Assembly: GCF_013391475.1 (NCBI RefSeq)
Contig: NZ_JACBAZ010000004.1
Location: 248,001 to 312,000, forward strand
Source: Oceaniferula marina
Lineage (GTDB): Bacteria > Verrucomicrobiota > Verrucomicrobiia > Verrucomicrobiales > Akkermansiaceae
Direction: 5' to 3'
DNA length: 64,000 bases
Numbering within the stretch: the stretch's first letter is position 1; every line of letters starts with the position of its first letter. The notes under the pieces are model-generated. The model ran no database searches and was not told the origin of the DNA. It worked only from the letters and a program-made list of their open reading frames with translations. Made by a program: the position numbers and the translations under genes. Below, one piece after another: positions 1-64,000 of this stretch.

Positions 1-672
1 GCGGACCTCAACAAGGCCGCTACCAACATCATTGCTGGAGCCGCCTACGACAACAACCTGCTTTGCATTGGAGAAAAAGCGGTCTTCGTTGTCGCCTCCG
101 TTTTTGCCAAATTCGTCCAAGCGATGAAAGACGCCGGAGCCGTCCAGCTCAGCAAACCACAACTGGAAAAACTCACAGCCGTCGCATTCAATATCGAGCA
201 AGGTGCAGGAGGGTGCTCCCAAGCCGTGCTCAACCGCGACCTGATTGGAGCAGACGCTTCCGTCCTCGCCAGCCATGCCGGCGTAAGCGCCCCGGACAGC
301 ACCCAGCTCCTCTTTGCTGAAACGGAGGCCGACCACCCCTACGTGCAAAAAGAACAGATGATGCCCATGGTCCCCATCGTCCGGGTCCCCGACTTCAAAA
401 CAGCAGTGGCCTTGGCCAAGGAGGCCGAACACGGCTACCGTCACTCCGCCATCATCCACTCGACCAATGTCGACCACATGACCTATATGGCCAAAGCCAT
501 GGACACCACCATCTTCATCAAAAACGGATCCTGCGTTGCAGGGCTCGGACTTGGTGGCGAGGGCTACCTCAGCTACTCCATCGCGACCACTACGGGAGAA
601 GGCATTACCACCCCCAAAACCTTCACCCGGATCCGCCGCTGCGTCATGGTCGAAAACCTGCGGATTGTTTAA
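1..672 (+). CDS. CoA-acylating aldehyde dehydrogenase of a microcompartment, 5' truncated
   Basis: The reading frame is open from base 1, so only the last 223 residues are present. The fragment carries the catalytic cysteine in NNLLCIGEKAVFVV (Cys 22 of the fragment), the context typical of EutE/PduP-type dehydrogenases that oxidise an aldehyde to an acyl-CoA with NAD+ and CoA. The C-terminal NGSCVAGLGLGGEG stretch is also typical. Two BMC vertex genes, an aldolase and a dehydrogenase follow on the same strand, so the enzyme is probably encapsulated. In PVM-type microcompartments the substrate is lactaldehyde from fuculose- or rhamnulose-1-phosphate; the substrate here is inferred from that context. 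Any N-terminal targeting peptide lies outside the window. Confidence 0.9.
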   Translation, partial: ADLNKAATNIIAGAAYDNNLLCIGEKAVFVVASVFAKFVQAMKDAGAVQLSKPQLEKLTAVAFNIEQGAGGCSQAVLNRDLIGADASVLASHAGVSAPDSTQLLFAETEADHPYVQKEQMMPMVPIVRVPDFKTAVALAKEAEHGYRHSAIIHSTNVDHMTYMAKAMDTTIFIKNGSCVAGLGLGGEGYLSYSIATTTGEGITTPKTFTRIRRCVMVENLRIV

Positions 673-681
673 CAGGCATAC

Positions 682-744
682 CTGCCGCCCCAGCGGCAGC
701 AAAAAACTTACTACCTGATAAATTAACTATTAACTGTCCACCCT
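682..744 (+). promoter_or_regulatory. Intercistronic GC hairpin plus heptamer leader
   Basis: Between the dehydrogenase and the first vertex gene lies a perfect hairpin, CTGCCGC/GCGGCAG with loop CCCA (682-699), followed by A+T-rich heptamers CTGATAA, ATTAACT, ATTAACT (715-735) ending just before the ATG at 745. There is no Shine-Dalgarno sequence. The same layout recurs before the next gene. A role in mRNA processing or in setting the ratio of enzyme to shell protein is inference. Confidence 0.5.
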
Positions 745-1002
745 ATGATCCACGCCCAAGTAGTTGGAAAGGCCGTTGCCACAGCGAAACACCCTTCGCT
801 GAATGGCTTCAAAATGCTGCTTTGCCAACAACTGGATGCGGAAGAAAAGGCATCCGGCACACCGTTTGTAGCCATCGACCTCTTCGGCGCGGGCATGCAC
901 CAAAAAGTCTTTGTCAGCACCGACGGCATCGAGGCCCGTGGCATTGTGCACGACGACCACTCACCCGCCCGAATGTTCATCCAAGGCGTCATCGACTCCT
1001 AA
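745..1002 (+). CDS. BMC-P (EutN/CcmL family) microcompartment vertex protein
   Basis: This 85-residue protein matches the EutN/CcmL family in length and pattern: it opens with MIHAQVVGKAVATAKHP and ends with the glycine-rich ARGIVHDDHSPARMF and VIDS. Family members form pentamers that cap the vertices of polyhedral microcompartments. It sits between the aldehyde dehydrogenase and a second vertex gene, all on one strand with short spacers, as in PVM-type operons that carry several BMC-P paralogues. There is no signal peptide or membrane segment. The assignment as a vertex protein is firm; which vertex or assembly role differs between the paralogues cannot be told. Confidence 0.92.
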   Translation: MIHAQVVGKAVATAKHPSLNGFKMLLCQQLDAEEKASGTPFVAIDLFGAGMHQKVFVSTDGIEARGIVHDDHSPARMFIQGVIDS

Positions 1003-1005
1003 AAT

Positions 1006-1067
1006 CCGCCGCCCCGGCGGCGCAATCATCCCCTATTTCCTAATAACTATTTCCCAATAACTATCCA
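1006..1067 (+). promoter_or_regulatory. Second intercistronic GC hairpin plus heptamer-spaced leader
   Basis: A GC-only hairpin CCGCCG/CGGCGG (1006-1020, loop CCC) is followed by two copies of AATAACTAT spaced 14 bp apart (42-55 and 56-67 of the 1000s block, i.e. 1042 and 1056), ending at the ATG at 1068. The hairpin resembles the one at 682-699 and the spacing is again a multiple of seven. Confidence 0.45.
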
Positions 1068-1373
1068 ATGCGTATCGGCCAAGTCATCGGAAAAGTCACC
1101 ATGCACACCCAGGAGGATTCCCTCACGGGTGCCCGCTGGCTACTGGTGAACCCGGTGGACACCGCTCAACTCAATTCCTGCATCAGCCGTCAACCCGGGC
1201 TAACAAGCCAGCCATCACTCGTCGTCTACGACAACCTGGGAGCCGGAGAAGGTGATATCATCGGCTTCGTCGAAGGAGCCGAAGCCACCGCCCCCTTCGA
1301 GCAGCCAACACCGATCGATGCCATCAGCCTCGCCATTTTCGACACCCTTCACTACGAGGCCCCCACTCACTAA
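1068..1373 (+). CDS. BMC-P (EutN/CcmL family) microcompartment vertex protein, second paralogue
   Basis: This 101-residue EutN/CcmL protein starts MRIGQVIGKVTMHTQ and carries the conserved YDNLGAGEGDIIGF segment near residue 65, where family members have a glycine-rich loop at the pentamer pore. It is longer than its neighbour by a C-terminal tail of about 15 residues. The two paralogues are clearly diverged, so they probably do different jobs in the shell. It is 26 bp upstream of the aldolase gene, consistent with one transcript. Confidence 0.92.
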   Translation: MRIGQVIGKVTMHTQEDSLTGARWLLVNPVDTAQLNSCISRQPGLTSQPSLVVYDNLGAGEGDIIGFVEGAEATAPFEQPTPIDAISLAIFDTLHYEAPTH

Positions 1374-1399
1374 TTTTTACCCAAGCTACCTTTTCAACC

Positions 1400-2536
1400 A
1401 TGAAGAAAGTCTACACAGCCAAAGACATCGAAGCCATGCTTAAGCAAGGCACATGCCTGAAGACCATCCCTGCAGGATCCATTCTCACGCCCTCGGCCAA
1501 GGATGCCATCCGCGATGCAGGAAAAACCATGCCGAACCTCCGCAGCGGGCCTTCAAGCCCCGCTGTTCGTTCTGCTGCCGGATCAGTCAACAACGACCGC
1601 TTTCCGCCACTGCCAGCAGGCATTCCAGCTGTGCCACCCGAGCCCATCGTGCCCAGCATGGAATACCACTGGGTTCCCGGAGGTGACCCTAACACCCCGG
1701 AGGAAATCCAACGTTTTTTCCACTCCCCCGAAATCTTGAAACTCAAGGACGACATGGTCCGCACCGCTCACAAAATGTGGGCCCGCAACATGGTCGACGG
1801 CAATGGCGGAAACATCACCGTGCGCGTCGGAGACAACCTGGTGCTCTGCACCCCCACCCTGCGATCCAAAGGTGAACTCAAGGCGGACGAAATCGCTTTA
1901 ATCGATTTAGACGGCAACCAAAAAGCCGGCTGGCGCAAGCGGACGTCCGAGGCCAACACCCACCTTGCCATCATGAAGGTGCAGCCCAAGGCAAAAAGTG
2001 TGATCCACGGTCACCCACCCTATTCCACGGCCTTTGCCGTCGCCGGCATCGAGCCCCCGACCTGCCTCTGCTCGGAAGCCGAGATCTTCACCGGAGCTAT
2101 CAAGCTGGTGGGTTACCACACTCCGGGCAGCAAGGAAATCTGCGACGCCGTCGCCGATATAGCCAAAGACAACCCGGCCATCCTTCTGGCAAACCACGGG
2201 GTGATGACCTGGGGAACCGATCCCGAAGACACTTACTGGAAGATGGAAAACATGGAAACCGCCTGCCAAACCGTCTGGGTAGCCAGCCAACTCAACGGCG
2301 GCAAACTCCAGAAAATTCCATATGAAAAAATGCAGGACATCTTCGAGATTCGTCGATCCATCGGCATGGAAGACCCACGCGAAGGCATGAAAGAGTGCGA
2401 ACTCTGCCAAAACGATGAATTCCGGCCCGGCGCCGTCTGCCAGGTGCCCGCCGCCGATGATCCATCCCAACTCAACTCCGAAGCCGAAGTTCTCGTCAAA
2501 CAACTCACCAACGAGATCATGAATAAAATGAGCTAG
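1400..2536 (+). CDS. Class II aldolase (fuculose/rhamnulose-1-phosphate type) of the microcompartment, with extra N-terminal domain
   Basis: The protein has 378 residues, well above the roughly 215 of E. coli FucA. Residues about 115-325 form the class II aldolase domain: Zn ligands are visible as HGH (His203, His205) and NHG (His266). Cleavage of fuculose- or rhamnulose-1-phosphate to DHAP and lactaldehyde is the expected reaction. The first about 45 residues (YTAKDIEAMLKQG, then a stretch with LTPSAKDAIRDAG) resemble the small N-terminal module seen on several microcompartment cargo proteins; a Pro/Ser-rich linker follows. That pattern suggests encapsulation, which is inference. A C-terminal tail contains CELC and a further Cys. 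In this operon type the aldolase is a signature enzyme. Confidence 0.9.
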   Translation: MKKVYTAKDIEAMLKQGTCLKTIPAGSILTPSAKDAIRDAGKTMPNLRSGPSSPAVRSAAGSVNNDRFPPLPAGIPAVPPEPIVPSMEYHWVPGGDPNTPEEIQRFFHSPEILKLKDDMVRTAHKMWARNMVDGNGGNITVRVGDNLVLCTPTLRSKGELKADEIALIDLDGNQKAGWRKRTSEANTHLAIMKVQPKAKSVIHGHPPYSTAFAVAGIEPPTCLCSEAEIFTGAIKLVGYHTPGSKEICDAVADIAKDNPAILLANHGVMTWGTDPEDTYWKMENMETACQTVWVASQLNGGKLQKIPYEKMQDIFEIRRSIGMEDPREGMKECELCQNDEFRPGAVCQVPAADDPSQLNSEAEVLVKQLTNEIMNKMS

Positions 2537-2616
2537 AGACTCATCCCTTAGCCGTGATGCGTTAATGGGATGATTACCCAATCATTTCAGGTTACGCAAC
2601 CTGGTAACGATTCACT

Positions 2617-2658
2617 GATAACCGATAACTGGCAACCGATAACCGATAACTCAAAACC
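2617..2658 (+). repeat. Heptanucleotide leader repeat ending at the start codon
   Basis: Six contiguous heptamers fill the 42 bp before the ATG at 2659: GATAACC, GATAACT, GGCAACC, GATAACC, GATAACT, CAAAACC. The register ends exactly at the start codon and no Shine-Dalgarno sequence is present. Comparable heptamers precede the two vertex genes. Confidence 0.75.
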
Positions 2659-3582
2659 ATGAAAACAACCATCATCGGCGGCGGTGGCCGCGTCGGCTCC
2701 AATGCGGCGATCTGCCTGCAGTGCGCCGGCATCGTCTCTGAAATTCAAATCCTGGACGCCAACACCGAACTTGCCGAAGGTGAAGCTCTCGACCTCCTGC
2801 ACGGAGCCTCCTGCCTGGCCGACCAGCGTATCTACGCGGGCGACTACGAACGGGCGTCCGACTCCGACCTCTTTGTCATCACTGCGGGACTGCGCCGCAA
2901 ACCGGACGAAAGCCGCCTCGACCTGATCAACCGCAACGTCGGTCTGTTCTCTCAAATTCTCAACAGCATCAAGTCTGCCGGTATGAAAGACGATGCCATC
3001 GTCTTTGTCGTCTCCAACCCAGTCGACATCCTGACCCACCTCGCGGTTAGCTACCTCGGACTTCCCAGCAATCAGGTCATTGGCTTGGGAACGATGCTCG
3101 ACACCGCCCGCTTCCGTTCACTCATCGCCAACGACCTCAATCTGGCCCCGACTCAGGTGAAGGCCCTGATCCTCGGAGAACACGGCGACAGCATGCTGCC
3201 CATCTGGTCATCCGCCACCGTCGGGGGACTGCCACTCTCAGGAGTCGATGGCTGTGACGCCAACTACCAACGTCAGATCTTCGAACGCACGAAAAAATCC
3301 GGAGCCGAAGTCATTTCCCGCAAGGGTGGCGCTGGTTGGGCCGTTGGCGCCACTATCGCAGAAACCGTTCACTCCATCGCTTTGGATAAAAAACAAATGC
3401 TTCCCGTCTCCAGTCTGCAAACCGGCTGCTACGGACTGAAAGACGTCTGCCTCAGCGTGCCCACGGTCGTCGGCCGGGCGGGAGCCGAGCAACATGTCGA
3501 AATCGATCTTTGGCCAAAAGAAAAACAAGGCCTCCAAGCATCAGCCAGAGCCCTGCAACAAATGCTCTCCAACATTTCCTAA
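2659..3582 (+). CDS. Lactate/malate dehydrogenase family protein of the microcompartment operon
   Basis: This 307-residue NAD-dependent 2-hydroxyacid dehydrogenase has the Rossmann motif IIGGGGRVGS at its N-terminus, Asp148/Arg151 in LDTAR and the catalytic histidine in GEHGDS (His175). In the substrate-specificity loop, GLRRKPDESR (about 77-86), arginine precedes Lys-Pro; malate dehydrogenases usually have Arg there and lactate dehydrogenases Gln. The classical reading would therefore be malate/oxaloacetate, yet PVM-type operons use a member of this family, probably to recycle NADH made by the aldehyde dehydrogenase. It is the last gene before a strong terminator. Substrate remains open. Confidence 0.85.
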   Translation: MKTTIIGGGGRVGSNAAICLQCAGIVSEIQILDANTELAEGEALDLLHGASCLADQRIYAGDYERASDSDLFVITAGLRRKPDESRLDLINRNVGLFSQILNSIKSAGMKDDAIVFVVSNPVDILTHLAVSYLGLPSNQVIGLGTMLDTARFRSLIANDLNLAPTQVKALILGEHGDSMLPIWSSATVGGLPLSGVDGCDANYQRQIFERTKKSGAEVISRKGGAGWAVGATIAETVHSIALDKKQMLPVSSLQTGCYGLKDVCLSVPTVVGRAGAEQHVEIDLWPKEKQGLQASARALQQMLSNIS

Positions 3583-3594
3583 CCAACCTTAATC

Positions 3595-3631
3595 AAGAGC
3601 CTTCCCCAATCGGAGCAAGGCTCTTTTTTTT
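3595..3631 (+). terminator. Rho-independent terminator ending the microcompartment operon
   Basis: Stem AAGAGCCTT/AAGGCTCTT with a 13-nt loop is followed by a run of eight T. It lies 12 bp after the dehydrogenase stop codon. Confidence 0.9.
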
Positions 3632-3724
3632 CTCACCTTCCTGCTATCCACTCTCCCTGCCCGGCACCCACTATAGGCACCCCCTGTGACACGGCACTTC
3701 CCATCCAGCGATCCACGCACAGCC

Positions 3725-5107
3725 ATGACACATCAGAAAACACCTGTCGTCCCAAAGAAGCACCTCCTTACATTCATCCTGCTCACCTCATGTTTTGCCG
3801 CGTGGGGGCTGGCGAACAACATGACGGACCCGTTGGTAAAAACCTTCAGCCGCATCTTCAGTATGGGACCTGTGCAGTCTGCCTTTGTGCAGTTCTCATT
3901 CTACGGCGCCTATTTCTGCCTCGCTCTCCCCGCCGCCTTCATCATCAAAAAGTGGTCCTATAAAACCGGAGTCCTGGTCGGGCTGGGCATGTTTGTCATC
4001 GGAGCCTTTTTATTTTACCCGGCCAGCCAATTGATGGCCTTCAATCTGTTTCTGATTTCGATTTTCATTCTCGCTGGAGGACTCTCCATTCTGGAAACCA
4101 GCTGCGACCCCTACATCCTCGCGCTAGGTGACGAAGACACCGCCACCCAACGACTCAATCTGGCCCAGTCGTTCAACCCGGTCGGGTCGCTCATCGGAAC
4201 CGGACTTGCCGCCGCGTTCATCCTGCCAAATATCAACCCCGCCACTGACAAAGAACGCGCAGCCATGCCCGCTGAAGAACTCACGGCAATCCAGCAAAGT
4301 GAACTTGCCGCCGTAATGACACCATACATCGGCATGGCCTTCACCCTCCTGCTGCTCTGGTTGATTTTTGCTTTTATGAAGATGCCCAAAGCATCCAAAG
4401 AAACATCATCCTTCGACCTCAAGGGAACCTTCGACCGCCTGCTCCACAACAAGCATTACACCTTCGGAGTCATAGCCCAATTTTTTTACGTTGCCGCCCA
4501 GATCTGCGTCTGGACCTTCACCATCCACTACATCTCCGCCATTTATGAACATGGCAATGGAGCGCCCCTGACCCGCTTCCTCGAAACCTCAGGACTACTG
4601 GGTGTCGTCGATCATTTCGGTTTCGATACCCAGAACTTCGCCGGTGAAAACATGGCCGGCATCTATCATTTTTTTGCACTATTCATCTTTTTGACGTTTC
4701 GTTTCATCTGCACCTTGCTGATGAAGCTCATCCGCCCGAGCATCATGCTCACCACGCTTGCCTTGATCGCCATTGCGCTTTGTGTCGCGGTGATGGCCTC
4801 GGCCAACCTCAGCAGCGTTCTATGCCTCATCGGCATCTCCGCCTGCATGTCGCTGATGTTCCCGACCATTTACGGCATCGCCCTCCACGGACTGGGAAAC
4901 GACACTAAAATCGGTGCTGCCGGTCTGGTCATGGCAATCCTTGGCGGGGCCTTGTTTCCCTTACTCCAAGGATACATCCTCAAGATCAGCAGCGTGCCCG
5001 TGTCCTACATTGTGCCGCTGGCCTGCTTCATCATTGTTGCCTTCTACGGGTTCTTCGATCTCAGCACCGAACGCAAAGCTCACACCGACGAGCCTGCCGC
5101 GCTCTAA
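3725..5107 (+). CDS. fucP: FucP-type L-fucose:H+ symporter (MFS), copy 1
   Basis: The 460-residue protein has about 12 hydrophobic segments and the hallmarks of the FHS/FucP branch of the MFS: WGLANNMTDPLVKTF near the N-terminus, FYGAYF, LAGGLSILETSCDPY and LNLAQSFNPVGS. FucP imports L-fucose with protons at the inner membrane. The ATG at 3725 is chosen because it begins the conserved part; a GTG at 3686 lies 8 nt after a TATAGG -10-like hexamer and would give a leaderless start with 13 more residues. It is convergent with the AraC gene (4 bp between stops). A paralogue lies at 9870. The cargo could also be another 6-deoxyhexose. Confidence 0.88.
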   Translation: MTHQKTPVVPKKHLLTFILLTSCFAAWGLANNMTDPLVKTFSRIFSMGPVQSAFVQFSFYGAYFCLALPAAFIIKKWSYKTGVLVGLGMFVIGAFLFYPASQLMAFNLFLISIFILAGGLSILETSCDPYILALGDEDTATQRLNLAQSFNPVGSLIGTGLAAAFILPNINPATDKERAAMPAEELTAIQQSELAAVMTPYIGMAFTLLLLWLIFAFMKMPKASKETSSFDLKGTFDRLLHNKHYTFGVIAQFFYVAAQICVWTFTIHYISAIYEHGNGAPLTRFLETSGLLGVVDHFGFDTQNFAGENMAGIYHFFALFIFLTFRFICTLLMKLIRPSIMLTTLALIAIALCVAVMASANLSSVLCLIGISACMSLMFPTIYGIALHGLGNDTKIGAAGLVMAILGGALFPLLQGYILKISSVPVSYIVPLACFIIVAFYGFFDLSTERKAHTDEPAAL

Positions 5108-5111
5108 ACGA

Positions 5112-5960
5112 CTAGGAAACGTGCTGACCCCGGTATGCCGAGGGCGTCACCCCCACCATCTGCTTAAAGACCTTGGAGAAATGATAGGTGTCTGAAAAGC
5201 CGCAACGATCGCTGATGTCGTAATGCTTGAGGTTCGTCTGACAAAGTAACTGCTGCGCCAAATGCACTCGACGACGCATCACGTAACGCATCGGTGTCAC
5301 CTGAAAATCACGCTTGAACACCCGGCAAAAATGCTCCGGACTCAACCCCATTTGTTCGGCCAAAACATCAAGCCCCAAGCCCTCATGCAAGTGGCTGTCA
5401 AGATAGCGGAAAACCGGAAGGTAACTCGCACGGTCGTGCCGCAGCAACGAATCACTGTCTGCCGCTAAAAAAGGCATCAACAAGCCCAACAGCTGCTGCG
5501 TACGCTTCAATTCGCCCCAACCACTGTGCACCTCCATCGCCGCCAACAACTCTCGGAAATTGGACTCCACTTCTTGCCTCGATTCCACTTTCAGTTCACG
5601 AGGCACCCGCAGCATCTCAAATAACCCAATGCCATCGTGCATCTCCGCACGAAAATGGCACCACATCAATGTGATCGACTCCTCACAGCGGTGCCGGTGA
5701 AATACATTCGAAGGAATCAAATACAGATACCCTGGCCGCAAACGCAGCACCTCATCGTCAAACTCCAGAACGGCCTCCCCCTCCTCAACATAATACAAAC
5801 GGGCATAGTGCGTTCGAACCGACTGATTTTTCCATTCTCGCCCCAACTGCATCCGATATCCGCATAATACATGAAACGATGCACCAGAAAACAAAGGATC
5901 ATACGGGATATTCCTCCATCGGTAACCACCTCCAGCTTCTTCTTGAGAGATAAAGTCCAT
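5112..5960 (-). CDS. AraC-family transcriptional regulator
   Basis: The 282-residue protein has an N-terminal cupin-like sensing domain (about 10-130, with YVEEGEAVLEFDD and LIPSNVFHRH) and a C-terminal double helix-turn-helix (about 185-280) whose second helix region reads CGFSDTYHFSKVFKQMVGVTP, the AraC signature. It is divergent from the glycyl radical enzyme gene and shares a very short control region with it, so it most likely responds to a sugar and controls that operon. ATG at 5960 is preferred; a GTG at 5984 would add eight residues and run into the shared inverted repeat. Confidence 0.9.
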   Translation of the reverse strand: MDFISQEEAGGGYRWRNIPYDPLFSGASFHVLCGYRMQLGREWKNQSVRTHYARLYYVEEGEAVLEFDDEVLRLRPGYLYLIPSNVFHRHRCEESITLMWCHFRAEMHDGIGLFEMLRVPRELKVESRQEVESNFRELLAAMEVHSGWGELKRTQQLLGLLMPFLAADSDSLLRHDRASYLPVFRYLDSHLHEGLGLDVLAEQMGLSPEHFCRVFKRDFQVTPMRYVMRRRVHLAQQLLCQTNLKHYDISDRCGFSDTYHFSKVFKQMVGVTPSAYRGQHVS

Positions 5961-6000
5961 ATCAATGAGATACAAAAACAACACAAAACCTTACATTGAT
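5961..6000. promoter_or_regulatory. Inverted repeat between AraC and GRE genes, possible operator
   Basis: Perfect 7-bp arms ATCAATG (5961-5967) and CATTGAT (5994-6000) are separated by 26 bp, giving a centre-to-centre distance of 33 bp, about three helical turns. The left arm abuts the AraC start codon. AraC-type dimers usually bind paired half-sites, so this is a plausible operator; binding is not shown by sequence alone. Confidence 0.4.
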
Positions 6001-6024
6001 GAATGCCCTTCTCTTTCATAAGAT
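5996..6024 (+). promoter_or_regulatory. Putative promoter of the glycyl radical enzyme gene
   Basis: TTGATG (5996-6001), 17-bp spacer, TAAGAT (6019-6024); the ATG at 6035 follows after 10 nt, so the mRNA would have almost no leader. The -35 overlaps the right arm of the inverted repeat, which would fit regulation by the AraC protein. Confidence 0.35.
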
Positions 6025-6034
6025 GTTGTCGGCT

Positions 6035-8326
6035 ATGAAAACGACCGACCATACCGTTCCATCCGCGTTTCAAATCAACGAACGACTTGCCTACTTACGC
6101 GAACGCCGAAACGAGCTCGCACGCAGTCACAAACGCGACCTCTACTGCGACAATGCCGAGTTTCTCATTTACCACTGGTCGGGCAAGGCCGAAACCTTCG
6201 CCGCCGCAACAGGTGAAAATGCTGCCAGCGAAGATGAACGCATCAATGTTGGCGACCACACCTGCCGCATCGATGTCGGAGGCCCCTTCCCCTACGCCGA
6301 TCAAATGCCGTCGAAAGTCGAAGGCTACGAAGCAACCGTCACCAACTGGGCCAAAGATTATGCGTATTTCCTCCGCCACAGTGAGGCTGAAGTCCACCCG
6401 CATGAACAAATCGTCGGCGAATACCACTGGCAGCTTGATGAAGCCCGTCACTACAAATTCCCAGACTCCCACGCCCGGCTCGGCCTGAAGGCCAGAGAAC
6501 TCGGCGCCGGCGGGTTCAGCCTCGCCCACACCTGCCCGGACCTCTCGATTGGCCTCGAACTCGGCTGGTGCGGCCTGCTTGAAAAAGTCCGCAGCAACCG
6601 CAAACGACTGTGCCAACATGGTGACGAACAAGGTGTCTCCTACCTCGATGCCAGCGAGCAAATCATCCTCGCCATCATCGACTTTATCCAACGACACAGC
6701 GACAAAGCGGCCCAACTTGCAGAACAAACTGACGATCCGGAGCTGAAGAAATCCTACCAGACCACCGCCGAAGTCTGTGCGCACATCGCCGAATCCCGCC
6801 CCTCCACCTATCACGAGGCGCTCCAATTCATCTACCTGTACATGATCTGTGAGCGCATCAACGGACACGGAAATGGCTACGGGCGTTTCGACCTTCTCCT
6901 GAACCGTTTTTACCAGCACGACAAAGCCGAGGGCCTCATCGACCGCGACCGCGCCCGTGAACTCATGGCCGAATGGTATCTAAAATACGGCCCGCACCTG
7001 AGCTACGGAGGCCGACTTCAGGATGGATCGGACGCCACCAACGAGATGAGCTGGATCGGTCTCGAAGCCTACGACATGGTCGGTGGATATAATCAATTCG
7101 GAGTCATGTGGCACACCGACATCGACCCAGATTTCTGGCGCTACTCCTGCGACGTCGTTGGACGCCACGGCTGCGGTGTTCCCGCTCTGGTGAACTACGA
7201 TGTCATCCACGCCTCCGAACTACGCAGCGGCTATAAGCCCGAAGACGCCTGGAATGTCTCCTACAGCGGCTGTCAGTGGTACTGCGGCGTCGGGCGGGAA
7301 TACCAGGATCAGGATGTCAACTGCGTCGTCCTGATCAGCCCGATGCAGCGGGCCATCAATCTTGCAATCGAGAAAAACGTCAGCCATTGGACCCCATTCT
7401 GGGACATCTACTGCCATGAGGTTGATCGCACCTGTGACGCTCTCGTCGATTTTAAAAATGAAGCCTACAAACACCATGCGCAGCTCTGGCCGGAAATGGT
7501 CTGCTCGCTGATGATGCATGGCCCGATCGAAAAAGGCCGCGACATGACCGACTTCGGAGCCGTTGATTACAACTTTGTCTCGGTCAACGCCCTCGGCGTC
7601 CCCAACGTCGTTGACTCACTCTACGCGATCAAATCCGCAGTCTTTGAAAACAAAAAGTTCACTCTGGAACAAGTGCGTGACGCCTGTGCCCGTGACTGGA
7701 CCGGCGACGGAGAAGAAGCCATGCGCCTTAGCCTGCTGAATCTACCAAAATTCGGCAACGATGAAGATGGCGTGGATGCGATGGCGGTTCAAGTTTCCGA
7801 GCAACTGCGCGAAGTCCTCGAATCCAAACGTAATATCAAAGGAGGCAACTTCCGTCCGTCTCTGTTCCAATATATGGGTCACACGGTTGCCGGCCCCTAC
7901 CTCGGAGCCACCCCGGATGGCCGCAAAAAATCCGAACCTCTCGCCCATGGTATGAACCCAATGCACGGGCGAAATAAAAACGGTATGACCGCGACTGCCA
8001 ACTCGTTCTGCAAACTCGACTTCGCCAAGTATCAAGGGGGCTCGATGCAAATCGAACTCCATCCAAGCTACTTCCCGGAACACGTCGCACGAGGAGCTCT
8101 CGTCGACAACTTTGCCACGGCCTTCATGCTGAAAGGAGGCGTCCAGATCAACCTCAACGTTTTCGACCTCGAAGAACTGCGCGACGCCTACGAACATCCG
8201 GAAAAAACCGAATACGACGACATCGTCGTCAAGGTCACCGGTTACTCCGCCCACTTCACCAAAATGGACCGCCAGTTCCAAAAAGAATTTGTTGAACGCG
8301 TCAACTACGGCTCGCTTGAAGACTAA
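6035..8326 (+). CDS. Glycyl radical enzyme (PFL-like family) with atypical active-site loop, fucose-linked
   Basis: The 763-residue protein has the GRE architecture: a PFL-like barrel, the thiyl cysteine in SGCQWYCGVG (Cys413; a second Cys at 417), the stretch GATPDGRKKSEPLAHG, and a C-terminal glycyl radical loop VKVTGYSAHF (Gly736). GREs use a protein radical installed by a partner activase, and are oxygen-sensitive. Dehydratase and lyase members such as choline lyase, glycerol and propanediol dehydratase have Cys-Val-Glu-Pro, the Glu being the base; here Gln-Trp-Tyr-Cys follows instead, and it also differs from the Cys-Cys of pyruvate formate-lyase. The reaction is therefore unknown. The gene is 8 bp from its activase and between two fucP genes and fucU, so a fucose-derived substrate is inferred. 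ATG 5999 is an alternative start. Confidence 0.9.
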   Translation: MKTTDHTVPSAFQINERLAYLRERRNELARSHKRDLYCDNAEFLIYHWSGKAETFAAATGENAASEDERINVGDHTCRIDVGGPFPYADQMPSKVEGYEATVTNWAKDYAYFLRHSEAEVHPHEQIVGEYHWQLDEARHYKFPDSHARLGLKARELGAGGFSLAHTCPDLSIGLELGWCGLLEKVRSNRKRLCQHGDEQGVSYLDASEQIILAIIDFIQRHSDKAAQLAEQTDDPELKKSYQTTAEVCAHIAESRPSTYHEALQFIYLYMICERINGHGNGYGRFDLLLNRFYQHDKAEGLIDRDRARELMAEWYLKYGPHLSYGGRLQDGSDATNEMSWIGLEAYDMVGGYNQFGVMWHTDIDPDFWRYSCDVVGRHGCGVPALVNYDVIHASELRSGYKPEDAWNVSYSGCQWYCGVGREYQDQDVNCVVLISPMQRAINLAIEKNVSHWTPFWDIYCHEVDRTCDALVDFKNEAYKHHAQLWPEMVCSLMMHGPIEKGRDMTDFGAVDYNFVSVNALGVPNVVDSLYAIKSAVFENKKFTLEQVRDACARDWTGDGEEAMRLSLLNLPKFGNDEDGVDAMAVQVSEQLREVLESKRNIKGGNFRPSLFQYMGHTVAGPYLGATPDGRKKSEPLAHGMNPMHGRNKNGMTATANSFCKLDFAKYQGGSMQIELHPSYFPEHVARGALVDNFATAFMLKGGVQINLNVFDLEELRDAYEHPEKTEYDDIVVKVTGYSAHFTKMDRQFQKEFVERVNYGSLED

Positions 8327-8334
8327 ATCACCCA

Positions 8335-9309
8335 ATGCGTATGCTTCCACGGATCGAGCGAAAAGGCCACACCTTCAGTGTGCGCCGCATGCAGACACAC
8401 GACGGTCCGGGAATGCGCACCACCATCTTCCTAAAAGGGTGCTCCTTACGCTGTGCCTGGTGCCATAACCCGGAGGCAATCAGCAGCGTGAGGGAAGTCT
8501 GGTGGCACGCCGACAAATGCATCGCCTGCCAGGACTGCATCACGGCGTGTCCGAAAAATGCGCTAGAGCTGGCAGCCGAGGGCATGCGCATTGATCGAGA
8601 GCTCTGCAACGGCTGCTACCGCTGCGTCAACGCCTGCCCGGCGAAGGCAATGGAAGCCTTGCGCGAGGACTGGTCGATCGACGAGCTCATGCGTGAAATT
8701 GAAAAAGACTCAATGTTCTACATCACCGGTGGTGGTGGCATCACGGTGAGCGGCGGCGAACCTCTCTCCCAGTGGCGATTTACCCGCGACCTCCTTCAAC
8801 GCTGCCAGCAAAAGGGAATCCACACAGCCATCGACACCTGTGGCCATGGATCAGCCGAAGCAATCGAAGCCCTGCTGCCACACTGCAAGCTCATCCTCTT
8901 CGACCTCAAAATTGCCGATCCGAAAATGCACACACAATGGACCGGGGACGACAACGCCCGCATCCTCGATAACTTGCACATCACAGCTCGCCACGTCCGC
9001 CAACGTGACGACCTTCAACTTTGGATTCGCACCCCGCTCATTCCCTCTGTGACCGCTACCGAAGAAAACATCACCGGCCTTGCCCACATTATTGATGCCG
9101 AATTCAATGACACGATCTCCCGCTGGGAACTCTGCACATTCAACCCGTTATGTGCTAACAAATACCATCAACTTCATCGAGTATGGCCCTTTGAGCATGC
9201 GCCCTTGATGAGCCACTCGGAAGCCCAGGCGCTCCATCAGACAGCCACAACTCAATGCCGACTGAACAAGGCCCAAATCATACTCAGCGGCAGGACTCGA
9301 AAAGGATAA
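8335..9309 (+). CDS. Glycyl radical enzyme activating enzyme (radical SAM, ferredoxin insert)
   Basis: The 324-residue protein has the radical-SAM motif C-x3-C-x2-C (Cys36, 40, 43 in GCSLRCAWCHNPE), followed by two ferredoxin-like 4Fe-4S motifs (Cys62, 65, 68, 72 and Cys91, 94, 97, 101), as in activases of non-PFL GREs; PflA lacks this insert. SGGEP (about 140) contacts SAM. It abstracts a hydrogen from the radical glycine of its partner. The gene starts 8 bp after the GRE stop, so the two are surely co-transcribed and a functional pair. Presence of the ferredoxin insert groups the GRE with dehydratase/lyase-type enzymes rather than pyruvate formate-lyase. Confidence 0.95.
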   Translation: MRMLPRIERKGHTFSVRRMQTHDGPGMRTTIFLKGCSLRCAWCHNPEAISSVREVWWHADKCIACQDCITACPKNALELAAEGMRIDRELCNGCYRCVNACPAKAMEALREDWSIDELMREIEKDSMFYITGGGGITVSGGEPLSQWRFTRDLLQRCQQKGIHTAIDTCGHGSAEAIEALLPHCKLILFDLKIADPKMHTQWTGDDNARILDNLHITARHVRQRDDLQLWIRTPLIPSVTATEENITGLAHIIDAEFNDTISRWELCTFNPLCANKYHQLHRVWPFEHAPLMSHSEAQALHQTATTQCRLNKAQIILSGRTRKG

Positions 9310-9348
9310 TCCAACGGGCTCGAGCCCTTTAATTACCGAGCTTACACC

Positions 9349-9376
9349 TTGACACCACCAAGCCCCCACCTATAGA
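9349..9376 (+). promoter_or_regulatory. Sigma-70 promoter of fucU, leaderless
   Basis: TTGACA (9349-9354), 16-bp spacer, TATAGA (9371-9376): a near-consensus promoter. The fucU ATG is only 10 nt past the -10, so transcription would begin 2-4 nt before the start codon. A perfect 12-bp palindrome GGGCTCGAGCCC (9316-9327) lies 21 bp upstream and could be an operator or a weak 3' hairpin of the activase transcript. Confidence 0.7.
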
Positions 9377-9386
9377 TTCCTTCGCC

Positions 9387-9824
9387 ATGCTCAAAGGAAT
9401 ATCACCGATTCTATCACCCGAACTGCTAGCCACACTCTGCCGCATGGGCCACGGCGAAGAAATCCTGCTCGCCGACGGGCATTTTCCAGCCCACGAATTC
9501 AGCGACACCGTGATCCGGGCCGACGGACTTAGCATCCCGGACTTACTCGATGCCATCCTCCCTCTCTTTGAACTCGATGCCTATGACCCTGCGCCTGTCA
9601 TTACGATGGAAGCCGTTGAAGGCGACAGCCTGGCCCCAACAGTCGAAGGTTCCTACGCCGAAGTCATCGCACGCCACAGCGAGCTCAACCCGAAGATTTC
9701 ACGGCTCGAACGCTATGCCTATTACGAGCGCGTTCGCAACGCCCACGCCGTTGTCGCCACCGGCGATGTCAATAAATACGCCAACATCATCCTGAAAAAA
9801 GGAGTCACCCCGATCAGTTCATAG
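9387..9824 (+). CDS. fucU: RbsD/FucU family L-fucose mutarotase
   Basis: The 145-residue protein matches FucU in length (E. coli 140) and motifs: LCRMGHGEEILLADGHFP near residues 17-34 with the catalytic-site histidines, and YAYYERVRNAHAVVATGD near the C-terminus. FucU interconverts alpha and beta anomers of L-fucose in the cytoplasm, speeding entry into catabolism. This gene is the best evidence that the surrounding cluster handles fucose. It has its own near-consensus promoter directly upstream and is followed 45 bp later by the second permease. RbsD (pyranase) is the alternative family member, less likely given the FucP neighbours. Confidence 0.92.
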   Translation: MLKGISPILSPELLATLCRMGHGEEILLADGHFPAHEFSDTVIRADGLSIPDLLDAILPLFELDAYDPAPVITMEAVEGDSLAPTVEGSYAEVIARHSELNPKISRLERYAYYERVRNAHAVVATGDVNKYANIILKKGVTPISS

Positions 9825-9869
9825 AAAACTCGTGCCCGATCTATCAGTCCAATCAAACAAAACAACACC

Positions 9870-11240
9870 ATGTCTGAACAAAAACCAAGTGCCATCGTCC
9901 CGAAAAGCATCCTTTTCCCCTTTATTTTGCTCTCTACCTGCTTCGCGATGTGGGGGCTAGCTAACAATATGACGGACCCGCTGGTCAAAGCTTTCCTGAA
10001 AATTTTCCCGGAACTCAGCACAGCCCAAACAGCCTTAATTCAAAATGCCTTTTATGGTGCTTACTTCGTCTTGGCCATTCCGGGTGCCGTCATTGCGAGA
10101 AAATTTGGCTATAAATGTGGTGTACTGGCAGGTTTGGGTATCTACATCCTTGGCGGATTGCTTTTCTATCCAGCCAGCTTGATGCTCTCGTTCACTCCGT
10201 TTTTGTTTGCCTTTTTCGTGCTCGCCGGCGGACTTTCCATCCTTGAGACAAATGCCAACCCCTACATCATTGCCATGGGACCAGAGGAAACGGCAACCCG
10301 CCGCCTCAACCTCGCCCAATCATTTAACCCAGTAGGATCCCTGATCGGTCTCTTCCTTTGCAAGTTTGCCATCCTGACAAAACTTGAAGTGGTTAATGCC
10401 CGCATTGAAGAAGGTATGCCCGCAGACGAGGTTCAAGCAATCCAGGTAGAACAGCTCAACATCGTCATGACGCCTTACTTCATCGCGGCGCTCGTGCTGA
10501 TTGTTTTATGGGTCATGATCGCGACCAACAAAAAAATGCCCGTAATCAAGGAGCACGATAAAAAAGCCCACGTTGGCGAAACCATTTCTTTCCTCTTGTC
10601 CAAGCCAAACTACATCTTTGCCGTCGTCGCCCAGTTTTTCTATGTGGGAGCACAAATCGCTGTTTGGACCTACACCTTCCACTACATCACGGGACAACTG
10701 GGAGTCGCTGACAGTGAGGCGATGAACTATCATATGATTGCCATCATTTCCTTCTCACTTTCCCGCTGGGTCTTTACCGCATTAATGGCGTATTTCAAAC
10801 CCAGCACACTCCTCGCATTTGCCGCAGGGATGGGAACCTTATGCTCACTCGGAGTAATCTTCGGCGGAGATAAGATGGCCTTCCAAGGGTATATTCCCTT
10901 CGTCGGTGAAGCCCCATTTACCTTGGGTGTCATTTGTTTGATCTCCACATCTGTCTTTATGTCTCTGATGTTCCCGACCATCTTCGGTCTGGGATCACGA
11001 GGCCTGGGTGAAGCTACCAAACTAGGGGCCTCGGGACTGATCATGGCCATTCTCGGTGGAGCGCTACTCACACTGCTACAAGGTAAGCTCATCGACATTT
11101 TTGGTGGCAGCGAAGAAGGGATGATGGGAGCAGCAGCAGCCAAATCCTACGTCGTTCCACTTGTTTGCTTCATCGTAATCGCAGTGTATGCCATCTACTC
11201 GATGAAATCCACCGATGAAGCCCAATCTGAGTCCGCATAA
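9870..11240 (+). CDS. fucP: FucP-type L-fucose:H+ symporter (MFS), copy 2
   Basis: This 456-residue permease repeats the FucP hallmarks of the gene at 3725: WGLANNMTDPLVKAF, NAFYGAYF, LAGGLSILETNANPY and LNLAQSFNPVGSLIG. The two proteins are clearly paralogous but diverged, most in the central loop and in the C-terminal half; copy 1 has an extra stretch near residues 280-310. It follows fucU closely and is closed by a strong terminator, so fucU-fucP2 probably form one unit. A FucP relative for another sugar is possible, since the FHS family also carries glucose/galactose permeases. Confidence 0.88.
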   Translation: MSEQKPSAIVPKSILFPFILLSTCFAMWGLANNMTDPLVKAFLKIFPELSTAQTALIQNAFYGAYFVLAIPGAVIARKFGYKCGVLAGLGIYILGGLLFYPASLMLSFTPFLFAFFVLAGGLSILETNANPYIIAMGPEETATRRLNLAQSFNPVGSLIGLFLCKFAILTKLEVVNARIEEGMPADEVQAIQVEQLNIVMTPYFIAALVLIVLWVMIATNKKMPVIKEHDKKAHVGETISFLLSKPNYIFAVVAQFFYVGAQIAVWTYTFHYITGQLGVADSEAMNYHMIAIISFSLSRWVFTALMAYFKPSTLLAFAAGMGTLCSLGVIFGGDKMAFQGYIPFVGEAPFTLGVICLISTSVFMSLMFPTIFGLGSRGLGEATKLGASGLIMAILGGALLTLLQGKLIDIFGGSEEGMMGAAAAKSYVVPLVCFIVIAVYAIYSMKSTDEAQSESA

Positions 11241-11267
11241 TTGACCGAACCTTTCAAAAGGACAATC

Positions 11268-11297
11268 AAGCCCGGAGATCGCTTCTCCGGGCTTTTT
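11268..11297 (+). terminator. Rho-independent terminator after the second fucP
   Basis: Perfect 11-bp stem AAGCCCGGAGA/TCTCCGGGCTT with a 5-nt loop, followed by TTT; 27 bp after the stop codon. Confidence 0.92.
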
Positions 11298-11451
11298 GAT
11301 GTCTAGAACTTCGACACATCGAGCGTTCTTGATCAAAAGCAGAGCACAAGTTACTCATTCCTGCGTTTATCTTCCGATCTTGATTTTCACGCTGGACAAG
11401 CGTCAACATCCCACAATGATGCGATCTCCTTAATGATCCAACTCTTCCCTT

Positions 11452-12966
11452 ATGCTTAATTCTGTTACGAACTACTTTTCCGAGTTCAAGGTTCTGAAAA
11501 GCGCCTCCAAAGACTTCTGGCTAACCAATGCGATTCAGTTTTTTGATGGGCTGGCGTATTTCTCGATGATCACGGTTTTAGCCCTCTACCTCACAGACAA
11601 CTGTGGGTTTAATGATGTCAATTCTGGCGTCTGGGTGGGTATTTTCACCCTCTACATTACCGCCTTTGTCTTTGCCGTCGGCTCCATCTGCGATACCATC
11701 GGCATTAAAAAATCTCTCTATATCGGGCTGGGACTACTCGCCGTCTCCCGGGGGATTTTGGGCTTTGCTCCAGCCTACATCAGCTCCTACGGTATCAAAC
11801 ACACCGCAGAATCGATATTTACACGTTTTGGAGTCACCAACCCTCCTGAGTTTTTTCTCGCAAGTGATCTCGCCTGGAGTGTCAAAGCCGCCATTATCAT
11901 CATGGCGCTTGGAACCGCCTTTATGGGGCCGGTCATCATGACTTCCCTACGGCGTTTCACCAGTAAAGATACACGGGCGACTGGGTTCAATGTCTATTAC
12001 CTGCTGATGAATATCGCAGCCATCATTGCCTCAGCAATCGTAATCGATGGCTTCCGCCGCACCTTTGGACCCGTCCAAGGAAACCTTGCCATTCTTGACT
12101 TTGGTTTTGTGATGTCTATTTGCGCTGTCGTCTGTGCTTCCAGAATCGATGAAGACAATTACGCGGAAGAAAGTGAGCGTGTTACCAATCAAGACGAAAA
12201 CCGTCGCCCACTTGCCATTTTTATGGAAGTCTGGAGAGAAAAAGCATTTCAAAAACTACTGCTTTTCCTCACCCTCACGATCGGCGTCCGACTGGTCTTC
12301 ACCCATCAGTTTCTGGTGATGCCCAAATATTACACCCGCCTCCTCTACAGCGACTTTGAGCTGGGGCTCGCCAACTCGATCAACCCGACCATCATCGTCA
12401 TTGGTTTGATTATCCTGATCCCGATCATTAACCGCTACTCAACCATCAAGTTGATCATCGTCGGCATGACCATATCCGCAGCATCTCTGATCCTACTGGC
12501 CATCCCCATCGATTGGGTGATGAGCCTCCCCGGCATTAACAACCTGACCCAAGCCTATCTCTTTATCATCGTCACTCAAATCCTGGTTTTTGCGATCGGA
12601 GAACTTATCTTCAACCCTCGGTTCATGGAATACATCGCATCGGTCGCCCCTCAGGATCGAGTCTCATCCTACATGGCGCTATCCGCACTTCCCACATTTA
12701 TTTCCAAGCCCATCAATGGATTTGTCAGCGGCATTCTCATCTCACGCTACTGCTATGATGGGGTCCGTCCTAAAATCGAAACGGGCAACATTTCCTACAC
12801 CGATTCCCCTGAATTCATGTGGATGATTTACCTTCTCCTTGCGGTGTTGAGCCCAATCGCGGTCATAGCTCTGCGAAACTTTATTACCAGCGAACCTGCA
12901 GCCGCCACAGAGGCCACAGAGGATGAAACATCGAAACCTGATCAGAAAGGAGCTGACCATGAATAA
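11452..12966 (+). CDS. POT/PTR2-like MFS transporter
   Basis: The 504-residue protein has about 12-14 hydrophobic segments. Its N-terminal part (WLTNAIQFFDGLAYFSMITVL) matches the first helix of the proton-dependent oligopeptide transporter branch of the MFS, and the FTSKDTRATGFNVYYLLMNIAA region near residue 165 resembles the POT signature. A peptide or related solute is the likely cargo, but the ExxER motif of classical POTs is not evident, so the substrate is uncertain. The last 8 bases overlap the ankyrin-repeat gene, indicating translational coupling. No sugar-locus terminator or promoter motif was recognised in the 110 bp upstream. Confidence 0.75.
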   Translation: MLNSVTNYFSEFKVLKSASKDFWLTNAIQFFDGLAYFSMITVLALYLTDNCGFNDVNSGVWVGIFTLYITAFVFAVGSICDTIGIKKSLYIGLGLLAVSRGILGFAPAYISSYGIKHTAESIFTRFGVTNPPEFFLASDLAWSVKAAIIIMALGTAFMGPVIMTSLRRFTSKDTRATGFNVYYLLMNIAAIIASAIVIDGFRRTFGPVQGNLAILDFGFVMSICAVVCASRIDEDNYAEESERVTNQDENRRPLAIFMEVWREKAFQKLLLFLTLTIGVRLVFTHQFLVMPKYYTRLLYSDFELGLANSINPTIIVIGLIILIPIINRYSTIKLIIVGMTISAASLILLAIPIDWVMSLPGINNLTQAYLFIIVTQILVFAIGELIFNPRFMEYIASVAPQDRVSSYMALSALPTFISKPINGFVSGILISRYCYDGVRPKIETGNISYTDSPEFMWMIYLLLAVLSPIAVIALRNFITSEPAAATEATEDETSKPDQKGADHE

Positions 12967-13606
12967 ACTGAAAACCATTCTTTTTGACGGATTCATTCTC
13001 TTTTTAGCATCTACTATTTTTGTATTGATTGCCGACTACGGCTTTTCATTCCTCAAGGACAAAGGTGTGAAAGACGCTCCACTAGTCACTGCTATCAACC
13101 AGGAAAAAATTGAGAAACTCACCTCCCTGGCCGAGTCAGGATCGCTCGATATCAACCAGCTCGATAGCCATAAGCGAACCGCTCTGATGCGAGCAGCCTA
13201 TGTCAATTACGACTCTCTCGACCGCACTGCGGAAGCCGATAAAAAACGAGCTCCAATGATCCCGGTCCTAATCACCAACGGTGCGGCAATTGACCAACAA
13301 GACAGCCATGGGTGGAGCGCTTTGATGTGGGCGTCATGGAGTGGCATGCCTCTTGTTGTGGAACAATTGCTCGAGGCCAAAGCCTCTCATGAACTGGTCG
13401 GACTGCAAGGGCACACTGCCCTCACTCTGGCGGCGATGCGCGGTAATGCCAAAGTCATCGAAATGCTCACTCAACACGGAGCCAATACCCAAGTGCAAAC
13501 CAAGTCAGAACAAATGGCGATCGACCTCGCCACTCTGGGAATGAAGAAATACCCCGATAAAGAAGCGGGATATAAAAAAATTATCACCCTGCTCTCCAAG
13601 CCATAA
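12959..13606 (+). CDS. Membrane-anchored ankyrin-repeat protein
   Basis: The 215-residue protein begins with one membrane segment (about 6-30) and then carries ankyrin repeats: DSHKRTALMRAA, DSHGWSALMWASWSG, LQGHTALTLAAMRG, followed by a degenerate repeat. The ATG at 12959 is chosen because AAAGGAG sits 6 bases upstream inside the preceding gene. The segment order predicts a domain outside the cytoplasm, tethered to the inner membrane. It overlaps the transporter gene by 8 bases, so the two are translated together; a role as partner of that transporter is inference. Confidence 0.82.
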   Translation: MNKLKTILFDGFILFLASTIFVLIADYGFSFLKDKGVKDAPLVTAINQEKIEKLTSLAESGSLDINQLDSHKRTALMRAAYVNYDSLDRTAEADKKRAPMIPVLITNGAAIDQQDSHGWSALMWASWSGMPLVVEQLLEAKASHELVGLQGHTALTLAAMRGNAKVIEMLTQHGANTQVQTKSEQMAIDLATLGMKKYPDKEAGYKKIITLLSKP

Positions 13607-13608
13607 GA

Positions 13609-13896
13609 TCACTCGTCTTTACTTTTCCCCCGCTCCTCAGTGACCACGGCCAGCATGTCGTAAATGGCAAGCAAGATGATCATCAGGCCGTAGATCATCG
13701 AGATCCCCCACCAAATCAGAAACAGCCAGATATGGCTGCCGAGCCAGCCAGACAAGGGCCAGGCGCCCAGAGCTACCACGACCAAGAGCACCAGCACAAG
13801 CTGCATCAGGATCTTACGGCGCATCTCACGCGAGTGGAGAATCATCCGGGCCAGCCCCATACACACCATCACCCAACTTGCTCTCTTGTTTGCCAT
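13609..13896 (-). CDS. Small hypothetical membrane protein
   Basis: The 95-residue product has two strong hydrophobic segments (about 31-50 and 56-78) flanked by basic and acidic ends (HSREMRRK before, EERGKSKDE after). I do not recognise a family. The ATG at 13896 is preferred because the longer reading upstream (to 14022) has no membrane-protein character and no ribosome site. It is convergent with the ankyrin gene, 2 bp between stop codons, and divergent from serS. Confidence 0.55.
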   Translation of the reverse strand: MANKRASWVMVCMGLARMILHSREMRRKILMQLVLVLLVVVALGAWPLSGWLGSHIWLFLIWWGISMIYGLMIILLAIYDMLAVVTEERGKSKDE

Positions 13897-14099
13897 CGGC
13901 AGAACCCTACAGAGGATAAGGGCCAAATACCAAACTCCAAATACCAAAAAGTAATCGTAGGTCTGAGCCCGGCATACCCCCTTTTGCCTGTTTTCAGTGT
14001 CTTCCATGGTTTCCGCCATCATCGACCCGTAGAAAAATTCGTCAGATTGGTGCGATTCGTGGTTTAAAAATTGTCCGGATCCGTTATGAATCCCGCGCC

Positions 14100-15374
14100 A
14101 TGCTTGATATCAAAGCCATCCGCGAAAACGCCGACAGCATCAAATCCCGCCTCGCAACCCGCGGCGGCGATGCCCACCTCCTGATCGACGAAGTCCTCGC
14201 CTGCGACGAAACCCGACGCAAGGCCGAGACGGACAAACAATCCCTGCAATCCCAGCGGAAGCAAAGATCCAAACAAATCGGTGCCCTCATGGGTCAGGGC
14301 AAGGCAGACGAAGCCGAAGCCATCAAAGAAGAGGTGCGGAACATTGGTGAACAAATCGCCGAACTCGACAAGACCTCCGAAAAAGCAGGCAGCCGCCAAA
14401 GTGAGCTCCTGATGAGCATCCCGAATCTTCCCCACGCTGAGTGCCCGATCGGTGCCGATGAAACCGCGAATCCGGAACTGCGCACCTGGGGTGAAAAGCC
14501 GGACATTGCCGAACCTCTCGACCACGTTGCGCTGGCTGAAAAACACGGCCTGATCAGCTTTGACGATGGCACCCGGATCACCGGATCCGGCTTCGTCGTC
14601 TACCGAGGCAAAGGCGCACGGCTCGAACGCGCCCTGATTCAGTTCCTACTTAATACCCAGAGTGAGGAACACGGCTACGAAGAAGTCAACGTGCCACACA
14701 TCATCAAACGTGAGTGTATGGAAGGCACCGGTCAGCTTCCCAAGTTCGAAGACGACATGTATGGGATCGAAGAAAACTCCCTGTTCCTCGCCCCGACCGC
14801 CGAAGTTCCAGTCACCAATCTCTACCGCGAAACCCTGCTCAAAGAAGAGGAACTCCCGGTCAAGCTGACCGCCTACACTCCCTGCTTCCGCCGCGAAGCC
14901 GGAAGTGCTGGACGTGAAAACCGCGGGATCATCCGCATGCATCAATTCGACAAGGTAGAACTCGTGCAAATCATCCACCCGGAACAATCCGCCGACGGAC
15001 TCGAAGCCCTCACCGGACACGCCGAGGCCATCCTGCAAAAACTCGGACTCCACTACCGCGTGATCGAACTCTGCACCGGAGACATCGGATTTTCTTCGAC
15101 CAAAACCTACGATATCGAGGTCTGGTCCCCAGGACAAAACAAGTTCCTCGAAGTCTCGTCCTGCTCGAATTTCGGTGACTACCAAGCAAGAAGAATGCGC
15201 CTGCGTTTCAAAGATGCCGATGGCAAAAACCAGATTTGCCACACCCTGAACGGTTCTGGAACCGCCTTACCCCGGCTCTTTGTTGCCTTAATTGAACAAT
15301 ACCAACAGCCGGACGGCAGTATCCTCATCCCCGAGGCTCTGGTCCCTTACTTCGGGGCTGAGAGCATTGCTTGA
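14100..15374 (+). CDS. serS: Seryl-tRNA synthetase
   Basis: The 424-residue protein has the family's usual length and layout: an N-terminal antiparallel coiled coil (about 1-110) that contacts the tRNA variable arm and a class II catalytic core with motif 2 FRREAGSAGRENRGI (about 262-276) and motif 3 LNGSGTALPRLFVALIEQYQ (about 387-406). It charges tRNA-Ser, and tRNA-Sec where present. A TATGAA hexamer ends 9 nt before the ATG, so the mRNA may be leaderless. It is a single gene flanked by opposite-strand genes. Confidence 0.97.
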   Translation: MLDIKAIRENADSIKSRLATRGGDAHLLIDEVLACDETRRKAETDKQSLQSQRKQRSKQIGALMGQGKADEAEAIKEEVRNIGEQIAELDKTSEKAGSRQSELLMSIPNLPHAECPIGADETANPELRTWGEKPDIAEPLDHVALAEKHGLISFDDGTRITGSGFVVYRGKGARLERALIQFLLNTQSEEHGYEEVNVPHIIKRECMEGTGQLPKFEDDMYGIEENSLFLAPTAEVPVTNLYRETLLKEEELPVKLTAYTPCFRREAGSAGRENRGIIRMHQFDKVELVQIIHPEQSADGLEALTGHAEAILQKLGLHYRVIELCTGDIGFSSTKTYDIEVWSPGQNKFLEVSSCSNFGDYQARRMRLRFKDADGKNQICHTLNGSGTALPRLFVALIEQYQQPDGSILIPEALVPYFGAESIA

Positions 15375-15404
15375 TCATCGGCCTTGGGCCGGGGCCAGCG
15401 GGTT

Positions 15405-15662
15405 TCAACTCTTCATCTTGCGATAGAGGAAGAGAAGAACCACGGCACCGAGGGTAGCGGTCAGAATACTACCCACGCCGGGAATCATACCACCGGGGTT
15501 GCTTGCAGGCAAAAAGTCCAGAATCTTTCCAATCCAGCCACCGACAAAAGCCCCGGCGATACCGATCAACACGGTAACAAAAAAACCACCCGGATCATTC
15601 CCCGGCATAATCCACTTCGCCAAGGCTCCGGCAATCAAGCCCAATAATATCCATCCAATCAT
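15405..15662 (-). CDS. GlsB/YeaQ/YmgE family (transglycosylase-associated) membrane protein
   Basis: The 85-residue protein has three short hydrophobic, glycine-rich helices with the family pattern GLIAGALAKWIMPG, LIGIAGAFVGGWIG and GSILTATLGAVVLL. Members are small inner-membrane proteins often induced by stress; no enzymatic activity is established. A clear AAGGAG lies 8 bases before the ATG, a rare strong ribosome site in this window. A second small membrane gene precedes it on the same strand. Confidence 0.9.
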   Translation of the reverse strand: MIGWILLGLIAGALAKWIMPGNDPGGFFVTVLIGIAGAFVGGWIGKILDFLPASNPGGMIPGVGSILTATLGAVVLLFLYRKMKS

Positions 15663-15692
15663 CGCTGTTGCTCCTTTATCGTCGTTTGGTTT

Positions 15693-15992
15693 TTAATGCT
15701 CGGTTTTCTTCCACGGGTGCAAATAAGCATGATGCCCATGCCAATCCGGCAATTCATGGGCCGCCCAGGCAACGGCTGCGATATAGGCCACCGGAACAAC
15801 AATCAACGCCACACCAAAGGTTGCGAGGGATAACAGACCGGTGACAAAAATCATCAGAAGGTTCCCTCCGATCAATATGCCAATGCCTGCCAAATAATGA
15901 TGCTTGTAGAGGTGTCCCACTCCCGGGATCACACTCAAAATGGCCGCAAACAAATCGCGGTCCTGCTTTCTCAAGTGAATAGGTTCCATCAT
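15693..15992 (-). CDS. Small hypothetical membrane protein
   Basis: The 99-residue product has two hydrophobic segments (about 17-48 and 54-78) with IPGVGHLYKHHYLAGIGI between them, which recalls TM2-like small membrane proteins, and a His-rich tail (HELPDWHGHHAYLH). ATG 15992 is chosen because AAAGGAG sits 4-5 bases upstream. It lies just upstream of the GlsB-type gene on the same strand, 30 bp apart, so they may be co-transcribed. Function unknown. Confidence 0.72.
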   Translation of the reverse strand: MMEPIHLRKQDRDLFAAILSVIPGVGHLYKHHYLAGIGILIGGNLLMIFVTGLLSLATFGVALIVVPVAYIAAVAWAAHELPDWHGHHAYLHPWKKTEH

Positions 15993-16083
15993 TTTCTCCT
16001 TTCTGGGGATTCGTACCATGGACTATACACCACCCCAAGCAAGACTCCAAGCATAAACCACTTCGATTCAACCACTTAAGACC

Positions 16084-17160
16084 ATGCCCACACCAAAACA
16101 CGGCACCAAACCAGAGCCAAGCAAACACCCCTTGCGTAACAAGCGGGCATTTCAAAACGCCCTGATCCGCTGGTTTGAGACGCATGGTAAAGACTACCCC
16201 TGGCGCCAAACCACGGACCCCTGGGCCATCCTCGTTTCCGAGATCATGCTCCAGCAAACCCAGGTCAGCACGGTGCTCGGAAATCAGGAGAACCATGCCC
16301 GCGGTGGGCACTTTGCCCGTTTTATCGCCCTCTACCCATGCCCTCGCGCCATGGCCGAAGCCTCGGAACAGGAAATTCTGAAAGCCTGGGAAGGGCTGGG
16401 CTATTATCGGCGGGCCCGAAACCTCCACGCCGCAGCCCGAGCCATCACCCATGAGTACAATGGGGTGTTCCCACTCAGCCACGATCTCATCCTCGCACTC
16501 CCCGGCATTGGCCCCTACACCGCAGGTGCCGTCAGCTCGTTTGCCTACAATGATGCCCAAGCCATCGTTGATGCCAATGTCGCCCGGGTTTTCTCCCGGC
16601 TGTTTGATTTCCAAGAACGCATCGATACAGGACGCGGCCAAAAACAACTTTGGCAATGGGCACGGGAACTGGTTTCCAACTCCAACCCCAGAGCCTACAA
16701 CTCCGCGCTGATGGAGCTCGGCCAGACCCATTGCTCAAACCGGTCTCCGGACTGCATGCTCTGCCCGGTCCGTCATTTCTGCCAAAGCAGCAAACCCGAA
16801 TCCCTCCCAGTCAAAAAGGCAGCCACCAAGGCAACCCGCACCACCGAACACGCCCTGTTCTGCCAAGACGCCCATAGCCGCATTCTCCTCAGTAAGGAAC
16901 CCGAAGGCAAACGAAGGGAAGGAATGTGGCACCTCCCCCGGCGCCAGCAAAGCGACACTCAGGATCTCCCCGTCACACTGAGCACCAAGTATACTATCAC
17001 GCGCTATCAAGTGACCCTGCACATCCACCGCTGCCACCCGGACGCTGTGACGCTTGAAAGCCACGATCAATGGCACACAATCGAAACACTCGAGAACCTC
17101 CCGATGCCCAGCCCGGACCGACGAGCATTGGAACACCTGATCCAAGAAGCCCAAGCATAA
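16084..17160 (+). CDS. mutY: A/G-specific adenine DNA glycosylase
   Basis: The 358-residue enzyme removes adenine mispaired with 8-oxoguanine. Visible features: catalytic Glu53 in SEIMLQQTQV, helix-hairpin-helix LPGIGPYTAGAV (about 139-150), the catalytic Asp in VDANVARV, and a 4Fe-4S cluster with spacing C-x6-C-x2-C-x5-C (about 219-235). The C-terminal third is a NUDIX-like domain that reads 8-oxoG. Compared with E. coli MutY there is a short insert (GNQENHARGG) directly after the LQQTQV helix. It stands alone and is followed by a weak terminator. Confidence 0.95.
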   Translation: MPTPKHGTKPEPSKHPLRNKRAFQNALIRWFETHGKDYPWRQTTDPWAILVSEIMLQQTQVSTVLGNQENHARGGHFARFIALYPCPRAMAEASEQEILKAWEGLGYYRRARNLHAAARAITHEYNGVFPLSHDLILALPGIGPYTAGAVSSFAYNDAQAIVDANVARVFSRLFDFQERIDTGRGQKQLWQWARELVSNSNPRAYNSALMELGQTHCSNRSPDCMLCPVRHFCQSSKPESLPVKKAATKATRTTEHALFCQDAHSRILLSKEPEGKRREGMWHLPRRQQSDTQDLPVTLSTKYTITRYQVTLHIHRCHPDAVTLESHDQWHTIETLENLPMPSPDRRALEHLIQEAQA

Positions 17161-17163
17161 AAC

Positions 17164-17187
17164 GCAAGGCCCAAGCTTGCCTTTTTT
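17164..17187 (+). terminator. Weak Rho-independent terminator after mutY
   Basis: Stem GCAAG/CTTGC with a 7-nt loop followed by CTTTTTT, directly after the mutY stop codon. Confidence 0.6.
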
Positions 17188-17257
17188 GCTTTTTTTAAAG
17201 ACTAATTTACTTCTAGGTTTTCAAATTCGGATTCCTTGTCTTTACTTCCGGTGAATC

Positions 17258-18472
17258 ATGAAAAACTCATTCACTCACAATCTCCCGGACAACAAAGGAT
17301 ACTTTGGAGAATATGGCGGCAGTTTCATCCCCCCCCAGCTGGAATCAATCATGGCTGAGATCTCGGACGCCTACGATGCCATCGTGCAAGAGGAATCATT
17401 CCTCGAGGAACTCAACGACCTCTATCAACACTACGTCGGCCGGCCAAGCCCGATTTTTCATGCCAAAAACCTCTCCGCCAAACACGGTGCGCAAATTTAC
17501 CTCAAGCGGGAAGACCTCAACCACACCGGAGCCCACAAAATCAACCACTGCCTCGGCGAAGCCCTGCTGGCAAAAAAGATGGGTAAAACCAAACTGATCG
17601 CAGAAACCGGAGCTGGACAACACGGTGTTGCCCTGGCCACGGCGGCTGCCCTCGTCGGCATGGAATGCGATATCTACATGGGTGAAGTCGACATTGCCAA
17701 AGAGCACCCGAATGTCGTGCGCATGCATATCCTCGGAGCCAAGGTTGTCCCGGTAACCCACGGCCTCAAAACCTTGAAGGAAGCCGTGGATGCAGCGTTT
17801 GAGGCTTACCTCACCGACCCCGTCAACCAATTCTACGCCATCGGCTCGGTTGTCGGCCCCCACCCGTTCCCCAAAATGGTCCGCGATTTCCAATCCGTCG
17901 TCGGCAACGAAGCACGCCAACAAATCCAGACCATGACCGGAAAGCTTCCCGACCATCTGGTGGCTTGCGTCGGCGGAGGGTCTAATGCCATGGGCCTCTT
18001 TTCCGCTTTCCTCGATGATGAATCGGTTGCCATGCACGGCGTGGAGCCCGCAGGAACCGACATAGAAGTTACCGGAAAACATGCAGCCACCATCAGCAAG
18101 GGAACTCCCGGAGTGATGCATGGGTTTAAATCCTACATGCTCCAAGACGAAGGTGGTGAGCCTTCTGCGGTTTACTCGGTTGCCAGTGGTCTCGACTACC
18201 CGTCGGTCGGCCCCCAACACAGCTATCTCAAAGACATCGGACGCGTGCAATACGCAACGGCAAGCGACCAGCAAGCGATCGACGCCTTCTTTGAACTCTC
18301 TCGCACCGAAGGCCTGATCCCGGCCATTGAGTCCTCCCATGCCGTCGCCCATGCCACCGTGGTGGCTCAAAACAACCCGGGCAGCATCATTCTGGTCAAC
18401 CTCTCAGGCCGCGGAGACAAGGACATCGACTTTGTCGTTGATCAATATGGCAAAGACTACGGGATTGGGTAG
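17258..18472 (+). CDS. trpB: Tryptophan synthase beta subunit
   Basis: The 404-residue protein has the TrpB1 length and sequence: [11 protein letters not shown] at the N-terminus, the PLP lysine in HTGAHKINH (Lys94), [10 protein letters not shown], and the phosphate-binding GGGSNAMG (about 242-249). It condenses indole and serine to tryptophan. No trpA or other trp genes are adjacent; the next gene encodes a nucleotidyltransferase 43 bp downstream. An orphan trpB with trpA elsewhere is common in this phylum; partner dependence cannot be judged here. Confidence 0.96.
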
Positions 18473-18515
18473 CTCAACTCTTGACTCGGAGCCCCGGCTT
18501 CGGGACTCTCACCCC

Positions 18516-19382
18516 GTGATCAACAAAGCCTTTATTCTGGGAGCCGGACTAGGAACCCGGCTCCGCCCCCTCACCGAGGTTTGCCCTAAACCTTTGGTTC
18601 CTATCTGGCACGAACCGATGGCAAACCACGCCCTTCGGCATTGCCAGAACGCCGGCATCGATCACTTTGCCATTAATACCCACCACCTTCCGGAAAAATG
18701 GCACGAGACCTACCCGGAGGATTCCTTCAACGGCTCATCGCTCCAATTTTTCCACGAACCCACGCTCTTGGATACCGGAGGCGGACTACGCAACATTACC
18801 CACTTCATCGGCTCCGACCCCATCCTCGTTTACAATGGCGACATCCTCACCGATATCGATATCCGCAGATTGATCCGGCAGCATGAGCAATCCAACAACC
18901 TGGCCACACTCGCCCTCCGATCGTCAGGGGACAACTGCAACGTCAACATCTCCGGTGAACAGGTGACCGATATGCGCAACCTGCTCGCGACCACCCCAGG
19001 AACTCACCAGTTCACCGGCATCTACTGCATCAACCCCGGGATTCTCGATCTCATTCCAGAAGGTGAAGTCGTCTCGATTGTGCCTGCCTTTATCGAACTC
19101 ATCCAGCGACAGCAACTCGGAGCCGTCGTGCTCGATGAGGGCGACTGGTGTGATATCGGAACCCCGGAGGCATACCGGGCCGTCCATCAAAAACTCCGGA
19201 ATACCCATCCCGACCCGATCCATCCGGAAGCCATCATCCACCCCGACGCAACAATCGACAGCTGCATTATCGGCCCCGGAGCCAAAATCGGGGCCCATGC
19301 CCGACTCCAAAACTGCATCGTCTGGCCCGGGGTGCACGTCCCCTCTGAACGCTCGGCAAGCGACTCCATTCTTTGCCACTAA
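18516..19382 (+). CDS. murU: Sugar-1-phosphate nucleotidyltransferase, MurU-like
   Basis: The 288-residue protein opens with the nucleotidyltransferase motif LGAGLGTRLRPLTEVCPKPLVP, shows the NGDIL metal-binding segment, and ends in a left-handed beta-helix tail (about 235-285, repeats such as HPEAIIHPDATIDS and IGPGAKIGAHA) that Pseudomonas MurU lacks. The GTG at 18516 is chosen since the motif starts seven residues later; an in-frame reading further upstream lies inside trpB. The next gene is an AmgK-like kinase, the partner of MurU in MurNAc/GlcNAc salvage, giving UDP-MurNAc. Other mannose- or glucose-1-phosphate transferases remain possible. Confidence 0.8.
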   Translation: MINKAFILGAGLGTRLRPLTEVCPKPLVPIWHEPMANHALRHCQNAGIDHFAINTHHLPEKWHETYPEDSFNGSSLQFFHEPTLLDTGGGLRNITHFIGSDPILVYNGDILTDIDIRRLIRQHEQSNNLATLALRSSGDNCNVNISGEQVTDMRNLLATTPGTHQFTGIYCINPGILDLIPEGEVVSIVPAFIELIQRQQLGAVVLDEGDWCDIGTPEAYRAVHQKLRNTHPDPIHPEAIIHPDATIDSCIIGPGAKIGAHARLQNCIVWPGVHVPSERSASDSILCH

Positions 19383-19429
19383 ATCAACTGCTTGACACAT
19401 AAAACCAAGCCATTAACACTGCGCTCCCC

Positions 19430-20401
19430 ATGCCCACAGACACCCTACTCACTGCGATCCGAACCCACCTCGATCTGAGCCCCACCCACACCTGCGTGAT
19501 CGAACCCATCACCAAAGGAGCATCAGGGCGCACCATCGTCCGCCTGCACCCCGAGGGGTTCCCGACCTACATCGGTATCCACTACACCATGGAGCGCAAA
19601 GACAATGCCAACTACCTGCCGGTGTCTGAATTTCTACGCGGAGCCAAGTTCAATGTGCCGGAAGTGATTTATGACAACCCAGGACGCAGGGTCGCCCTGA
19701 TCGAAGACCTCGGAGACCATGATCTGCTCAGCATGAAAGAGGAACCATGGGAGGTTCGCGAACCCATCTACCGCTCTGCCCTCGAGCAGCTTGACAAACT
19801 TTTCTACACTCGTCCCCCCAAGGACCTTGAATTCCAACCGGAGTTCGACACCGATCTCTACCGCTGGGAACAAGAATACTTCTTTGACCAACTTGCCGAC
19901 GAATTGCTCGACATGAACCCGGCCATCGTCGACGAGCTTTCCGAACACCCGGCTCTTGCCCAAATGGCCAAAGATCTCGGAGCGTCCTCGCGCAACCTCG
20001 TCCACCGGGACTTCCAATCCCAAAACATCATCGCCAAAGACGGAAAAGCCTGGCTCATCGATTTCCAGGGGATGCGCCGCGGCCGTCAGGAATACGATCT
20101 CGCATCATTGATCTACGATCCCTACATGAACCACAGCAAAGAGGATCAACAAAAACTCCTCGATCTCTGGGAGGAAGTCTCCGAAGAAGAACCCATCGCC
20201 CCAATCTTGCAAAAATGCGCCACCCAACGGCTGATGCAAGCCATGGGGGCTTTTGCCAAAATCGGACGTCAACCGCATCAGGAATGGTATCTCCAGCAGA
20301 TCCCTGTTGCCGCCAAGATTCTCGCCGATGTGGTCGCAGGTTCGGATGTCGAGGAAGCGCTCAGCCCCGTCATTGAGGCCGTCGCCGAGCACTTCGCCTG
20401 A
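19430..20401 (+). CDS. amgK: APH-fold sugar kinase, AmgK-like
   Basis: The 323-residue protein has the aminoglycoside-phosphotransferase kinase fold: catalytic VHRDFQSQNII (about 191-201) and the DFG-equivalent LIDFQGMRRGRQEYDLASL (about 211-229), which closely matches the anomeric MurNAc/GlcNAc kinases. Together with the preceding nucleotidyltransferase it would rebuild UDP-sugars from peptidoglycan turnover, bypassing de novo synthesis and fosfomycin-sensitive MurA. The pair is adjacent in Pseudomonas too. Pairing and sequence support the call; specificity is unproved. Confidence 0.8.
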   Translation: MPTDTLLTAIRTHLDLSPTHTCVIEPITKGASGRTIVRLHPEGFPTYIGIHYTMERKDNANYLPVSEFLRGAKFNVPEVIYDNPGRRVALIEDLGDHDLLSMKEEPWEVREPIYRSALEQLDKLFYTRPPKDLEFQPEFDTDLYRWEQEYFFDQLADELLDMNPAIVDELSEHPALAQMAKDLGASSRNLVHRDFQSQNIIAKDGKAWLIDFQGMRRGRQEYDLASLIYDPYMNHSKEDQQKLLDLWEEVSEEEPIAPILQKCATQRLMQAMGAFAKIGRQPHQEWYLQQIPVAAKILADVVAGSDVEEALSPVIEAVAEHFA

Positions 20402-20470
20402 TTTTCGGGTAAACTTCGCAGATCTCCAGGTCACTGAGTATCCTGCGCCCGGTGGATACTCGCCTACACC

Positions 20471-21850
20471 ATGAAACTGAGCACCGTCACAGCCCGATTC
20501 ATTATTGCCCTGATTACTATGGGCATGGGCACGGCGATGCTCCTGATTGCCTATTTTGCTCCTTTTTCATCCGGCCCGAGCAACGCCCTCAACTCACTGG
20601 ACGCCCGTTGCATCAAGGCTATTTTTTCCGCCAGCACCCGGGTGACGGATTACCATCCGGACGAGCGAAGCATTAGCGTGCGTGCACTCGGAATCCACCC
20701 GGAACAAAGCAAACCTATCCAGCGGCTGCTGATCACGGACGACCCGGAACGCATTTTCGAATCGTCTCCACCATCTCCGCTCGATTACGCTGTTATGCTC
20801 GAACACTTGCATGATCGTGGGTATCGCCATGTGTTACTGGCCACCCACATGAGCTGGGATCGAGAACAAGACTATGAGGATGCTAAGGATGATGGGCTCG
20901 AGGGCTTTGACGAAAACCTGCTGTCGATCCATGCCCTGAACACCAAGCTCGCACTCTTTGAGCAATCAGCCATTGGTTTCCCGGTCACCCGAGGTGCTCA
21001 GGACCAAACCATCCCGGAACCGCTCAAACGCTCATTAATCCCCTACGCCCAAGTCTCTGGCAACCATCAGTTGATCCCCATGGTCAATCAAGTGCCCCTA
21101 CCAAGCCAAGTGCAGGGAGGCCCTCACACGCTGGGCGGATTCAACCGGATTGAAAGCTCTCCCTCCTCATCCGACACCACCCCGCTCCTGGCCCATTGGA
21201 GCCAAGACGGCTTAATTCCCTCGCTCGCCCTGCTCGCCATCATGCAAGCACACAACGTCCCCCCGGAAGAGCTCCACATCGATTGCGGCAAGCGTATTAT
21301 TCTAGGCCATGACGGCCCCCATATTCCCATCGACGAATACGGACAAACCCCGGCACCGGATCCAGGCAGCAGCGCACTCGGAAGAAAACCTGCCCCCGCC
21401 ACCATTGCCCACGAGCTCATCACCACCCGGGAAAAAGACCAAGGTTCAAATAAGTTAGAACAAAGCACCGCCTCCGCAATGGTCCTGATCATGGCCAAAG
21501 GAGCGATTGCTTCCCAGATCAACCTCTACGATGAGGAACATCTGGCCCAACTCCCCATTCTCTGTGAAACCCTACCGACCCCCGGTGAGGACACCTGCTA
21601 CCAACGACTCCCCTTCAGCCTTGAACTCGCCCTGATCGTCGGTCTTAGCCTCATCCTCTGTCGATATCTCACGCTGTCCCCATATTACCGGCACTTGGCA
21701 TTTACACTGACCATCGCTCTGCTTATGATCGCTGTCCTCATTCTGGTAGAAACCCGCCACCAATGGTTCGGCCTCTCGGCACCCCTGACCGCCCTCCTGA
21801 CCGCCTGGCTGACCTCAAGCCAGATTAAAAAAACAGAAACCACAGAGTAA
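20471..21850 (+). CDS. CHASE2-like membrane protein without output domain
   Basis: The 459-residue protein has one N-terminal membrane helix (about 10-30), a large extracytoplasmic region (about 35-375) and two or three C-terminal helices (about 378-450), then ends. The pattern SPLDYAVMLEHLHDRGYRHVLLATHMSWDREQD resembles the PPSRxxYAxLLxxL...V..D segment of CHASE2 sensory domains, and the one-plus-three helix layout is that of CHASE2 receptors. No kinase, cyclase or other signalling domain follows. The family assignment is tentative. Confidence 0.45.
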   Translation: MKLSTVTARFIIALITMGMGTAMLLIAYFAPFSSGPSNALNSLDARCIKAIFSASTRVTDYHPDERSISVRALGIHPEQSKPIQRLLITDDPERIFESSPPSPLDYAVMLEHLHDRGYRHVLLATHMSWDREQDYEDAKDDGLEGFDENLLSIHALNTKLALFEQSAIGFPVTRGAQDQTIPEPLKRSLIPYAQVSGNHQLIPMVNQVPLPSQVQGGPHTLGGFNRIESSPSSSDTTPLLAHWSQDGLIPSLALLAIMQAHNVPPEELHIDCGKRIILGHDGPHIPIDEYGQTPAPDPGSSALGRKPAPATIAHELITTREKDQGSNKLEQSTASAMVLIMAKGAIASQINLYDEEHLAQLPILCETLPTPGEDTCYQRLPFSLELALIVGLSLILCRYLTLSPYYRHLAFTLTIALLMIAVLILVETRHQWFGLSAPLTALLTAWLTSSQIKKTETTE

Positions 21851-21917
21851 GGCGACCACTTTACGCACAACAACGCCGAACACAAAAACCCGGAAAGCCC
21901 CCCATCGCTCATAGCCG

Positions 21918-22005
21918 ACTCACCGACTCACCGACTCACCGACTCACCGACTCACCGACTCACCGACTCACCGACTCACCGACTTCCTGACTTCCTGACT
22001 TCCTG
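21918..22005 (+). repeat. Octanucleotide tandem array upstream of argB
   Basis: Eight perfect copies of ACTCACCG (21918-21981) run directly into three copies of ACTTCCTG (21982-22005). The argB ATG lies 21 bp further on. There are no spacers, so it is not a CRISPR. Confidence 0.97.
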
Positions 22006-22026
22006 ACTTCCATCCTCCATCTTCCC

Positions 22027-22908
22027 ATGTCTCTCGATACCACCATCCACAAAGCGTCCACCCTCATTGAGGCCCTTCCCTACCTGCAATCCTTTCGTGG
22101 ACATACCTTTCTGATCAAAATGGGAGGATCCGCCATGGATGACCCGGAATTGGTCAAAAAAGTCATGCGCGACATCGTGTTTCTTGAAGTTGCCGGCATC
22201 AACCCGGTGGTCGTTCACGGAGGAGGCAAGGCGATCTCCGCAGCCATGGCCAAATCCGGACTGAAGGCCGAATTCATCGGAGGCTTCCGGGTCACAACCC
22301 CCGAAGCCATCGAAATCGTCGAACAAACACTCTCCCACACCATCAACCCAGGATTGGTCGAAATGATCAGACATTTCGGTGGCAAAGCCGCCGGAGTCCC
22401 GGGAACCGACGTCTTTCTCGGTGAGCGCATCCAAGCGAAAAACGACAGCGGACAATCCGTCGATATCGGTCGCGTCGGCCAGGCCGTCGGCTGCCAATTG
22501 GAAAAAATGCAGGAAGCTCTGGACGCCGAAATCGTCCCGGTCATCTCCCCGCTGGCATCCGAGCTAGGCACCGGCAAACCCCTCAACGTCAACGCCGACC
22601 TCGCCGCAGCCGCCCTCGCCAAACAACTTCGGGCTACCAAGCTCGTCTACCTTTCCGATGTCCCCGGCATTCTCAGCGACCCCAGCGATGAAAGTTCCCT
22701 CATCCCATCCATCAACCCGGAGGGCGCCAAACACCTCATGGCCGACGGCACTATCTCCGGAGGAATGCTGCCAAAAATCCAATCCGCCCTCGATGCCATC
22801 CACGCCGGAGTCGGCAAAGTGCACTTCATCGACGGCCGTATGCCCCACTCCCTTTTACTCGAAATCTTCACCCAATCGGGAATCGGCACCGAGATCACCG
22901 GAACTTGA
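22027..22908 (+). CDS. argB: Acetylglutamate kinase
   Basis: The 293-residue protein carries the amino-acid kinase motifs IKMGGSAMDD (about 36-45), VVHGGGKAIS (about 62-71), NVNADLAAAALA (about 180-191) and the C-terminal ISGGMLPKI (about 242-250). It phosphorylates N-acetylglutamate in arginine synthesis. The long N-terminal helix region before the first motif suggests the arginine-inhibited hexameric form. It is a single gene here, without other arg genes, preceded by an unusual tandem repeat in place of a ribosome site. Confidence 0.96.
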   Translation: MSLDTTIHKASTLIEALPYLQSFRGHTFLIKMGGSAMDDPELVKKVMRDIVFLEVAGINPVVVHGGGKAISAAMAKSGLKAEFIGGFRVTTPEAIEIVEQTLSHTINPGLVEMIRHFGGKAAGVPGTDVFLGERIQAKNDSGQSVDIGRVGQAVGCQLEKMQEALDAEIVPVISPLASELGTGKPLNVNADLAAAALAKQLRATKLVYLSDVPGILSDPSDESSLIPSINPEGAKHLMADGTISGGMLPKIQSALDAIHAGVGKVHFIDGRMPHSLLLEIFTQSGIGTEITGT

Positions 22909-22996
22909 TCCGAGCAAAACCATTGCCGCATCATAGCGACGCAGCCACGTGTGTATTTTTATAAAAAACATACGTTTAAATTGTCTCATTTTCGGA

Positions 22997-23024
22997 TTGT
23001 CAGAGTCCCGCACATGCTTATGAT
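22997..23024 (+). promoter_or_regulatory. Sigma-70 type promoter for the secreted-protein gene at 23098
   Basis: TTGTCA (22997-23002), 16-bp spacer, TATGAT (23019-23024). The gene starts 73 bp downstream of the -10. Confidence 0.6.
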
Positions 23025-23097
23025 GCCGCCGCTTTGAAGACAGACGAAAGTCGTTTATCTCGACGTTCTTAGCCACTTTTTCTTCACCCTTCAGACC

Positions 23098-24138
23098 ATG
23101 AAACGCGCGCTCAAACTCAGGGTTCTCACTTCTCTTATCCTTCCCTTGTCCTTGGGAACTTCCCTACAGGCACAAACCACGACCGACCCGGTCGGAGTCG
23201 TCAAAATCACCATTGATGCGGCACCGTCAGAAGGAGCTTCCAAACTGACAGCCATCTCCGCCACCCTGCGCAACAGCATCTCCCACCAGGGATCGGCAAC
23301 GGCCATCGGCAGCTTTGGAGCCAATGTGCAAACACTCGAAACCGGCGTCACCACCTGGACCGCCGACCAATGGACCACAGAAGCCCATCTCTGCTACATC
23401 GAAAATGCAGCCGGTGCCGAGGAAGCCTACCTCATCACCTCCATGGATGAAAGCACCGGCCAACTCACCCTCTCCACCACCTTCGACCTCACTGCCCGCT
23501 ACACCGCCACCCCAACGTTCCGGATTGTGAAAGCGTGGACTCTCGGCTCACTCTTCGGAACAGATGCAGTTCCATTTGCAACTGCAAGCTCACCCACGGA
23601 TGCTGATAATGTGTATGCTTGGGATGGTTCTGCATGGATCACCTACTTTCACAATGGTTCTTCATGGCAATCACCTGCCACTTCCTTCGGAGGAGATGCT
23701 AACGATACAGTAATTTTTCCGGATGAAGGCTTACTGGTAATGAGAAAAACGACTACTGATGTTACGATCACAATCAATGGAAGCGTGCCAATCAAACCCC
23801 AAATCAGCACAATTCCTGGAAACGGTCTCACTTTTATCAGTACTCGGTATCCTGTAGGAACCACTCTCGTTCAAACAAATATACACAATCATGAAGGTTG
23901 GACCTCGGCCAGCTCCCCAACTGATGCTGATATCATATACATTTGGAACAACACCTCAAATTCATGGACTACCTACTGGCATAACGGATCTTCTTGGCAA
24001 TCCCCCGCTACCTCCTTTGGAGGAAATGCTAACGATGAAGCTATTGCGGCTGACTCAGCGATGTTCATCTACAGAAAAACAGAGGCCTCCGCGGAAAACG
24101 CAGGCCATACACACCCCATGCCATACACTCCGAACTAG
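23098..24138 (+). CDS. Secreted protein with a duplicated segment; function unknown
   Basis: The 346-residue protein starts with a signal peptide (KRALKLRVLTSLILPLSLG, cleavage near LQA). The N-terminal half (about 30-150) is a beta-rich domain with a Verrucomicrobia look. The second half holds two copies of a 55-residue unit, each with SSPTDAD, HNGSSWQSPATSFGG and a closing RKT (about 162-218 and 273-331). No PEP-CTERM tail or enzyme motif is present. Base composition changes inside the gene: up to about 23,590 third positions are G/C-rich, afterwards A/T-rich, which suggests recombination. I do not recognise a characterised function. Confidence 0.75.
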   Translation: MKRALKLRVLTSLILPLSLGTSLQAQTTTDPVGVVKITIDAAPSEGASKLTAISATLRNSISHQGSATAIGSFGANVQTLETGVTTWTADQWTTEAHLCYIENAAGAEEAYLITSMDESTGQLTLSTTFDLTARYTATPTFRIVKAWTLGSLFGTDAVPFATASSPTDADNVYAWDGSAWITYFHNGSSWQSPATSFGGDANDTVIFPDEGLLVMRKTTTDVTITINGSVPIKPQISTIPGNGLTFISTRYPVGTTLVQTNIHNHEGWTSASSPTDADIIYIWNNTSNSWTTYWHNGSSWQSPATSFGGNANDEAIAADSAMFIYRKTEASAENAGHTHPMPYTPN

Positions 24139-24188
24139 TGTATGCTGATTGATATTTAACAAAGCAATAGTCACTCCATTACAATCTG

Positions 24189-24851
24189 ATGAAGATCCCG
24201 ACGACATCTCTTTTTGCAATCACCCTGCTAAGTACATATACTCATCTGCACGCAGCATCAGCGTCTTACTGGTTAATCAACAACCAAACCGGTAATGAAT
24301 TTAAAGATCAATTTGGAGTAGCCTTGGATTCTGGAACTCCGAACACTGAAAATGGAAACGGCACAGTTTTTCAATTGGGCTATTTTTCGATCAGCACAAG
24401 TGCCTTTACCGGCGATTGGATGCCCATCGCCGGCTTAGATTCGGCCAATGCATCCCTCACTCTCAACATCGGCGATTTTGATGCCCAAACAGGCAGCACT
24501 CCGATTCCTGACGGACTCTATTCAACAACGGTCACGTTTGACAGTGAAACAGGCAAAGATGTAGGCCTCCCATCGGCTGATACTCAACTTGCAATCCGCT
24601 TCTATAACGGAAATGACCCAAGCTCAAATCACTACAATACAGTAACCCGATCAGGGTGGACATTTACACCCCTCTCTGATCAAGGGTCAACGACTGCCCT
24701 TGATATATCTGGAGCTTCGCAAGGAACCTTGATGTGGCAGGACGGTGGAGCCAACGCATTCAAAACCACCATCGTGGCCGTGCCTGAACCGGCAAGCTTC
24801 ACCTTGCTCGGACTGGGAGCCCTTGGCCTGGTATTCAGGCGCCGTCGGTAA
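24189..24851 (+). CDS. PEP-CTERM sorted secreted protein
   Basis: The 220-residue protein has a signal peptide (LFAITLLSTYTHLHAASA) and a canonical C-terminal PEP-CTERM tail: VPEPAS, a hydrophobic stretch and a basic end FRRRR. Such tails are recognised by an exosortase-type system that delivers proteins to the surface or to extracellular matrix; no exosortase gene is in this window. The central part is beta-rich, without a recognised domain. It is 50 bp downstream of the previous secreted protein and is closed by a strong terminator. Confidence 0.88.
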   Translation: MKIPTTSLFAITLLSTYTHLHAASASYWLINNQTGNEFKDQFGVALDSGTPNTENGNGTVFQLGYFSISTSAFTGDWMPIAGLDSANASLTLNIGDFDAQTGSTPIPDGLYSTTVTFDSETGKDVGLPSADTQLAIRFYNGNDPSSNHYNTVTRSGWTFTPLSDQGSTTALDISGASQGTLMWQDGGANAFKTTIVAVPEPASFTLLGLGALGLVFRRRR

Positions 24852-24877
24852 GCATCTATTGACAATCCATTTTCACC

Positions 24878-24912
24878 AAACGGACGGCGCATCTGCGGCG
24901 TCCGTTTTTTTT
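24878..24912 (+). terminator. Rho-independent terminator after the PEP-CTERM gene
   Basis: Stem AAACGGACG/CGTCCGTTT (24878-24907 with a 12-nt loop) followed by a run of T. Confidence 0.88.
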
Positions 24913-24941
24913 GTTTCATGCAATAGCCAGATACAGCACAA

Positions 24942-24975
24942 GCGGTAGGGCGGATTGGCCTCAATCCGCAGTCGG
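24942..24975 (+). repeat. Dispersed hairpin repeat, copy 1
   Basis: A perfect hairpin GCGGATTG/CAATCCGC with loop GCCT (24950-24969), flanked by GGTAGG on the left and GTCGG on the right. The reverse complement, with a compensatory stem change and the same flanks, is at 61235-61268. Confidence 0.8.
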
Positions 24976-25045
24976 CACCACACCATCAGCGGTTTGCCCA
25001 AGGGGACCACTGCCATTGTTGCCATGGAGCCTTTAAAGCCAGCCA

Positions 25046-26194
25046 TTATGCGGGTGGCAAAGCCAGCAGCCCAAAGTACCAATCCCATGTCTGCCACCCC
25101 CAGAACATCCAGCACACAGCACCAAAGGCAAGGCTGGGGCCAAACGGCAGACGACTGCCAAATCCCATCCGCCCCAAAATGGCGAGGACAATGCTGAACA
25201 GGCAGGCGGCAAATACGGTAAACAGGACCGACTGCCATCCGAGGCAAGCACCGAGCATCCCCATCAGATACACATCCCCCATGCCCATCGCTTCACGAGG
25301 AATCGTCACTTGGCGAGCTTTGCCGGACAGCGACTTTAATTCCTCAATCATCAAGGTTTTCCCTTTGACCTCAATCCGGTCCCCCTTGATGACCAACTCC
25401 TTGGCCTTGATCTTTTTCCCATCCACCCGGAACCCACTTCCCTCAATGATCAGGCGGTCACTGTCTCGGAAAAATAAATACGACCAGCCGTGAGCCTCGC
25501 CATCGATCACAAAACATAGCTCCTGATAGGTGTCATCACCTTCAACCTCCTCATCGGGCTCACGCAGCATCCACTCGACCGGTTCATCAAAGCGCATGTT
25601 CTTCTTACCAAAGGCGAGCTTTCCAAGAATCACCACCGCATACAAGCCCCCGAAACCTGCTAAAAACCCCAGCACAGACATCCACAAGCCTTCACTCCAG
25701 GACGTAGCCCGCAGATGCTCTTGAATCAAAACGCCGGCCAACAACCCCAGACCAGTCCCCAACCAGGTCACGGAAAGTGGAATCACCATCAACTCAGCAT
25801 CAACAAAAACAACCACCACCAGCAAGGCCATCAACGCCATGTAGAACAAGGCAAGCGCTGGAGATGCGGGAAAGGCCACCCACATCAATAAAAACAAACA
25901 AGCGGTCAGCAGCTCCACGAGAAAATAGCGAAAGGGAATCCGACAAGCACACTCGGCACACTTGCCGCCTTGCAATAACCAGGTCAGTAGCGGAATGTTC
26001 CGATACCAAGGGATCTCCTTTTCACATTGAGGGCAAAACGAGCGCTTCGGCTGATTGACGGATAACCCGCGCGGGAGTCGGTAAATCGCAACATTCAAAA
26101 ATGACCCCACACAAGAACCCACCAGAAAAGCAGATACCACAAACAGAGGATGCTGCCAGTTCACAGCATGCATCGCATCAAAAAATCTCGGCAT
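25046..26194 (-). CDS. pilD: Prepilin peptidase / N-methyltransferase (A24) with a large cytoplasmic insert
   Basis: The 382-residue protein has the N-terminal domain with paired CxxC motifs (Cys54/57 and Cys79/82), the first catalytic aspartate in FVDAELMVIP (Asp132) and the second in GMGD (Asp307), within about eight membrane helices. It cleaves and methylates type IV prepilins and pseudopilins at the inner membrane. Between the helix ending near 190 and GMGD lie about 100 hydrophilic, beta-rich residues (acidic near 205-225, then GDRIEVKGKTLMIEE) absent in E. coli-type enzymes, where only a short loop occurs. ATG 26194 is used; the frame is open further upstream only because it reads through a tandem array. 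Confidence 0.9.
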   Translation of the reverse strand: MPRFFDAMHAVNWQHPLFVVSAFLVGSCVGSFLNVAIYRLPRGLSVNQPKRSFCPQCEKEIPWYRNIPLLTWLLQGGKCAECACRIPFRYFLVELLTACLFLLMWVAFPASPALALFYMALMALLVVVVFVDAELMVIPLSVTWLGTGLGLLAGVLIQEHLRATSWSEGLWMSVLGFLAGFGGLYAVVILGKLAFGKKNMRFDEPVEWMLREPDEEVEGDDTYQELCFVIDGEAHGWSYLFFRDSDRLIIEGSGFRVDGKKIKAKELVIKGDRIEVKGKTLMIEELKSLSGKARQVTIPREAMGMGDVYLMGMLGACLGWQSVLFTVFAACLFSIVLAILGRMGFGSRLPFGPSLAFGAVCWMFWGWQTWDWYFGLLALPPA

Positions 26195-26248
26195 GCCGCA
26201 GGCTACTTCAAGATGAAGCACGAATCGAGCGAATCGAACGAATTTTTT

Positions 26249-26470
26249 CTGTCCTCTGTCCTCTGTCCTCTGTCCTCTGTCCTCTGTCCTCTGTCCTCTG
26301 TCCTCTGTCCTCTGTCCTCTGTCCTCTGTCCTCTGTCCTCTGTCCTCTGTCTTCAAGTCTTCAAGTCTTCAAGTCTTCAAGTCTTCAAGTCTTCAAGTCT
26401 TCAAGTCTTCTAGTCTTCTAGTCTTCTAGTCTTCTAGTCTTCTAGTCTTCTAGTCTTCTAGTCTTCAAGT
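26249..26470 (+). repeat. Compound 7-bp and 8-bp tandem array upstream of the CCA gene
   Basis: Fourteen perfect copies of CTGTCCT (26249-26346), then seven of CTTCAAGT (26351-26406), seven of CTTCTAGT (26407-26462) and one more CTTCAAGT. Degenerate pyrimidine-rich copies of AACTTCCATCTT continue to about 26540, just before the GTG of the CCA gene. Confidence 0.97.
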
Positions 26471-26553
26471 CTTCTATCTTCTAGTCTTCATCCCTCCCTC
26501 CTTAAAACTTCCATCTTGAAACTTCCATCTTCCAACTTAATAACCTCCTTACC

Positions 26554-27882
26554 GTGTCCGAACTCCAAACTGCCGCCCACCGCATCGCCCGTCGCCTGAT
26601 CGACGACGGCCATACCACCTACTTCGCCGGGGGATGTGTCCGTGACGCCCTCCTTGAAAAAACACCCAAAGACTATGACTTGGCAACCTCGGCCACGCCC
26701 GATGAAGTGCAGGCACTCTTCCCCAAGTCCAATGCGATTGGTGCCCACTTTGGCGTCATTCTGGTTAAAGAAGCTGAGTATTTCTTTGAAATTGCGAGCT
26801 TCAGGCACGACGGATCCTACACCGACGGACGGCACCCTGATTCCGTCACTTTTTCCACGCCGGAAGAAGACGCCCAACGCCGGGATTTCACCGTAAACGG
26901 GCTGTTTCAGGACCCCCTGAGCGGTCGCATCATCGACTACGTAGGCGGCCAGAACGACTTAAAAACCAAAACCCTGCGAGCCATCGGTGAGCCAAGCCAA
27001 CGCTTCCAAGAAGATGCTCTGCGCCTGATGCGAGCCATCCGCTTTGCCACCGTCCTGAACTTCGAAATCGAGCCCTCCACCTGGCAAGCGATCCATGATC
27101 ACGCCGAGCTCCTCGGCCAAATCAGCAAAGAACGCATCCGTGAAGAGTTCGTTCGCATCCTCCTGGCCCCCTCCCGGGCGAGAGGCTTTGAGCTACTGAC
27201 CCAGAGTGGACTGATGCACCACATCATCCCTGAAGTCTACGATCTCATCGGCTGCGAGCAACCACCCCAATGGCACCCCGAAGGCGATGTCTACCAACAC
27301 ACCCGGATCATGCTCGACATGCTCAAGCAAGAACCATCCGAAGCGCTGGCACTTGCCGTGGTGCTGCATGACATCGGCAAGCCGGCGACTTACAGCTACG
27401 ATCCAGCAGAAGACCGGATTCGCTTCAACGGCCACGACCGAGTGGGAGCCGAAATGAGTGAATCCATCCTTCGCAGGCTGAAATGCTCAAACCAAACGAT
27501 TGAAGCCGTGCAAGCGATGGTCGCAAACCATATGAACTTCATGAATGTGCAAAAAATGCGCACCGCCAAGGTCAAGCGCTTCATGGCACGCACAACCTTT
27601 GAAGATGAAATGGAACTGCACCGGGTGGATTGTGCCAGCAGCAACGGCCTGACCGATAATTATGATTTTCTCAGACTCAAGGAAGAGGAATTCGCCGCCG
27701 AACCCCTGATTCCAACGCCTCTAGTCACGGGCAAGGACCTCATCGATCTAGGGCTCACGCCGGGTCCCCATTTCAAAGAAATTCTCGCAAGCATTCAAAC
27801 CGAGCAACTCGAAGGCCGACTGCATGACCGAGAACAAGCACTCGAATGGACCCGCAAATCCCTCATGCCTCATTACTCATAG
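26554..27882 (+). CDS. cca: CCA tRNA nucleotidyltransferase (poly(A) polymerase-like) with HD domain
   Basis: The 442-residue protein has the class II nucleotidyltransferase core: GGCVRDALL (about 26-34), the metal-binding DYDLAT (about 40-45), and RRDFTVNGL, RAIRFA signatures, followed by an HD phosphohydrolase motif VVLHDIGKP (about 268-276). It adds or repairs the 3' CCA end of tRNA; the HD domain may trim 2',3'-cyclic phosphates. Start is GTG at 26554, supported by conservation from MSELQTAAHRIARRL onward. The gene is directly behind a long tandem array and lacks a ribosome site. Confidence 0.93.
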   Translation: MSELQTAAHRIARRLIDDGHTTYFAGGCVRDALLEKTPKDYDLATSATPDEVQALFPKSNAIGAHFGVILVKEAEYFFEIASFRHDGSYTDGRHPDSVTFSTPEEDAQRRDFTVNGLFQDPLSGRIIDYVGGQNDLKTKTLRAIGEPSQRFQEDALRLMRAIRFATVLNFEIEPSTWQAIHDHAELLGQISKERIREEFVRILLAPSRARGFELLTQSGLMHHIIPEVYDLIGCEQPPQWHPEGDVYQHTRIMLDMLKQEPSEALALAVVLHDIGKPATYSYDPAEDRIRFNGHDRVGAEMSESILRRLKCSNQTIEAVQAMVANHMNFMNVQKMRTAKVKRFMARTTFEDEMELHRVDCASSNGLTDNYDFLRLKEEEFAAEPLIPTPLVTGKDLIDLGLTPGPHFKEILASIQTEQLEGRLHDREQALEWTRKSLMPHYS

Positions 27883-27908
27883 CATTTGAGGGGCTAGTTT
27901 GTCGGTGT

Positions 27909-28005
27909 GATGGTATTTCATTCCCGTCAGCCACGCTGACTCGCATCCACATCAAACTCTCAACCATTTTATCCATTCCGATAAAATAACCGGGAGAATG
28001 AAATC
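27909..28005 (-). repeat. Dispersed intergenic repeat A, copy 1
   Basis: Read on the minus strand, the segment starting at 27999 (ATTCTCCCG, TTATTTTATCGGAATGGA) matches 43025-43080 with about 80% identity over 54 bp. It contains a perfect hairpin ATTTTATC/GATAAAAT (27966-27987) and a second GTCAGC/GCTGAC (27926-27940), and lies between two convergent gene ends, where it could also stop transcription. Confidence 0.65.
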
Positions 28006-28020
28006 ATTGCTCTACCTCCG

Positions 28021-28467
28021 CTACGCATCTCCTTTTTCCCGAAGGTCGCGCAATACATCCGTCATATCACGCAGCTCGTCCCATACGTGCTGAACCACGT
28101 AGATCGGGGCATCCTGCCTTACGGCCAATGCCAGACAATCGCTCGGCCGGGCATCGATCTCAACCACCTTCCGCTCCATCACTTCATTTTCTGCGACCAG
28201 AAACAAGCGAGCATAAAACACCTCACCGTCAACTTTGACAATGGTTGCATGGTCCACCCGGCTGCCAAAAGCCTCCAGCACCTGGGAAAATAAATCGTGG
28301 GTCAGCGGCCGCGGCGGTTTTACCCCGGACATCACCGCATTAATCGAAGCGCCGATCGCAGGCTCGATGTAAAAAACAATCACCTTTTCACCGTCCCCGA
28401 GAAAGACCGCACATCCGGCCGGGGTGGGCATCAAGGCAACAGGCTCAACTCGGACATGATTTTTCAT
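28021..28467 (-). CDS. Bifunctional nuclease family protein (DUF151)
   Basis: The 148-residue protein spans one DUF151/BFN domain: FYIEPAIGASI (about 32-42), RPLTHDLFSQVLEAFG and the signature VEIDARPSDCLALAVR (about 102-117). Relatives in plants and thermophiles show DNase and RNase activity or act in stress responses; the bacterial role is poorly known. A TAGACT hexamer lies 6 nt upstream of the ATG, so it may be leaderless. It faces the CCA gene across repeat A. Confidence 0.88.
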   Translation of the reverse strand: MKNHVRVEPVALMPTPAGCAVFLGDGEKVIVFYIEPAIGASINAVMSGVKPPRPLTHDLFSQVLEAFGSRVDHATIVKVDGEVFYARLFLVAENEVMERKVVEIDARPSDCLALAVRQDAPIYVVQHVWDELRDMTDVLRDLREKGDA

Positions 28468-28509
28468 GCCCGGAGTCTAGCACAATCTTTTGACTTCGGC
28501 CACCTTTCC

Positions 28510-29037
28510 CTAAGCCCTGCCACCATTCGGTCGGGCCATAAACTTGCGGGCATTTTTGACGTATTTTTCGGCCCAGTATTTCACCTGTGCCTGATCCTTT
28601 TTATCCAAGGTTTTTACCACTTTGGCGGGACTTCCCAGAACCAAGGACCCAGGAGGAATCACAGTCCCTCCCGTCACCAGTGCATTGGCTCCAATGATGG
28701 ACCTCTCGCCAATCACAGCACCGTCCAGGATACAGGCACCCATGCCGACCAACACCTCATCCTTGATCGTACAAGCATGCACAATCGCTGAGTGACCAAT
28801 CGTCACCAACTCTCCCACATACGCTCCATAGTCATCCGCCAGGTGCACGCAGGCATTATCCTGCACATTCGACCTCGGTCCAATCACGATGTCATTGATA
28901 TCCCCACGCAAGGTTGCCTGATACCAAATGCTCGCTTCCTCTCCTATCGTCACACGGCCAATCACATCGGCACTGCCCGCAATAAATGCGCTGTCATGAA
29001 TTTCCGGCGAAATGCCGTCAAAGGTCTCAATTGCCAT
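28510..29037 (-). CDS. Gamma-carbonic-anhydrase-like hexapeptide-repeat protein
   Basis: The 175-residue protein is a left-handed beta-helix with hexapeptide repeats (ADVIGRVTIGEEASI, GPRSNVQDNACVH, GHSAIVHACTIKDEVLVGMGA) and a C-terminal helix. The histidine positions HLADD, GHSAIVHAC fit the metal ligands of the gamma-class carbonic anhydrase/YrdA family, although many members lack proven activity. ATG 29037 is chosen because it opens the conserved MAIETFDG segment, and it follows a minus-strand promoter by 6 nt. Residues read upstream are not protein-like. Confidence 0.88.
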   Translation of the reverse strand: MAIETFDGISPEIHDSAFIAGSADVIGRVTIGEEASIWYQATLRGDINDIVIGPRSNVQDNACVHLADDYGAYVGELVTIGHSAIVHACTIKDEVLVGMGACILDGAVIGERSIIGANALVTGGTVIPPGSLVLGSPAKVVKTLDKKDQAQVKYWAEKYVKNARKFMARPNGGRA

Positions 29038-29043
29038 GGCCAA

Positions 29044-29071
29044 AATATAGCGGCAGCCACCCGATTCACAA
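29044..29071 (-). promoter_or_regulatory. Promoter of the gamma-CA-like gene, leaderless
   Basis: On the minus strand TTGTGA (29071-29066), 16-bp spacer, TATATT (29049-29044), then 6 nt to the ATG at 29037. The transcript would start at or inside the first codon region. Confidence 0.6.
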
Positions 29072-29363
29072 GTTGCAATCTGGCAAACTAAGTGCCATAT
29101 TTCGCCACGCCAGCTCCAAGGAACCACATGTAGCAGGACAAGCGTATCCCATAAGGTGAGCGTTTGGGAACATCTCTGAATCCATCTCCCCCAATCTCAG
29201 GATTTTCCCACCGCATCGCCACCGTGGCATATGCCGTGCCCCTCCGGGCATCTCCATGTCAAACAAATCAAGGATCTCCCAATACACCGGCCTGTTTCAG
29301 GCCAGATCCTCAGATCAACACGACTCCTGCTTCCGGCACCCGGTGCTGCCCAACCACCCTACT
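29072..29363. other. Divergent intergenic region, no gene supported
   Basis: This stretch separates two divergent genes. Short open frames exist on both strands but their translations lack any family resemblance. No terminator or repeat was recognised apart from the promoter described at its left end. Confidence 0.5.
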
Positions 29364-30182
29364 ATGCAGCAATTTCTCATCATCGTCGCCATTGTCGTCT
29401 TCGGCTTTGCCCTGCGTTCATGCAGGACCAAGATCCTGCGCAAACTCGGAGCTGTCGTCATGCTCATCGCCTCGGGCCTCTGCTTTTATTTTTTAACCGA
29501 CAACATCTGGGCCGGGGTCACAGCTGCCGCTGCCTGGTTTCTACTCCCATGGGTCGAACTGCTGACGCGGATCCGCACCATGCGCATGCCTCTGGACAAC
29601 CATCTGGAAGAATCTTTTTTCACCAACCTGGACATCTTCCCCAATGCCTCAACCCATATCCGGACACTCGAAAAAGCCGGCTACGAACACATCAAAGACT
29701 GCGGGTGGAATCTGGGAGGCATGGAACAGCTTTATCAGCTGTTCTGGAACGCCGAGACCAAATCCGTTGCCACACTCTGCCTCTGTGAACAATCCAATGT
29801 CACGTTCACCTACTTGACCATCACCTCGCGCGATATCACCGACGGCGTATGGCGCACCACCAATTTCCCCTTTTCCCCCACACTCAAATCCGCGCCCAGA
29901 GTGCATTGGAACCAAGTCAGTTGCTCGAACGAATGCGCCATCAAGCTGCTCCGTGACCACCACACCTTCATTCATCGCCAAGGGTTCATCGATGACGACA
30001 TCAGCATCCCCGACCCTGACATGTTAGAACAGGAAATCGAAAACGAACTTCGCAATCAAATCGATCACAACCTGAAAAGCGGCATCATCACCCTTACTGG
30101 TGACGGCCATTTTCGCTACAGCCTGAAAGGTCTCTTTTTCCTCTGGCGCCAGTTCATTAAAGACATGATCCGTTTATGCTGA
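29364..30182 (+). CDS. Hypothetical membrane-anchored protein
   Basis: The 272-residue product has two adjoining N-terminal hydrophobic segments (about 2-18 and 27-62) and a cytoplasmic-looking C-terminal domain (about 75-260) with many Cys and Trp residues and a final hydrophobic patch (GLFFLWRQFIKDMIRL). ATG 29364 is chosen because hydrophobic sequence begins there; the frame is open further upstream but reads as low-quality protein. No family is recognised, and no operon partner is evident. Confidence 0.6.
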   Translation: MQQFLIIVAIVVFGFALRSCRTKILRKLGAVVMLIASGLCFYFLTDNIWAGVTAAAAWFLLPWVELLTRIRTMRMPLDNHLEESFFTNLDIFPNASTHIRTLEKAGYEHIKDCGWNLGGMEQLYQLFWNAETKSVATLCLCEQSNVTFTYLTITSRDITDGVWRTTNFPFSPTLKSAPRVHWNQVSCSNECAIKLLRDHHTFIHRQGFIDDDISIPDPDMLEQEIENELRNQIDHNLKSGIITLTGDGHFRYSLKGLFFLWRQFIKDMIRLC

Positions 30183-30532
30183 GCCAGACGGGCAGCAAGG
30201 CACAAAAACCGACGACTCAATCGGTTCATAAACGTCAGATCCGGCCTCATAGCTATTGGACCGTCAGATCGATGACATACCTTTGCATGGAGCCTCTCGG
30301 GGATGGAGGCCATGCCGGCATCGAGGTTTTAAGAAAAGCTGGAATCTAAATCCGTTGTCCCTGTTCCCAAAGATGATTCTCGGCTTGTTCAATCCAACCG
30401 GCTCAGCTGCCCCGAGGGGGGCAACACTCTGGTGGGCTCAGGGTTCTATAAAAATATCGTTTTTTGATAAAAAGTGATGTGACCATATGAGCAAGCTCGG
30501 TAATTACTATAGAAAAGATCTTCATTGCAGGC
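30183..30532. other. Intergenic region before the sigma factor gene
   Basis: 350 bp without a supported gene. The right part is A+T-rich (30446-30530) and contains TATCGTTTTTTGATA, a small hairpin, and TATAGA at about 30509, 18 bp before the TTG start; no convincing -35 was found. Short frames here have no protein character. Confidence 0.45.
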
Positions 30533-31096
30533 TTGAAAACAGACTCAGAAATTTCCGAGAGAACACCGGGCACCTCGAATGAGGAGCTGATCATTGGATT
30601 GATTTCCAAAAATCAGCCCCTCCTGCACGACTATATCTTTGCTTTGAGCGGAGACCTTTTCCTGACCGATGATATTCTTCAGGAAACCAATCTCGTCTTG
30701 TGGCGTAAAGCCTGCGAATACGACCCCCGTAAACCTTTTTTACCTTGGGCACGGACCATCGCCTGGAACCAGGTCAGAGCGGCGACTCGCGACCAGTCAA
30801 GAGACCGTCTCCTCTTCAGTGAGGATATCATGCTGCAACTAACCGAGGAAAGTAACAACACCCACGCCTACGCCCCCTCACACAAGGAGATTTTCCTTGA
30901 GCAGTGTATTTTATCACTCACTCAGAAACAACAAGATCTGCTCGAGAACCACTATCAGGAAGAATTAGGCCTCGAGGAAATGGCTCGAAAGTTCAGGCGC
31001 TCCCAAAGGTCCTTAGCCCAACACCTGTATCTGATACGCCAAATTCTCAAAAGGTGCATCCAATCAAAAATCGCCGTCGCACGAGCCTTAAAGTAA
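30533..31096 (+). CDS. ECF sigma factor, Rhodopirellula/Verrucomicrobium family
   Basis: The 187-residue protein has region 2 (YIFALSGDLFLTDDILQETNLVLWRKACEYDP, about 33-65, and PFLPWARTIAWNQVR) and region 4 (LSLTQKQQDLLENHYQEELGLEEMA, HTH about 130-175). It matches the sigma-70 subfamily typical of Planctomycetes and Verrucomicrobia. The start is TTG at 30533. The next gene, 3 bp later, encodes a FecR-like membrane protein, so sigma and likely anti-sigma/transducer are co-transcribed, and a PEP-CTERM protein and sulfatases follow. Its target promoters are unknown. Confidence 0.92.
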   Translation: MKTDSEISERTPGTSNEELIIGLISKNQPLLHDYIFALSGDLFLTDDILQETNLVLWRKACEYDPRKPFLPWARTIAWNQVRAATRDQSRDRLLFSEDIMLQLTEESNNTHAYAPSHKEIFLEQCILSLTQKQQDLLENHYQEELGLEEMARKFRRSQRSLAQHLYLIRQILKRCIQSKIAVARALK

Positions 31097-31099
31097 GTC

Positions 31100-32674
31100 A
31101 TGCCATCCCGTCGAAAGAACAACCCAATGCTCAAGCGACTGATCCAAAAAAGGATCCACGGTTCGCTGGATGCCGCCGGGATGGCTCAACTCGAAGACAT
31201 CCTGAGAAACGACAAAGCAGCCAGAACTTGGTACCTTGAAGAGATGCAGCTCCACAGTGCCCTGCACCGCTGGGCCATGCGCCAAACCCATAGAACCATT
31301 CCCCTTCCGCACGGCAACGAATCCAGCAATGCCATCACGCATGTTGAGGATTGGCTACAAAAACAGAAAAAACAACACGTCCTTTTAGCTATGGTAGCTT
31401 CACTGGTCATCGTTGTTGGCGGACTCAGCCTGATGCGGGCCTTTTTAGTAGAGGAAACAACGGCACCGCAGCACGCATTCCGGACAAGCTCCGGAACCAG
31501 ATATCAACTCAGCCACCCTGACGGCTCGGATCACCAAGCCGGGCATTTGGTTCATGGCTCACAGCTCTCACTCAGCCAAGGGTCAGTTGAGCTATCCATG
31601 GGCTCGGGTGTCCGGGCCGTCATTCTCGCCCCGGCCGAGATTGTCTTACAAAACGAAAACACCGTCTCGATGCCAGAAGGCATTGCATGGTTTCACGTTC
31701 CGAAAGCAGCCAAGGGGTTCACAGTCCACACCAAGGAGTTCCAAGTGGTCGACCTTGGCACTGAATTTGGCATCTCATCAGGAAAAAACCGCCACGATGA
31801 GGTGCATGTTATCAAAGGCCAGGTGCGGGTCCACAGTAAGGGACTCAGAAAAATCACGGAACACTTATCCGCTAACCAAGCAAGACGAACGGACCCTGTC
31901 GGAAGACTCAAACAAATCACCCCTCGGTTTTCGACATTTGAACGCGAGCTTCCAAGGACATTACCCCATCTGCATTGGTCATTTGATCACCAAGTAGCAG
32001 GAGGCTTCCCCGCAGAGGGCATCATGATGGACCTCGATCTGGCAACCGCCAGAACGCGAAATCCATCGACCAAACAACCAACCACCGAGGGGAGCTTTGG
32101 CCAAGCCGTGCGCCTGAACCATTACAAAAACGAACTCATCACCTCCCACCCCGGCATCAGCGGTAGTGAATCACGAACCATCGCCGCATGGATCAAAATC
32201 GAAGCGAAACACACACCCTCGCGTGGCCGCCGGACTATCCTAGGCTGGGGCAACCGAACTCTGGACAAAAACTCAAAAAAACGATGGCAGCTTTGCATCA
32301 CCGACAATAACCAAGGGGGAACGAACCACCTCGCGCTGACCGGTGCGGGCTTCTACCGTGGCAACACCCCACTCGATACCGACCAATGGTATCACGTCGC
32401 ATGTGTGTGGGAGTCCAAAGCCGGCAACACCACGGAGAACCATCCGCAACTTTACATCAACGGTGAACTGGAACAGACCAATATCCCAGCAACCCAAGGC
32501 CCTCCTGATACCGACATCGGAGGTCAAAGTTCTCCCGTCGTCATTGGCTCCCGGCTCCACTTGGATGCCACCAATCCGGACAGCTTTTTCGGCTGCCTGG
32601 ATGAGGTCTATCTGATCAAAGGGGCACTCAACCAACAGGAAATCCAATCGCTCATGCTGTATAACAAATTCTAA
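31100..32674 (+). CDS. FecR-domain membrane protein with C-terminal LamG domain
   Basis: The 524-residue protein has an N-terminal cytoplasmic part (1-90, with a motif TWYLEEMQLHSALHRW), one membrane helix (about 93-113), a FecR domain (about 150-265, with FTVHTKEFQVVDLGTEFGI and VHVIKGQVRVHS) and a LamG/concanavalin-like domain (about 300-520, with SRTIAAWIKIEA, DTDQWYHVACVW and FFGCLDEVYLIKGAL). FecR proteins transmit surface signals to a partner sigma factor. Fusion to a carbohydrate-binding LamG domain suggests that the glycan itself may be sensed in the periplasm. It starts 3 bp after the sigma gene. Confidence 0.88.
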   Translation: MPSRRKNNPMLKRLIQKRIHGSLDAAGMAQLEDILRNDKAARTWYLEEMQLHSALHRWAMRQTHRTIPLPHGNESSNAITHVEDWLQKQKKQHVLLAMVASLVIVVGGLSLMRAFLVEETTAPQHAFRTSSGTRYQLSHPDGSDHQAGHLVHGSQLSLSQGSVELSMGSGVRAVILAPAEIVLQNENTVSMPEGIAWFHVPKAAKGFTVHTKEFQVVDLGTEFGISSGKNRHDEVHVIKGQVRVHSKGLRKITEHLSANQARRTDPVGRLKQITPRFSTFERELPRTLPHLHWSFDHQVAGGFPAEGIMMDLDLATARTRNPSTKQPTTEGSFGQAVRLNHYKNELITSHPGISGSESRTIAAWIKIEAKHTPSRGRRTILGWGNRTLDKNSKKRWQLCITDNNQGGTNHLALTGAGFYRGNTPLDTDQWYHVACVWESKAGNTTENHPQLYINGELEQTNIPATQGPPDTDIGGQSSPVVIGSRLHLDATNPDSFFGCLDEVYLIKGALNQQEIQSLMLYNKF

Positions 32675-32725
32675 TACGCCGTCAAAAAACAACGAGACCT
32701 TCACCCAACAGGAGACACAAAACAT

Positions 32726-33370
32726 ATGAATAAAACAACTAACCATAAAAAACAGACCTTATTACTAAGCGCAAGCATCGCCGTCTTCGCATCCATCACC
32801 CCCGAGGCACAATCCTCCGTTTTTGCCAACGGAGGCTTTGATGACTATAGCGGAACACCTGCAGACGGCATACAGCTCAGCACCCTTACGCCCTCAGACT
32901 GGACAACGGTCGGCACTTCGAGTCAGGTGCTACTCAAGAAAAGCGGAGGGGGGTTAACGCCACAAAACGGCAGTTACTACCTTGGCATTTTTAACCGAAA
33001 CAATGGCGTTAGCCAAACTTTCGACACCGTCGCGGGCTACACCTACGAGCTATCCTTCTACCTAGCAAAACAAGCTACAAGTTCTTCGCCGACAGTGGAC
33101 GTCAACGTAACCGGCAACACCCCACTAGTTGACGACTCGATCCAGATCATCAACTGGGGGCAAGACACATGGCAGCAACAGACGGTTTCATTCACAGCGG
33201 ACTCAGCTTCCACCTCACTGAGTTTCATTGAGAATGCATCTTCACAGACCAGCTCCGCCGACGTCTTTGTCGATACCATCGTATTAAGCGTAACGTCCGT
33301 GCCTGAACCGAGTGCGACCACGCTGCTTGGTCTTGGTGGACTTGCTTTGATTTTACGCCGTAAAAAATAA
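32726..33370 (+). CDS. PEP-CTERM sorted protein with a carbohydrate-binding-like domain
   Basis: The 214-residue protein has a signal peptide (about 10-30), a beta-sandwich domain (FANGGFDDYSG, GVSQTFDTVAGYTYELSFYLA, and FVDTIVLSV) of the kind seen in DUF642-like and CBM-like modules, and a PEP-CTERM tail: VPEPSA, hydrophobic helix, ending LRRKK. A good ribosome site AGGAG lies 11 bases upstream of the ATG. It follows the sigma/FecR pair on the same strand and is closed by a terminator, so it may belong to the regulon or operon. Confidence 0.87.
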   Translation: MNKTTNHKKQTLLLSASIAVFASITPEAQSSVFANGGFDDYSGTPADGIQLSTLTPSDWTTVGTSSQVLLKKSGGGLTPQNGSYYLGIFNRNNGVSQTFDTVAGYTYELSFYLAKQATSSSPTVDVNVTGNTPLVDDSIQIINWGQDTWQQQTVSFTADSASTSLSFIENASSQTSSADVFVDTIVLSVTSVPEPSATTLLGLGGLALILRRKK

Positions 33371-33397
33371 CTCCACAGCCAAACTAATTATTACAGT

Positions 33398-33439
33398 CCA
33401 CTCTGACCCAGGTTTCAGCCAAAGTCGGAGTGGCCTTTT
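33398..33439 (+). terminator. Rho-independent terminator after the PEP-CTERM gene
   Basis: Ten-bp stem CCACTCTGAC/GTCGGAGTGG (one G-T pair), 16-nt loop, then CCTTTTATT. Confidence 0.78.
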
Positions 33440-33725
33440 ATTGTCCACAGCCCTAGTACGCTACTATGTTTGTAAGGAACATAGCTTACCCACTTATAAC
33501 TCAAGCATGTTCCCAGCAACCACTCGGCAGCCCGTGATCATATCATGATTGGAGCAAAATCTGGCTCTCCCAGATTCCATGAGAGCACATCGCCCCACTG
33601 CCTCAATAGCGGGACACTCAATGTGTTAGATCGCTTAATAGTCTGTAATCTTACCACATTCAGCCAACCCTCAATTCGCCGTTGAAAAAAGCACCTGCTT
33701 ATTGGATTTCTCAACCCGCATTTCC
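33440..33725. other. Intergenic region upstream of the sulfatase cluster
   Basis: No gene supported. It holds an inverted repeat CTATGTT/AACATAG (33464-33484, 7-nt gap). A regulator site for the sulfatase genes could lie here, but no promoter pair was convincing. Confidence 0.4.
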
Positions 33726-35249
33726 ATGAAAACCATCCTCATCACTCTCCTTCTGCTCCCCGCATTGATCCATGCTCAAACATCCACAACGGAAAAACCC
33801 AACATCATCCTCATCCTCGCTGATGACGTCGGCTACGGAGACCTCGGATGTTACGGAGCCAGCAAGATCAAAACCCCCAACCTCGACCAACTAGCCAAGC
33901 AGGGAGTCCGCATGATCGATGGTTATGCCTCGGCTGCCGTCTGCACCCCAACCCGATTCGCCATGCTCACCGGCAAGTATGCCTGGAGACAACGAGGGAC
34001 CGGAATCCTCCCGGGAGACGCGGGCCTCAGCATCAAACCCGGAACCGTCACGCTGCCAGGGCTGATGAGAAATGCCGGCTACACCACCGCAGTTGTCGGC
34101 AAGTGGCACCTCGGCCTAGGCACAGGCAAAACAAAATACCAAGGTGAAATCAAACCCGGCCCGTTGGAAATCGGATTCGACCATTGTTTTATTTTCCCCG
34201 CCACCAATGACCGGGTTCCTACCATTTACATCGAAGACCACCACATCGTTGGTGAAGACCCCGACGATCCTATTCTGGTCAATTACCGTAAACAAGTTGG
34301 CAATGAACCCACCGGCCGGAAGAATCCCGAACAGCTCGACCTGAAAGTCCGCCGTCACCCCGACCACCACGAGGGAACCATTGTCCACGGCGTCAGCCGG
34401 ATCGGCTACATGTCCGGCAATCAAAAAGCACGCTGGAAAGACGCCGACCTCACCGAAACATTCACCAGAAAAGCTATTTCGTTTATTGAAGAAAATAAGG
34501 ACAAGCCGTTTTTCCTCTACGTCGCCAGCCACACCGCCCACGAACCCTGCGTCCCCAACAAACGATTCAAAGGTAGTAGCCAAGCAGGAGCCCGCGGCGA
34601 CACCATTCAAGAACTCGACTGGCAGGTTGGTCAGATTATGACAGCCCTCGACCGCCTCGATCTCAGCGACAACACCCTGGTCATTTTCTCCAGTGACAAT
34701 GGCTCGGATTGGCCCGTAAAGCGCTTCGCCTACCTCTACGAGGATGAAGCGATCATGAGCGAACATAAAGCAAATGCCCCCCTCAGAGCTGGTAAAGGTG
34801 ACCCTTATGAAGGAGCGACGCGTGTCCCGTTCATTGCCCGCTGGCCCAAAGCCATCAAGGCTGGTAGCGAATCCAAGGAAGTCGTCTGCCTGGTCGACAT
34901 GCAAGCGACACTGGCGGCGATCACCGGTACCGCCCTACCGAAACATGCCGGTCCGGACTCGTTCAATATGCTGCCGGCATTTCTCGGCCAAGGCAAAGGC
35001 CGCAGCCACCTGGTCCTACAACACAACCGAGGGCACGGAAATTTGGTTATCCGTAAGGGGGACTGGAAGCTGAACCCCAGAAACAACGGCAAACACGAAC
35101 TCTACCACCTCGGCCGTGACATCAGCGAGACGAGCAACGTAGCGGACCAACATCCCGAAGTGGTCAAGGAAATGCTGAACCTGCTCAGCAACATCAAAAA
35201 ATCAAAAGAAACCCGCTATATGACGTCTTCCTCCGACATTTCAGGATAA
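33726..35249 (+). CDS. Secreted sulfatase (family S1), first of cluster
   Basis: The 507-residue protein has a signal peptide (TILITLLLLPALIHAQ) and the S1 fold: metal-binding ILADDVGYGDLG (about 32-43), the formylglycine motif CTPTRFAMLTGK (Cys73), GKWHLG, HTAHEP and SSDNGS with a metal-binding Asp-Asn. Sulfatases hydrolyse sulfate esters of glycans; C-x-P-S/T-R requires maturation by a formylglycine-generating enzyme or anaerobic maturase, neither of which is in the window. ATG 33726 is chosen over TTG 33702, which would precede the signal peptide. Substrate is not evident; the locus context suggests an algal sulfated polysaccharide. Confidence 0.93.
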   Translation: MKTILITLLLLPALIHAQTSTTEKPNIILILADDVGYGDLGCYGASKIKTPNLDQLAKQGVRMIDGYASAAVCTPTRFAMLTGKYAWRQRGTGILPGDAGLSIKPGTVTLPGLMRNAGYTTAVVGKWHLGLGTGKTKYQGEIKPGPLEIGFDHCFIFPATNDRVPTIYIEDHHIVGEDPDDPILVNYRKQVGNEPTGRKNPEQLDLKVRRHPDHHEGTIVHGVSRIGYMSGNQKARWKDADLTETFTRKAISFIEENKDKPFFLYVASHTAHEPCVPNKRFKGSSQAGARGDTIQELDWQVGQIMTALDRLDLSDNTLVIFSSDNGSDWPVKRFAYLYEDEAIMSEHKANAPLRAGKGDPYEGATRVPFIARWPKAIKAGSESKEVVCLVDMQATLAAITGTALPKHAGPDSFNMLPAFLGQGKGRSHLVLQHNRGHGNLVIRKGDWKLNPRNNGKHELYHLGRDISETSNVADQHPEVVKEMLNLLSNIKKSKETRYMTSSSDISG

Positions 35250-35471
35250 ATATGGCATGGTGGTTGTATTGCCACATCGTGTAGCTCACCTTCTGGTTGT
35301 TTTCCATGTTCTAGTTGATTGATGCTTTGAGCGGCACCAACCATTCCTAGCCAATGGAAGAATTCTGTATAAGTAACACACTTGGACTGATCCAGCCAAA
35401 GCCGTGGGCTTTCCTACTCAGCAATAACGAATCACGGGAGCTGATAGAGCCACATAAAATATCGCCAACAG

Positions 35472-37919
35472 ATGAAACAAGAAAAATCATATCACCGTCA
35501 GACATCCAGAGGCAACCTGAGTTTGCTTCTATCGATCATTTTTATCCTGTCATGCTCAACCGAACCGACCTTGGCTTCGGAAAAGATCGACAACAACACC
35601 AAGCGTCCGTTACCAGTCTTCATTATAGCCGGACAGTCCAATGCTGTTCGCCTGGGGTCGATAATACCCGACCCAAACAAGAAAAATCCGATTGGTTGTG
35701 ATATCCACACGTATCTCAACACCTGCATTCTCAAGTCCAACGTCGCAGAAAAACGACACCAACAGGTGGTGACCATTCCTGCAAAATCATCGGTTCGCGG
35801 TGCCGGAGAAGGCATGGCGAGGGAACTCGCCACCAGGTATCCGGACGGCTTTGGTGTTATTCGTTACGCCATCTGCGGATCCAGCCTGCACAACGATTGG
35901 AAACCCGATGAAAAGAACGGGTACTACCAACAATATTTCGAACCGTTTATCGCCCAAGGCATGAAGGCATTGGAAAAACAAAGCGGACGTAAAGCTGAGA
36001 TCAAAGCTGTCTTCTGGCATCAGGGAGAATCCAACTCCCACTCGTTGAAAACAGTCAATGATCACGGCAAGTTACTACCTATCATCATCCACAAATTCCA
36101 CACCCGTTATAATAATGTTCCGTTTATTCTTGGGGAAATCCGAGAGTTTACAAACAAACCCAATCACGCAGCCTTGAACGCCCAAATGCGCAAAATCGCA
36201 GCAGCTTCTCCCTTTGTTGACATTATTTCCTCCCGTGATGCAGAAGGTCAAACACCTAGCAACGTCCACTTCTCCTCACGCGGATGCGCACAAATGGCGG
36301 CTCGTTACGTAACGGCCTGGGAATCCATCAATAACAAACAAGTAAAAACACACAAATCCACCGCCGCACCCAGCAAAAAAAAGCCGAACATCATCATTAT
36401 TCTTGCCGATGACCTCGGTTACGGAGATTTAAAAAGCTACAACAAAGAAGCTAAGATCAACTCCCCCAACCTCAACAAGCTCGCTGACACCGGTATCAGA
36501 TTCACAAACGCCCATACCAGTTCATCCGTATGTAGTCCCAGCAGGTACTCCCTCTTGACTGGAAGATACAACTGGAGAAGCCGTCTGAAACAATACGTGA
36601 CCGGATCTTTCAGTCACCCGATCATCGAACACGATCGCATCACGATCGCAAGCTTCTTGAAAAATCAAAACTACCAAACCGCCCTAGTGGGCAAATGGCA
36701 CCTGGGTATGGGATGGCGCAACCAACAAAACCTGCTGGTCTACGCCAAAAATGAACTGGGTGATGCCATCGACAAGCTGGCAATCGATCCAAGCAAGGAA
36801 ATTAATGGACCGCTCGAACATGGCTTCGATTACTTTTTTGGCCTGGCCAGCTCGTTGAACATGCCCCCCTACTGCTACATCCGGAACAAGCATGTTGTAG
36901 GAGAGCTTGACACCACCATGCAATGTTGGGGAACAACAGGATACGCCAACAAAAATTTCGAATTCCAAAGCGTAATGGATGAATTGACCAATGAAGCAAC
37001 GCGCTACATCAAAACAGCCAGCAAAAAAACGAATCCGTTTTTTCTTCTCTTCTCACTAACAGCACCACACACACCGGTGGTTCCGGCAGAAAGGTTCACG
37101 GGCTATGGAGGAGTGGCCAAGTCCAAATACGCCGATTTCATCTACCAAATTGACGACTCAGTGGGGCAACTTATGAGCACCTTGAAAAACCAAGGGGTCC
37201 AGGAAGACACCTTGATCATCTTTCTAGCCGATAACGGCTACGCATGGAAGGCAGCGAACCCGGGACGTCTAGCAAAGGTAGGACACAACCCCGCTGGTCC
37301 ACTCAGAGGAACAAAGGGAGACATTTTCGAAGGTGGTCACCGGGTACCATCCATCATCAACTGGGAAGGCACAGTGCAACCACAAGTCAATGACAAGCTG
37401 GCATGCATAACTGATTTGTTTGCTACCATTGCTGACTTGGCAGATTACGACTTCCCCGACAGCGCCGGAGAAGACAGCATCAGCATGTTACCATACTTAC
37501 ACGGTGAGACCAAAAGATTAAGGCACGACCTGGTCAGCCATTCTGTGGTCGGAAAATTCTCGTTCACAAACGCAGACGGCTACAAGGCCATATTTGCCAG
37601 GGGGTCAGGTGGCTGGGGTGACCGATTGGCCAAAGACATGAATTTACCCAAATTCCAACTTTACAACCTTGATGAGGACATCGCTGAAACCCGTAATCTT
37701 TACCCAATCCAAAAGGAATTATTTGAAAGCATGAGAATACAGCTCGCCGACTACATCCTGGACGGACGAAGCACACCTGGAAAAGTACAGAAAAACCATG
37801 ATGACATTGTCATATTCAAAGGATCCGATGCAGTGCTAGAAAGAGCGATCAACCGAGCAAACCCCGAAAAAAATAAAAAAGCTCACTTCATCTCTACCAG
37901 CGAAGACAAAAAAAAATAA
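35472..37919 (+). CDS. Bifunctional SGNH/SASA-type esterase fused to a sulfatase
   Basis: The 815-residue protein has a signal sequence with a lipobox-like end (IIFILSC, Cys28). Residues about 45-285 are a SASA/SGNH carbohydrate-esterase domain: FIIAGQSNAVRLG holds the serine, VFWHQGESNS block III and NVHFSSRG the histidine. A Lys-rich linker leads to an S1 sulfatase (about 308-770): IIILADDLGYGDL, formylglycine motif CSPSRYSLLTGR (Cys354), GKWHLGMGW, LTAPHTP, LADNGY. The enzyme would remove acetyl and sulfate groups from the same glycan, as an outer-layer lipoprotein if the lipobox is used. It is 1 bp from the next gene, hence coupled. Composition is more A+T-rich than neighbouring core genes. 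Confidence 0.9.
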   Translation: MKQEKSYHRQTSRGNLSLLLSIIFILSCSTEPTLASEKIDNNTKRPLPVFIIAGQSNAVRLGSIIPDPNKKNPIGCDIHTYLNTCILKSNVAEKRHQQVVTIPAKSSVRGAGEGMARELATRYPDGFGVIRYAICGSSLHNDWKPDEKNGYYQQYFEPFIAQGMKALEKQSGRKAEIKAVFWHQGESNSHSLKTVNDHGKLLPIIIHKFHTRYNNVPFILGEIREFTNKPNHAALNAQMRKIAAASPFVDIISSRDAEGQTPSNVHFSSRGCAQMAARYVTAWESINNKQVKTHKSTAAPSKKKPNIIIILADDLGYGDLKSYNKEAKINSPNLNKLADTGIRFTNAHTSSSVCSPSRYSLLTGRYNWRSRLKQYVTGSFSHPIIEHDRITIASFLKNQNYQTALVGKWHLGMGWRNQQNLLVYAKNELGDAIDKLAIDPSKEINGPLEHGFDYFFGLASSLNMPPYCYIRNKHVVGELDTTMQCWGTTGYANKNFEFQSVMDELTNEATRYIKTASKKTNPFFLLFSLTAPHTPVVPAERFTGYGGVAKSKYADFIYQIDDSVGQLMSTLKNQGVQEDTLIIFLADNGYAWKAANPGRLAKVGHNPAGPLRGTKGDIFEGGHRVPSIINWEGTVQPQVNDKLACITDLFATIADLADYDFPDSAGEDSISMLPYLHGETKRLRHDLVSHSVVGKFSFTNADGYKAIFARGSGGWGDRLAKDMNLPKFQLYNLDEDIAETRNLYPIQKELFESMRIQLADYILDGRSTPGKVQKNHDDIVIFKGSDAVLERAINRANPEKNKKAHFISTSEDKKK

Positions 37920-37920
37920 G

Positions 37921-40398
37921 ATGAACAATCCATTCAAAGTAACCTACCTGCTTCTGTTCCTCGGCATCCTGCCCATATCCGCAGAACCAGCCTCGAAAGA
38001 TCACGACTTTATTCTGGTTGAACAGGGGTCAACGGATGCTGTCATCGTGGTCGATGCCGACCAGCAAGGATGTCCTCACGATGCGGCTAAACAATTGGCT
38101 GCTTACATTCGCAGAATGAGTGGAGTGTCACTTCCCATCAAGCGGGTTTCTTCAAAAGACAAAGAAACCATCAAAAAACTACTTACACAAAAGCTGGTTC
38201 TTCTGGGGAATTCCGCCCTGACACGCAAACTCGGCATCGATAGCCACGACATCGGTACTGACGGATATAGAATCCGGGTGACCCCAAAGGTACTCGCCAT
38301 CATCGGACGAGACAACAACAAGGTCGACTGGAGCCAGACTTCCTGTCCCGTCGAATCCGGAACCTGGCACGGGGTCTTTGCGCTGTTAAGAGAGCTTGGA
38401 GTGCGCACTTTTTTCGACAAAGAAGAGCTGGATGTCATCCCGAGATTAACGACCATCTCGGTGCCCAGTGGCGACCAGAAAAACGCCCCCTATTTTCCAT
38501 TCCGCTGGGCCGGAAAGGGGCACAAGTCATGGGGATATAAGGTTGGCTTTGGAGGCACCCATGACCCCTGGCCCTCGAGACACTCGTTTGGCAGACCCCA
38601 ATGGTTCAGCGATGCCTATCCTATTGTGGTCGACGGCAAGCATGTCCCCATGAACTGGGACAAGCGCTACATGAAAACGCACCCCGAATGGTTCATCACC
38701 GATCGAAGCGGCAAGCGCCGCCCGTTCATCCGTTTTAATGCACCGGGAGTCAAAGAACAAATCATCAAGGATGCCTCCGCTTGGTATGCACTCGGTCAGG
38801 ACTACTACACACTCATCCAGAACGATGGCAATATCAGGGATACTGGCAGTTACGCCCGGGAAAACATCGACCCGAGCCTTGGATATTTCGGATACGCAAG
38901 CCCTCTGGTTATCAACCCGCTAGTCGACGTTGCGCATGCCATTGAAATACAACACCCGGATAAAAAGGTGACCCTTGGAGCCTATCATAACTACTCCCGA
39001 CCACCCCGTGACCTGCACTCCCTGCCGCGCAATACCGCCATCATGGTCAACCGACACCGACTGGCCAATGTGATCGACTATTGTGAGCGAGACAATAAAA
39101 TGCTACTGAATGAATGGCTCGCCCTCAACCCAGCCGAACTCTATCTATGGGAATACTATTGTTATAATATGGTGAGAGTCAACCGGGGAAACCGCTACAC
39201 CTTGATTCCCCGTTTCCTTCCAAACACCATTGCCAATGATGTCAAGTGGCTGGCGGAAACCCGAAAAAAACATCCGAATTTCAATGGCGAGTGGCTGTTT
39301 CTGGAATGGCGTAGGGACGGAATGAATAAATGGTGGTTCTTCCCCAACGCTTACATCACCGCGCGCCTATTCTGGGATCCAACCCAACCCGTAGACAAAC
39401 TCACCTATGACTTCTATGCAAAGGCCTTCGGACCAGCCAAAGACCAAATGCAGGCATTCTATGAGCTCTGTGAAAAGACATGGACCACCGGCTTCCCCCG
39501 GCAACTAGCTAACAATCCGGCACCAGCAACCGGCAACGAGCAAATCGAGGCCGCCAAAGCTTTGGGGCATCACTTCCAGGAAATGCACTTCACCAGATCA
39601 GACTTCGAGCAGATATGGGACAAGGAAGTAATGAATCAACTCAGCGCACACTTGGAAAAAGCATCCCAGCTCGCAAAAGAGAGCGACTGCCAGGCCCGCG
39701 TCGAATTTGTCCGCCGTGGTTTTGAATGTTTCAAAAAAGGCGGCTATGCCTTTGATTCAGACACTTTAACCCTGACCATTGATGAAGGAGTCGTAACCGG
39801 AATCATCGACAAAACAAGCGATAAAAGCTATGCATTCCAAAGTACGGCCTATGATATATCTCCGCTCGTGATATTAGGAATCAAGGGACAAACGGGACTG
39901 TGCAAACCACTGGGCATGCATTTCGATCAAAAACGCAAGATCATACGCCTCACTTACCCTGGGGCCAACAACGCCGAGCTCAAACTGGCGGTCATGGAAA
40001 AACCGAGCCATATCGAGTTCGAAGTCATCTCTCTGAACGCCAAAGGTTGTGAGGTCGAATTCATCCAGTGGGGTGGGTTTAATTTAACATCGAACATGCA
40101 GAGGATTCCGAATAACAAACATGCGGCTTCTGATGGAAAATTCATGCTTGGCATTCTACCGCTGGATCCTTCCACAACAACGGGGCGCATGCCCAGGTCC
40201 GGGATCAAGCGCAATGCAACATGGGATCATGGTTTCACACTTAGTGGCAAGCACCGCTATCTCTCCGCCTACTCAAAACCTCGTAGCAGCCCCAAGGGAC
40301 CAAGCTTTATCGGTGCAAAAATCGCATGTTATGGTTGCACCCCCTCCGGTTTCAAACAGCTCATCAACCGGATAGACAGCTCACGTCAAGACCCCTGA
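37921..40398 (+). CDS. Secreted DUF4838-type protein, putative glycan-acting enzyme
   Basis: The 825-residue protein has a signal peptide (about 1-21). Residues about 35-170 resemble the N-terminal alpha-glucuronidase/GH20-like accessory domain (AAKQLAAYIRRMSGVSLPI, GTDGYRIRVTP, LLRELGVRTFFDKEELDVIP), and residues about 190-520 match the DUF4838 barrel found beside such domains (FPFRWAGKGH, NEWLALNPAELYLWEYYCYN). The C-terminal region (about 620-820) is beta-rich. The family is uncharacterised biochemically; a glycoside hydrolase role is inferred from the fold and from the upstream esterase-sulfatase, with which it is translationally coupled (1-bp gap). Its 3' end overlaps the opposite-strand sulfatase by 13 bases. 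Confidence 0.8.
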   Translation: MNNPFKVTYLLLFLGILPISAEPASKDHDFILVEQGSTDAVIVVDADQQGCPHDAAKQLAAYIRRMSGVSLPIKRVSSKDKETIKKLLTQKLVLLGNSALTRKLGIDSHDIGTDGYRIRVTPKVLAIIGRDNNKVDWSQTSCPVESGTWHGVFALLRELGVRTFFDKEELDVIPRLTTISVPSGDQKNAPYFPFRWAGKGHKSWGYKVGFGGTHDPWPSRHSFGRPQWFSDAYPIVVDGKHVPMNWDKRYMKTHPEWFITDRSGKRRPFIRFNAPGVKEQIIKDASAWYALGQDYYTLIQNDGNIRDTGSYARENIDPSLGYFGYASPLVINPLVDVAHAIEIQHPDKKVTLGAYHNYSRPPRDLHSLPRNTAIMVNRHRLANVIDYCERDNKMLLNEWLALNPAELYLWEYYCYNMVRVNRGNRYTLIPRFLPNTIANDVKWLAETRKKHPNFNGEWLFLEWRRDGMNKWWFFPNAYITARLFWDPTQPVDKLTYDFYAKAFGPAKDQMQAFYELCEKTWTTGFPRQLANNPAPATGNEQIEAAKALGHHFQEMHFTRSDFEQIWDKEVMNQLSAHLEKASQLAKESDCQARVEFVRRGFECFKKGGYAFDSDTLTLTIDEGVVTGIIDKTSDKSYAFQSTAYDISPLVILGIKGQTGLCKPLGMHFDQKRKIIRLTYPGANNAELKLAVMEKPSHIEFEVISLNAKGCEVEFIQWGGFNLTSNMQRIPNNKHAASDGKFMLGILPLDPSTTTGRMPRSGIKRNATWDHGFTLSGKHRYLSAYSKPRSSPKGPSFIGAKIACYGCTPSGFKQLINRIDSSRQDP

Positions 40399-41807
40399 TA
40401 CATCGAGGCGTCATAGTCCGGAGCGTGGATCTGCTTGCGCCAAACATCCATCAGACGCTGAAGTTCCTCGGTTTTCTCCGGCATACTACGGGACACATCC
40501 TTGGTTTCACCGAGATCCGATTTCAGATTGTAGAGTTCATAGCGCTGAGCTTGCTTCCCCGGGGCCTCAAGGAACTTGATCAGCTTCCAGTCCCCTTTGC
40601 GCACGACCTGTGAAGGAACCCGAAGTCTGTTGTTCTGATAATGGACAGGAAGAGGATAACATAGCCAATGCAGTGCATCGCGGGCTAATCCGGCATCGGG
40701 GTTGCGCAACAAATTCGTCAAATCCAATCCGTCCACTTCCTTGTTATGGACCGTGTCCCCCTTCGCTCCGGCCATACGCAGAATCGTCGGATAAAAGTCA
40801 TGTCCAATCACCGGTGTCGGGCAAACACGACCGGCAGGAGTCACGCCGGGCCAGCGGACATAACACGGAACCCGGTCACCGCCTTCATAGGGTGTGGCTT
40901 TCCCCTGCCGCAAGGGGCCGTTGTGCGTAGCCTGCATCAGTCCCCCGTTATCGCTAAAGAAGACCACAATCGTATTCTGCTCGATCCCAAGGTCTTTCAC
41001 AGCCTGCAAAATGCGACCGACACTATCATCCAAATGAGACACCAAACCCGCGTAACTGGCATTTCGGTGAGTGCTTTTTCCTGTGAGCTTATTTTCAAAA
41101 TAACGCTGCTTTACCTTGCTCGCCTCAATCGGAGTATGCACCGCATAGTAACATAGGTTAAGATAGAAAGGCTTGTCCTTGTGATCCCGCATAAACCCAA
41201 GCACTTTATCCGTTAGTCGATCGGTCAAATGGTCCCCCGGTTTGGAGTCATCAAGGTCGGGCACGTTGAATTTTTCATCATGTAAAATGCTATTCGGGTC
41301 CTGATCTTTGAACGGGTAGTGGAAGCTACCGGGCATGCCGGCACCATTGCTAGCGATGGTAAAATCAAAGCCTTGATCCTCGGGCCGCTTGCCATACCCC
41401 CCCAGGTGCCATTTACCGGCATGACAGGTCACATAACCAACCCGCTTCAAAGCCTCCGCGACCGTCACCTCTCCCAAATCCATGGACGCCGTCCCATTGT
41501 TCACACAAGCATGGCGCGCGGGATACTTGCCAGTCATCAATGCCAGACGACTCGGCGCACATGTGGGATGTGAGGCATACGCATGTGAAAAACTCATCCC
41601 CTCACGCGCCAGCCTATTCAAATGAGGTGTCTCATGGAAGCTGTTATCCGGTCCCGACATATCGGCATAACCAAAATCATCAGCCAGCAAAAAAATGATA
41701 TTGGGTCGCTCCATTCCCACCACAGGCAAACCAAGCATGACAACCAAGAAGCTAAAAAAAACAAGCTTCCACATTCTTATACGAGAACGATGTCTCAACA
41801 CATTCAT
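40386..41807 (-). CDS. Secreted sulfatase (family S1), opposite strand
   Basis: The 473-residue protein has a signal peptide (WKLVFFSFLVVMLGLPVVG), ILLADD-type metal site FLLADDFGYADMSG, formylglycine motif CAPSRLALMTGK (Cys83), GKWHLGGYG, YAVHTPIEA and FFSDNGGL. It is closest in style to the A/N-acetyl-galactosamine or fucoidan-type S1 enzymes, but subfamily cannot be fixed by eye. ATG 41807 is used; the frame remains open upstream to 41888 but without signal-peptide character. It is convergent with the DUF4838 gene and divergent from the AraC gene, so it is transcribed separately from the other two sulfatases. Confidence 0.92.
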   Translation of the reverse strand: MNVLRHRSRIRMWKLVFFSFLVVMLGLPVVGMERPNIIFLLADDFGYADMSGPDNSFHETPHLNRLAREGMSFSHAYASHPTCAPSRLALMTGKYPARHACVNNGTASMDLGEVTVAEALKRVGYVTCHAGKWHLGGYGKRPEDQGFDFTIASNGAGMPGSFHYPFKDQDPNSILHDEKFNVPDLDDSKPGDHLTDRLTDKVLGFMRDHKDKPFYLNLCYYAVHTPIEASKVKQRYFENKLTGKSTHRNASYAGLVSHLDDSVGRILQAVKDLGIEQNTIVVFFSDNGGLMQATHNGPLRQGKATPYEGGDRVPCYVRWPGVTPAGRVCPTPVIGHDFYPTILRMAGAKGDTVHNKEVDGLDLTNLLRNPDAGLARDALHWLCYPLPVHYQNNRLRVPSQVVRKGDWKLIKFLEAPGKQAQRYELYNLKSDLGETKDVSRSMPEKTEELQRLMDVWRKQIHAPDYDASMYQGS

Positions 41808-42113
41808 TATTGCTAATCTTCCCGTCTCCGTCATTTCACAAAAAGGCATGTTTACTTCACATGAAAAAGCCTTTTCCAAGGTGCACATCTAAGGCGTTTC
41901 ATTATCCAAGAGTCCAGCAAAACATCAGCCCTCTGAAAGAATCTCCTCATGAGTCTCTTACTTTACGGCGCAACCAACAGCAGCTTTCAACCAGCACTTG
42001 TCCGAATCAACTGAATAATGGACATATTCTACTGCTTATGCAACTTTGTATCAGACATCAGGAGAGGTCCTCACTATCGGTACCCAAATACGCACAAACG
42101 CCCAGTCTCACCT

Positions 42114-43013
42114 ATGAATCAACATATCCCCACACCCTACCCCTTTGAATCCGCCTTGAGACTCAGCGTCGGACAGGGAAAGGTCAAACCCATCAGTGGT
42201 GAAACCGGTGAGTCTCCACATCGCAGAAGAACTTATCGCCCTAGCGGCACGCCGGACTGGCACATCATGGTGGTTCTCGAAGGTTGCTTTACCGTCTATC
42301 CTGATGCTGAAGAATCCTTTAGCCTTGAACCCAACGAAGCGGTGCTCATCCCTCCACATATGAAGCAGGACACCGCTTTGGACGACCAATTCTCAGAGGG
42401 GTCTTATTTCTGGGCTCACTTCCACCCGGAAGTATCGATGATGCCCTTCCTTGAGTGGCCAAAAACAAGTATTGGTCCGGGTTTCCTGAGCTGGAAAAAG
42501 AACAATCTGCTGATCCCTTACATTCGATCTGCATGCTACCGGTGTTCAGATTACTTTGATTCCGATTTCTCCCGTCGGCGCTCACTGGCATTACTAACAC
42601 TCGAAGAAATACTCCGTCTCATCTATCAAGTGAATCCGACCTCAAGCTTGGATGGCCTCGATGATCGTGTCGCCACCGCCTTACAGTATATCGCCACCAA
42701 CATCCAATCCCCGATCAATGCCAAATCCATAGCTGGCGCCGTGGGGCTTTCAGCATCACGATTTTCCGATATTTTCACCCGCAATATGCATTGTGGTGTA
42801 ATGGAATTTGTTGAACGCCAGCGCCTCAGCAAAGCGAGAAATCTACTGGCGCAAACCCAACTCCCGATCGCCGTTATCGCCGAAAATTGCGGATTCTCCT
42901 CGTCATATTACTTTTCGAAAAGGTTCAATAAGCACCATCAAATCAGCCCCTCGGCATACCGTCAGTCCGCTACCGAATCCACACCTCCATCAGAACCCAA
43001 GCCTTCGGCTTAA
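42114..43013 (+). CDS. AraC-family transcriptional regulator of the sulfatase locus
   Basis: The 299-residue protein has an N-terminal cupin-like domain (about 15-130; WHIMVVLEGCFTVYPDA, PNEAVLIPPHMKQD) and a C-terminal double helix-turn-helix (about 185-285; INAKSIAGAVGLSASRFSDIF and NCGFSSSYYFSKRFNKHHQISP). It is divergent from the sulfatase at 40386, and the ~300 bp between them probably holds its operator. ATG 42114 opens the conserved part; the frame is open from 42018 but that stretch is unlike a protein N-terminus. A role as local activator is inferred from position. Confidence 0.85.
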   Translation: MNQHIPTPYPFESALRLSVGQGKVKPISGETGESPHRRRTYRPSGTPDWHIMVVLEGCFTVYPDAEESFSLEPNEAVLIPPHMKQDTALDDQFSEGSYFWAHFHPEVSMMPFLEWPKTSIGPGFLSWKKNNLLIPYIRSACYRCSDYFDSDFSRRRSLALLTLEEILRLIYQVNPTSSLDGLDDRVATALQYIATNIQSPINAKSIAGAVGLSASRFSDIFTRNMHCGVMEFVERQRLSKARNLLAQTQLPIAVIAENCGFSSSYYFSKRFNKHHQISPSAYRQSATESTPPSEPKPSA

Positions 43014-43018
43014 CCAAC

Positions 43019-43100
43019 ATATACCATTCTCCCGCTTATTTTATCGGAATGGACAAATAGTTAAGAGCTTGAGGTGTAACACCAACTCAAATGGTATTAC
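43019..43100 (+). repeat. Dispersed intergenic repeat A, copy 2
   Basis: The left end ATACCATT (43021-43028) and right end AATGGTAT (43090-43097) are perfect inverted ends of a 77-bp unit; the interior shares CTCCCG, TTATTTTATCGGAATGGA and GTT-AGAG-TTGA-GTG with the minus-strand copy at 27909-28005. The unit looks like a MITE or palindromic unit, without coding capacity. Confidence 0.62.
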
Positions 43101-43318
43101 AAAAAGCAAAATTGCTCCGCCCCCTCCCCCTTCGGATCAATGATAGCCAATCACTCAGAAGCGACCGCTTCGATAGTCGTTGCTTCTGATGAGGGGGGCT
43201 TCACCAGAAGCAGTCGAATTATTTCTGCTAGAAGGCCAGGGCGATGTTGTACTTTCTTCAAACAACGCCTCGCGCTTGTTCTACTTTTTCGCCCCCTGGC
43301 CACGCCCCCGTAAATGCG
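43101..43318. other. Intergenic region, no gene supported
   Basis: Between repeat A and the phosphorylase terminator. It holds imperfect GAAGC-rich inverted segments (43157-43240) but no frame, promoter or RNA that I can support. Confidence 0.4.
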
Positions 43319-43353
43319 AAAAAAGCCGGACACCCTGATGGTGCCCGGCTTGA
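43319..43353 (-). terminator. Rho-independent terminator of the phosphorylase gene
   Basis: On the minus strand AAGCCGGGCACC/GGTGTCCGGCTT (one bulge-like mismatch, 5-nt loop) is followed by TTTTTT; 30 bp after the stop codon. Confidence 0.88.
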
Positions 43354-43383
43354 TTTCTTAGATTGTTTCCCTAAGCGTAAACC

Positions 43384-45039
43384 TTACTTGTACACCTTGG
43401 TGTAGTATTCGTCTGCCATCCGACCGGAATCAAAGAATGGCACCACATCATTCATGCTGTTGTGCACAATTTTCCACCAATCATCTCCGCCGCTGTAATA
43501 AGCTGGCAGAACCTTGGTTTCCATCAATTGATAGAAGCCCAGTCGGTCATGTTCATCACGAGCATCGTCCGAAAGCGTGGGGGATGCTTCTGGGATAATA
43601 AAGGAGTTCTCACCATCCTTGGCAAACTCACAAACCCAACCATCATAGGTGGAAACATTCACGCTACCATTCATGGCGGCAGTCATACCGGAGGTTCCGG
43701 ATGCCTCACGTGTCACGATTGGGTTGTTCAGCCAAATATCGGAGCCATCCTTGAGAAGCTTGGACAAGGCCAACTCATAACCAACAAGAATCGTTGCAGA
43801 AGCATACTTCTGGGTAATGTGGAAAATCTTATTGAAGACATCGATGGCTCCAAAATCTTTCGGGAACGGCTTGCCAGCCCAGATAACCTGGACGGGTCGG
43901 TCGGCATTACGAAGAAGGGCTTCGAACTGCTCGATGTCACGAGTAATCAAATCAGCACGTTTGTATCCGGCAAAGCGACGTGCCCAGACGATGGTTAATA
44001 CATCCGGATCCATCAATCGTCCCGTCTGGTCGGCCACCTCTTTGAACAGTCTGACTTTGAGCTCGCGCTTACGTGCAGCCAAAGCTTTCAGATCTCCGGC
44101 GAGTCGGGCAGCTTCCAGCTTTTCATCCACCCAGTATTTTTTATTCTGGGCATTGGTCACGTGATCAATTTCACAAATCCCCTCGGCGTGTTGCCACATC
44201 CCCCGGGCAACCTCACCATGAAGCTTGGAGACCGCATTGGACTTGTGACTCATCCGCAGAGCTGCCAGCGAATGGCTGAACTCGTCACCGTGCACACCAC
44301 TCAATTGATAGGCTTCGTCGCGAGGGATATTGCCAAAGAAGGTAAACTTGTAGAGCAAATCAAAACTCGACTTCTCATTACCAGCTTCCACCGGAGTGTG
44401 CGTGGTAAAGACAAAACGCTTTTTCACCTCTTCCAGTGAACGCGTCTTATCATAGACATGGAATGCTGCGGACAAGGCGTGAGCCTCATTCAAATGCCAC
44501 ACATCAGGGTCGACGCCCAAATGTTCAAGTAAGGTAGCGCCACCCACACCGAGCAGAATATACTGGGCGATCCGGGTGAGAAAATCCGAATCGTAGAGTT
44601 TGTGGGAAATCGTGCGGGACATGTAATCATTTTCCTCGATGTCCGTGGTCAACAAGAACATCGGGGCCGATCCGAAGGTATCAGCGGGCAAATACATAAC
44701 CTTCACCCAGACATCCGCACCGTGGATCTTGATGGAATATTTGATTCCGGTGTCTTGCAGGAAATGATAAATCTTGCGGCGCTTTTGCACGGCCATGCCG
44801 CGGTCTTCACCACGTGCCTGAGCGTAATATCCATAGGACCACAAAATGCCGATCCCGATCAGGTTCTGCTTCAGGTCATAGGCGCTGCGCATATGGGATC
44901 CGGCAAGAAAGCCGAGTCCTCCGGAATAAATCTTCAATGCCTGATCAATCGCAAACTCAGAGCTAAAATAAACAACGCTCTTCTTGTATTTAGGATCGAT
45001 CTTATACGGATGTTGGTAGGGTTCAGGTAAAAAACTCAT
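43384..45039 (-). CDS. glgP: Alpha-glucan (glycogen) phosphorylase homologue lacking the PLP lysine
   Basis: The 551-residue protein aligns with the short bacterial alpha-glucan phosphorylase branch (GT35): YFSSEFAIDQALKIYSGGLGFLAGSH (about 24-49), HLNEAHA, FTTHTPVEAGNE, WARRFAGYKRADL and DIWLNNPIVTREASGTSGM. In glycogen phosphorylases the next residue is the lysine that binds PLP; here it is Thr453 (codon ACT), so the reading is EASGTSGMTAAMNG. A Lys-to-Thr change needs two base changes, so a sequencing error is unlikely. Without that lysine the normal phosphorolysis of glycogen should be lost or altered. A regulatory, glycan-binding or different catalytic role is possible. It stands alone with its own terminator. 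Confidence 0.85.
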   Translation of the reverse strand: MSFLPEPYQHPYKIDPKYKKSVVYFSSEFAIDQALKIYSGGLGFLAGSHMRSAYDLKQNLIGIGILWSYGYYAQARGEDRGMAVQKRRKIYHFLQDTGIKYSIKIHGADVWVKVMYLPADTFGSAPMFLLTTDIEENDYMSRTISHKLYDSDFLTRIAQYILLGVGGATLLEHLGVDPDVWHLNEAHALSAAFHVYDKTRSLEEVKKRFVFTTHTPVEAGNEKSSFDLLYKFTFFGNIPRDEAYQLSGVHGDEFSHSLAALRMSHKSNAVSKLHGEVARGMWQHAEGICEIDHVTNAQNKKYWVDEKLEAARLAGDLKALAARKRELKVRLFKEVADQTGRLMDPDVLTIVWARRFAGYKRADLITRDIEQFEALLRNADRPVQVIWAGKPFPKDFGAIDVFNKIFHITQKYASATILVGYELALSKLLKDGSDIWLNNPIVTREASGTSGMTAAMNGSVNVSTYDGWVCEFAKDGENSFIIPEASPTLSDDARDEHDRLGFYQLMETKVLPAYYSGGDDWWKIVHNSMNDVVPFFDSGRMADEYYTKVYK

Positions 45040-45195
45040 CGTTTCAGAATGTAAGTGGGAAATAGAGATACTATGGAGATGATATATACAGGGTTACGGC
45101 CCCAGTCCTAGACACTGACACTCAATATGCCAAGGCACATTTGTGTCTTTATCGGACTTGTCAGCCGGCGCAAAAATCTCCACCCTATTTAAAAA

Positions 45196-46053
45196 ATGGC
45201 AAACTGGAAAAAACACCTGATTGGCGAGTGGAATTGGAAACGTCCTTTCAAATCCATCCTCTTTATTTATCTGGCACTCATGCTTTTCGCCTTCGGCTGC
45301 TCAAACCGTCTGATTTACCAGCCTCCGGCCCCGGGATATACCGAAGAAGGCCCGAATATCCACAGCATCCAATCGGAGAAGGGGAAAAAGATCGGCCTCT
45401 GCTACTACCCCGCCGCCCCTGGTATGCCTACGCTGCTCTGGTCACACGGCAATGCCGAAGATATCGGCTACCTCCACTACCGCTTCCTTGATTTCCAGGC
45501 CCATGGGTATGGCATTCTCGCATATGATTACCCCGGCTATGGCATCAGTGAAGGCTCCCCCGATGAGGACGGCTGTTATGCAGCCTGCGAAAAAGCATGG
45601 AGCTACCTGACTCAAAAACTCAAAGTTCCAGCCAGCGAGACCATTATCTACGGCCAATCCGTTGGCAGCGGTCCCGCCTGCTGGCTCGCCAGCCGCCACG
45701 ATGCGGCCGGACTGGTTCTGGTCACGCCTTTCACCTCCGCGTTCCGCACCGTTACCCGTATCCCGGTTTTCCCCGGCGACCAGTATCCAAACATCAAACG
45801 CATCCCTGAAATCAAGACCCCGCTGCTCGTCATTCACGGAGACAAGGACCAGATCGTCGCCCAATGGCACGGAAAAAAACTCTACGAAAAACACCCCGGC
45901 CCAAAACAATTCCTCGATGTCCCGGGCGCCGGACACAACAACCTCTACCAAGTCGCCGACCTCGAAATCTTCCAGGCTTTAGCCACCTTCCGCAACGAAC
46001 TACTCAATTCACCTGCGGAACGTTCAGAGACGCACATTGAAAAAGTCCAATAA
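45196..46053 (+). CDS. Alpha/beta hydrolase, membrane-anchored (ABHD17-like)
   Basis: The 285-residue protein has one N-terminal hydrophobic segment (about 20-36, ending FAFGC, a possible lipobox) and an alpha/beta-hydrolase domain: oxyanion-site HGNAED (about 85-90), nucleophile GQSVGS (Ser about 155), acid in HGDKD and histidine in GAGHNNLY. The layout resembles serine hydrolases of the ABHD17/Bem46 group. Substrate unknown. Its 3' end overlaps the convergent rppH gene by 30 bases. Confidence 0.85.
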   Translation: MANWKKHLIGEWNWKRPFKSILFIYLALMLFAFGCSNRLIYQPPAPGYTEEGPNIHSIQSEKGKKIGLCYYPAAPGMPTLLWSHGNAEDIGYLHYRFLDFQAHGYGILAYDYPGYGISEGSPDEDGCYAACEKAWSYLTQKLKVPASETIIYGQSVGSGPACWLASRHDAAGLVLVTPFTSAFRTVTRIPVFPGDQYPNIKRIPEIKTPLLVIHGDKDQIVAQWHGKKLYEKHPGPKQFLDVPGAGHNNLYQVADLEIFQALATFRNELLNSPAERSETHIEKVQ

Positions 46054-46512
46054 AACAGCCCGATACACCTGACGCTTGAACTCAGGCAACCACTTCAACT
46101 TGAAATCCTCAGGCTTGATCCATTTGTAATCCCTGAATTCAGGCGACTTTTGGTCGAGATCGATACAGGGGGCCTTTTTCTTCAAAAAGCAGAGGTAGTA
46201 GGTCTGGACCTGCCCATCAAAATACAACTTTTGCTTTTTCACCTGCTTGGGATACAAATAAGTGTATCCTCCCCGTTTTTCCTTCACCTTGTAACAGTCC
46301 TTTGGCAAACCAACCTCTTCAAGAATTTCACGCGACAGAGCCTTACGGTGGGTTTCTCCATGATTCACACCACCTTGGGGAAACTGCCATGCGCCCTTGC
46401 TATTAATCCGTTCGCAAATCAAAAGCTTTCCTTTTTGATTTACGATCAACGCAGCTACATTCGGTCGATAACTTGCCATGTCGCGGCGGAACCTAGCTTT
46501 TTGCCTTTTCAT
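46024..46512 (-). CDS. rppH: RNA pyrophosphohydrolase (NUDIX)
   Basis: The 162-residue protein contains the full NUDIX box GGVNHGETHRKALSREILEEVGL (G-x5-E-x7-REUxEE-x2-GU, about 46-68), preceded by YRPNVAALIVNQKGKLLICERI, the RppH-type N-terminus, and WQFPQGG. RppH strips pyrophosphate from 5' ends of mRNA, starting decay. ATG 46512 is used; 46479 is possible. It is convergent with the hydrolase gene and divergent from the small secreted-protein gene. Confidence 0.9.
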   Translation of the reverse strand: MKRQKARFRRDMASYRPNVAALIVNQKGKLLICERINSKGAWQFPQGGVNHGETHRKALSREILEEVGLPKDCYKVKEKRGGYTYLYPKQVKKQKLYFDGQVQTYYLCFLKKKAPCIDLDQKSPEFRDYKWIKPEDFKLKWLPEFKRQVYRAVLLDFFNVRL

Positions 46513-46522
46513 AATCAAGGTT

Positions 46523-46551
46523 TTGACGAAACTTTATTCCAACAGCATAGT
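46523..46551 (+). promoter_or_regulatory. Promoter of the secreted-protein gene at 46567
   Basis: TTGACG (46523-46528), 17-bp spacer, CATAGT (46546-46551); the ATG follows 15 nt later, again a very short leader. Confidence 0.5.
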
Positions 46552-46566
46552 TTACTCGAAAAGATC

Positions 46567-47130
46567 ATGAAAACACCAAACTCTTACCTCATCACAAGCC
46601 TCGCAGCCGCTATCGCGATGGCCGCACTCCCCGTCGCAGCCCAAAGCAATACCAACGGCAGCGGAGACACCAACGGAACCAGCAAGGAGAATACCGAGGA
46701 AAGCGTTGGCCCGCGCAATTTCTGGCAAGCCAACCTCCCGGGTGGCAGCTACACCGTGGCGCTACGCAATATCTCCTCCGTCAGTAAACACACCTACCTG
46801 ATCAGCGCCACGCTCAGCGTCACTGAAGTCACCATCGACACCAATGGCAATGCGCTCGCCCGCTTTTATTACATCATACCTGTCACCGAAAGCTCGGGGT
46901 CCAATATCGCGGGCAACCTGACCAACCGAACCAAGGAGTTGCTCGATCACGCGGGGGACCGCACCGGAGCCAATGCCAACACGGCGGTTCAAAAAGAATA
47001 TCCAACAACCACCCACGCCAAAACCGTTGAGTTCCGGGTATCCGATGAGGGTGACCTCGACAAACTCTACAGCAGTGTGCGCAAAGCCTGGATCAATGGC
47101 CGAGGGGTCAAATTCACCATTCGGAATTAG
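46567..47130 (+). CDS. Small secreted protein of unknown function
   Basis: The 187-residue protein has a clear signal peptide (SYLITSLAAAIAMAALPVAAQS, cleavage after VAA) and an Asn/Thr/Ser/Gly-rich low-complexity stretch (about 26-45), then a beta-rich domain with LPGGSYTVALRNISSVSKH and VTIDTNGNALARFYYI. No enzyme motif or sorting tail is present. ATG 46567 is chosen because the signal peptide starts there; the frame is open much further upstream but antisense to rppH. A hairpin terminator follows 70 bp later. Confidence 0.75.
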   Translation: MKTPNSYLITSLAAAIAMAALPVAAQSNTNGSGDTNGTSKENTEESVGPRNFWQANLPGGSYTVALRNISSVSKHTYLISATLSVTEVTIDTNGNALARFYYIIPVTESSGSNIAGNLTNRTKELLDHAGDRTGANANTAVQKEYPTTTHAKTVEFRVSDEGDLDKLYSSVRKAWINGRGVKFTIRN

Positions 47131-47202
47131 CCCAGCCCGGAATAAAGCCTACACCCCATCGCCCCATCACGCCGATTGAGTGGAGCATGGAACAGCCACG
47201 AG

Positions 47203-47227
47203 GAGCCTGCTTTTTGCAGGCTCTTTG
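47203..47227 (+). terminator. Rho-independent terminator
   Basis: Perfect 8-bp stem GAGCCTGC/GCAGGCTC with loop TTTTT, then TTTG. Just downstream an inverted repeat GTATCGG/CCGATAC (47229-47259) follows. Confidence 0.8.
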
Positions 47228-47312
47228 AGTATCGGGCTGCTCATGCGGGCTGCCGATACTTCATTCTGCGAACTGGCACGCGAGGTCCTATCCCCAATAG
47301 CAGAACAGAAAA

Positions 47313-47398
47313 TCATCCGGGATACTCGTTGACCACGCAGTCATTTTCCTCAAAGCGTGACCCTTTTCTATTATCTCATGTGTTTTGCGGAATGGTAT
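47313..47398 (+). repeat. Dispersed intergenic repeat B, copy 1
   Basis: An 86-bp segment whose blocks TCATCCGG, CACGCAGT, TTTTCC and TGTTTTGCGGAATGGTAT are found at the same spacing at 58783-58868 (60 of 86 positions identical, no gaps). It ends on the stop codon of the minus-strand gene that follows. Confidence 0.7.
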
Positions 47399-48960
47399 TA
47401 TTCACGATCATCGACCCTGCGGCCTCCAGGAAGCAGGTCGAAGACCCCCTTGACCCCTTCGCCAATCACATCCGTTCCTTCACGAATGACATCCGTGCCG
47501 GTTTCCACCGCCTTGCTAGGCAGCTCGGTAGCCGTATCATGAGCAAATTTCAAAGCCATCTTTCCCGTTTCCGGTATCAACTCGAACATACGCTCGCCTG
47601 CCGCCGCGATCATCCGGTCACTCAAATCCTCCTTCGGGGCATCAGTCGTGCCCGTAATACGTAGCGGCGACCATAATAATCCATCACGACCACGTAAAAA
47701 CACCTTGGTTTCAGCACCTGGAATGTGAGCCAGAGTTCCCGGTGCAATGCCAACCTGAAACGTTCCATCCAATCGACCGTCAACCATTTTCAGACTACCT
47801 TCCAGACGAACCAAGCCCTCACTGGCCAACACAATATCGCTAAGTTCCAAACGATTACCCTCCCGCCAAAACTTCAGCCTGGCCTCGGAAAGGTTCAACC
47901 TGCGAAACCGCGGGGTGTTGGCATAAGCTGCGATCCGGTCCAAGACAGGCAATCCGGTCAAAATCCCATTCTTAAGCTCAAGTTCTCCAAGGCTCACCGG
48001 CCCATCCTTGCCTGATCGAACCTTGAACCGGGACTCCACCTGACCACTGATCTTACGCCTCCAGGAATCGGGAACCAACTCTTCGGCCTCCACACCAGCC
48101 AAGGTTCCATAAAACCCAAACTGCCGACCTTCCAGCTCACCTTCCAAGGTGAGCGTCCCTCTTCGGTAAACTTCCGACTTGGACTCGGTCAGATACCACC
48201 GGCCTCGCTTGTATTTTCCACGAGCCGAATCCAATGCCAAAGGCGAACCAAACCAAGGGCTTTCAATCCTGCCGCCACTCAAATTCCAATCATAGCTTCC
48301 CGGGGAGTGGCCACCATCGACACGCATTGCCATGTTTTGGGCATTCAAGCCACCACTAGAAGTTTTTAACCTCAAACCAAGATTCAAGATTTCTGCCGAC
48401 ATGAGTTCAGCCTTGTCGGGAAGCAAGCCACTGAGAAAGCCAGAACCTTTCGTCGCCTTTTCTGAAGAAACCTCATCGACTTCCTCATGGTTTGCTAGAT
48501 TACTCACCTCGCCCCGACCGCGCTCGGTCGCCAAATCCAAATCCAAGCGGTTCACCCGCAAATCAGAAATTTCCCACACCCCGCGCCGGACACCGGCAAG
48601 GCTCAACCGGGCTTGCATCCCCTCCGCTTCCATTTTCTGCAACAAACCACCGCTCTTGGCTTCCAGACCGGCAGTCCGCACATCCATCCCCTGCCATTCA
48701 AACAAGGCAAATTCGGTGTCGGCATCAATCACTGCACCCACGGATTCTCCGATAAAACGCCTGAAATCATCACTGTGCAAATACTTCTTCATCCAAGAAT
48801 ATAAGCCAAAGCCTGAAAGAATCGCAGTCACAGCAAGTATGGATCCAATGCGCAACGACCATTTCACCCATCCGGCCCCGGCCGTTTTACCGCCTCGCTT
48901 TGGCCCCCGACTCCCCTCTCCCCGGCTTGCAGCTTGCCGCCTTTGTGATCTTCTCGACAT
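47398..48960 (-). CDS. AsmA-like membrane-anchored protein
   Basis: The 520-residue protein has a basic N-terminus (SRRSQRRQAASRGEG), one membrane helix (about 34-56) and a long beta-rich extracytoplasmic region typical of AsmA/TamB-like proteins: repeats of the style LRVNRLDLDLATERG, LELKNGILTGLPVLDRIAAY, LRLEGSLKMVDGRLDGTFQVGI. The C-terminal part (about 440-510) is helical with VIREGTDVIGEGVKG. AsmA-like proteins are linked to outer-membrane lipid transport and assembly. No operon partner is evident. Its stop codon abuts repeat B. Confidence 0.72.
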   Translation of the reverse strand: MSRRSQRRQAASRGEGSRGPKRGGKTAGAGWVKWSLRIGSILAVTAILSGFGLYSWMKKYLHSDDFRRFIGESVGAVIDADTEFALFEWQGMDVRTAGLEAKSGGLLQKMEAEGMQARLSLAGVRRGVWEISDLRVNRLDLDLATERGRGEVSNLANHEEVDEVSSEKATKGSGFLSGLLPDKAELMSAEILNLGLRLKTSSGGLNAQNMAMRVDGGHSPGSYDWNLSGGRIESPWFGSPLALDSARGKYKRGRWYLTESKSEVYRRGTLTLEGELEGRQFGFYGTLAGVEAEELVPDSWRRKISGQVESRFKVRSGKDGPVSLGELELKNGILTGLPVLDRIAAYANTPRFRRLNLSEARLKFWREGNRLELSDIVLASEGLVRLEGSLKMVDGRLDGTFQVGIAPGTLAHIPGAETKVFLRGRDGLLWSPLRITGTTDAPKEDLSDRMIAAAGERMFELIPETGKMALKFAHDTATELPSKAVETGTDVIREGTDVIGEGVKGVFDLLPGGRRVDDRE

Positions 48961-49114
48961 GGGTGCAAACTAACGTGCCATCTCATTTCCACAAGTTTTC
49001 TTCTCGCCAGATCCCGCAACTTTCCTTAATTAACTCGGTTATATCCCCCGCACCACCAGAGGTCCTGATTTTTGATCCCCCTTCTGGTTTCCGATTCCAA
49101 CCACACCACTCATC

Positions 49115-50929
49115 GTGCTCCAACTCAAAGACGTCAGCTTCACCATTCAAAAAGACGGGGAAGACTTCCCCATCATCGACAAAGCCACCCTTGATATCCC
49201 GCGCGGACACTTCATGGCAATCGTCGGACCTTCCGGATGCGGAAAAACCACCCTGCTCAAAACCATCGCGGGCCTCAATGAGGAATCCGATGGTGAGCTG
49301 CTTTGGAACGGTCGCAACCTCGCTGAAGAACAGGATTTTGACCCGGCAGAAATTGGCTACGTCCCCCAATTCTCCATTGCCTACGACCAACTGACCGTCG
49401 ATGAGTCGATCGAGTCCGCTACCCGGCTGCGGGTCAAAACTCGGAACCTCGCCGAACTCGACAACCGAATCGACCGCATTCTCGAAGAAACCGGCTTATC
49501 CGCCATTGCCGATCGCCCGGTCAAGGTGCTCTCCGGCGGCCAAAAACGCCGACTCGGACTTGCCATGGAACTGGTCACCGGCCCGCACCTGCTGCTTTGT
49601 GACGAAGTCACCTCAGGCCTCGACCCCCGCTCCGAACGAGACATCGTTCGCTTACTTCACGAACTCTCCCGACGCGATGGAAGGACGGTCATTTCGGTCA
49701 CCCACTCACTGGCCCACCTTGAACTCTACGACTCCATTCTGGTTCTGCACGAAGGCAAAGTCGCCTACCATGGTCCACCGAATGGGATGAACCATTACTT
49801 TTCCGTGGATGACACCGAGGAGGTCTACCCACAGCTTGCCAAACAACGATCTTCCAAATGGCAAGAGTCCTGGCTGAAACACCGTGAAGCCTACTACAAA
49901 AAGCTGGAGAAAAAACGGGCGACGCTCATCAAAGAAGGTGAACTTTCGATTCCTGACGAACTCGTCCCCAGTGCGGACGAAAAAAAGAAACTCAGCAGTG
50001 ATACCGCACCTCTCGACGACCCGAATGAATCGGACAAAATCATCCGAGAAGCTACCGAACTGGTCCGAATGCCGGGCATGCTCAGCCAATTTTCAACCCT
50101 GCTCGGTCGACGATGGAAAATTTTCTTCCGCAACCGGGGACAAGTATTGCTCCAACTTGCGATACTTATCTGCTTCCCCATTCTGGTTGCCCTCTTCCAT
50201 GAACGGGGGAACGAAAATATCAAACGCTTCTCCGAACGGTACCAGGGGTTTGCCCAGGAAGTCCAGGAACGGACTACCGTTGAAAAAAGCTACCTCACGG
50301 TGGGGTCGGCCGTCTCCGGCATTGTGATGTTCCAAGTCGTGTTACTCTCGCTGATGGGGTCCAATAACGCAGCTCGGGAAGTCGCAGGTGAACGCCTTAT
50401 CTTTGAAAAAGAAAAATTCGGAGGCATCCGCCCGTCCGCATACCTAGCAAGTAAAATTGCCTTTCTCGGAAGTCTCGTTCTGATCCAATCGCTCTGGATG
50501 GCCATCTTTGTCCAGCAATTCTGGAAATTCCCTGATGGTGTCGATACCGGTTTTTTGGATCACACGGTTTTTCTCGTCCTGGTCAACGCCGCGATGACGG
50601 CGATCTGCCTCGGCATTTCCTCATTGATGAAAACCGCCGAACAATCCTCCCTGCTTTCCATCTATCTGGTCGGGTTCCAGCTTCCCCTGTCCGGTGCCGT
50701 GCTCGCACTACCGGAATCCATCGAGTCCATCACCCAGCCATTTATCTCAGCCTACTGGGCTTGGTCCGGCAGCATTGAATCCATGAACCCGAGCTACCGG
50801 AATGCCATCAATGCCGTAACCGAAACCTCCTTCGAGCCTGCGACAGCCTGCCAATATGTGCTGATCATCCACATTGTCGTCGGATTATTGGCATCCTACA
50901 TCGGCCTCAAACGCCACCACTGGGATTAA
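49115..50929 (+). CDS. ABCG-like half transporter (ATPase fused to ABC-2 permease)
   Basis: The 604-residue protein joins an N-terminal ATPase to a C-terminal permease, the order of eukaryotic ABCG proteins. ATPase motifs: Walker A GPSGCGKTT (about 38-46), signature LSGGQKRR (about 140-147), Walker B LLLCDEVTSGLD (about 160-171) and the switch histidine in SVTHS. A charged linker (about 235-320) leads to six hydrophobic segments (about 350-600) with NNAAREVAGERLIFEKEKFGG, typical of ABC-2 permeases. Cargo is unknown; lipid-like export is common. Start is GTG at 49115, one residue before LQLKDVSF. The next gene, 55 bp on, is small and membrane anchored. Confidence 0.9.
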   Translation: MLQLKDVSFTIQKDGEDFPIIDKATLDIPRGHFMAIVGPSGCGKTTLLKTIAGLNEESDGELLWNGRNLAEEQDFDPAEIGYVPQFSIAYDQLTVDESIESATRLRVKTRNLAELDNRIDRILEETGLSAIADRPVKVLSGGQKRRLGLAMELVTGPHLLLCDEVTSGLDPRSERDIVRLLHELSRRDGRTVISVTHSLAHLELYDSILVLHEGKVAYHGPPNGMNHYFSVDDTEEVYPQLAKQRSSKWQESWLKHREAYYKKLEKKRATLIKEGELSIPDELVPSADEKKKLSSDTAPLDDPNESDKIIREATELVRMPGMLSQFSTLLGRRWKIFFRNRGQVLLQLAILICFPILVALFHERGNENIKRFSERYQGFAQEVQERTTVEKSYLTVGSAVSGIVMFQVVLLSLMGSNNAAREVAGERLIFEKEKFGGIRPSAYLASKIAFLGSLVLIQSLWMAIFVQQFWKFPDGVDTGFLDHTVFLVLVNAAMTAICLGISSLMKTAEQSSLLSIYLVGFQLPLSGAVLALPESIESITQPFISAYWAWSGSIESMNPSYRNAINAVTETSFEPATACQYVLIIHIVVGLLASYIGLKRHHWD

Positions 50930-50984
50930 CTCCCGGGAATCCATTTTTCACTCTCCGTATTCACTCTTAACGCTTCACTCATCC

Positions 50985-51404
50985 ATGGCCCGTCGATCCA
51001 AATCCAAACAAAAAAACAAAAGCCATCTGGCTGTTTACCTCATCATTGCAGCAGCTGTCATCGGAGCCTTGGCCGCCGGTAAAATGATGCTCGACAAACG
51101 AGCTCAACACTTTGCTGGTCTCAGTGAACTTTCGGTTGCCGATTTTCAACAAAATGCCAACAGTCTGAGCGGCAACGAGTACCGCTTGACCGGTAAAATC
51201 ACCGAAACCCTCAAATGGACTCCCGACCAAGGCCAACTGATCTGGGTTTCTTCAAGCCAGGAAGACAATGGTAACAGTGCCATCCCCGTAAAAATCCCAG
51301 CCAACATTAAAAAGATCAATCTGGAACGAGGTCACACCTACACCTTCCGGGTTGAAATCAACCGAGAGGGATTGCCTGTTGCACTCGAGGTAAAAGCAAA
51401 GTAG
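50985..51404 (+). CDS. Small membrane-anchored protein, OB-fold-like
   Basis: The 139-residue protein has a very basic N-terminus (RRSKSKQKNKSH), one membrane helix (about 15-32) and a beta-rich domain (about 45-138) with YRLTGKITETLKWTPDQGQLIWVSS and HTYTFRVEINREGLPVALEV, which resembles an OB-fold. ATG 50985 is chosen; upstream the frame reads through the end of the transporter gene. It follows that gene by 55 bp on the same strand, and its leader carries degenerate TTCACTC repeats. Role unknown. Confidence 0.65.
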   Translation: MARRSKSKQKNKSHLAVYLIIAAAVIGALAAGKMMLDKRAQHFAGLSELSVADFQQNANSLSGNEYRLTGKITETLKWTPDQGQLIWVSSSQEDNGNSAIPVKIPANIKKINLERGHTYTFRVEINREGLPVALEVKAK

Positions 51405-51491
51405 CTTTTCCGCCCGAAAATAGCCTTCTGCAAAAGAACCTTCTGCAAAACTCCACCGGAGCCAAGTCCCTTTTCAACACACCACACCACC

Positions 51492-53438
51492 ATGAAACGC
51501 CGCACGATCCTTCTTATCTCCAGCCTGACGCTGCCACTCTACGGGCAGGTCTACAACCCTGGCAACGGTGGGGGCAATACTGCTCGCCCAGCTGCCAATA
51601 ACAACAACGGTGACACCACCATCGTCCATAAGAAAAAGGAAAGCAAATCGCCCTACGGCAATGAGGTTCCCTTCATCGACCCCACCCAGGAAACCATCAC
51701 TCTGATGGGCCATACCTTCAATATTGGTGACAACCGCGCACTCGGTGGACAATTCGAATCCTACCTCGCCGACTCCCCCAATACCTCGAAGGCCGCCATC
51801 GAATACCGGGAAACCATCGATGCCATTCTCGACGCCGTCTCCCCACATACCAAGGGCGATATCCGCAGCAAGCTCCGCAACGGATTCCACATGCTGCCAA
51901 GAGCCGCCTCTTATCCTGGTGACGGCAGAATCTGCGATTCGCTCTCCAATGCCATCTACGCCGCCATGCTTTCAAAGGGCTCCGTGCAAAGCTCCAAAGA
52001 ATACATCGCCACCCTCGAAAAAGAAAAACGCCGTATCGCCCGAAACTTTGATATCAGCGCAGCTAAAATCGATCTCACCGACGACCAACAGAGCAAAGGC
52101 AAGCCAGGCCAGAAAAAAACAGGTAAACAGTCAACCCTCGCCAAGGCTGCTACATCCGCTCAATTGCAGGAAATCCAAAAACGCATCCTCGAAATCGAAG
52201 CTCTCAAAAAACTGCACCACGCCAAAGATGAGGTCAACATCGTCCAAGCCAAAATCCAGTATCAAGCACTGCTCGCCCAACTCTTCGTCCAGCGCCGGTT
52301 CGAACACGTCGTCATCGGCACCCGCTTCTACAACCTGATCTTCCGCGACGGAGACAGTAAAATGCGCCTCAAAAAAGGCTCGGACGTCTCCAAGTTCTTT
52401 GGAGAAGGGCTCGGTGTGGACCCCACGGTCACGGGCCTGGACTCAGCCGCCAACGAAGCAATCCGCAAGGTGAATTCACTGGTTACCGGCTTCAACAACC
52501 ACCTGAGCCACAAAGAACTACACAGTGCGTCCAAACGCCTGACCGAAGCCTTCGCTCTCGGCGAATTTATCCCATCGGTTCAAACCGTCCCCTCAGATCA
52601 GCGACGCCAAATCCTCGAATACGTGCGCGACGGCAACGCTCTGGTCAAGGCCATGGATGTTCATGACTACGCCGCTGCCAAAATTTATCTCGAGGCCTTG
52701 AAAAAACGCTCCACCGATTTCGACTCCACCAAGGCTGAAGGTGCCATCGCCGCCTACACCCGGGTCTCGGACGGCCATATCCGGGCAGCTAAAATCGCCC
52801 TCGGACAAAAAGATCAGGCAAAATTTGAGTCCGAACTCGAAAAAGCCACCCAGGTCTGGCCAACCAACCCGAAACTGAAGGAAATCGACACCTTACTCGA
52901 CACGTTCATCACCAAGGGAGATGCAGCCAACAACACCCTCAACGACTATGACCGCCTGCTCGGCGACAAAAACTACCGCGCCATCAAGGACCGCTACGTT
53001 GAGTTTGCCGCAACCATCGGTCAAACCAATGACGCCACTCGCACAGAAAGCCTGGCCGAAATCATGAATAGCCTCAAAGAGGTGCAAGAAGCCCGAAGCA
53101 AAGCCGAGTTCCTCGCCCAAAAAGGCCAAACCTACGCAGCATGGGAAATCCTCGAAGAAGCGAGGGTCAAATATTACGATGATCCACTGCTGCAACAACA
53201 AATCACCAGCATCACCGCAGAAGTTGCCGATTTCACTCGAGCTCTCGCCCGAGCTGAGAAATTCGAGAGCAATGACCTCACACCCCAAACCGGTTCTGCT
53301 CTCTCATGGTATTTGGAAGCCAAAAGCATCTACCCGGACAGTAAATTTGCCCAGGAGGGCATTGATCGCCTCGTCAATCGTGTCTTTGAAGAGGATGGTA
53401 ACGATAGCAGTATCGACGAAGAGCTTTCCTCCAACTAG
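51492..53438 (+). CDS. Large secreted helical/TPR-like protein, unknown function
   Basis: The 648-residue protein has a signal peptide (TILLISSLTLPLYG) and an Asn-rich stretch (about 25-45). The rest is mostly helical: a predicted coiled-coil segment near 215-260 (LQEIQKRILEIEALKKLHH) and TPR/HEAT-like helix pairs from about 370 to 630 (AKIYLEALKKRS, IALGQKDQAKFESELEKATQVWP, GQTYAAWEILEEARVKYY). Acidic tail DDSSIDEELSS. No enzyme motif. Such proteins often act as periplasmic scaffolds; that is inference. It is the third same-strand gene after the ABC transporter. Confidence 0.7.
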   Translation: MKRRTILLISSLTLPLYGQVYNPGNGGGNTARPAANNNNGDTTIVHKKKESKSPYGNEVPFIDPTQETITLMGHTFNIGDNRALGGQFESYLADSPNTSKAAIEYRETIDAILDAVSPHTKGDIRSKLRNGFHMLPRAASYPGDGRICDSLSNAIYAAMLSKGSVQSSKEYIATLEKEKRRIARNFDISAAKIDLTDDQQSKGKPGQKKTGKQSTLAKAATSAQLQEIQKRILEIEALKKLHHAKDEVNIVQAKIQYQALLAQLFVQRRFEHVVIGTRFYNLIFRDGDSKMRLKKGSDVSKFFGEGLGVDPTVTGLDSAANEAIRKVNSLVTGFNNHLSHKELHSASKRLTEAFALGEFIPSVQTVPSDQRRQILEYVRDGNALVKAMDVHDYAAAKIYLEALKKRSTDFDSTKAEGAIAAYTRVSDGHIRAAKIALGQKDQAKFESELEKATQVWPTNPKLKEIDTLLDTFITKGDAANNTLNDYDRLLGDKNYRAIKDRYVEFAATIGQTNDATRTESLAEIMNSLKEVQEARSKAEFLAQKGQTYAAWEILEEARVKYYDDPLLQQQITSITAEVADFTRALARAEKFESNDLTPQTGSALSWYLEAKSIYPDSKFAQEGIDRLVNRVFEEDGNDSSIDEELSSN

Positions 53439-53630
53439 GAAATCCTCCCCCCCCTGCAATATCCCAACTCAGCCCCACTGAGATGGCCCGTGAGGAACCC
53501 GGGCCAGATCGGAGATATTGGAACGCACGCCCCTTTGAGCTAAAGCTGTGCTATAGCTCATGCAGTAAGATACTCATACACAGCAATTACGCGTGGATTA
53601 TTCTACCTTCTGTGCTAACTAACACGTCCT

Positions 53631-54398
53631 ATGATCAAAAAAGCACCTCACAAAGAAACACCACAAAAAAGAGGCAGTGACCGTATTGTGGACCACTTCA
53701 CCTCACGTATCCTCTCAGGTGAAATGAGTCCGGGGGACAAACTCCCGTCTGAAGGGCACCTCTGTGAGCATTTTTCCGCCAGTCGAACTGTGGTTCGCGA
53801 AGCCATGCAACAACTCAAAGCACTGGGAGCCATCGATATCATCAATGGTAAGGGAAGCTTCATCGCTCAAAGCCGGATCAACCATTTCCAGAATTCCCTC
53901 CAGCTCTACTCCTCACGGACCGATGAACCCAAAACCTGGCTGGACCTGATCGACCTTCGTTTCCTCATCGAAACCGAATGTGTTAAAAAATTGGCAAGTC
54001 AAACCAAGCCCAAAGCGGTTGCCAGTATTCAGGCAGCCATGGAAGCCATGATCCAGGCCCGGCACGACCTCCGCCAATTTGCCAATCTCGATATCGAATT
54101 CCATCAAGCCATCGTGGCAACCTCGGACAACCATCTGTTTAAAGCCGTCTGGAACTCGATCAAGGACATGAATCTCCGCTTTGCCAATGTCACGTATCAG
54201 TCCCCCAGCCAAATCGAAACCACGCTCGATCAGCACCGGAAAATTTATCAAGCAATCGCGAGCTGCCGCCCCGATGACGCCGCCATCTGCCTGCAAAACC
54301 ACCTCAATCATTCGCGCGACAACCTCCTCCTCTGGATCGAACAAACGCGGATCAATGCCCAAAACGCGGCAAAAGAGGATGATAGCCTTCCCTCATAA
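53631..54398 (+). CDS. GntR-family regulator, FadR subfamily
   Basis: The 255-residue protein has an N-terminal winged helix (about 18-85; DHFTSRILSGEMSPGDKLPSE, SRTVVREAMQQLKALG, GKGSFI) and an all-helical FCD effector domain (about 105-240) with the metal/ligand residues seen as DLRFLIETECV, DIEFHQAIVATSDN and HRKIYQAI. FadR-type regulators sense sugar acids or other small carboxylates and usually repress adjacent catabolic genes. The next genes encode two Gfo/Idh/MocA oxidoreductases, whose products fit such a ligand. Spacing to the next gene is 120 bp, with operator-like repeats in between. Confidence 0.92.
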   Translation: MIKKAPHKETPQKRGSDRIVDHFTSRILSGEMSPGDKLPSEGHLCEHFSASRTVVREAMQQLKALGAIDIINGKGSFIAQSRINHFQNSLQLYSSRTDEPKTWLDLIDLRFLIETECVKKLASQTKPKAVASIQAAMEAMIQARHDLRQFANLDIEFHQAIVATSDNHLFKAVWNSIKDMNLRFANVTYQSPSQIETTLDQHRKIYQAIASCRPDDAAICLQNHLNHSRDNLLLWIEQTRINAQNAAKEDDSLPS

Positions 54399-54399
54399 A

Positions 54400-54491
54400 G
54401 GCTCGAACAGGCTCAAATAGGCTCACCCAACTACAAAAATGTGCCAAATCTCCAACTTCTTGTCAAAAATCCCCACACCCTCGACAAGAAG
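54400..54491 (+). promoter_or_regulatory. Operator-like repeats upstream of the Gfo/Idh/MocA operon
   Basis: AGGCTC occurs three times at exact 10-bp spacing (54400, 54410, 54420), i.e. on one helix face. Further on, perfect 9-bp arms CTTCTTGTC (54456-54464) and GACAAGAAG (54483-54491) form an inverted repeat with an 18-bp gap. A -10-like TAGACT (54505-54510) follows, 10 nt before the ATG at 54521. Binding by the adjacent GntR protein is inference. Confidence 0.5.
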
Positions 54492-54520
54492 ACACTCGAA
54501 TGCCTAGACTAGATGCATCT

Positions 54521-55969
54521 ATGACGATGGATCGAAAAAAACACACTAGGCGTTCTAATCACACACTCCCTTCAAGAAGGGATTTCCTTAAAAAAACCGG
54601 AGCGGCCACATTCGGATTTTCCGTTATGCCCTCTTACCTTGCCTTGGGCCGAACCGATGCCGAAGGCAATGTCCCACCCAGCCAAAGAGTCAACCTCGGA
54701 TGCGTCGGTGTCGGAGGCAGAGCCGGAGCGGTCATTCCAGCACTCACATCAAACGGCCACGCCCAGGTCACCGCTTTCTGCGACGTCGATTTCAAAGCCG
54801 GAGCCGAACGCAACCTTAAGCGCTTCCCCAAAGCCAAAAAATTCGCCGACTTCCGCACGATGTTGGATGAAATGGGCGATGACATCGACGCCGTAAGTGT
54901 CGTTACTCCCGACCACACCCACTTTACCGCCGCCATGGACGCCATGTGCCGCGGCAAACACGTCTATGTCGAAAAACCCCTCACCCATAGCTTCCGCGAG
55001 TCCGATCTGCTCATGCAGGCCGAAAAAAAATTCAAGGTCATCACCCAGATGGGCAACCAGGGGCACACCTCCGCCGGGGCCTTGCAATTCCAACATCTCG
55101 TCAGTAAAGGCATCATCCACGACATCGTAAAAATCGATGCCTGGAAATCCCCCAGCCTCTGGTTCATGGATGCAAAAAAACGCATCAACCAGTATCCTGG
55201 CGAAATGAAAGCCCCGGACTCCCTCAACTGGGACCTATGGTGCGGCCCGGCAAAAATGATGCCCTACAACCGGAAATACCATCCATTCGATTGGCGCGCC
55301 TTCTACCTCTACGGCAACGGGATGCTCGGCGACTGGGGTGCCCATATCATCGATTTCGCCCACCACTGGCTCAAACTCGGGCTGCCGACCCACATCAAGT
55401 GCCATCAAATGCAGGATCACAACAAAGTGATCTTCCCTCTGGCCAGCAAGCTTTCCATGCACTTCCCGAAACGGGGAGACAAGCTTCCGGCCTGCGACCT
55501 CAACTGGCACGATGGCATCGGCTGGGAGCCGGAAATTGATGAAAAATACTGGGACGTCAACAAAGATGGCAGCAAAAAGAAACCTAACCCGGGAGGTGCC
55601 GGAAGTCTGCTCCATAACAAAGACGGCGACTACCTCGTTAAACGTGGCTCCCACGGCAGTCCTTCACAGCTCTACCCGCGGATCAAGATGCGAGATTTCG
55701 GTGAAGAGATGAAAGCTAAAGGTCCAAAACTCGGGCATGAGCAAAGTTTCATCCAAGCCTGCATGGGCAAAGGGGAAACAAGCTCACCCTTCAGCGTTGG
55801 CGGAGAACTCACCCAGGTGCTCCTGCTCGGAGTCATCTGCCAATTTCTCAACGAAGACCTTGAGTTTGACCCAAAAACCAAGCAATTCAAAGGCAACGAC
55901 AAAGCCAACAAGATCCTCGCGGGGCCCGCTCCGAGAAAGGGATGGGAAACCTTCTACAAGCCCGTCTAG
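54521..55969 (+). CDS. Gfo/Idh/MocA family oxidoreductase with Tat signal
   Basis: The 482-residue protein starts with a twin-arginine signal (SRRDFLKKTGAATFGFSV). The NAD(P)-binding Rossmann domain follows (LGCVGVGGRAGAV, about 50-62) with the family EKP motif (YVEKPLTHSFRESDLLMQAE, about 147). A long C-terminal domain holds WDLWCGPA, DWGAHIIDFAHHW and a repeated Lys/Gly-rich loop. Exported members of this family are abundant in Verrucomicrobia and Planctomycetes and act on sugars or sugar acids, sometimes cleaving glycosides by oxidation; the precise substrate is unknown. ATG 54521 fits the -10 position; 54500 and 54527 are alternatives. Probable target of the upstream GntR regulator. Confidence 0.88.
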   Translation: MTMDRKKHTRRSNHTLPSRRDFLKKTGAATFGFSVMPSYLALGRTDAEGNVPPSQRVNLGCVGVGGRAGAVIPALTSNGHAQVTAFCDVDFKAGAERNLKRFPKAKKFADFRTMLDEMGDDIDAVSVVTPDHTHFTAAMDAMCRGKHVYVEKPLTHSFRESDLLMQAEKKFKVITQMGNQGHTSAGALQFQHLVSKGIIHDIVKIDAWKSPSLWFMDAKKRINQYPGEMKAPDSLNWDLWCGPAKMMPYNRKYHPFDWRAFYLYGNGMLGDWGAHIIDFAHHWLKLGLPTHIKCHQMQDHNKVIFPLASKLSMHFPKRGDKLPACDLNWHDGIGWEPEIDEKYWDVNKDGSKKKPNPGGAGSLLHNKDGDYLVKRGSHGSPSQLYPRIKMRDFGEEMKAKGPKLGHEQSFIQACMGKGETSSPFSVGGELTQVLLLGVICQFLNEDLEFDPKTKQFKGNDKANKILAGPAPRKGWETFYKPV

Positions 55970-55998
55970 TCATCGGACGCTCCCTCCTCCGTCCCTAA

Positions 55999-56030
55999 TA
56001 AATGGAGACTTTATCGAAAGTCTCCATTTA
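55999..56030 (+). repeat. Perfect 14-bp stem hairpin
   Basis: TAAATGGAGACTTT and AAAGTCTCCATTTA flank the loop ATCG. It lies between the first oxidoreductase and the DoxX gene, with no T run, so it may act as an mRNA stability or attenuation element rather than a full terminator. Confidence 0.75.
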
Positions 56031-56097
56031 CTGCACACGTATCATAGCTCAAAACAATCCCTACCTTTTACCAACACCCAACTTCAAACCTTAAATC

Positions 56098-56619
56098 ATG
56101 TCTACAGAATCCAACGAATCAAGCAATAAGCTCGGTCTCATCTTCGCATCCGTCCTTCTCCGACTCTGGCTCGGTGTCCGAGCCCTACAAACCGGCATCG
56201 AAAAATTCGCCGGCATCAAAATGAGCGAAGAAGGTGCCAAAATCGATGGCCAGGTCTATGACCCGGACCTCACAGTAGAAGCATCATCCAAAGCTTACTC
56301 GATGGCCAACTACCACGGGGTGCCCGAGGCGCTCAAAGGAAAATTCGAAGCGGAGCCCCTGATGATGGGCTGGGCGCTCAACATCTACGACAAGGTGCTT
56401 GGACCTGCGCTGATTCTTCTCGGTCTGACCATCCTGCTCGGCATCGCCTCGCGCGTCAGTTTGCTCATCCTGGGCCTCGTCTACATCAGCCTGACCTGGG
56501 GACTCATCCTGATCAACCAAGACGGTGGCATCGCCTGGCTCGGAGTGCATATGGCCCTCATCGCCATGGCTCTCAACTGGGCGAATTACAATCCTCTGCG
56601 TATTCTCAAAAAGTGGTAA
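56098..56619 (+). CDS. DoxX-like membrane protein
   Basis: The 173-residue protein has four hydrophobic segments (about 12-32, 97-117, 120-139, 145-163) and the DoxX-like start ASVLLRLWLGVRALQTGIEKFAG. DoxX-type proteins are small inner-membrane proteins, some linked to quinone-dependent oxidation. Between two exported oxidoreductases, a role in passing electrons from them to the respiratory chain is an attractive inference. A hairpin lies 70 bp upstream. Confidence 0.8.
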   Translation: MSTESNESSNKLGLIFASVLLRLWLGVRALQTGIEKFAGIKMSEEGAKIDGQVYDPDLTVEASSKAYSMANYHGVPEALKGKFEAEPLMMGWALNIYDKVLGPALILLGLTILLGIASRVSLLILGLVYISLTWGLILINQDGGIAWLGVHMALIAMALNWANYNPLRILKKW

Positions 56620-56657
56620 TCCGCTAACCGAAGCCAACCACGATCCATTCATTCATT

Positions 56658-57980
56658 ATGAACCGACGCGAATTTTTATCCAAAAGCAGCACCATCGCCG
56701 GAGCCGGCCTCGTGCTCGGAGCTCCGTCTGTCCTTGGGGCCGCCGGCAGCGCCAATGACAAAATCAACGTAGCCTTGATCGGCATGGGCAAACAAGGCCG
56801 GGTCCTGTTTGAAGCCATGTCCAACATCCCTGGCATTCACTTCCAGGCGGTCTGCGACATCTGGGACTACAACCTGAATTCCGGAGCCGGCAAAGTTCGG
56901 GCACTGCAAAAACACATGCCCAACCGCTACACCGATATCGACGAACTCCTGGAAAAAGAAAAGGGACTCGACGTCGCTATCGTCGCCACCCCCGACTTCT
57001 GGCACTCCCCGCATACCGTCAAATGCCTCGATGCAGGCTTGCACGTGTATTGTGAAAAAATGATGTCCAACACCATCGATGGCGCACGCGCCATGGTCCA
57101 TGCCATGGAGCGCAATAAAAAGCTCTGCCAGATTGGACACCAACGCCGTAGCAACCCACGCTACCGCTACACGCTGGATCACCTGATCAACAACAACAAG
57201 ATCTGTGGCACCATCGTCAACATCAACGGCCAATGGAACCGCGCCGTGTCCTCATCCCAAGACATCCAATACAAAAAGAGTCTGGCCATCGATCCAGCCC
57301 GCCTCAAACAATATGGATTCAAGGACATGCACCAGTTTATGAACTGGCGATTCTACCGCGATCTTTCCGGAGGTCCGATTTCCGACCTTGGAGCCCACCA
57401 GATCGACGTCTTCAACTGGTTCCTCGGCTGCCAGCCAAAGTCTGTATTCGCCTCGGGAGGAAACGATTTCTTCAAAACACGCGAGCACTTTGACAATGTC
57501 ATGGCGATCTTTGAATACGATTCCGCCCAGGGACCTGTGCGTGCCTTCTACCAGGTGCTCACCACCACCAGCTCCGGTGGAGGATTCTACGAAAGCTTCA
57601 TGGGCACTGAGGGCACCATCAAAACCTCGGAAATGGCATCCGGCAGCGCTATTTACCGCGAGAGCAGCGCTCCACTGTGGGACGATCTCGTCAAACGTGG
57701 CTACCTCCGGAAAAAAGCGGCTCCCGCGCCAGCCAAAAAATCCGACGGTATCGCCTCCTACGCATCCGCAGCCCCCGAAGAGTTCGCCATTCCCGGCGTG
57801 CTCAACAAACAACCTCACCAAAACCACTTGGAGAATTTCTTTGCAGCGGTCCGTGGCGAGGCTAAACTCAATTGCGACGCCCGACACGCCTTCGAAAGTG
57901 AGGCTCCCATTTTCTGGGTCAATCCGTCGGCCCTCCAGAAAGAACCCATCATCTTCACACCAGAACAACTACAAGTATGA
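56658..57980 (+). CDS. Gfo/Idh/MocA family oxidoreductase with Tat-like signal, second
   Basis: The 440-residue protein has NRREFLSKSSTIAGAGLVLG, a twin-arginine-type signal, then the Rossmann motif VALIGMGKQGRVLF (about 38-51) and a variant of the EKP site, YCEKMMSNTIDGARAMV (about 134), where Pro is replaced by Met. The C-terminal dehydrogenase domain has MNWRFYRDLSGGPISDLGAHQIDVFNW. It differs clearly from the first oxidoreductase, so the two may act in sequence or on different sugars. Its last 4 bases (ATGA) overlap the next gene, indicating translational coupling. Confidence 0.88.
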   Translation: MNRREFLSKSSTIAGAGLVLGAPSVLGAAGSANDKINVALIGMGKQGRVLFEAMSNIPGIHFQAVCDIWDYNLNSGAGKVRALQKHMPNRYTDIDELLEKEKGLDVAIVATPDFWHSPHTVKCLDAGLHVYCEKMMSNTIDGARAMVHAMERNKKLCQIGHQRRSNPRYRYTLDHLINNNKICGTIVNINGQWNRAVSSSQDIQYKKSLAIDPARLKQYGFKDMHQFMNWRFYRDLSGGPISDLGAHQIDVFNWFLGCQPKSVFASGGNDFFKTREHFDNVMAIFEYDSAQGPVRAFYQVLTTTSSGGGFYESFMGTEGTIKTSEMASGSAIYRESSAPLWDDLVKRGYLRKKAAPAPAKKSDGIASYASAAPEEFAIPGVLNKQPHQNHLENFFAAVRGEAKLNCDARHAFESEAPIFWVNPSALQKEPIIFTPEQLQV

Positions 57981-58693
57981 AACCAACCATTCCATTCCTC
58001 GTCCTCGGTGCAGCATCCCTGTTTGCACTGAGCTCCTGCAATAAAGAATCCTCCTCCGAAACCACAACTTCCGGCTCCGGAGGCCCTGGCATCGGAACCC
58101 CTGGCGGAGTTGAGCTCGTCACCGAACTTCCCAAGGAAGTCATCGAAGGCTCACCAGCTCCTAAAAACATCCCGAACCTCGCCCCCAAACCAAAAAAATT
58201 CCCTACCTTCCTCGTCCCGGAAGGCACCGTTTTACTCTCCAAGGGTAAAAAAGTGACCTGCAGTGACGACTACCCGATCATGGGATCACCCGAACTGGTC
58301 ACCGACGGGGAAAAGGAAGCAGGCGAAGGCTACTTTTTTGAAATCCTTGACGGCCTCCAGTGGGTTCAGATCGACCTCGAAAAAAGTCAACCCATCCACG
58401 CCCTTCTCCTCTGGCACTTCCACGGCCAGCCACGCGTGTATCATGACGTGATTGTTCAGGTCTCTGACGACCCTGAGTTCAAAACCGGTGTCACCACCCT
58501 GTTCAACAATGACTACGACAACTCATCCAAGCTCGGCAAGGGAACTGACCGACCATACATTGAGTCGCACTTTGGTCATTTGATCAACGGCAAGGGAACC
58601 AAAGCCCGTTACGTCCGCTGCCACAGCAACGGCAACACTTCCAATGGTGAAAACCATTACATTGAAGTGGAGGTCTATGGCACTCCTGAATAA
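57977..58693 (+). CDS. Lipoprotein with discoidin (F5/8 type C)-like domain
   Basis: The 238-residue protein has a lipoprotein signal peptide (LFALSSC, Cys22), a Gly/Pro-rich linker and a domain (about 85-235) with VPEGTVLLSKGKKVTCSDD, GLQWVQIDLEKSQPIHALLLWHFHG and VRCHSNGNTSNGENHYIEVEV, the pattern of F5/8 C carbohydrate-binding modules. It is coupled to the upstream oxidoreductase by an ATGA overlap and would place a sugar-binding lipoprotein next to it. The operon ends at a strong terminator. Confidence 0.85.
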   Translation: MKPTIPFLVLGAASLFALSSCNKESSSETTTSGSGGPGIGTPGGVELVTELPKEVIEGSPAPKNIPNLAPKPKKFPTFLVPEGTVLLSKGKKVTCSDDYPIMGSPELVTDGEKEAGEGYFFEILDGLQWVQIDLEKSQPIHALLLWHFHGQPRVYHDVIVQVSDDPEFKTGVTTLFNNDYDNSSKLGKGTDRPYIESHFGHLINGKGTKARYVRCHSNGNTSNGENHYIEVEVYGTPE

Positions 58694-58706
58694 AACCATT
58701 CAACAT

Positions 58707-58742
58707 AACGGAGGAGCCTCGTTGAGGTTTCTCCGTTTTTTT
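58707..58742 (+). terminator. Rho-independent terminator of the Gfo/Idh/MocA operon
   Basis: Fourteen-bp stem (AACGGAG outer part, CCTC inner part, two G-T pairs), loop GTT, then a run of seven T. Confidence 0.93.
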
Positions 58743-58782
58743 GTGCCCGGATGCGCCGAGGCCTGAGCGCATTTCGAATACC

Positions 58783-58868
58783 TCATCCGGAACTCTCATG
58801 GATCACGCAGTGCTTTTCCAAATACCTCAACAACGATCAATCGTCTCGTCTGTTTTGCGGAGTGGTAT
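58783..58868 (+). repeat. Dispersed intergenic repeat B, copy 2
   Basis: Same blocks as 47313-47398 at the same spacing (TCATCCGG, CACGCAGT, TTTTCC, then the 18-base TGTTTTGCGGAGTGGTAT). It covers the 3' end of the minus-strand glycosyltransferase gene, supplying its last codons. Confidence 0.7.
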
Positions 58869-59616
58869 GAGCCTGTCTGGAACGAATTCTCCAAAGAGCG
58901 GCCAGCATCCCCCACGCATCCCTCAATGGACGAACCTTCCCCCCGTCTTTTTCAATCCAGGTCACAGGTAATTCTTTCCAATCGCTCCCGCTCCCGGCCA
59001 TGGCCGCTAGCATCTCAGCATCGAAGGCCAAGCCGTCTTCCTCCAAGCGACCGGCAACCGCGCGGTAATCATCCGCCCGAAGCAATTTGGCCCCACACTG
59101 TGGATCCTCGCAGCGCAACCCGACCAGAACCTGAACAGCCAGACGAAACAGGCGATGAGCGACCATACGAGGAAAGCTCAGAGCCACCCGGGTTTCCTCT
59201 GTCCGCTTTCGAATCGCTAAAACCGAACAACCGGATTCCATTCCCGTGTCCAACATCCGAACCAATTCGTCAGGAGACAGACTTCCGTCGGCATCCACAA
59301 AGGCCAACCAGTCCACTTCCGGATACTCAGCCCAAGCCTCACGAACCACCGCTCCTTTCCCTCGATGATCATCGGCAAAATACAAGGACACCTCCGGGAA
59401 TACGGCAAGAAATTCAGCGCGAAGCTGCTTGAGCCTCTGACGCTCTTCATCGCCCGAACCGTCATCCGCAATAACCCAATGAATAGAGTAAGGAACGTTC
59501 ACCAAGGTGGCTGCCAAGCCCCGGCCAAAACCTCTAAGACGCTCGGCATCCTTCCATACCGGAGTAACCAGCACAATACTCTCATTCCTTTGAACTTCCT
59601 TTTGAGGCATTGGCAT
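58837..59616 (-). CDS. Glycosyltransferase family 2 (dolichol-phosphate-mannose-synthase-like)
   Basis: The 259-residue protein has the GT-A features IVLVTPVWKDAERL, VIADDGSGD (about 49-57), FVDADGSLSPDE (about 106-117, the metal-binding DXD-like site) and CGAKLLRADDY near residue 175, as in DPM1-type enzymes that glycosylate a lipid phosphate. No C-terminal membrane helix is present. It is divergent from an Agl23-like membrane gene, 38 bp apart, and the pair may cooperate in making a lipid-linked sugar donor. The C-terminal end lies inside repeat B. Confidence 0.88.
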   Translation of the reverse strand: MPMPQKEVQRNESIVLVTPVWKDAERLRGFGRGLAATLVNVPYSIHWVIADDGSGDEERQRLKQLRAEFLAVFPEVSLYFADDHRGKGAVVREAWAEYPEVDWLAFVDADGSLSPDELVRMLDTGMESGCSVLAIRKRTEETRVALSFPRMVAHRLFRLAVQVLVGLRCEDPQCGAKLLRADDYRAVAGRLEEDGLAFDAEMLAAMAGSGSDWKELPVTWIEKDGGKVRPLRDAWGMLAALWRIRSRQAHTTPQNRRDD

Positions 59617-59654
59617 GTAAACACATCTACACGCTCTGTTCTTTCAATCAATCC

Positions 59655-61214
59655 ATGAAAATTCCAACGCCCATTCAAACCGCTCTGCCCATCCTTTGCT
59701 GGATCGGAGTTCTGGCTTTGGCCGTCGGAATGCGATTCGAGCACTTATCCAAGCGTCCGTTCCACTTCGATGAAGCAACCGGCGCCCGCATCACGGCTCA
59801 GCGTATGGATCCGGCATCCGGATATGAATTCAACCCGGTGCACAACCACGGCCCGCTACTCAGTGCCGTAGCCAGCCCCATCTGCCACCTAAATGGAGAG
59901 TCCACCTGGCCATCCATGACCAAGCTCAGCCTGCGCCTCGTCCCTGCCATCGCCGGCAGTTTACTGGTCCTCGTCCCCCTGATCTGGAGAAAGCGGTTCG
60001 GCCATGTACCGATGCTTGCCGCGGCCGCCTTTCTAGCAAGTTCCCCGCTTCTGGTCTACTACAGCCGGATGTTTATTCATGAGATGATCCTCGCGCTCTG
60101 CGGACTGCTCTGCCTCACACTGATCGGCCGCTATTCCACCTCAACCAGCAACACCTCCCGCAATGTGAGCGCCGCCCTGGCCGGTATCACCTTGGGTTTG
60201 ATGTTCGCTACCAAGGAATCTTTTGCCATCAGTGTCATTGCATGGTCAGGATCCGCCACCCTGGTTTTTTTATCCCAATGGCCGAACAAAAGAACATGTT
60301 CGCCAAGGCTCTACTGGAAACGGCACCAAACACCGATCCTCATCGGTCTGGGATCCGCCGGACTCAGCTCGGCTTGGTTCTATACCAATGGATTCACCAA
60401 CCCCGGAGGAGCATGGGATGCCGTCCGCACCTTTTTTATCTATCAAACCGGAGCAGGCCACGACAAGGCCTTTTCCTACTACTTCGAGATGCTGGCCATC
60501 CCGAAAAAGGCAGCGATTTGGTGGTTCGAAACCCCGGTTCTGATCCTTGCCGCCATCTCCATGATCCGGGCCCACTTACCTGGATCGACCATCCCTCACG
60601 TTCAACTCATTCGCTTTCTCAGCTACGCATCCATTGGCCACCTCCTGATCTATAGCCTCATCGCCTACAAAACCCCCTGGTTGATGTGCCTACCATGGGC
60701 TCATTTCTGCCTGCTGGCAGGTCTTTCCTTCTCGGGTATCCACAAGTGGAGGCTTCCACTGCAAGGAGCAGCCCTGCTCGTACTAATTGCGGTTACAGCC
60801 CAACAATCAAAACTATCCCGCTTTGCCACTGGTCGCTTTGCATCGGACGCCCGCAACCCCTACGCCTACTCTCCGACCAACCGCGACATCGAATCTGTCA
60901 GGGACTGGCTGGCTGAACTATCAAAAGGAACCTCCCCCGGAAGTATGGAGCCTATCGCCGTGGTCGGCAGGGAATACTGGCCCCTGCCATGGTACTTGCG
61001 CGATTTCCAACAGATTGGCTATTGGCCACAGCCTGAGCCGGTAATCAATCAATGTGCCGTGGTTTTTGCCATGCCTGAAGCCGCCGATGCTGTGAGTGAG
61101 CAATTGGAACACTCCCATATGATTCTCCCCAGAACTCTGCGCTCTCAGGTTCCCGTAATGATGTATCTGCGCAAGGACCACTGGCAACGCTGGATGGAGC
61201 CCGAAACTCCATGA
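59655..61214 (+). CDS. Agl23-like integral membrane glycosylation protein (TIGR03663-type)
   Basis: The 519-residue protein has about ten hydrophobic segments and the family N-terminus HLSKRPFHFDEATGARITAQRM (about 32-52) with the Asp-Glu pair typical of GT-C-fold enzymes, then FNPVHNHGPLL. The family is associated with archaeal Agl23 and with dolichyl-phosphate-mannose-protein mannosyltransferase relatives. It would act at the membrane, using a lipid-linked sugar. ATG 59655 is chosen; the frame is open to 59610 but that part lacks protein character and runs into the divergent glycosyltransferase gene. Confidence 0.82.
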   Translation: MKIPTPIQTALPILCWIGVLALAVGMRFEHLSKRPFHFDEATGARITAQRMDPASGYEFNPVHNHGPLLSAVASPICHLNGESTWPSMTKLSLRLVPAIAGSLLVLVPLIWRKRFGHVPMLAAAAFLASSPLLVYYSRMFIHEMILALCGLLCLTLIGRYSTSTSNTSRNVSAALAGITLGLMFATKESFAISVIAWSGSATLVFLSQWPNKRTCSPRLYWKRHQTPILIGLGSAGLSSAWFYTNGFTNPGGAWDAVRTFFIYQTGAGHDKAFSYYFEMLAIPKKAAIWWFETPVLILAAISMIRAHLPGSTIPHVQLIRFLSYASIGHLLIYSLIAYKTPWLMCLPWAHFCLLAGLSFSGIHKWRLPLQGAALLVLIAVTAQQSKLSRFATGRFASDARNPYAYSPTNRDIESVRDWLAELSKGTSPGSMEPIAVVGREYWPLPWYLRDFQQIGYWPQPEPVINQCAVVFAMPEAADAVSEQLEHSHMILPRTLRSQVPVMMYLRKDHWQRWMEPETP

Positions 61215-61234
61215 TCACCAGAGCATCTGGCTCA

Positions 61235-61268
61235 CCGACGGCTGATTGAGGCCAATCAGCCCTACCCC
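61235..61268 (-). repeat. Dispersed hairpin repeat, copy 2 (reverse orientation)
   Basis: GGCTGATTG/CAATCAGCC with loop AGGC (61240-61261). Read on the minus strand it equals the repeat at 24942-24975 apart from a few positions, including a G-C to T-A swap on both sides of the stem, which keeps pairing. Confidence 0.8.
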
Positions 61269-61282
61269 ATCTCTCATCTCTC

Positions 61283-62149
61283 ATGACTCCACCCGAGCAC
61301 AAACTGTTTCACCACGAGGCAATGAAAACCACCTTCTTCTTGCGTCTATGCGGAGAGGACGAAAGCCTCTTGAAGGGTATTGCCAGTGAGGCCTTTCACT
61401 TGATTGGAGAGCTGGAACAAAAACTCAGCCGATATGCCGAAGGTGGCGATATCCACCGAATCAATGCCCTGCAAGCCGGCGAGACACATCACATCAGCGA
61501 AGAAAGCCACGCCTGCCTGCTGACAGCCTTGGAGGCATACATCCATACCGGAGGACTCTTCGACCCCACTCTTGGTTCGTTGATCGACCACCAAAAACAA
61601 CAACAAGCAGGCGAAGTTCCTCGGCCACTTGGTCAACTCATCATCCATCCGGACACACCTGCGGTTACCTGTGTCGAGCCAGGCCGGATCATCGACTTAG
61701 GAGGGATAGGCAAAGGTTTCGCCCTCGACCAACTGGCCCGTTTCATCGACGGATGGGACATCGATGGGGCTCTTTTTTCATCAGGAGCCAGCACCCATCT
61801 GGCCGTCGGTGATGTGAGCTGGCCCATCGAACTCGTCGGAGACCAGTATCAATCCCACACGATGCTGCATCAACAGGCGTTAAGCGCTTCAAGCTTCGAC
61901 ATCCAAGGCTGCCATATTGTACATCCTGGATCAGCAGGTATGGCCATCACCGAGGTCTCGCCTGAAAAAAATCCTCACAAGCGCATCTGGGCATACAGTC
62001 AAGCAGCTGCATTCGCCGACGCATGGTCCACGGCTCTGATGCTCATGCCCACAGCTGAAATCGCGCAGACTCCGACGACAGAAAACCAACTCACCGCCGT
62101 GCACCTCGAACAAGCCGACGGCTTACACCTGATCTCAGCCCAAGCCTAA
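61283..62149 (+). CDS. apbE: FAD:protein FMN transferase
   Basis: The 288-residue protein matches ApbE in motifs: MKTTFFLRLCG, LSRYAEGGDIHRINAL (about 48-63), FDPTLGSLID (about 93-102), DLGGIGKGFALDQ (about 138-150) and the Mg-binding ADAWSTALML near residue 250. It flavinylates Thr residues of partner proteins such as NqrB/NqrC or other redox carriers; no such partner is in the window. There is no obvious signal peptide, so it may act in the cytoplasm or on the membrane surface. Its last 4 bases overlap the convergent flippase-like gene. Confidence 0.9.
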   Translation: MTPPEHKLFHHEAMKTTFFLRLCGEDESLLKGIASEAFHLIGELEQKLSRYAEGGDIHRINALQAGETHHISEESHACLLTALEAYIHTGGLFDPTLGSLIDHQKQQQAGEVPRPLGQLIIHPDTPAVTCVEPGRIIDLGGIGKGFALDQLARFIDGWDIDGALFSSGASTHLAVGDVSWPIELVGDQYQSHTMLHQQALSASSFDIQGCHIVHPGSAGMAITEVSPEKNPHKRIWAYSQAAAFADAWSTALMLMPTAEIAQTPTTENQLTAVHLEQADGLHLISAQA

Positions 62150-63174
62150 GCACCACCTGATCGTTGCCGGATATCAGACCAGGACATCGTCCTACGATGC
62201 AACACGAACACCCCGGCCAAAACCACCGTGATCACCTGCAAGGCATGCAGGACCAGTGAGTAGGCCATACCAAACTCCTCGGAGTATCCAAACAGGGCCA
62301 AAGCCACCACGGTGCCAAGCTGAAAAGTCCCAATAAACCCTGGGGCCCCGGGTGCCGCCACAGCAAGAGCAATCATCACACACACACTGGCCCCCACCCA
62401 CCAGGAATCATCAACCCCAAAACTCCATAACCCGAACTGATAGAGCATTACCAGACTCCCCCATAACGCTGTCGACCATAACACAGCCCAGGCCAAATCC
62501 TTTAAACTCGAAATGCCTTTCAGCCCTGTCACAAACTCTTCCATCAGATCAACCAGCTTCGCCACAAACCGAGGAAAACGATGCCCCAAAAAGCGCTCCA
62601 AGCAACGCTCGCCAACACGAATCATCCTCGCCCCTTGCACATAAACAACTAACACAAATAGCAATAAGCCCACACCACCCAACCCCATAACCCGAACACC
62701 AAAAACCACCCAGTCCGGAACACTTGGCAGGCGACCGACACAGAAACCAAACAAAACCATCAAGGCAATCACATCAAACACCCGCTCAACCACAATGCTT
62801 GCGAGCGCCGATGAAAAACGAATGGCTTGCCAACGGCTCATTACCCATGGCCGGACCAACTCCCCCACCCGCAAGGGCATCACAAAATTGGCAGCAAACC
62901 CAACCAGACTGGCTTCAAGCAGACACGTTCGGCTAAAGCGCTCCCCCTTCGGCAGGAGATGCCTCCACCGTATGGCCCGAAACCAGAAGGTTAACAAGGT
63001 CATCCCGATCAATCCGGGCACAAATGCCCAACGGATTCTCCCCAGTTCGTTCACCAACAAAGACCAATCCAAGCGCCAAACCAATACCACCAGGATCAGC
63101 ACCCCCACAACGGTGCTCCCCCACACGGCCAGCCTCGCCCCCGTCCACTGATTGTTGTAACGATCTTTTTTCAT
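62146..63174 (-). CDS. Flippase-like integral membrane protein (LPG synthase TM/UPF0104 family)
   Basis: The 342-residue protein has about eight hydrophobic segments and the family landmarks WFRAIRWRHLLPKGERFS (about 63-80), GELVRPWVMSR (about 104-114), VVERVFDVIALM (about 127-138) and APGAPGFIGTFQLGTVVAL (about 268-286). Members include the membrane domain of lysyl-phosphatidylglycerol synthase, without the transferase domain here, and dolichol-related flippases. A lipid- or lipid-linked-glycan-handling role is likely. It is convergent with apbE. Confidence 0.88.
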   Translation of the reverse strand: MKKDRYNNQWTGARLAVWGSTVVGVLILVVLVWRLDWSLLVNELGRIRWAFVPGLIGMTLLTFWFRAIRWRHLLPKGERFSRTCLLEASLVGFAANFVMPLRVGELVRPWVMSRWQAIRFSSALASIVVERVFDVIALMVLFGFCVGRLPSVPDWVVFGVRVMGLGGVGLLLFVLVVYVQGARMIRVGERCLERFLGHRFPRFVAKLVDLMEEFVTGLKGISSLKDLAWAVLWSTALWGSLVMLYQFGLWSFGVDDSWWVGASVCVMIALAVAAPGAPGFIGTFQLGTVVALALFGYSEEFGMAYSLVLHALQVITVVLAGVFVLHRRTMSWSDIRQRSGGA

Positions 63175-63385
63175 TATCCCTTGGCGACCATCAAATCCCC
63201 AGCTTTCAACCTAACACATCGTTCATCGCACGCTGAAATCAAGCTAGTGATACGCTGAGGGGGATCGTGTAAAATGTCAATCACACCCCAATCCGAATCG
63301 GGAGTTTCCTTGGAAGAAAACGTCGCGATGTTCCATGCTTCTTGAAAAGCAAAAGAACATCTCGGTGGGTTTGCAACATACTCAA

Positions 63386-64000
63386 TCATTGCTGTCGCAC
63401 CCCGCTCCCATTGACAATGCTCTGAAGCTGAGCCGACATGTCATTTAAAATTTTCGCATAATCGGGGTCACCACTTCGATCATTATTTTCTGTCGGGTCC
63501 GTTGATAAATCGTAGAGCTTTCCTCCTGAGACGTACTTCATATCCCCGACCCGCAAGGCCTTGGATGATCCGGTATTATTCTGTTCCACCGTAAAGCCCA
63601 CACCCACCTGGTCATGTCCCAATAGGGCAGGCAGGGCACTTTGAGAATCAACGGCACTCCCCGAGGGCAGGTCCATCCCCAACAGTTCTGCAAACGACGC
63701 CATAAAATCCACCTGATTCATCAAGGCCGGGGAGACACCGGGCTCAATCTTTGCCGGCCACTTCACAATGAACGGAACCCGGGTGCCGCCCTCAAGAATA
63801 CTGTATTTTCCACCGCGCCACGGACCGGAACTATCGTGTCCCTGCGTGGCATCATCGCCCGAACCATCGGCATAACCATCGCCATAAACCGGACCATTGT
63901 CACTCGAAAGAATCACAATCGTATCTTCACTCAATCCCGCCTCTTCAAGCGCCTGAATGATTTGCCCGACGGTCCAATCAAATTGCACCATCGCATCCCC
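63386..64000 (-). CDS. Sulfatase (family S1), C-terminal part, cut by window end
   Basis: The frame stays open to base 64000, so the 5' part with the formylglycine site lies outside. Visible features: DWTVGQIIQALEEAGLSEDTIVILSSDNGPV, PWRGGKYSILEGGTRVPFIVKWPAKI and MKYVSGGKLYDLSTDPTENND, all typical of S1 sulfatases. An insertion with Gly/Asp-rich YGDGYADGSGDDATQGHD follows the SSDNG site. It is a fourth sulfatase in the window, about 22 kb from the cluster. The 210 bp between it and the flippase gene hold no gene. Confidence 0.9.
   Translation of the reverse strand, partial: GDAMVQFDWTVGQIIQALEEAGLSEDTIVILSSDNGPVYGDGYADGSGDDATQGHDSSGPWRGGKYSILEGGTRVPFIVKWPAKIEPGVSPALMNQVDFMASFAELLGMDLPSGSAVDSQSALPALLGHDQVGVGFTVEQNNTGSSKALRVGDMKYVSGGKLYDLSTDPTENNDRSGDPDYAKILNDMSAQLQSIVNGSGVRQQ

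Follow-up and report, generated by a model that had tools for sequence, protein, structure and literature searches.

A GT35 alpha-glucan phosphorylase homologue of Oceaniferula marina belongs to a clade with threonine or serine in place of the PLP lysine

Glycogen phosphorylase is the textbook example of an enzyme for which PLP serves solely as a source of a phosphate group, and its need for the vitamin has long been a puzzle. Among GT35 proteins, the canonical group (TIGR02093) includes E. coli GlgP and MalP and the rabbit muscle enzyme, and the TIGR02094 group includes the phosphorylase of Segatella copri (9l6i) and the maltodextrin phosphorylases of the Thermococcales. In known phosphorylases the phosphate of PLP is catalytic, not the aldehyde, and K646 is the PLP lysine of E. 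coli MalP (PMC11046441). A nucleoside monophosphate has been proposed as the group whose place PLP took early in the history of GT35 (PMC11046441). Retaining phosphorylases exist in a family other than GT35 as well, namely the GT4 trehalose phosphorylases of Schizophyllum and Grifola, which provide a functional precedent but differ in family and substrate (PMC8950772).

The window, i.e., the whole stretch of 64,000 nucleotides of O. marina DNA that was analysed, encodes a protein that is homologous to the TIGR02094 proteins over its whole length and shares their motifs, as well as all mapped active-site residues but one. The gene, its conserved segments and the signal that follows it are located as given here.

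43384..45039, minus strand: GT35-like (TIGR02094) alpha-glucan phosphorylase homologue of 551 aa, with an ATG start and Pfam and NCBIfam matches
43681..43683, minus strand: codon 453, ACT (Thr), at the site of the PLP Schiff-base lysine by PDB alignments; Thr or Ser across the clade
43666..43707, minus strand: active-site stretch EASGTSGMTAAMNG, residues 445-458, with E445-T449 invariant
43957..43986, minus strand: WARRFAGYKR, residues 352-361, phosphate-binding residues, with R355, Y359, K360 and R361 invariant in three groups of proteins
44131..44157, minus strand: TNAQNKKYW, residues 295-303, with N296 and W303 invariant in 104/104 Thr/Ser proteins
44911..44925, minus strand: SGGLG glycine loop, residues 39-43, with G40-G43 invariant in all groups
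43317..43351, minus strand: probable rho-independent terminator just 3' of the gene, a 12-bp hairpin (43323-43351) and then six T (43317-43322)

The window protein is short, as it lacks the additional segments present in the 700-870-aa phosphorylases. It scores 434 bits against NCBIfam TIGR02094 (cut-off 191.7), merely 48 bits against the canonical TIGR02093 (cut-off 552.9), and 56.5 bits against Pfam PF00343 Phosphorylase (cut-off 27), which is its sole Pfam match at E <= 0.001; no GT4 or Glycos_transf_1 domain match was found for it. With the canonical enzymes it shares the GT-B fold and the residues that form the sites for glucose and phosphate, but it is much shorter, lacks the PLP lysine and has no equivalent of Tyr90 (A30). 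An earlier note on this DNA had read Thr453, encoded by ACT, as a replacement of the PLP lysine, and this is borne out by the open reading frame, the codon and the PDB alignments, in which T453 stands opposite the Lys of 'GTGNMK' in E. coli MalP and of 'GTSGEK' in 9l6i; we take the position to be that of Lys680 in the rabbit enzyme. The window protein is a GT35 homologue by descent, but the PLP lysine, the one defining feature of PLP phosphorylases, is missing from it, and it should therefore not be classed among the PLP-dependent glycogen phosphorylases.

The terminator hairpin has a folding energy of -22.8 kcal/mol (z -6.8) by RNA folding, although the listing of the consensus scan does not include it. 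In the window the gene has as neighbours an AraC-type regulator, a sulfatase, an alpha/beta hydrolase and a NUDIX hydrolase, and no link to glycogen was seen among their Pfam and NCBIfam profile matches. Because a strong terminator follows the gene and its neighbours show no such link, it probably stands alone here as a single-gene unit. A cluster of polysaccharide type (33702-41888) lies beside the AraC regulator (42018-43013), and two long open frames elsewhere in the window have no Pfam or NCBIfam match.

33702-35249 and 40386-41888: sulfatases of the polysaccharide-type cluster
35472-37919: fusion of a SASA esterase and a sulfatase, same cluster
37921-40398: DUF4838 protein, same cluster
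47398-48960, minus strand, and 51492-53438, plus strand: the two long open frames, of 520 and 648 aa

A scan of 84,980 species genomes was run with the patterns IWAGKP[YF]P and EASGTSGM, which omit the residue in question. Its 80 best relatives of the window protein, 52-69% identical, carry Thr (70) or Ser (10) and no other residue, and they span Verrucomicrobiota (including Akkermansia), Bacteroidota, Campylobacterota and Pseudomonadota; within the same GTDB family, full-length relatives (59-85% identity) also all have Thr or Ser. Across all collected loci the split is clean, those above 500 bits being of Thr/Ser type and those below 300 bits of Lys type. The suggestion that the change marks a whole subfamily thus proved correct, as a single branch, with a support of 100, parts Lys from Thr/Ser in a tree of 141 proteins; 52/52 clade members match TIGR02094. 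Conservation of Lys-to-Thr across a clade, which the earlier note proposed to test, holds in that lysine is gone throughout, but the residue is Thr or Ser; the relative in G009, 85% identical to the window protein, has Ser. A mis-read base, which the earlier note had named as a possible refutation, is ruled out by the Thr or Ser of same-genus relatives and of 80/80 of the nearest relatives elsewhere, a pattern that chance is far from explaining. Similarly, an error of sequencing or assembly was rejected because independent isolates and MAGs agree on the residue, and a decaying pseudogene because the frame is open at full length, identity in the family is 59-85% and the catalytic residues are invariant.

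Inside the clade, the 141-protein tree has 15 Thr-Ser changes, at least 11 of them on well-supported branches, and none to another residue; 12 such changes were counted in 79 rows not chosen by residue. Threonine has about six amino-acid neighbours one step away. Since the switches are many and Ser is the sole alternative among these neighbours, the pattern suggests that the hydroxyl at position 453 is probably under selection, rather than lysine having merely been lost. The clade has duplicated, as a few genomes hold two Thr/Ser-type genes each: G053 (L113, L136), G436 (L284, L290) and G527 (L276, L289). Thr/Ser-like pattern matches in G197, G390, G457 and G445 were discarded, as they show no homology and are not relatives. 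Among the Lys-type proteins, the PLP lysine of a Bacteroidota group of 680-800 aa (L323-L345) is preceded by Gln or Glu instead of Met (EASGTSG[QE]K) and often followed by His instead of Asn. In the open-access literature, a coverage outside which most subscription journals lie, neither a description of a GT35 group without the lysine nor an activity measurement for any Thr/Ser member was found; the Thr/Ser group is apparently large and undescribed.

Active-site columns were compared among 104 Thr/Ser proteins, 37 Lys-type TIGR02094 proteins and 25 canonical phosphorylases. The Schiff-base position is Lys in 37/37 and 25/25 of the latter two, and Thr or Ser throughout the clade. Common to all three groups are G40-G43, N184, H187, H214, N296, R355, Y359, K360, R361, K390, E445-T449 (E445, A446, S447, G448, T449), D466, G467 and E471, and invariant in the 104 Thr/Ser proteins are G41, N296, R355, Y359, K360, E445, S447, G448, T449 and W303. 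The shared columns presumably include Gly135, His377, Asn484, Arg569, Tyr573, Lys574, Glu672, Ser674 and Thr676 of the rabbit enzyme; we take G41 to be Gly135, a phosphate contact, N296 to be Asn484, R355, Y359 and K360 to be Arg569, Tyr573 and Lys574, E445 to be Glu672, and T449 to be Thr676, at the PLP phosphate. W303 and Y421, also kept within the clade, presumably correspond to Trp491, lining the PLP pocket, and to Tyr648. The remainder of the active site is therefore preserved, as the earlier note had it, every other mapped catalytic residue being invariant in 104 members. To judge from the alignments, the anion site for the substrate phosphate and the PLP phosphate appears whole, and the tether alone gone. 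The statement of the earlier note that the usual use of PLP is closed to the protein applies to the covalent Schiff base, but the absence of PLP does not follow, because in known phosphorylases it is the phosphate of PLP that is catalytic, and its binding residues are kept.

While the TIGR02094 phosphorylases have 700-870 aa and Lys, the clade has about 550 aa, Thr or Ser, and special residues at positions 67, 221, 297, 298, 391 and 430 (W67, N221, A297, Q298, P391 and K430 in the window protein). K430, invariant in the clade and missing in Lys-type proteins, is its sole new conserved lysine. Residues 297-298 (44146-44151, minus strand) are Ala/Ser-Gln in the clade, in contrast to Gly-Ile/Val in nearly all GT35 and GT5 proteins, and this replacement, beside the glucose-binding Asn, possibly alters the position of the substrate or the reaction.

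An AlphaFold2 model derived from 52 clade members (mean pLDDT 91.5) has the predicted GT-B phosphorylase fold. The best fold match of this model is the S. copri phosphorylase 9l6i (Z 34.4, rmsd 2.0 over 533 residues), and GT5 synthases with ADP (2qzs, Z 32.0; 6gne, Z 31.9) come level with E. coli MalP (Z 32.6). In a joint alignment the PLP-lysine position is Tyr in GT5 GlgA (10/10), so that the lysine is missing in both GlgA and the clade, and G41, N296, R355, K360 and E445 are common to the two; on the other hand, GlgA has Leu at T449, and the window protein has the phosphorylase-type EASGTSGM with T449. A tree including GlgA gives the Thr/Ser clade a support of 100/100 and leaves the base of GT35 without resolved order, the GlgA branch being too long; rooting GT35 with GlgA as a means of dating Thr/Ser against Lys was abandoned for the same long branch. 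Both an origin of the clade before PLP capture and one after it are therefore possible.

The genome of the window (97% complete) has a single GT35 locus, so that the second, canonical GlgP that the earlier note proposed to look for is not among its genes. In 25/25 genomes with a Thr/Ser gene there are no loci of other GT35 kinds, G053 having its two Thr/Ser copies. All 25 also match the GlgA domain model and the branching-enzyme model (GlgB or a related GH13), the latter over the curated cut-off in 15. Of the two counterparts in the window's own genome, the one like GlgA falls short of the TIGR02095 cut-off of 328 with 280 bits, and the one like GlgB is an enzyme of CBM48-GH13 type. Among 288 genomes of Verrucomicrobiota, a true Thr/Ser motif occurs in 29, every one of which belongs to the same family as the window, and a Lys motif in 243, with one true overlap, G302, which has a canonical 827-aa GlgP together with a Thr/Ser gene. 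Among 247 genomes of Bacteroidota, the phylum of Chryseobacterium, the counts are 25 true Thr/Ser and 109 Lys, with no true overlap. The two types are thus nearly mutually exclusive, and the split repeats in two phyla, in counts that share ancestry and partly reflect one inherited event per lineage rather than independent events. Two near-complete genomes of the window's family, G024 and G291, have no GT35 gene at all.

In Campylobacterota the Thr/Ser gene sits in glycogen clusters and often adjoins phosphoglucomutase (TIGR01132), directly so in L107, L088 and L093.

L107: GalT-like gene, GlgA, ROK kinase, second GlgA, GlgB, phosphoglucomutase, then the Thr/Ser gene
L102: GlgA, GlgB, Thr/Ser gene, GlgB-like GH13
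L093: GlgB, phosphoglucomutase, Thr/Ser gene
L088: phosphoglucomutase adjoining the Thr/Ser gene
L097: GlgB, glucose-6-phosphate isomerase, Thr/Ser gene
L078: GH57, ROK kinase, Thr/Ser gene, phosphofructokinase
L109: GAPDH, Thr/Ser gene, phosphoglycerate kinase

This is the setting expected of an enzyme that frees glucose-1-phosphate from glycogen. Outside Campylobacterota, the window included, the gene has no glycogen cluster around it, and no shared neighbourhood was found in Bacteroidota and Verrucomicrobiota; the commonest neighbour family (17/79 loci) is lipoprotein-like and not evidently linked to glycogen. The Campylobacterota clusters repeatedly contain a GalT-like gene (L107:1454-2476, L078:8078-9097 and L109:10640-11656), identified by profile in L107 and by similar N-terminal sequence alone in L078 and L109; it could act on nucleotide-glucose, which would matter if the Thr/Ser enzyme makes NDP-glucose.

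We give an even chance to the proposal that the Thr/Ser protein is a working intracellular alpha-1,4-glucan phosphorylase that yields glucose-1-phosphate without Schiff-base PLP, another phosphate group occupying the anion site. The proposal draws on the clade-wide Thr or Ser with its hydroxyl kept, the retention of the other site residues, the presence of one GT35 kind only, the near mutual exclusion, and the Campylobacterota clusters with glycogen genes and phosphoglucomutase. In this scheme, a clade of short GT35 enzymes would have lost the covalent PLP anchor, glucan and phosphate would give glucose-1-phosphate by phosphorolysis, and phosphoglucomutase would pass this on to glycolysis. The acid-base job of the PLP phosphate would be taken over by an untethered phosphate group, whether a second phosphate, the phosphate of a nucleotide or that of a PLP molecule bound only loosely, which R355, K360, T449 and G41 would hold, perhaps helped by the Thr/Ser hydroxyl. 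Such an enzyme would resemble the GT4 trehalose phosphorylases, which are retaining and are not known to use PLP, and the mechanism is possible given this precedent and the catalytic role of the phosphate in PLP. Several points count against a phosphorylase: every GT35 enzyme characterised so far is considered to require PLP; A297/Q298, in place of the near-universal Gly-Ile/Val beside the glucose site, may reflect a different reaction; and the glycogen cluster is missing outside Campylobacterota, kinship partly lies behind the exclusion, and G302 has both types.

The main rival is a nucleotide-dependent alpha-glucan glucosyltransferase, whose PLP site would take the nucleotide part of an NDP, for making glucan from NDP-glucose or, in reverse, NDP-glucose from glucan and NDP. 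The lysine position, Tyr in GlgA, presumably corresponds in GT4 to the ribose-contacting second Glu of the EX7E motif, and the window protein is near GlgA in size; the predicted model fits GlgA with ADP about as well as MalP, and a nucleoside monophosphate is the proposed forerunner of PLP in the proto-GT35 enzyme (PMC11046441). In contrast, all 25 genomes already have a match to a GlgA-type synthase, the KxGG lysine with which GlgA binds the ADP phosphate is missing (Y38-S39-G40-G41), the TIGR02095 score is only 22.8 bits (cut-off 328.45), and its partners in the clusters, phosphoglucomutase and genes of glycolysis, suit an enzyme that releases glucose-1-phosphate. The fold fits both readings, but the neighbouring genes and the occurrence of GlgA favour phosphorolysis, and a nucleotide-using transferase seems to us doubtful. 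A pseudoenzyme that binds glucan or regulates without catalysis, which would be in keeping with the loss of a residue that known GT35 enzymes are considered to need, is improbable, given that R355, K360, E445, T449, N296 and H214, needless for a binder, do not vary among the 104 sequences, which come from four phyla, that the site has Thr or Ser exclusively and never a random residue, and that the genome has no GT35 gene of another kind. Where the earlier note had allowed for another activity, a glucan binder or a regulator, the evidence would thus favour a working enzyme of glycogen metabolism over the last two. An ordinary phosphorylase with PLP anchored by a different lysine would account for the retention of PLP-pocket residues such as W303 and Y421 and for the invariance of K430, but K430 is a poor candidate for the anchor because, in the model, it lies at the far end of helix 423-432, which starts at the pocket, some 10-13 A of helix away. 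No further clade-specific conserved lysine is present, and we consider this reading very improbable.

A bolder and more tentative view is that the clade is a GT35 lineage free of PLP that uses the PLP site for a free nucleotide or phosphate, having either survived from the time before PLP or returned to that state; if true, this lineage would connect the nucleotide-sugar transferases to the PLP phosphorylases as their missing link. A widespread clade without the PLP lysine, with the site otherwise intact and apparently alone in the GlgP role in its hosts, makes the idea on the origin of PLP testable. Databases name the proteins of the clade 'alpha-glucan family phosphorylase', so that in many gut, soil and marine bacteria, among them relatives of Akkermansia, the annotated step of glycogen breakdown depends on an enzyme of putative chemistry. 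A branch of the textbook vitamin-B6 enzyme seems to work without the bound vitamin.
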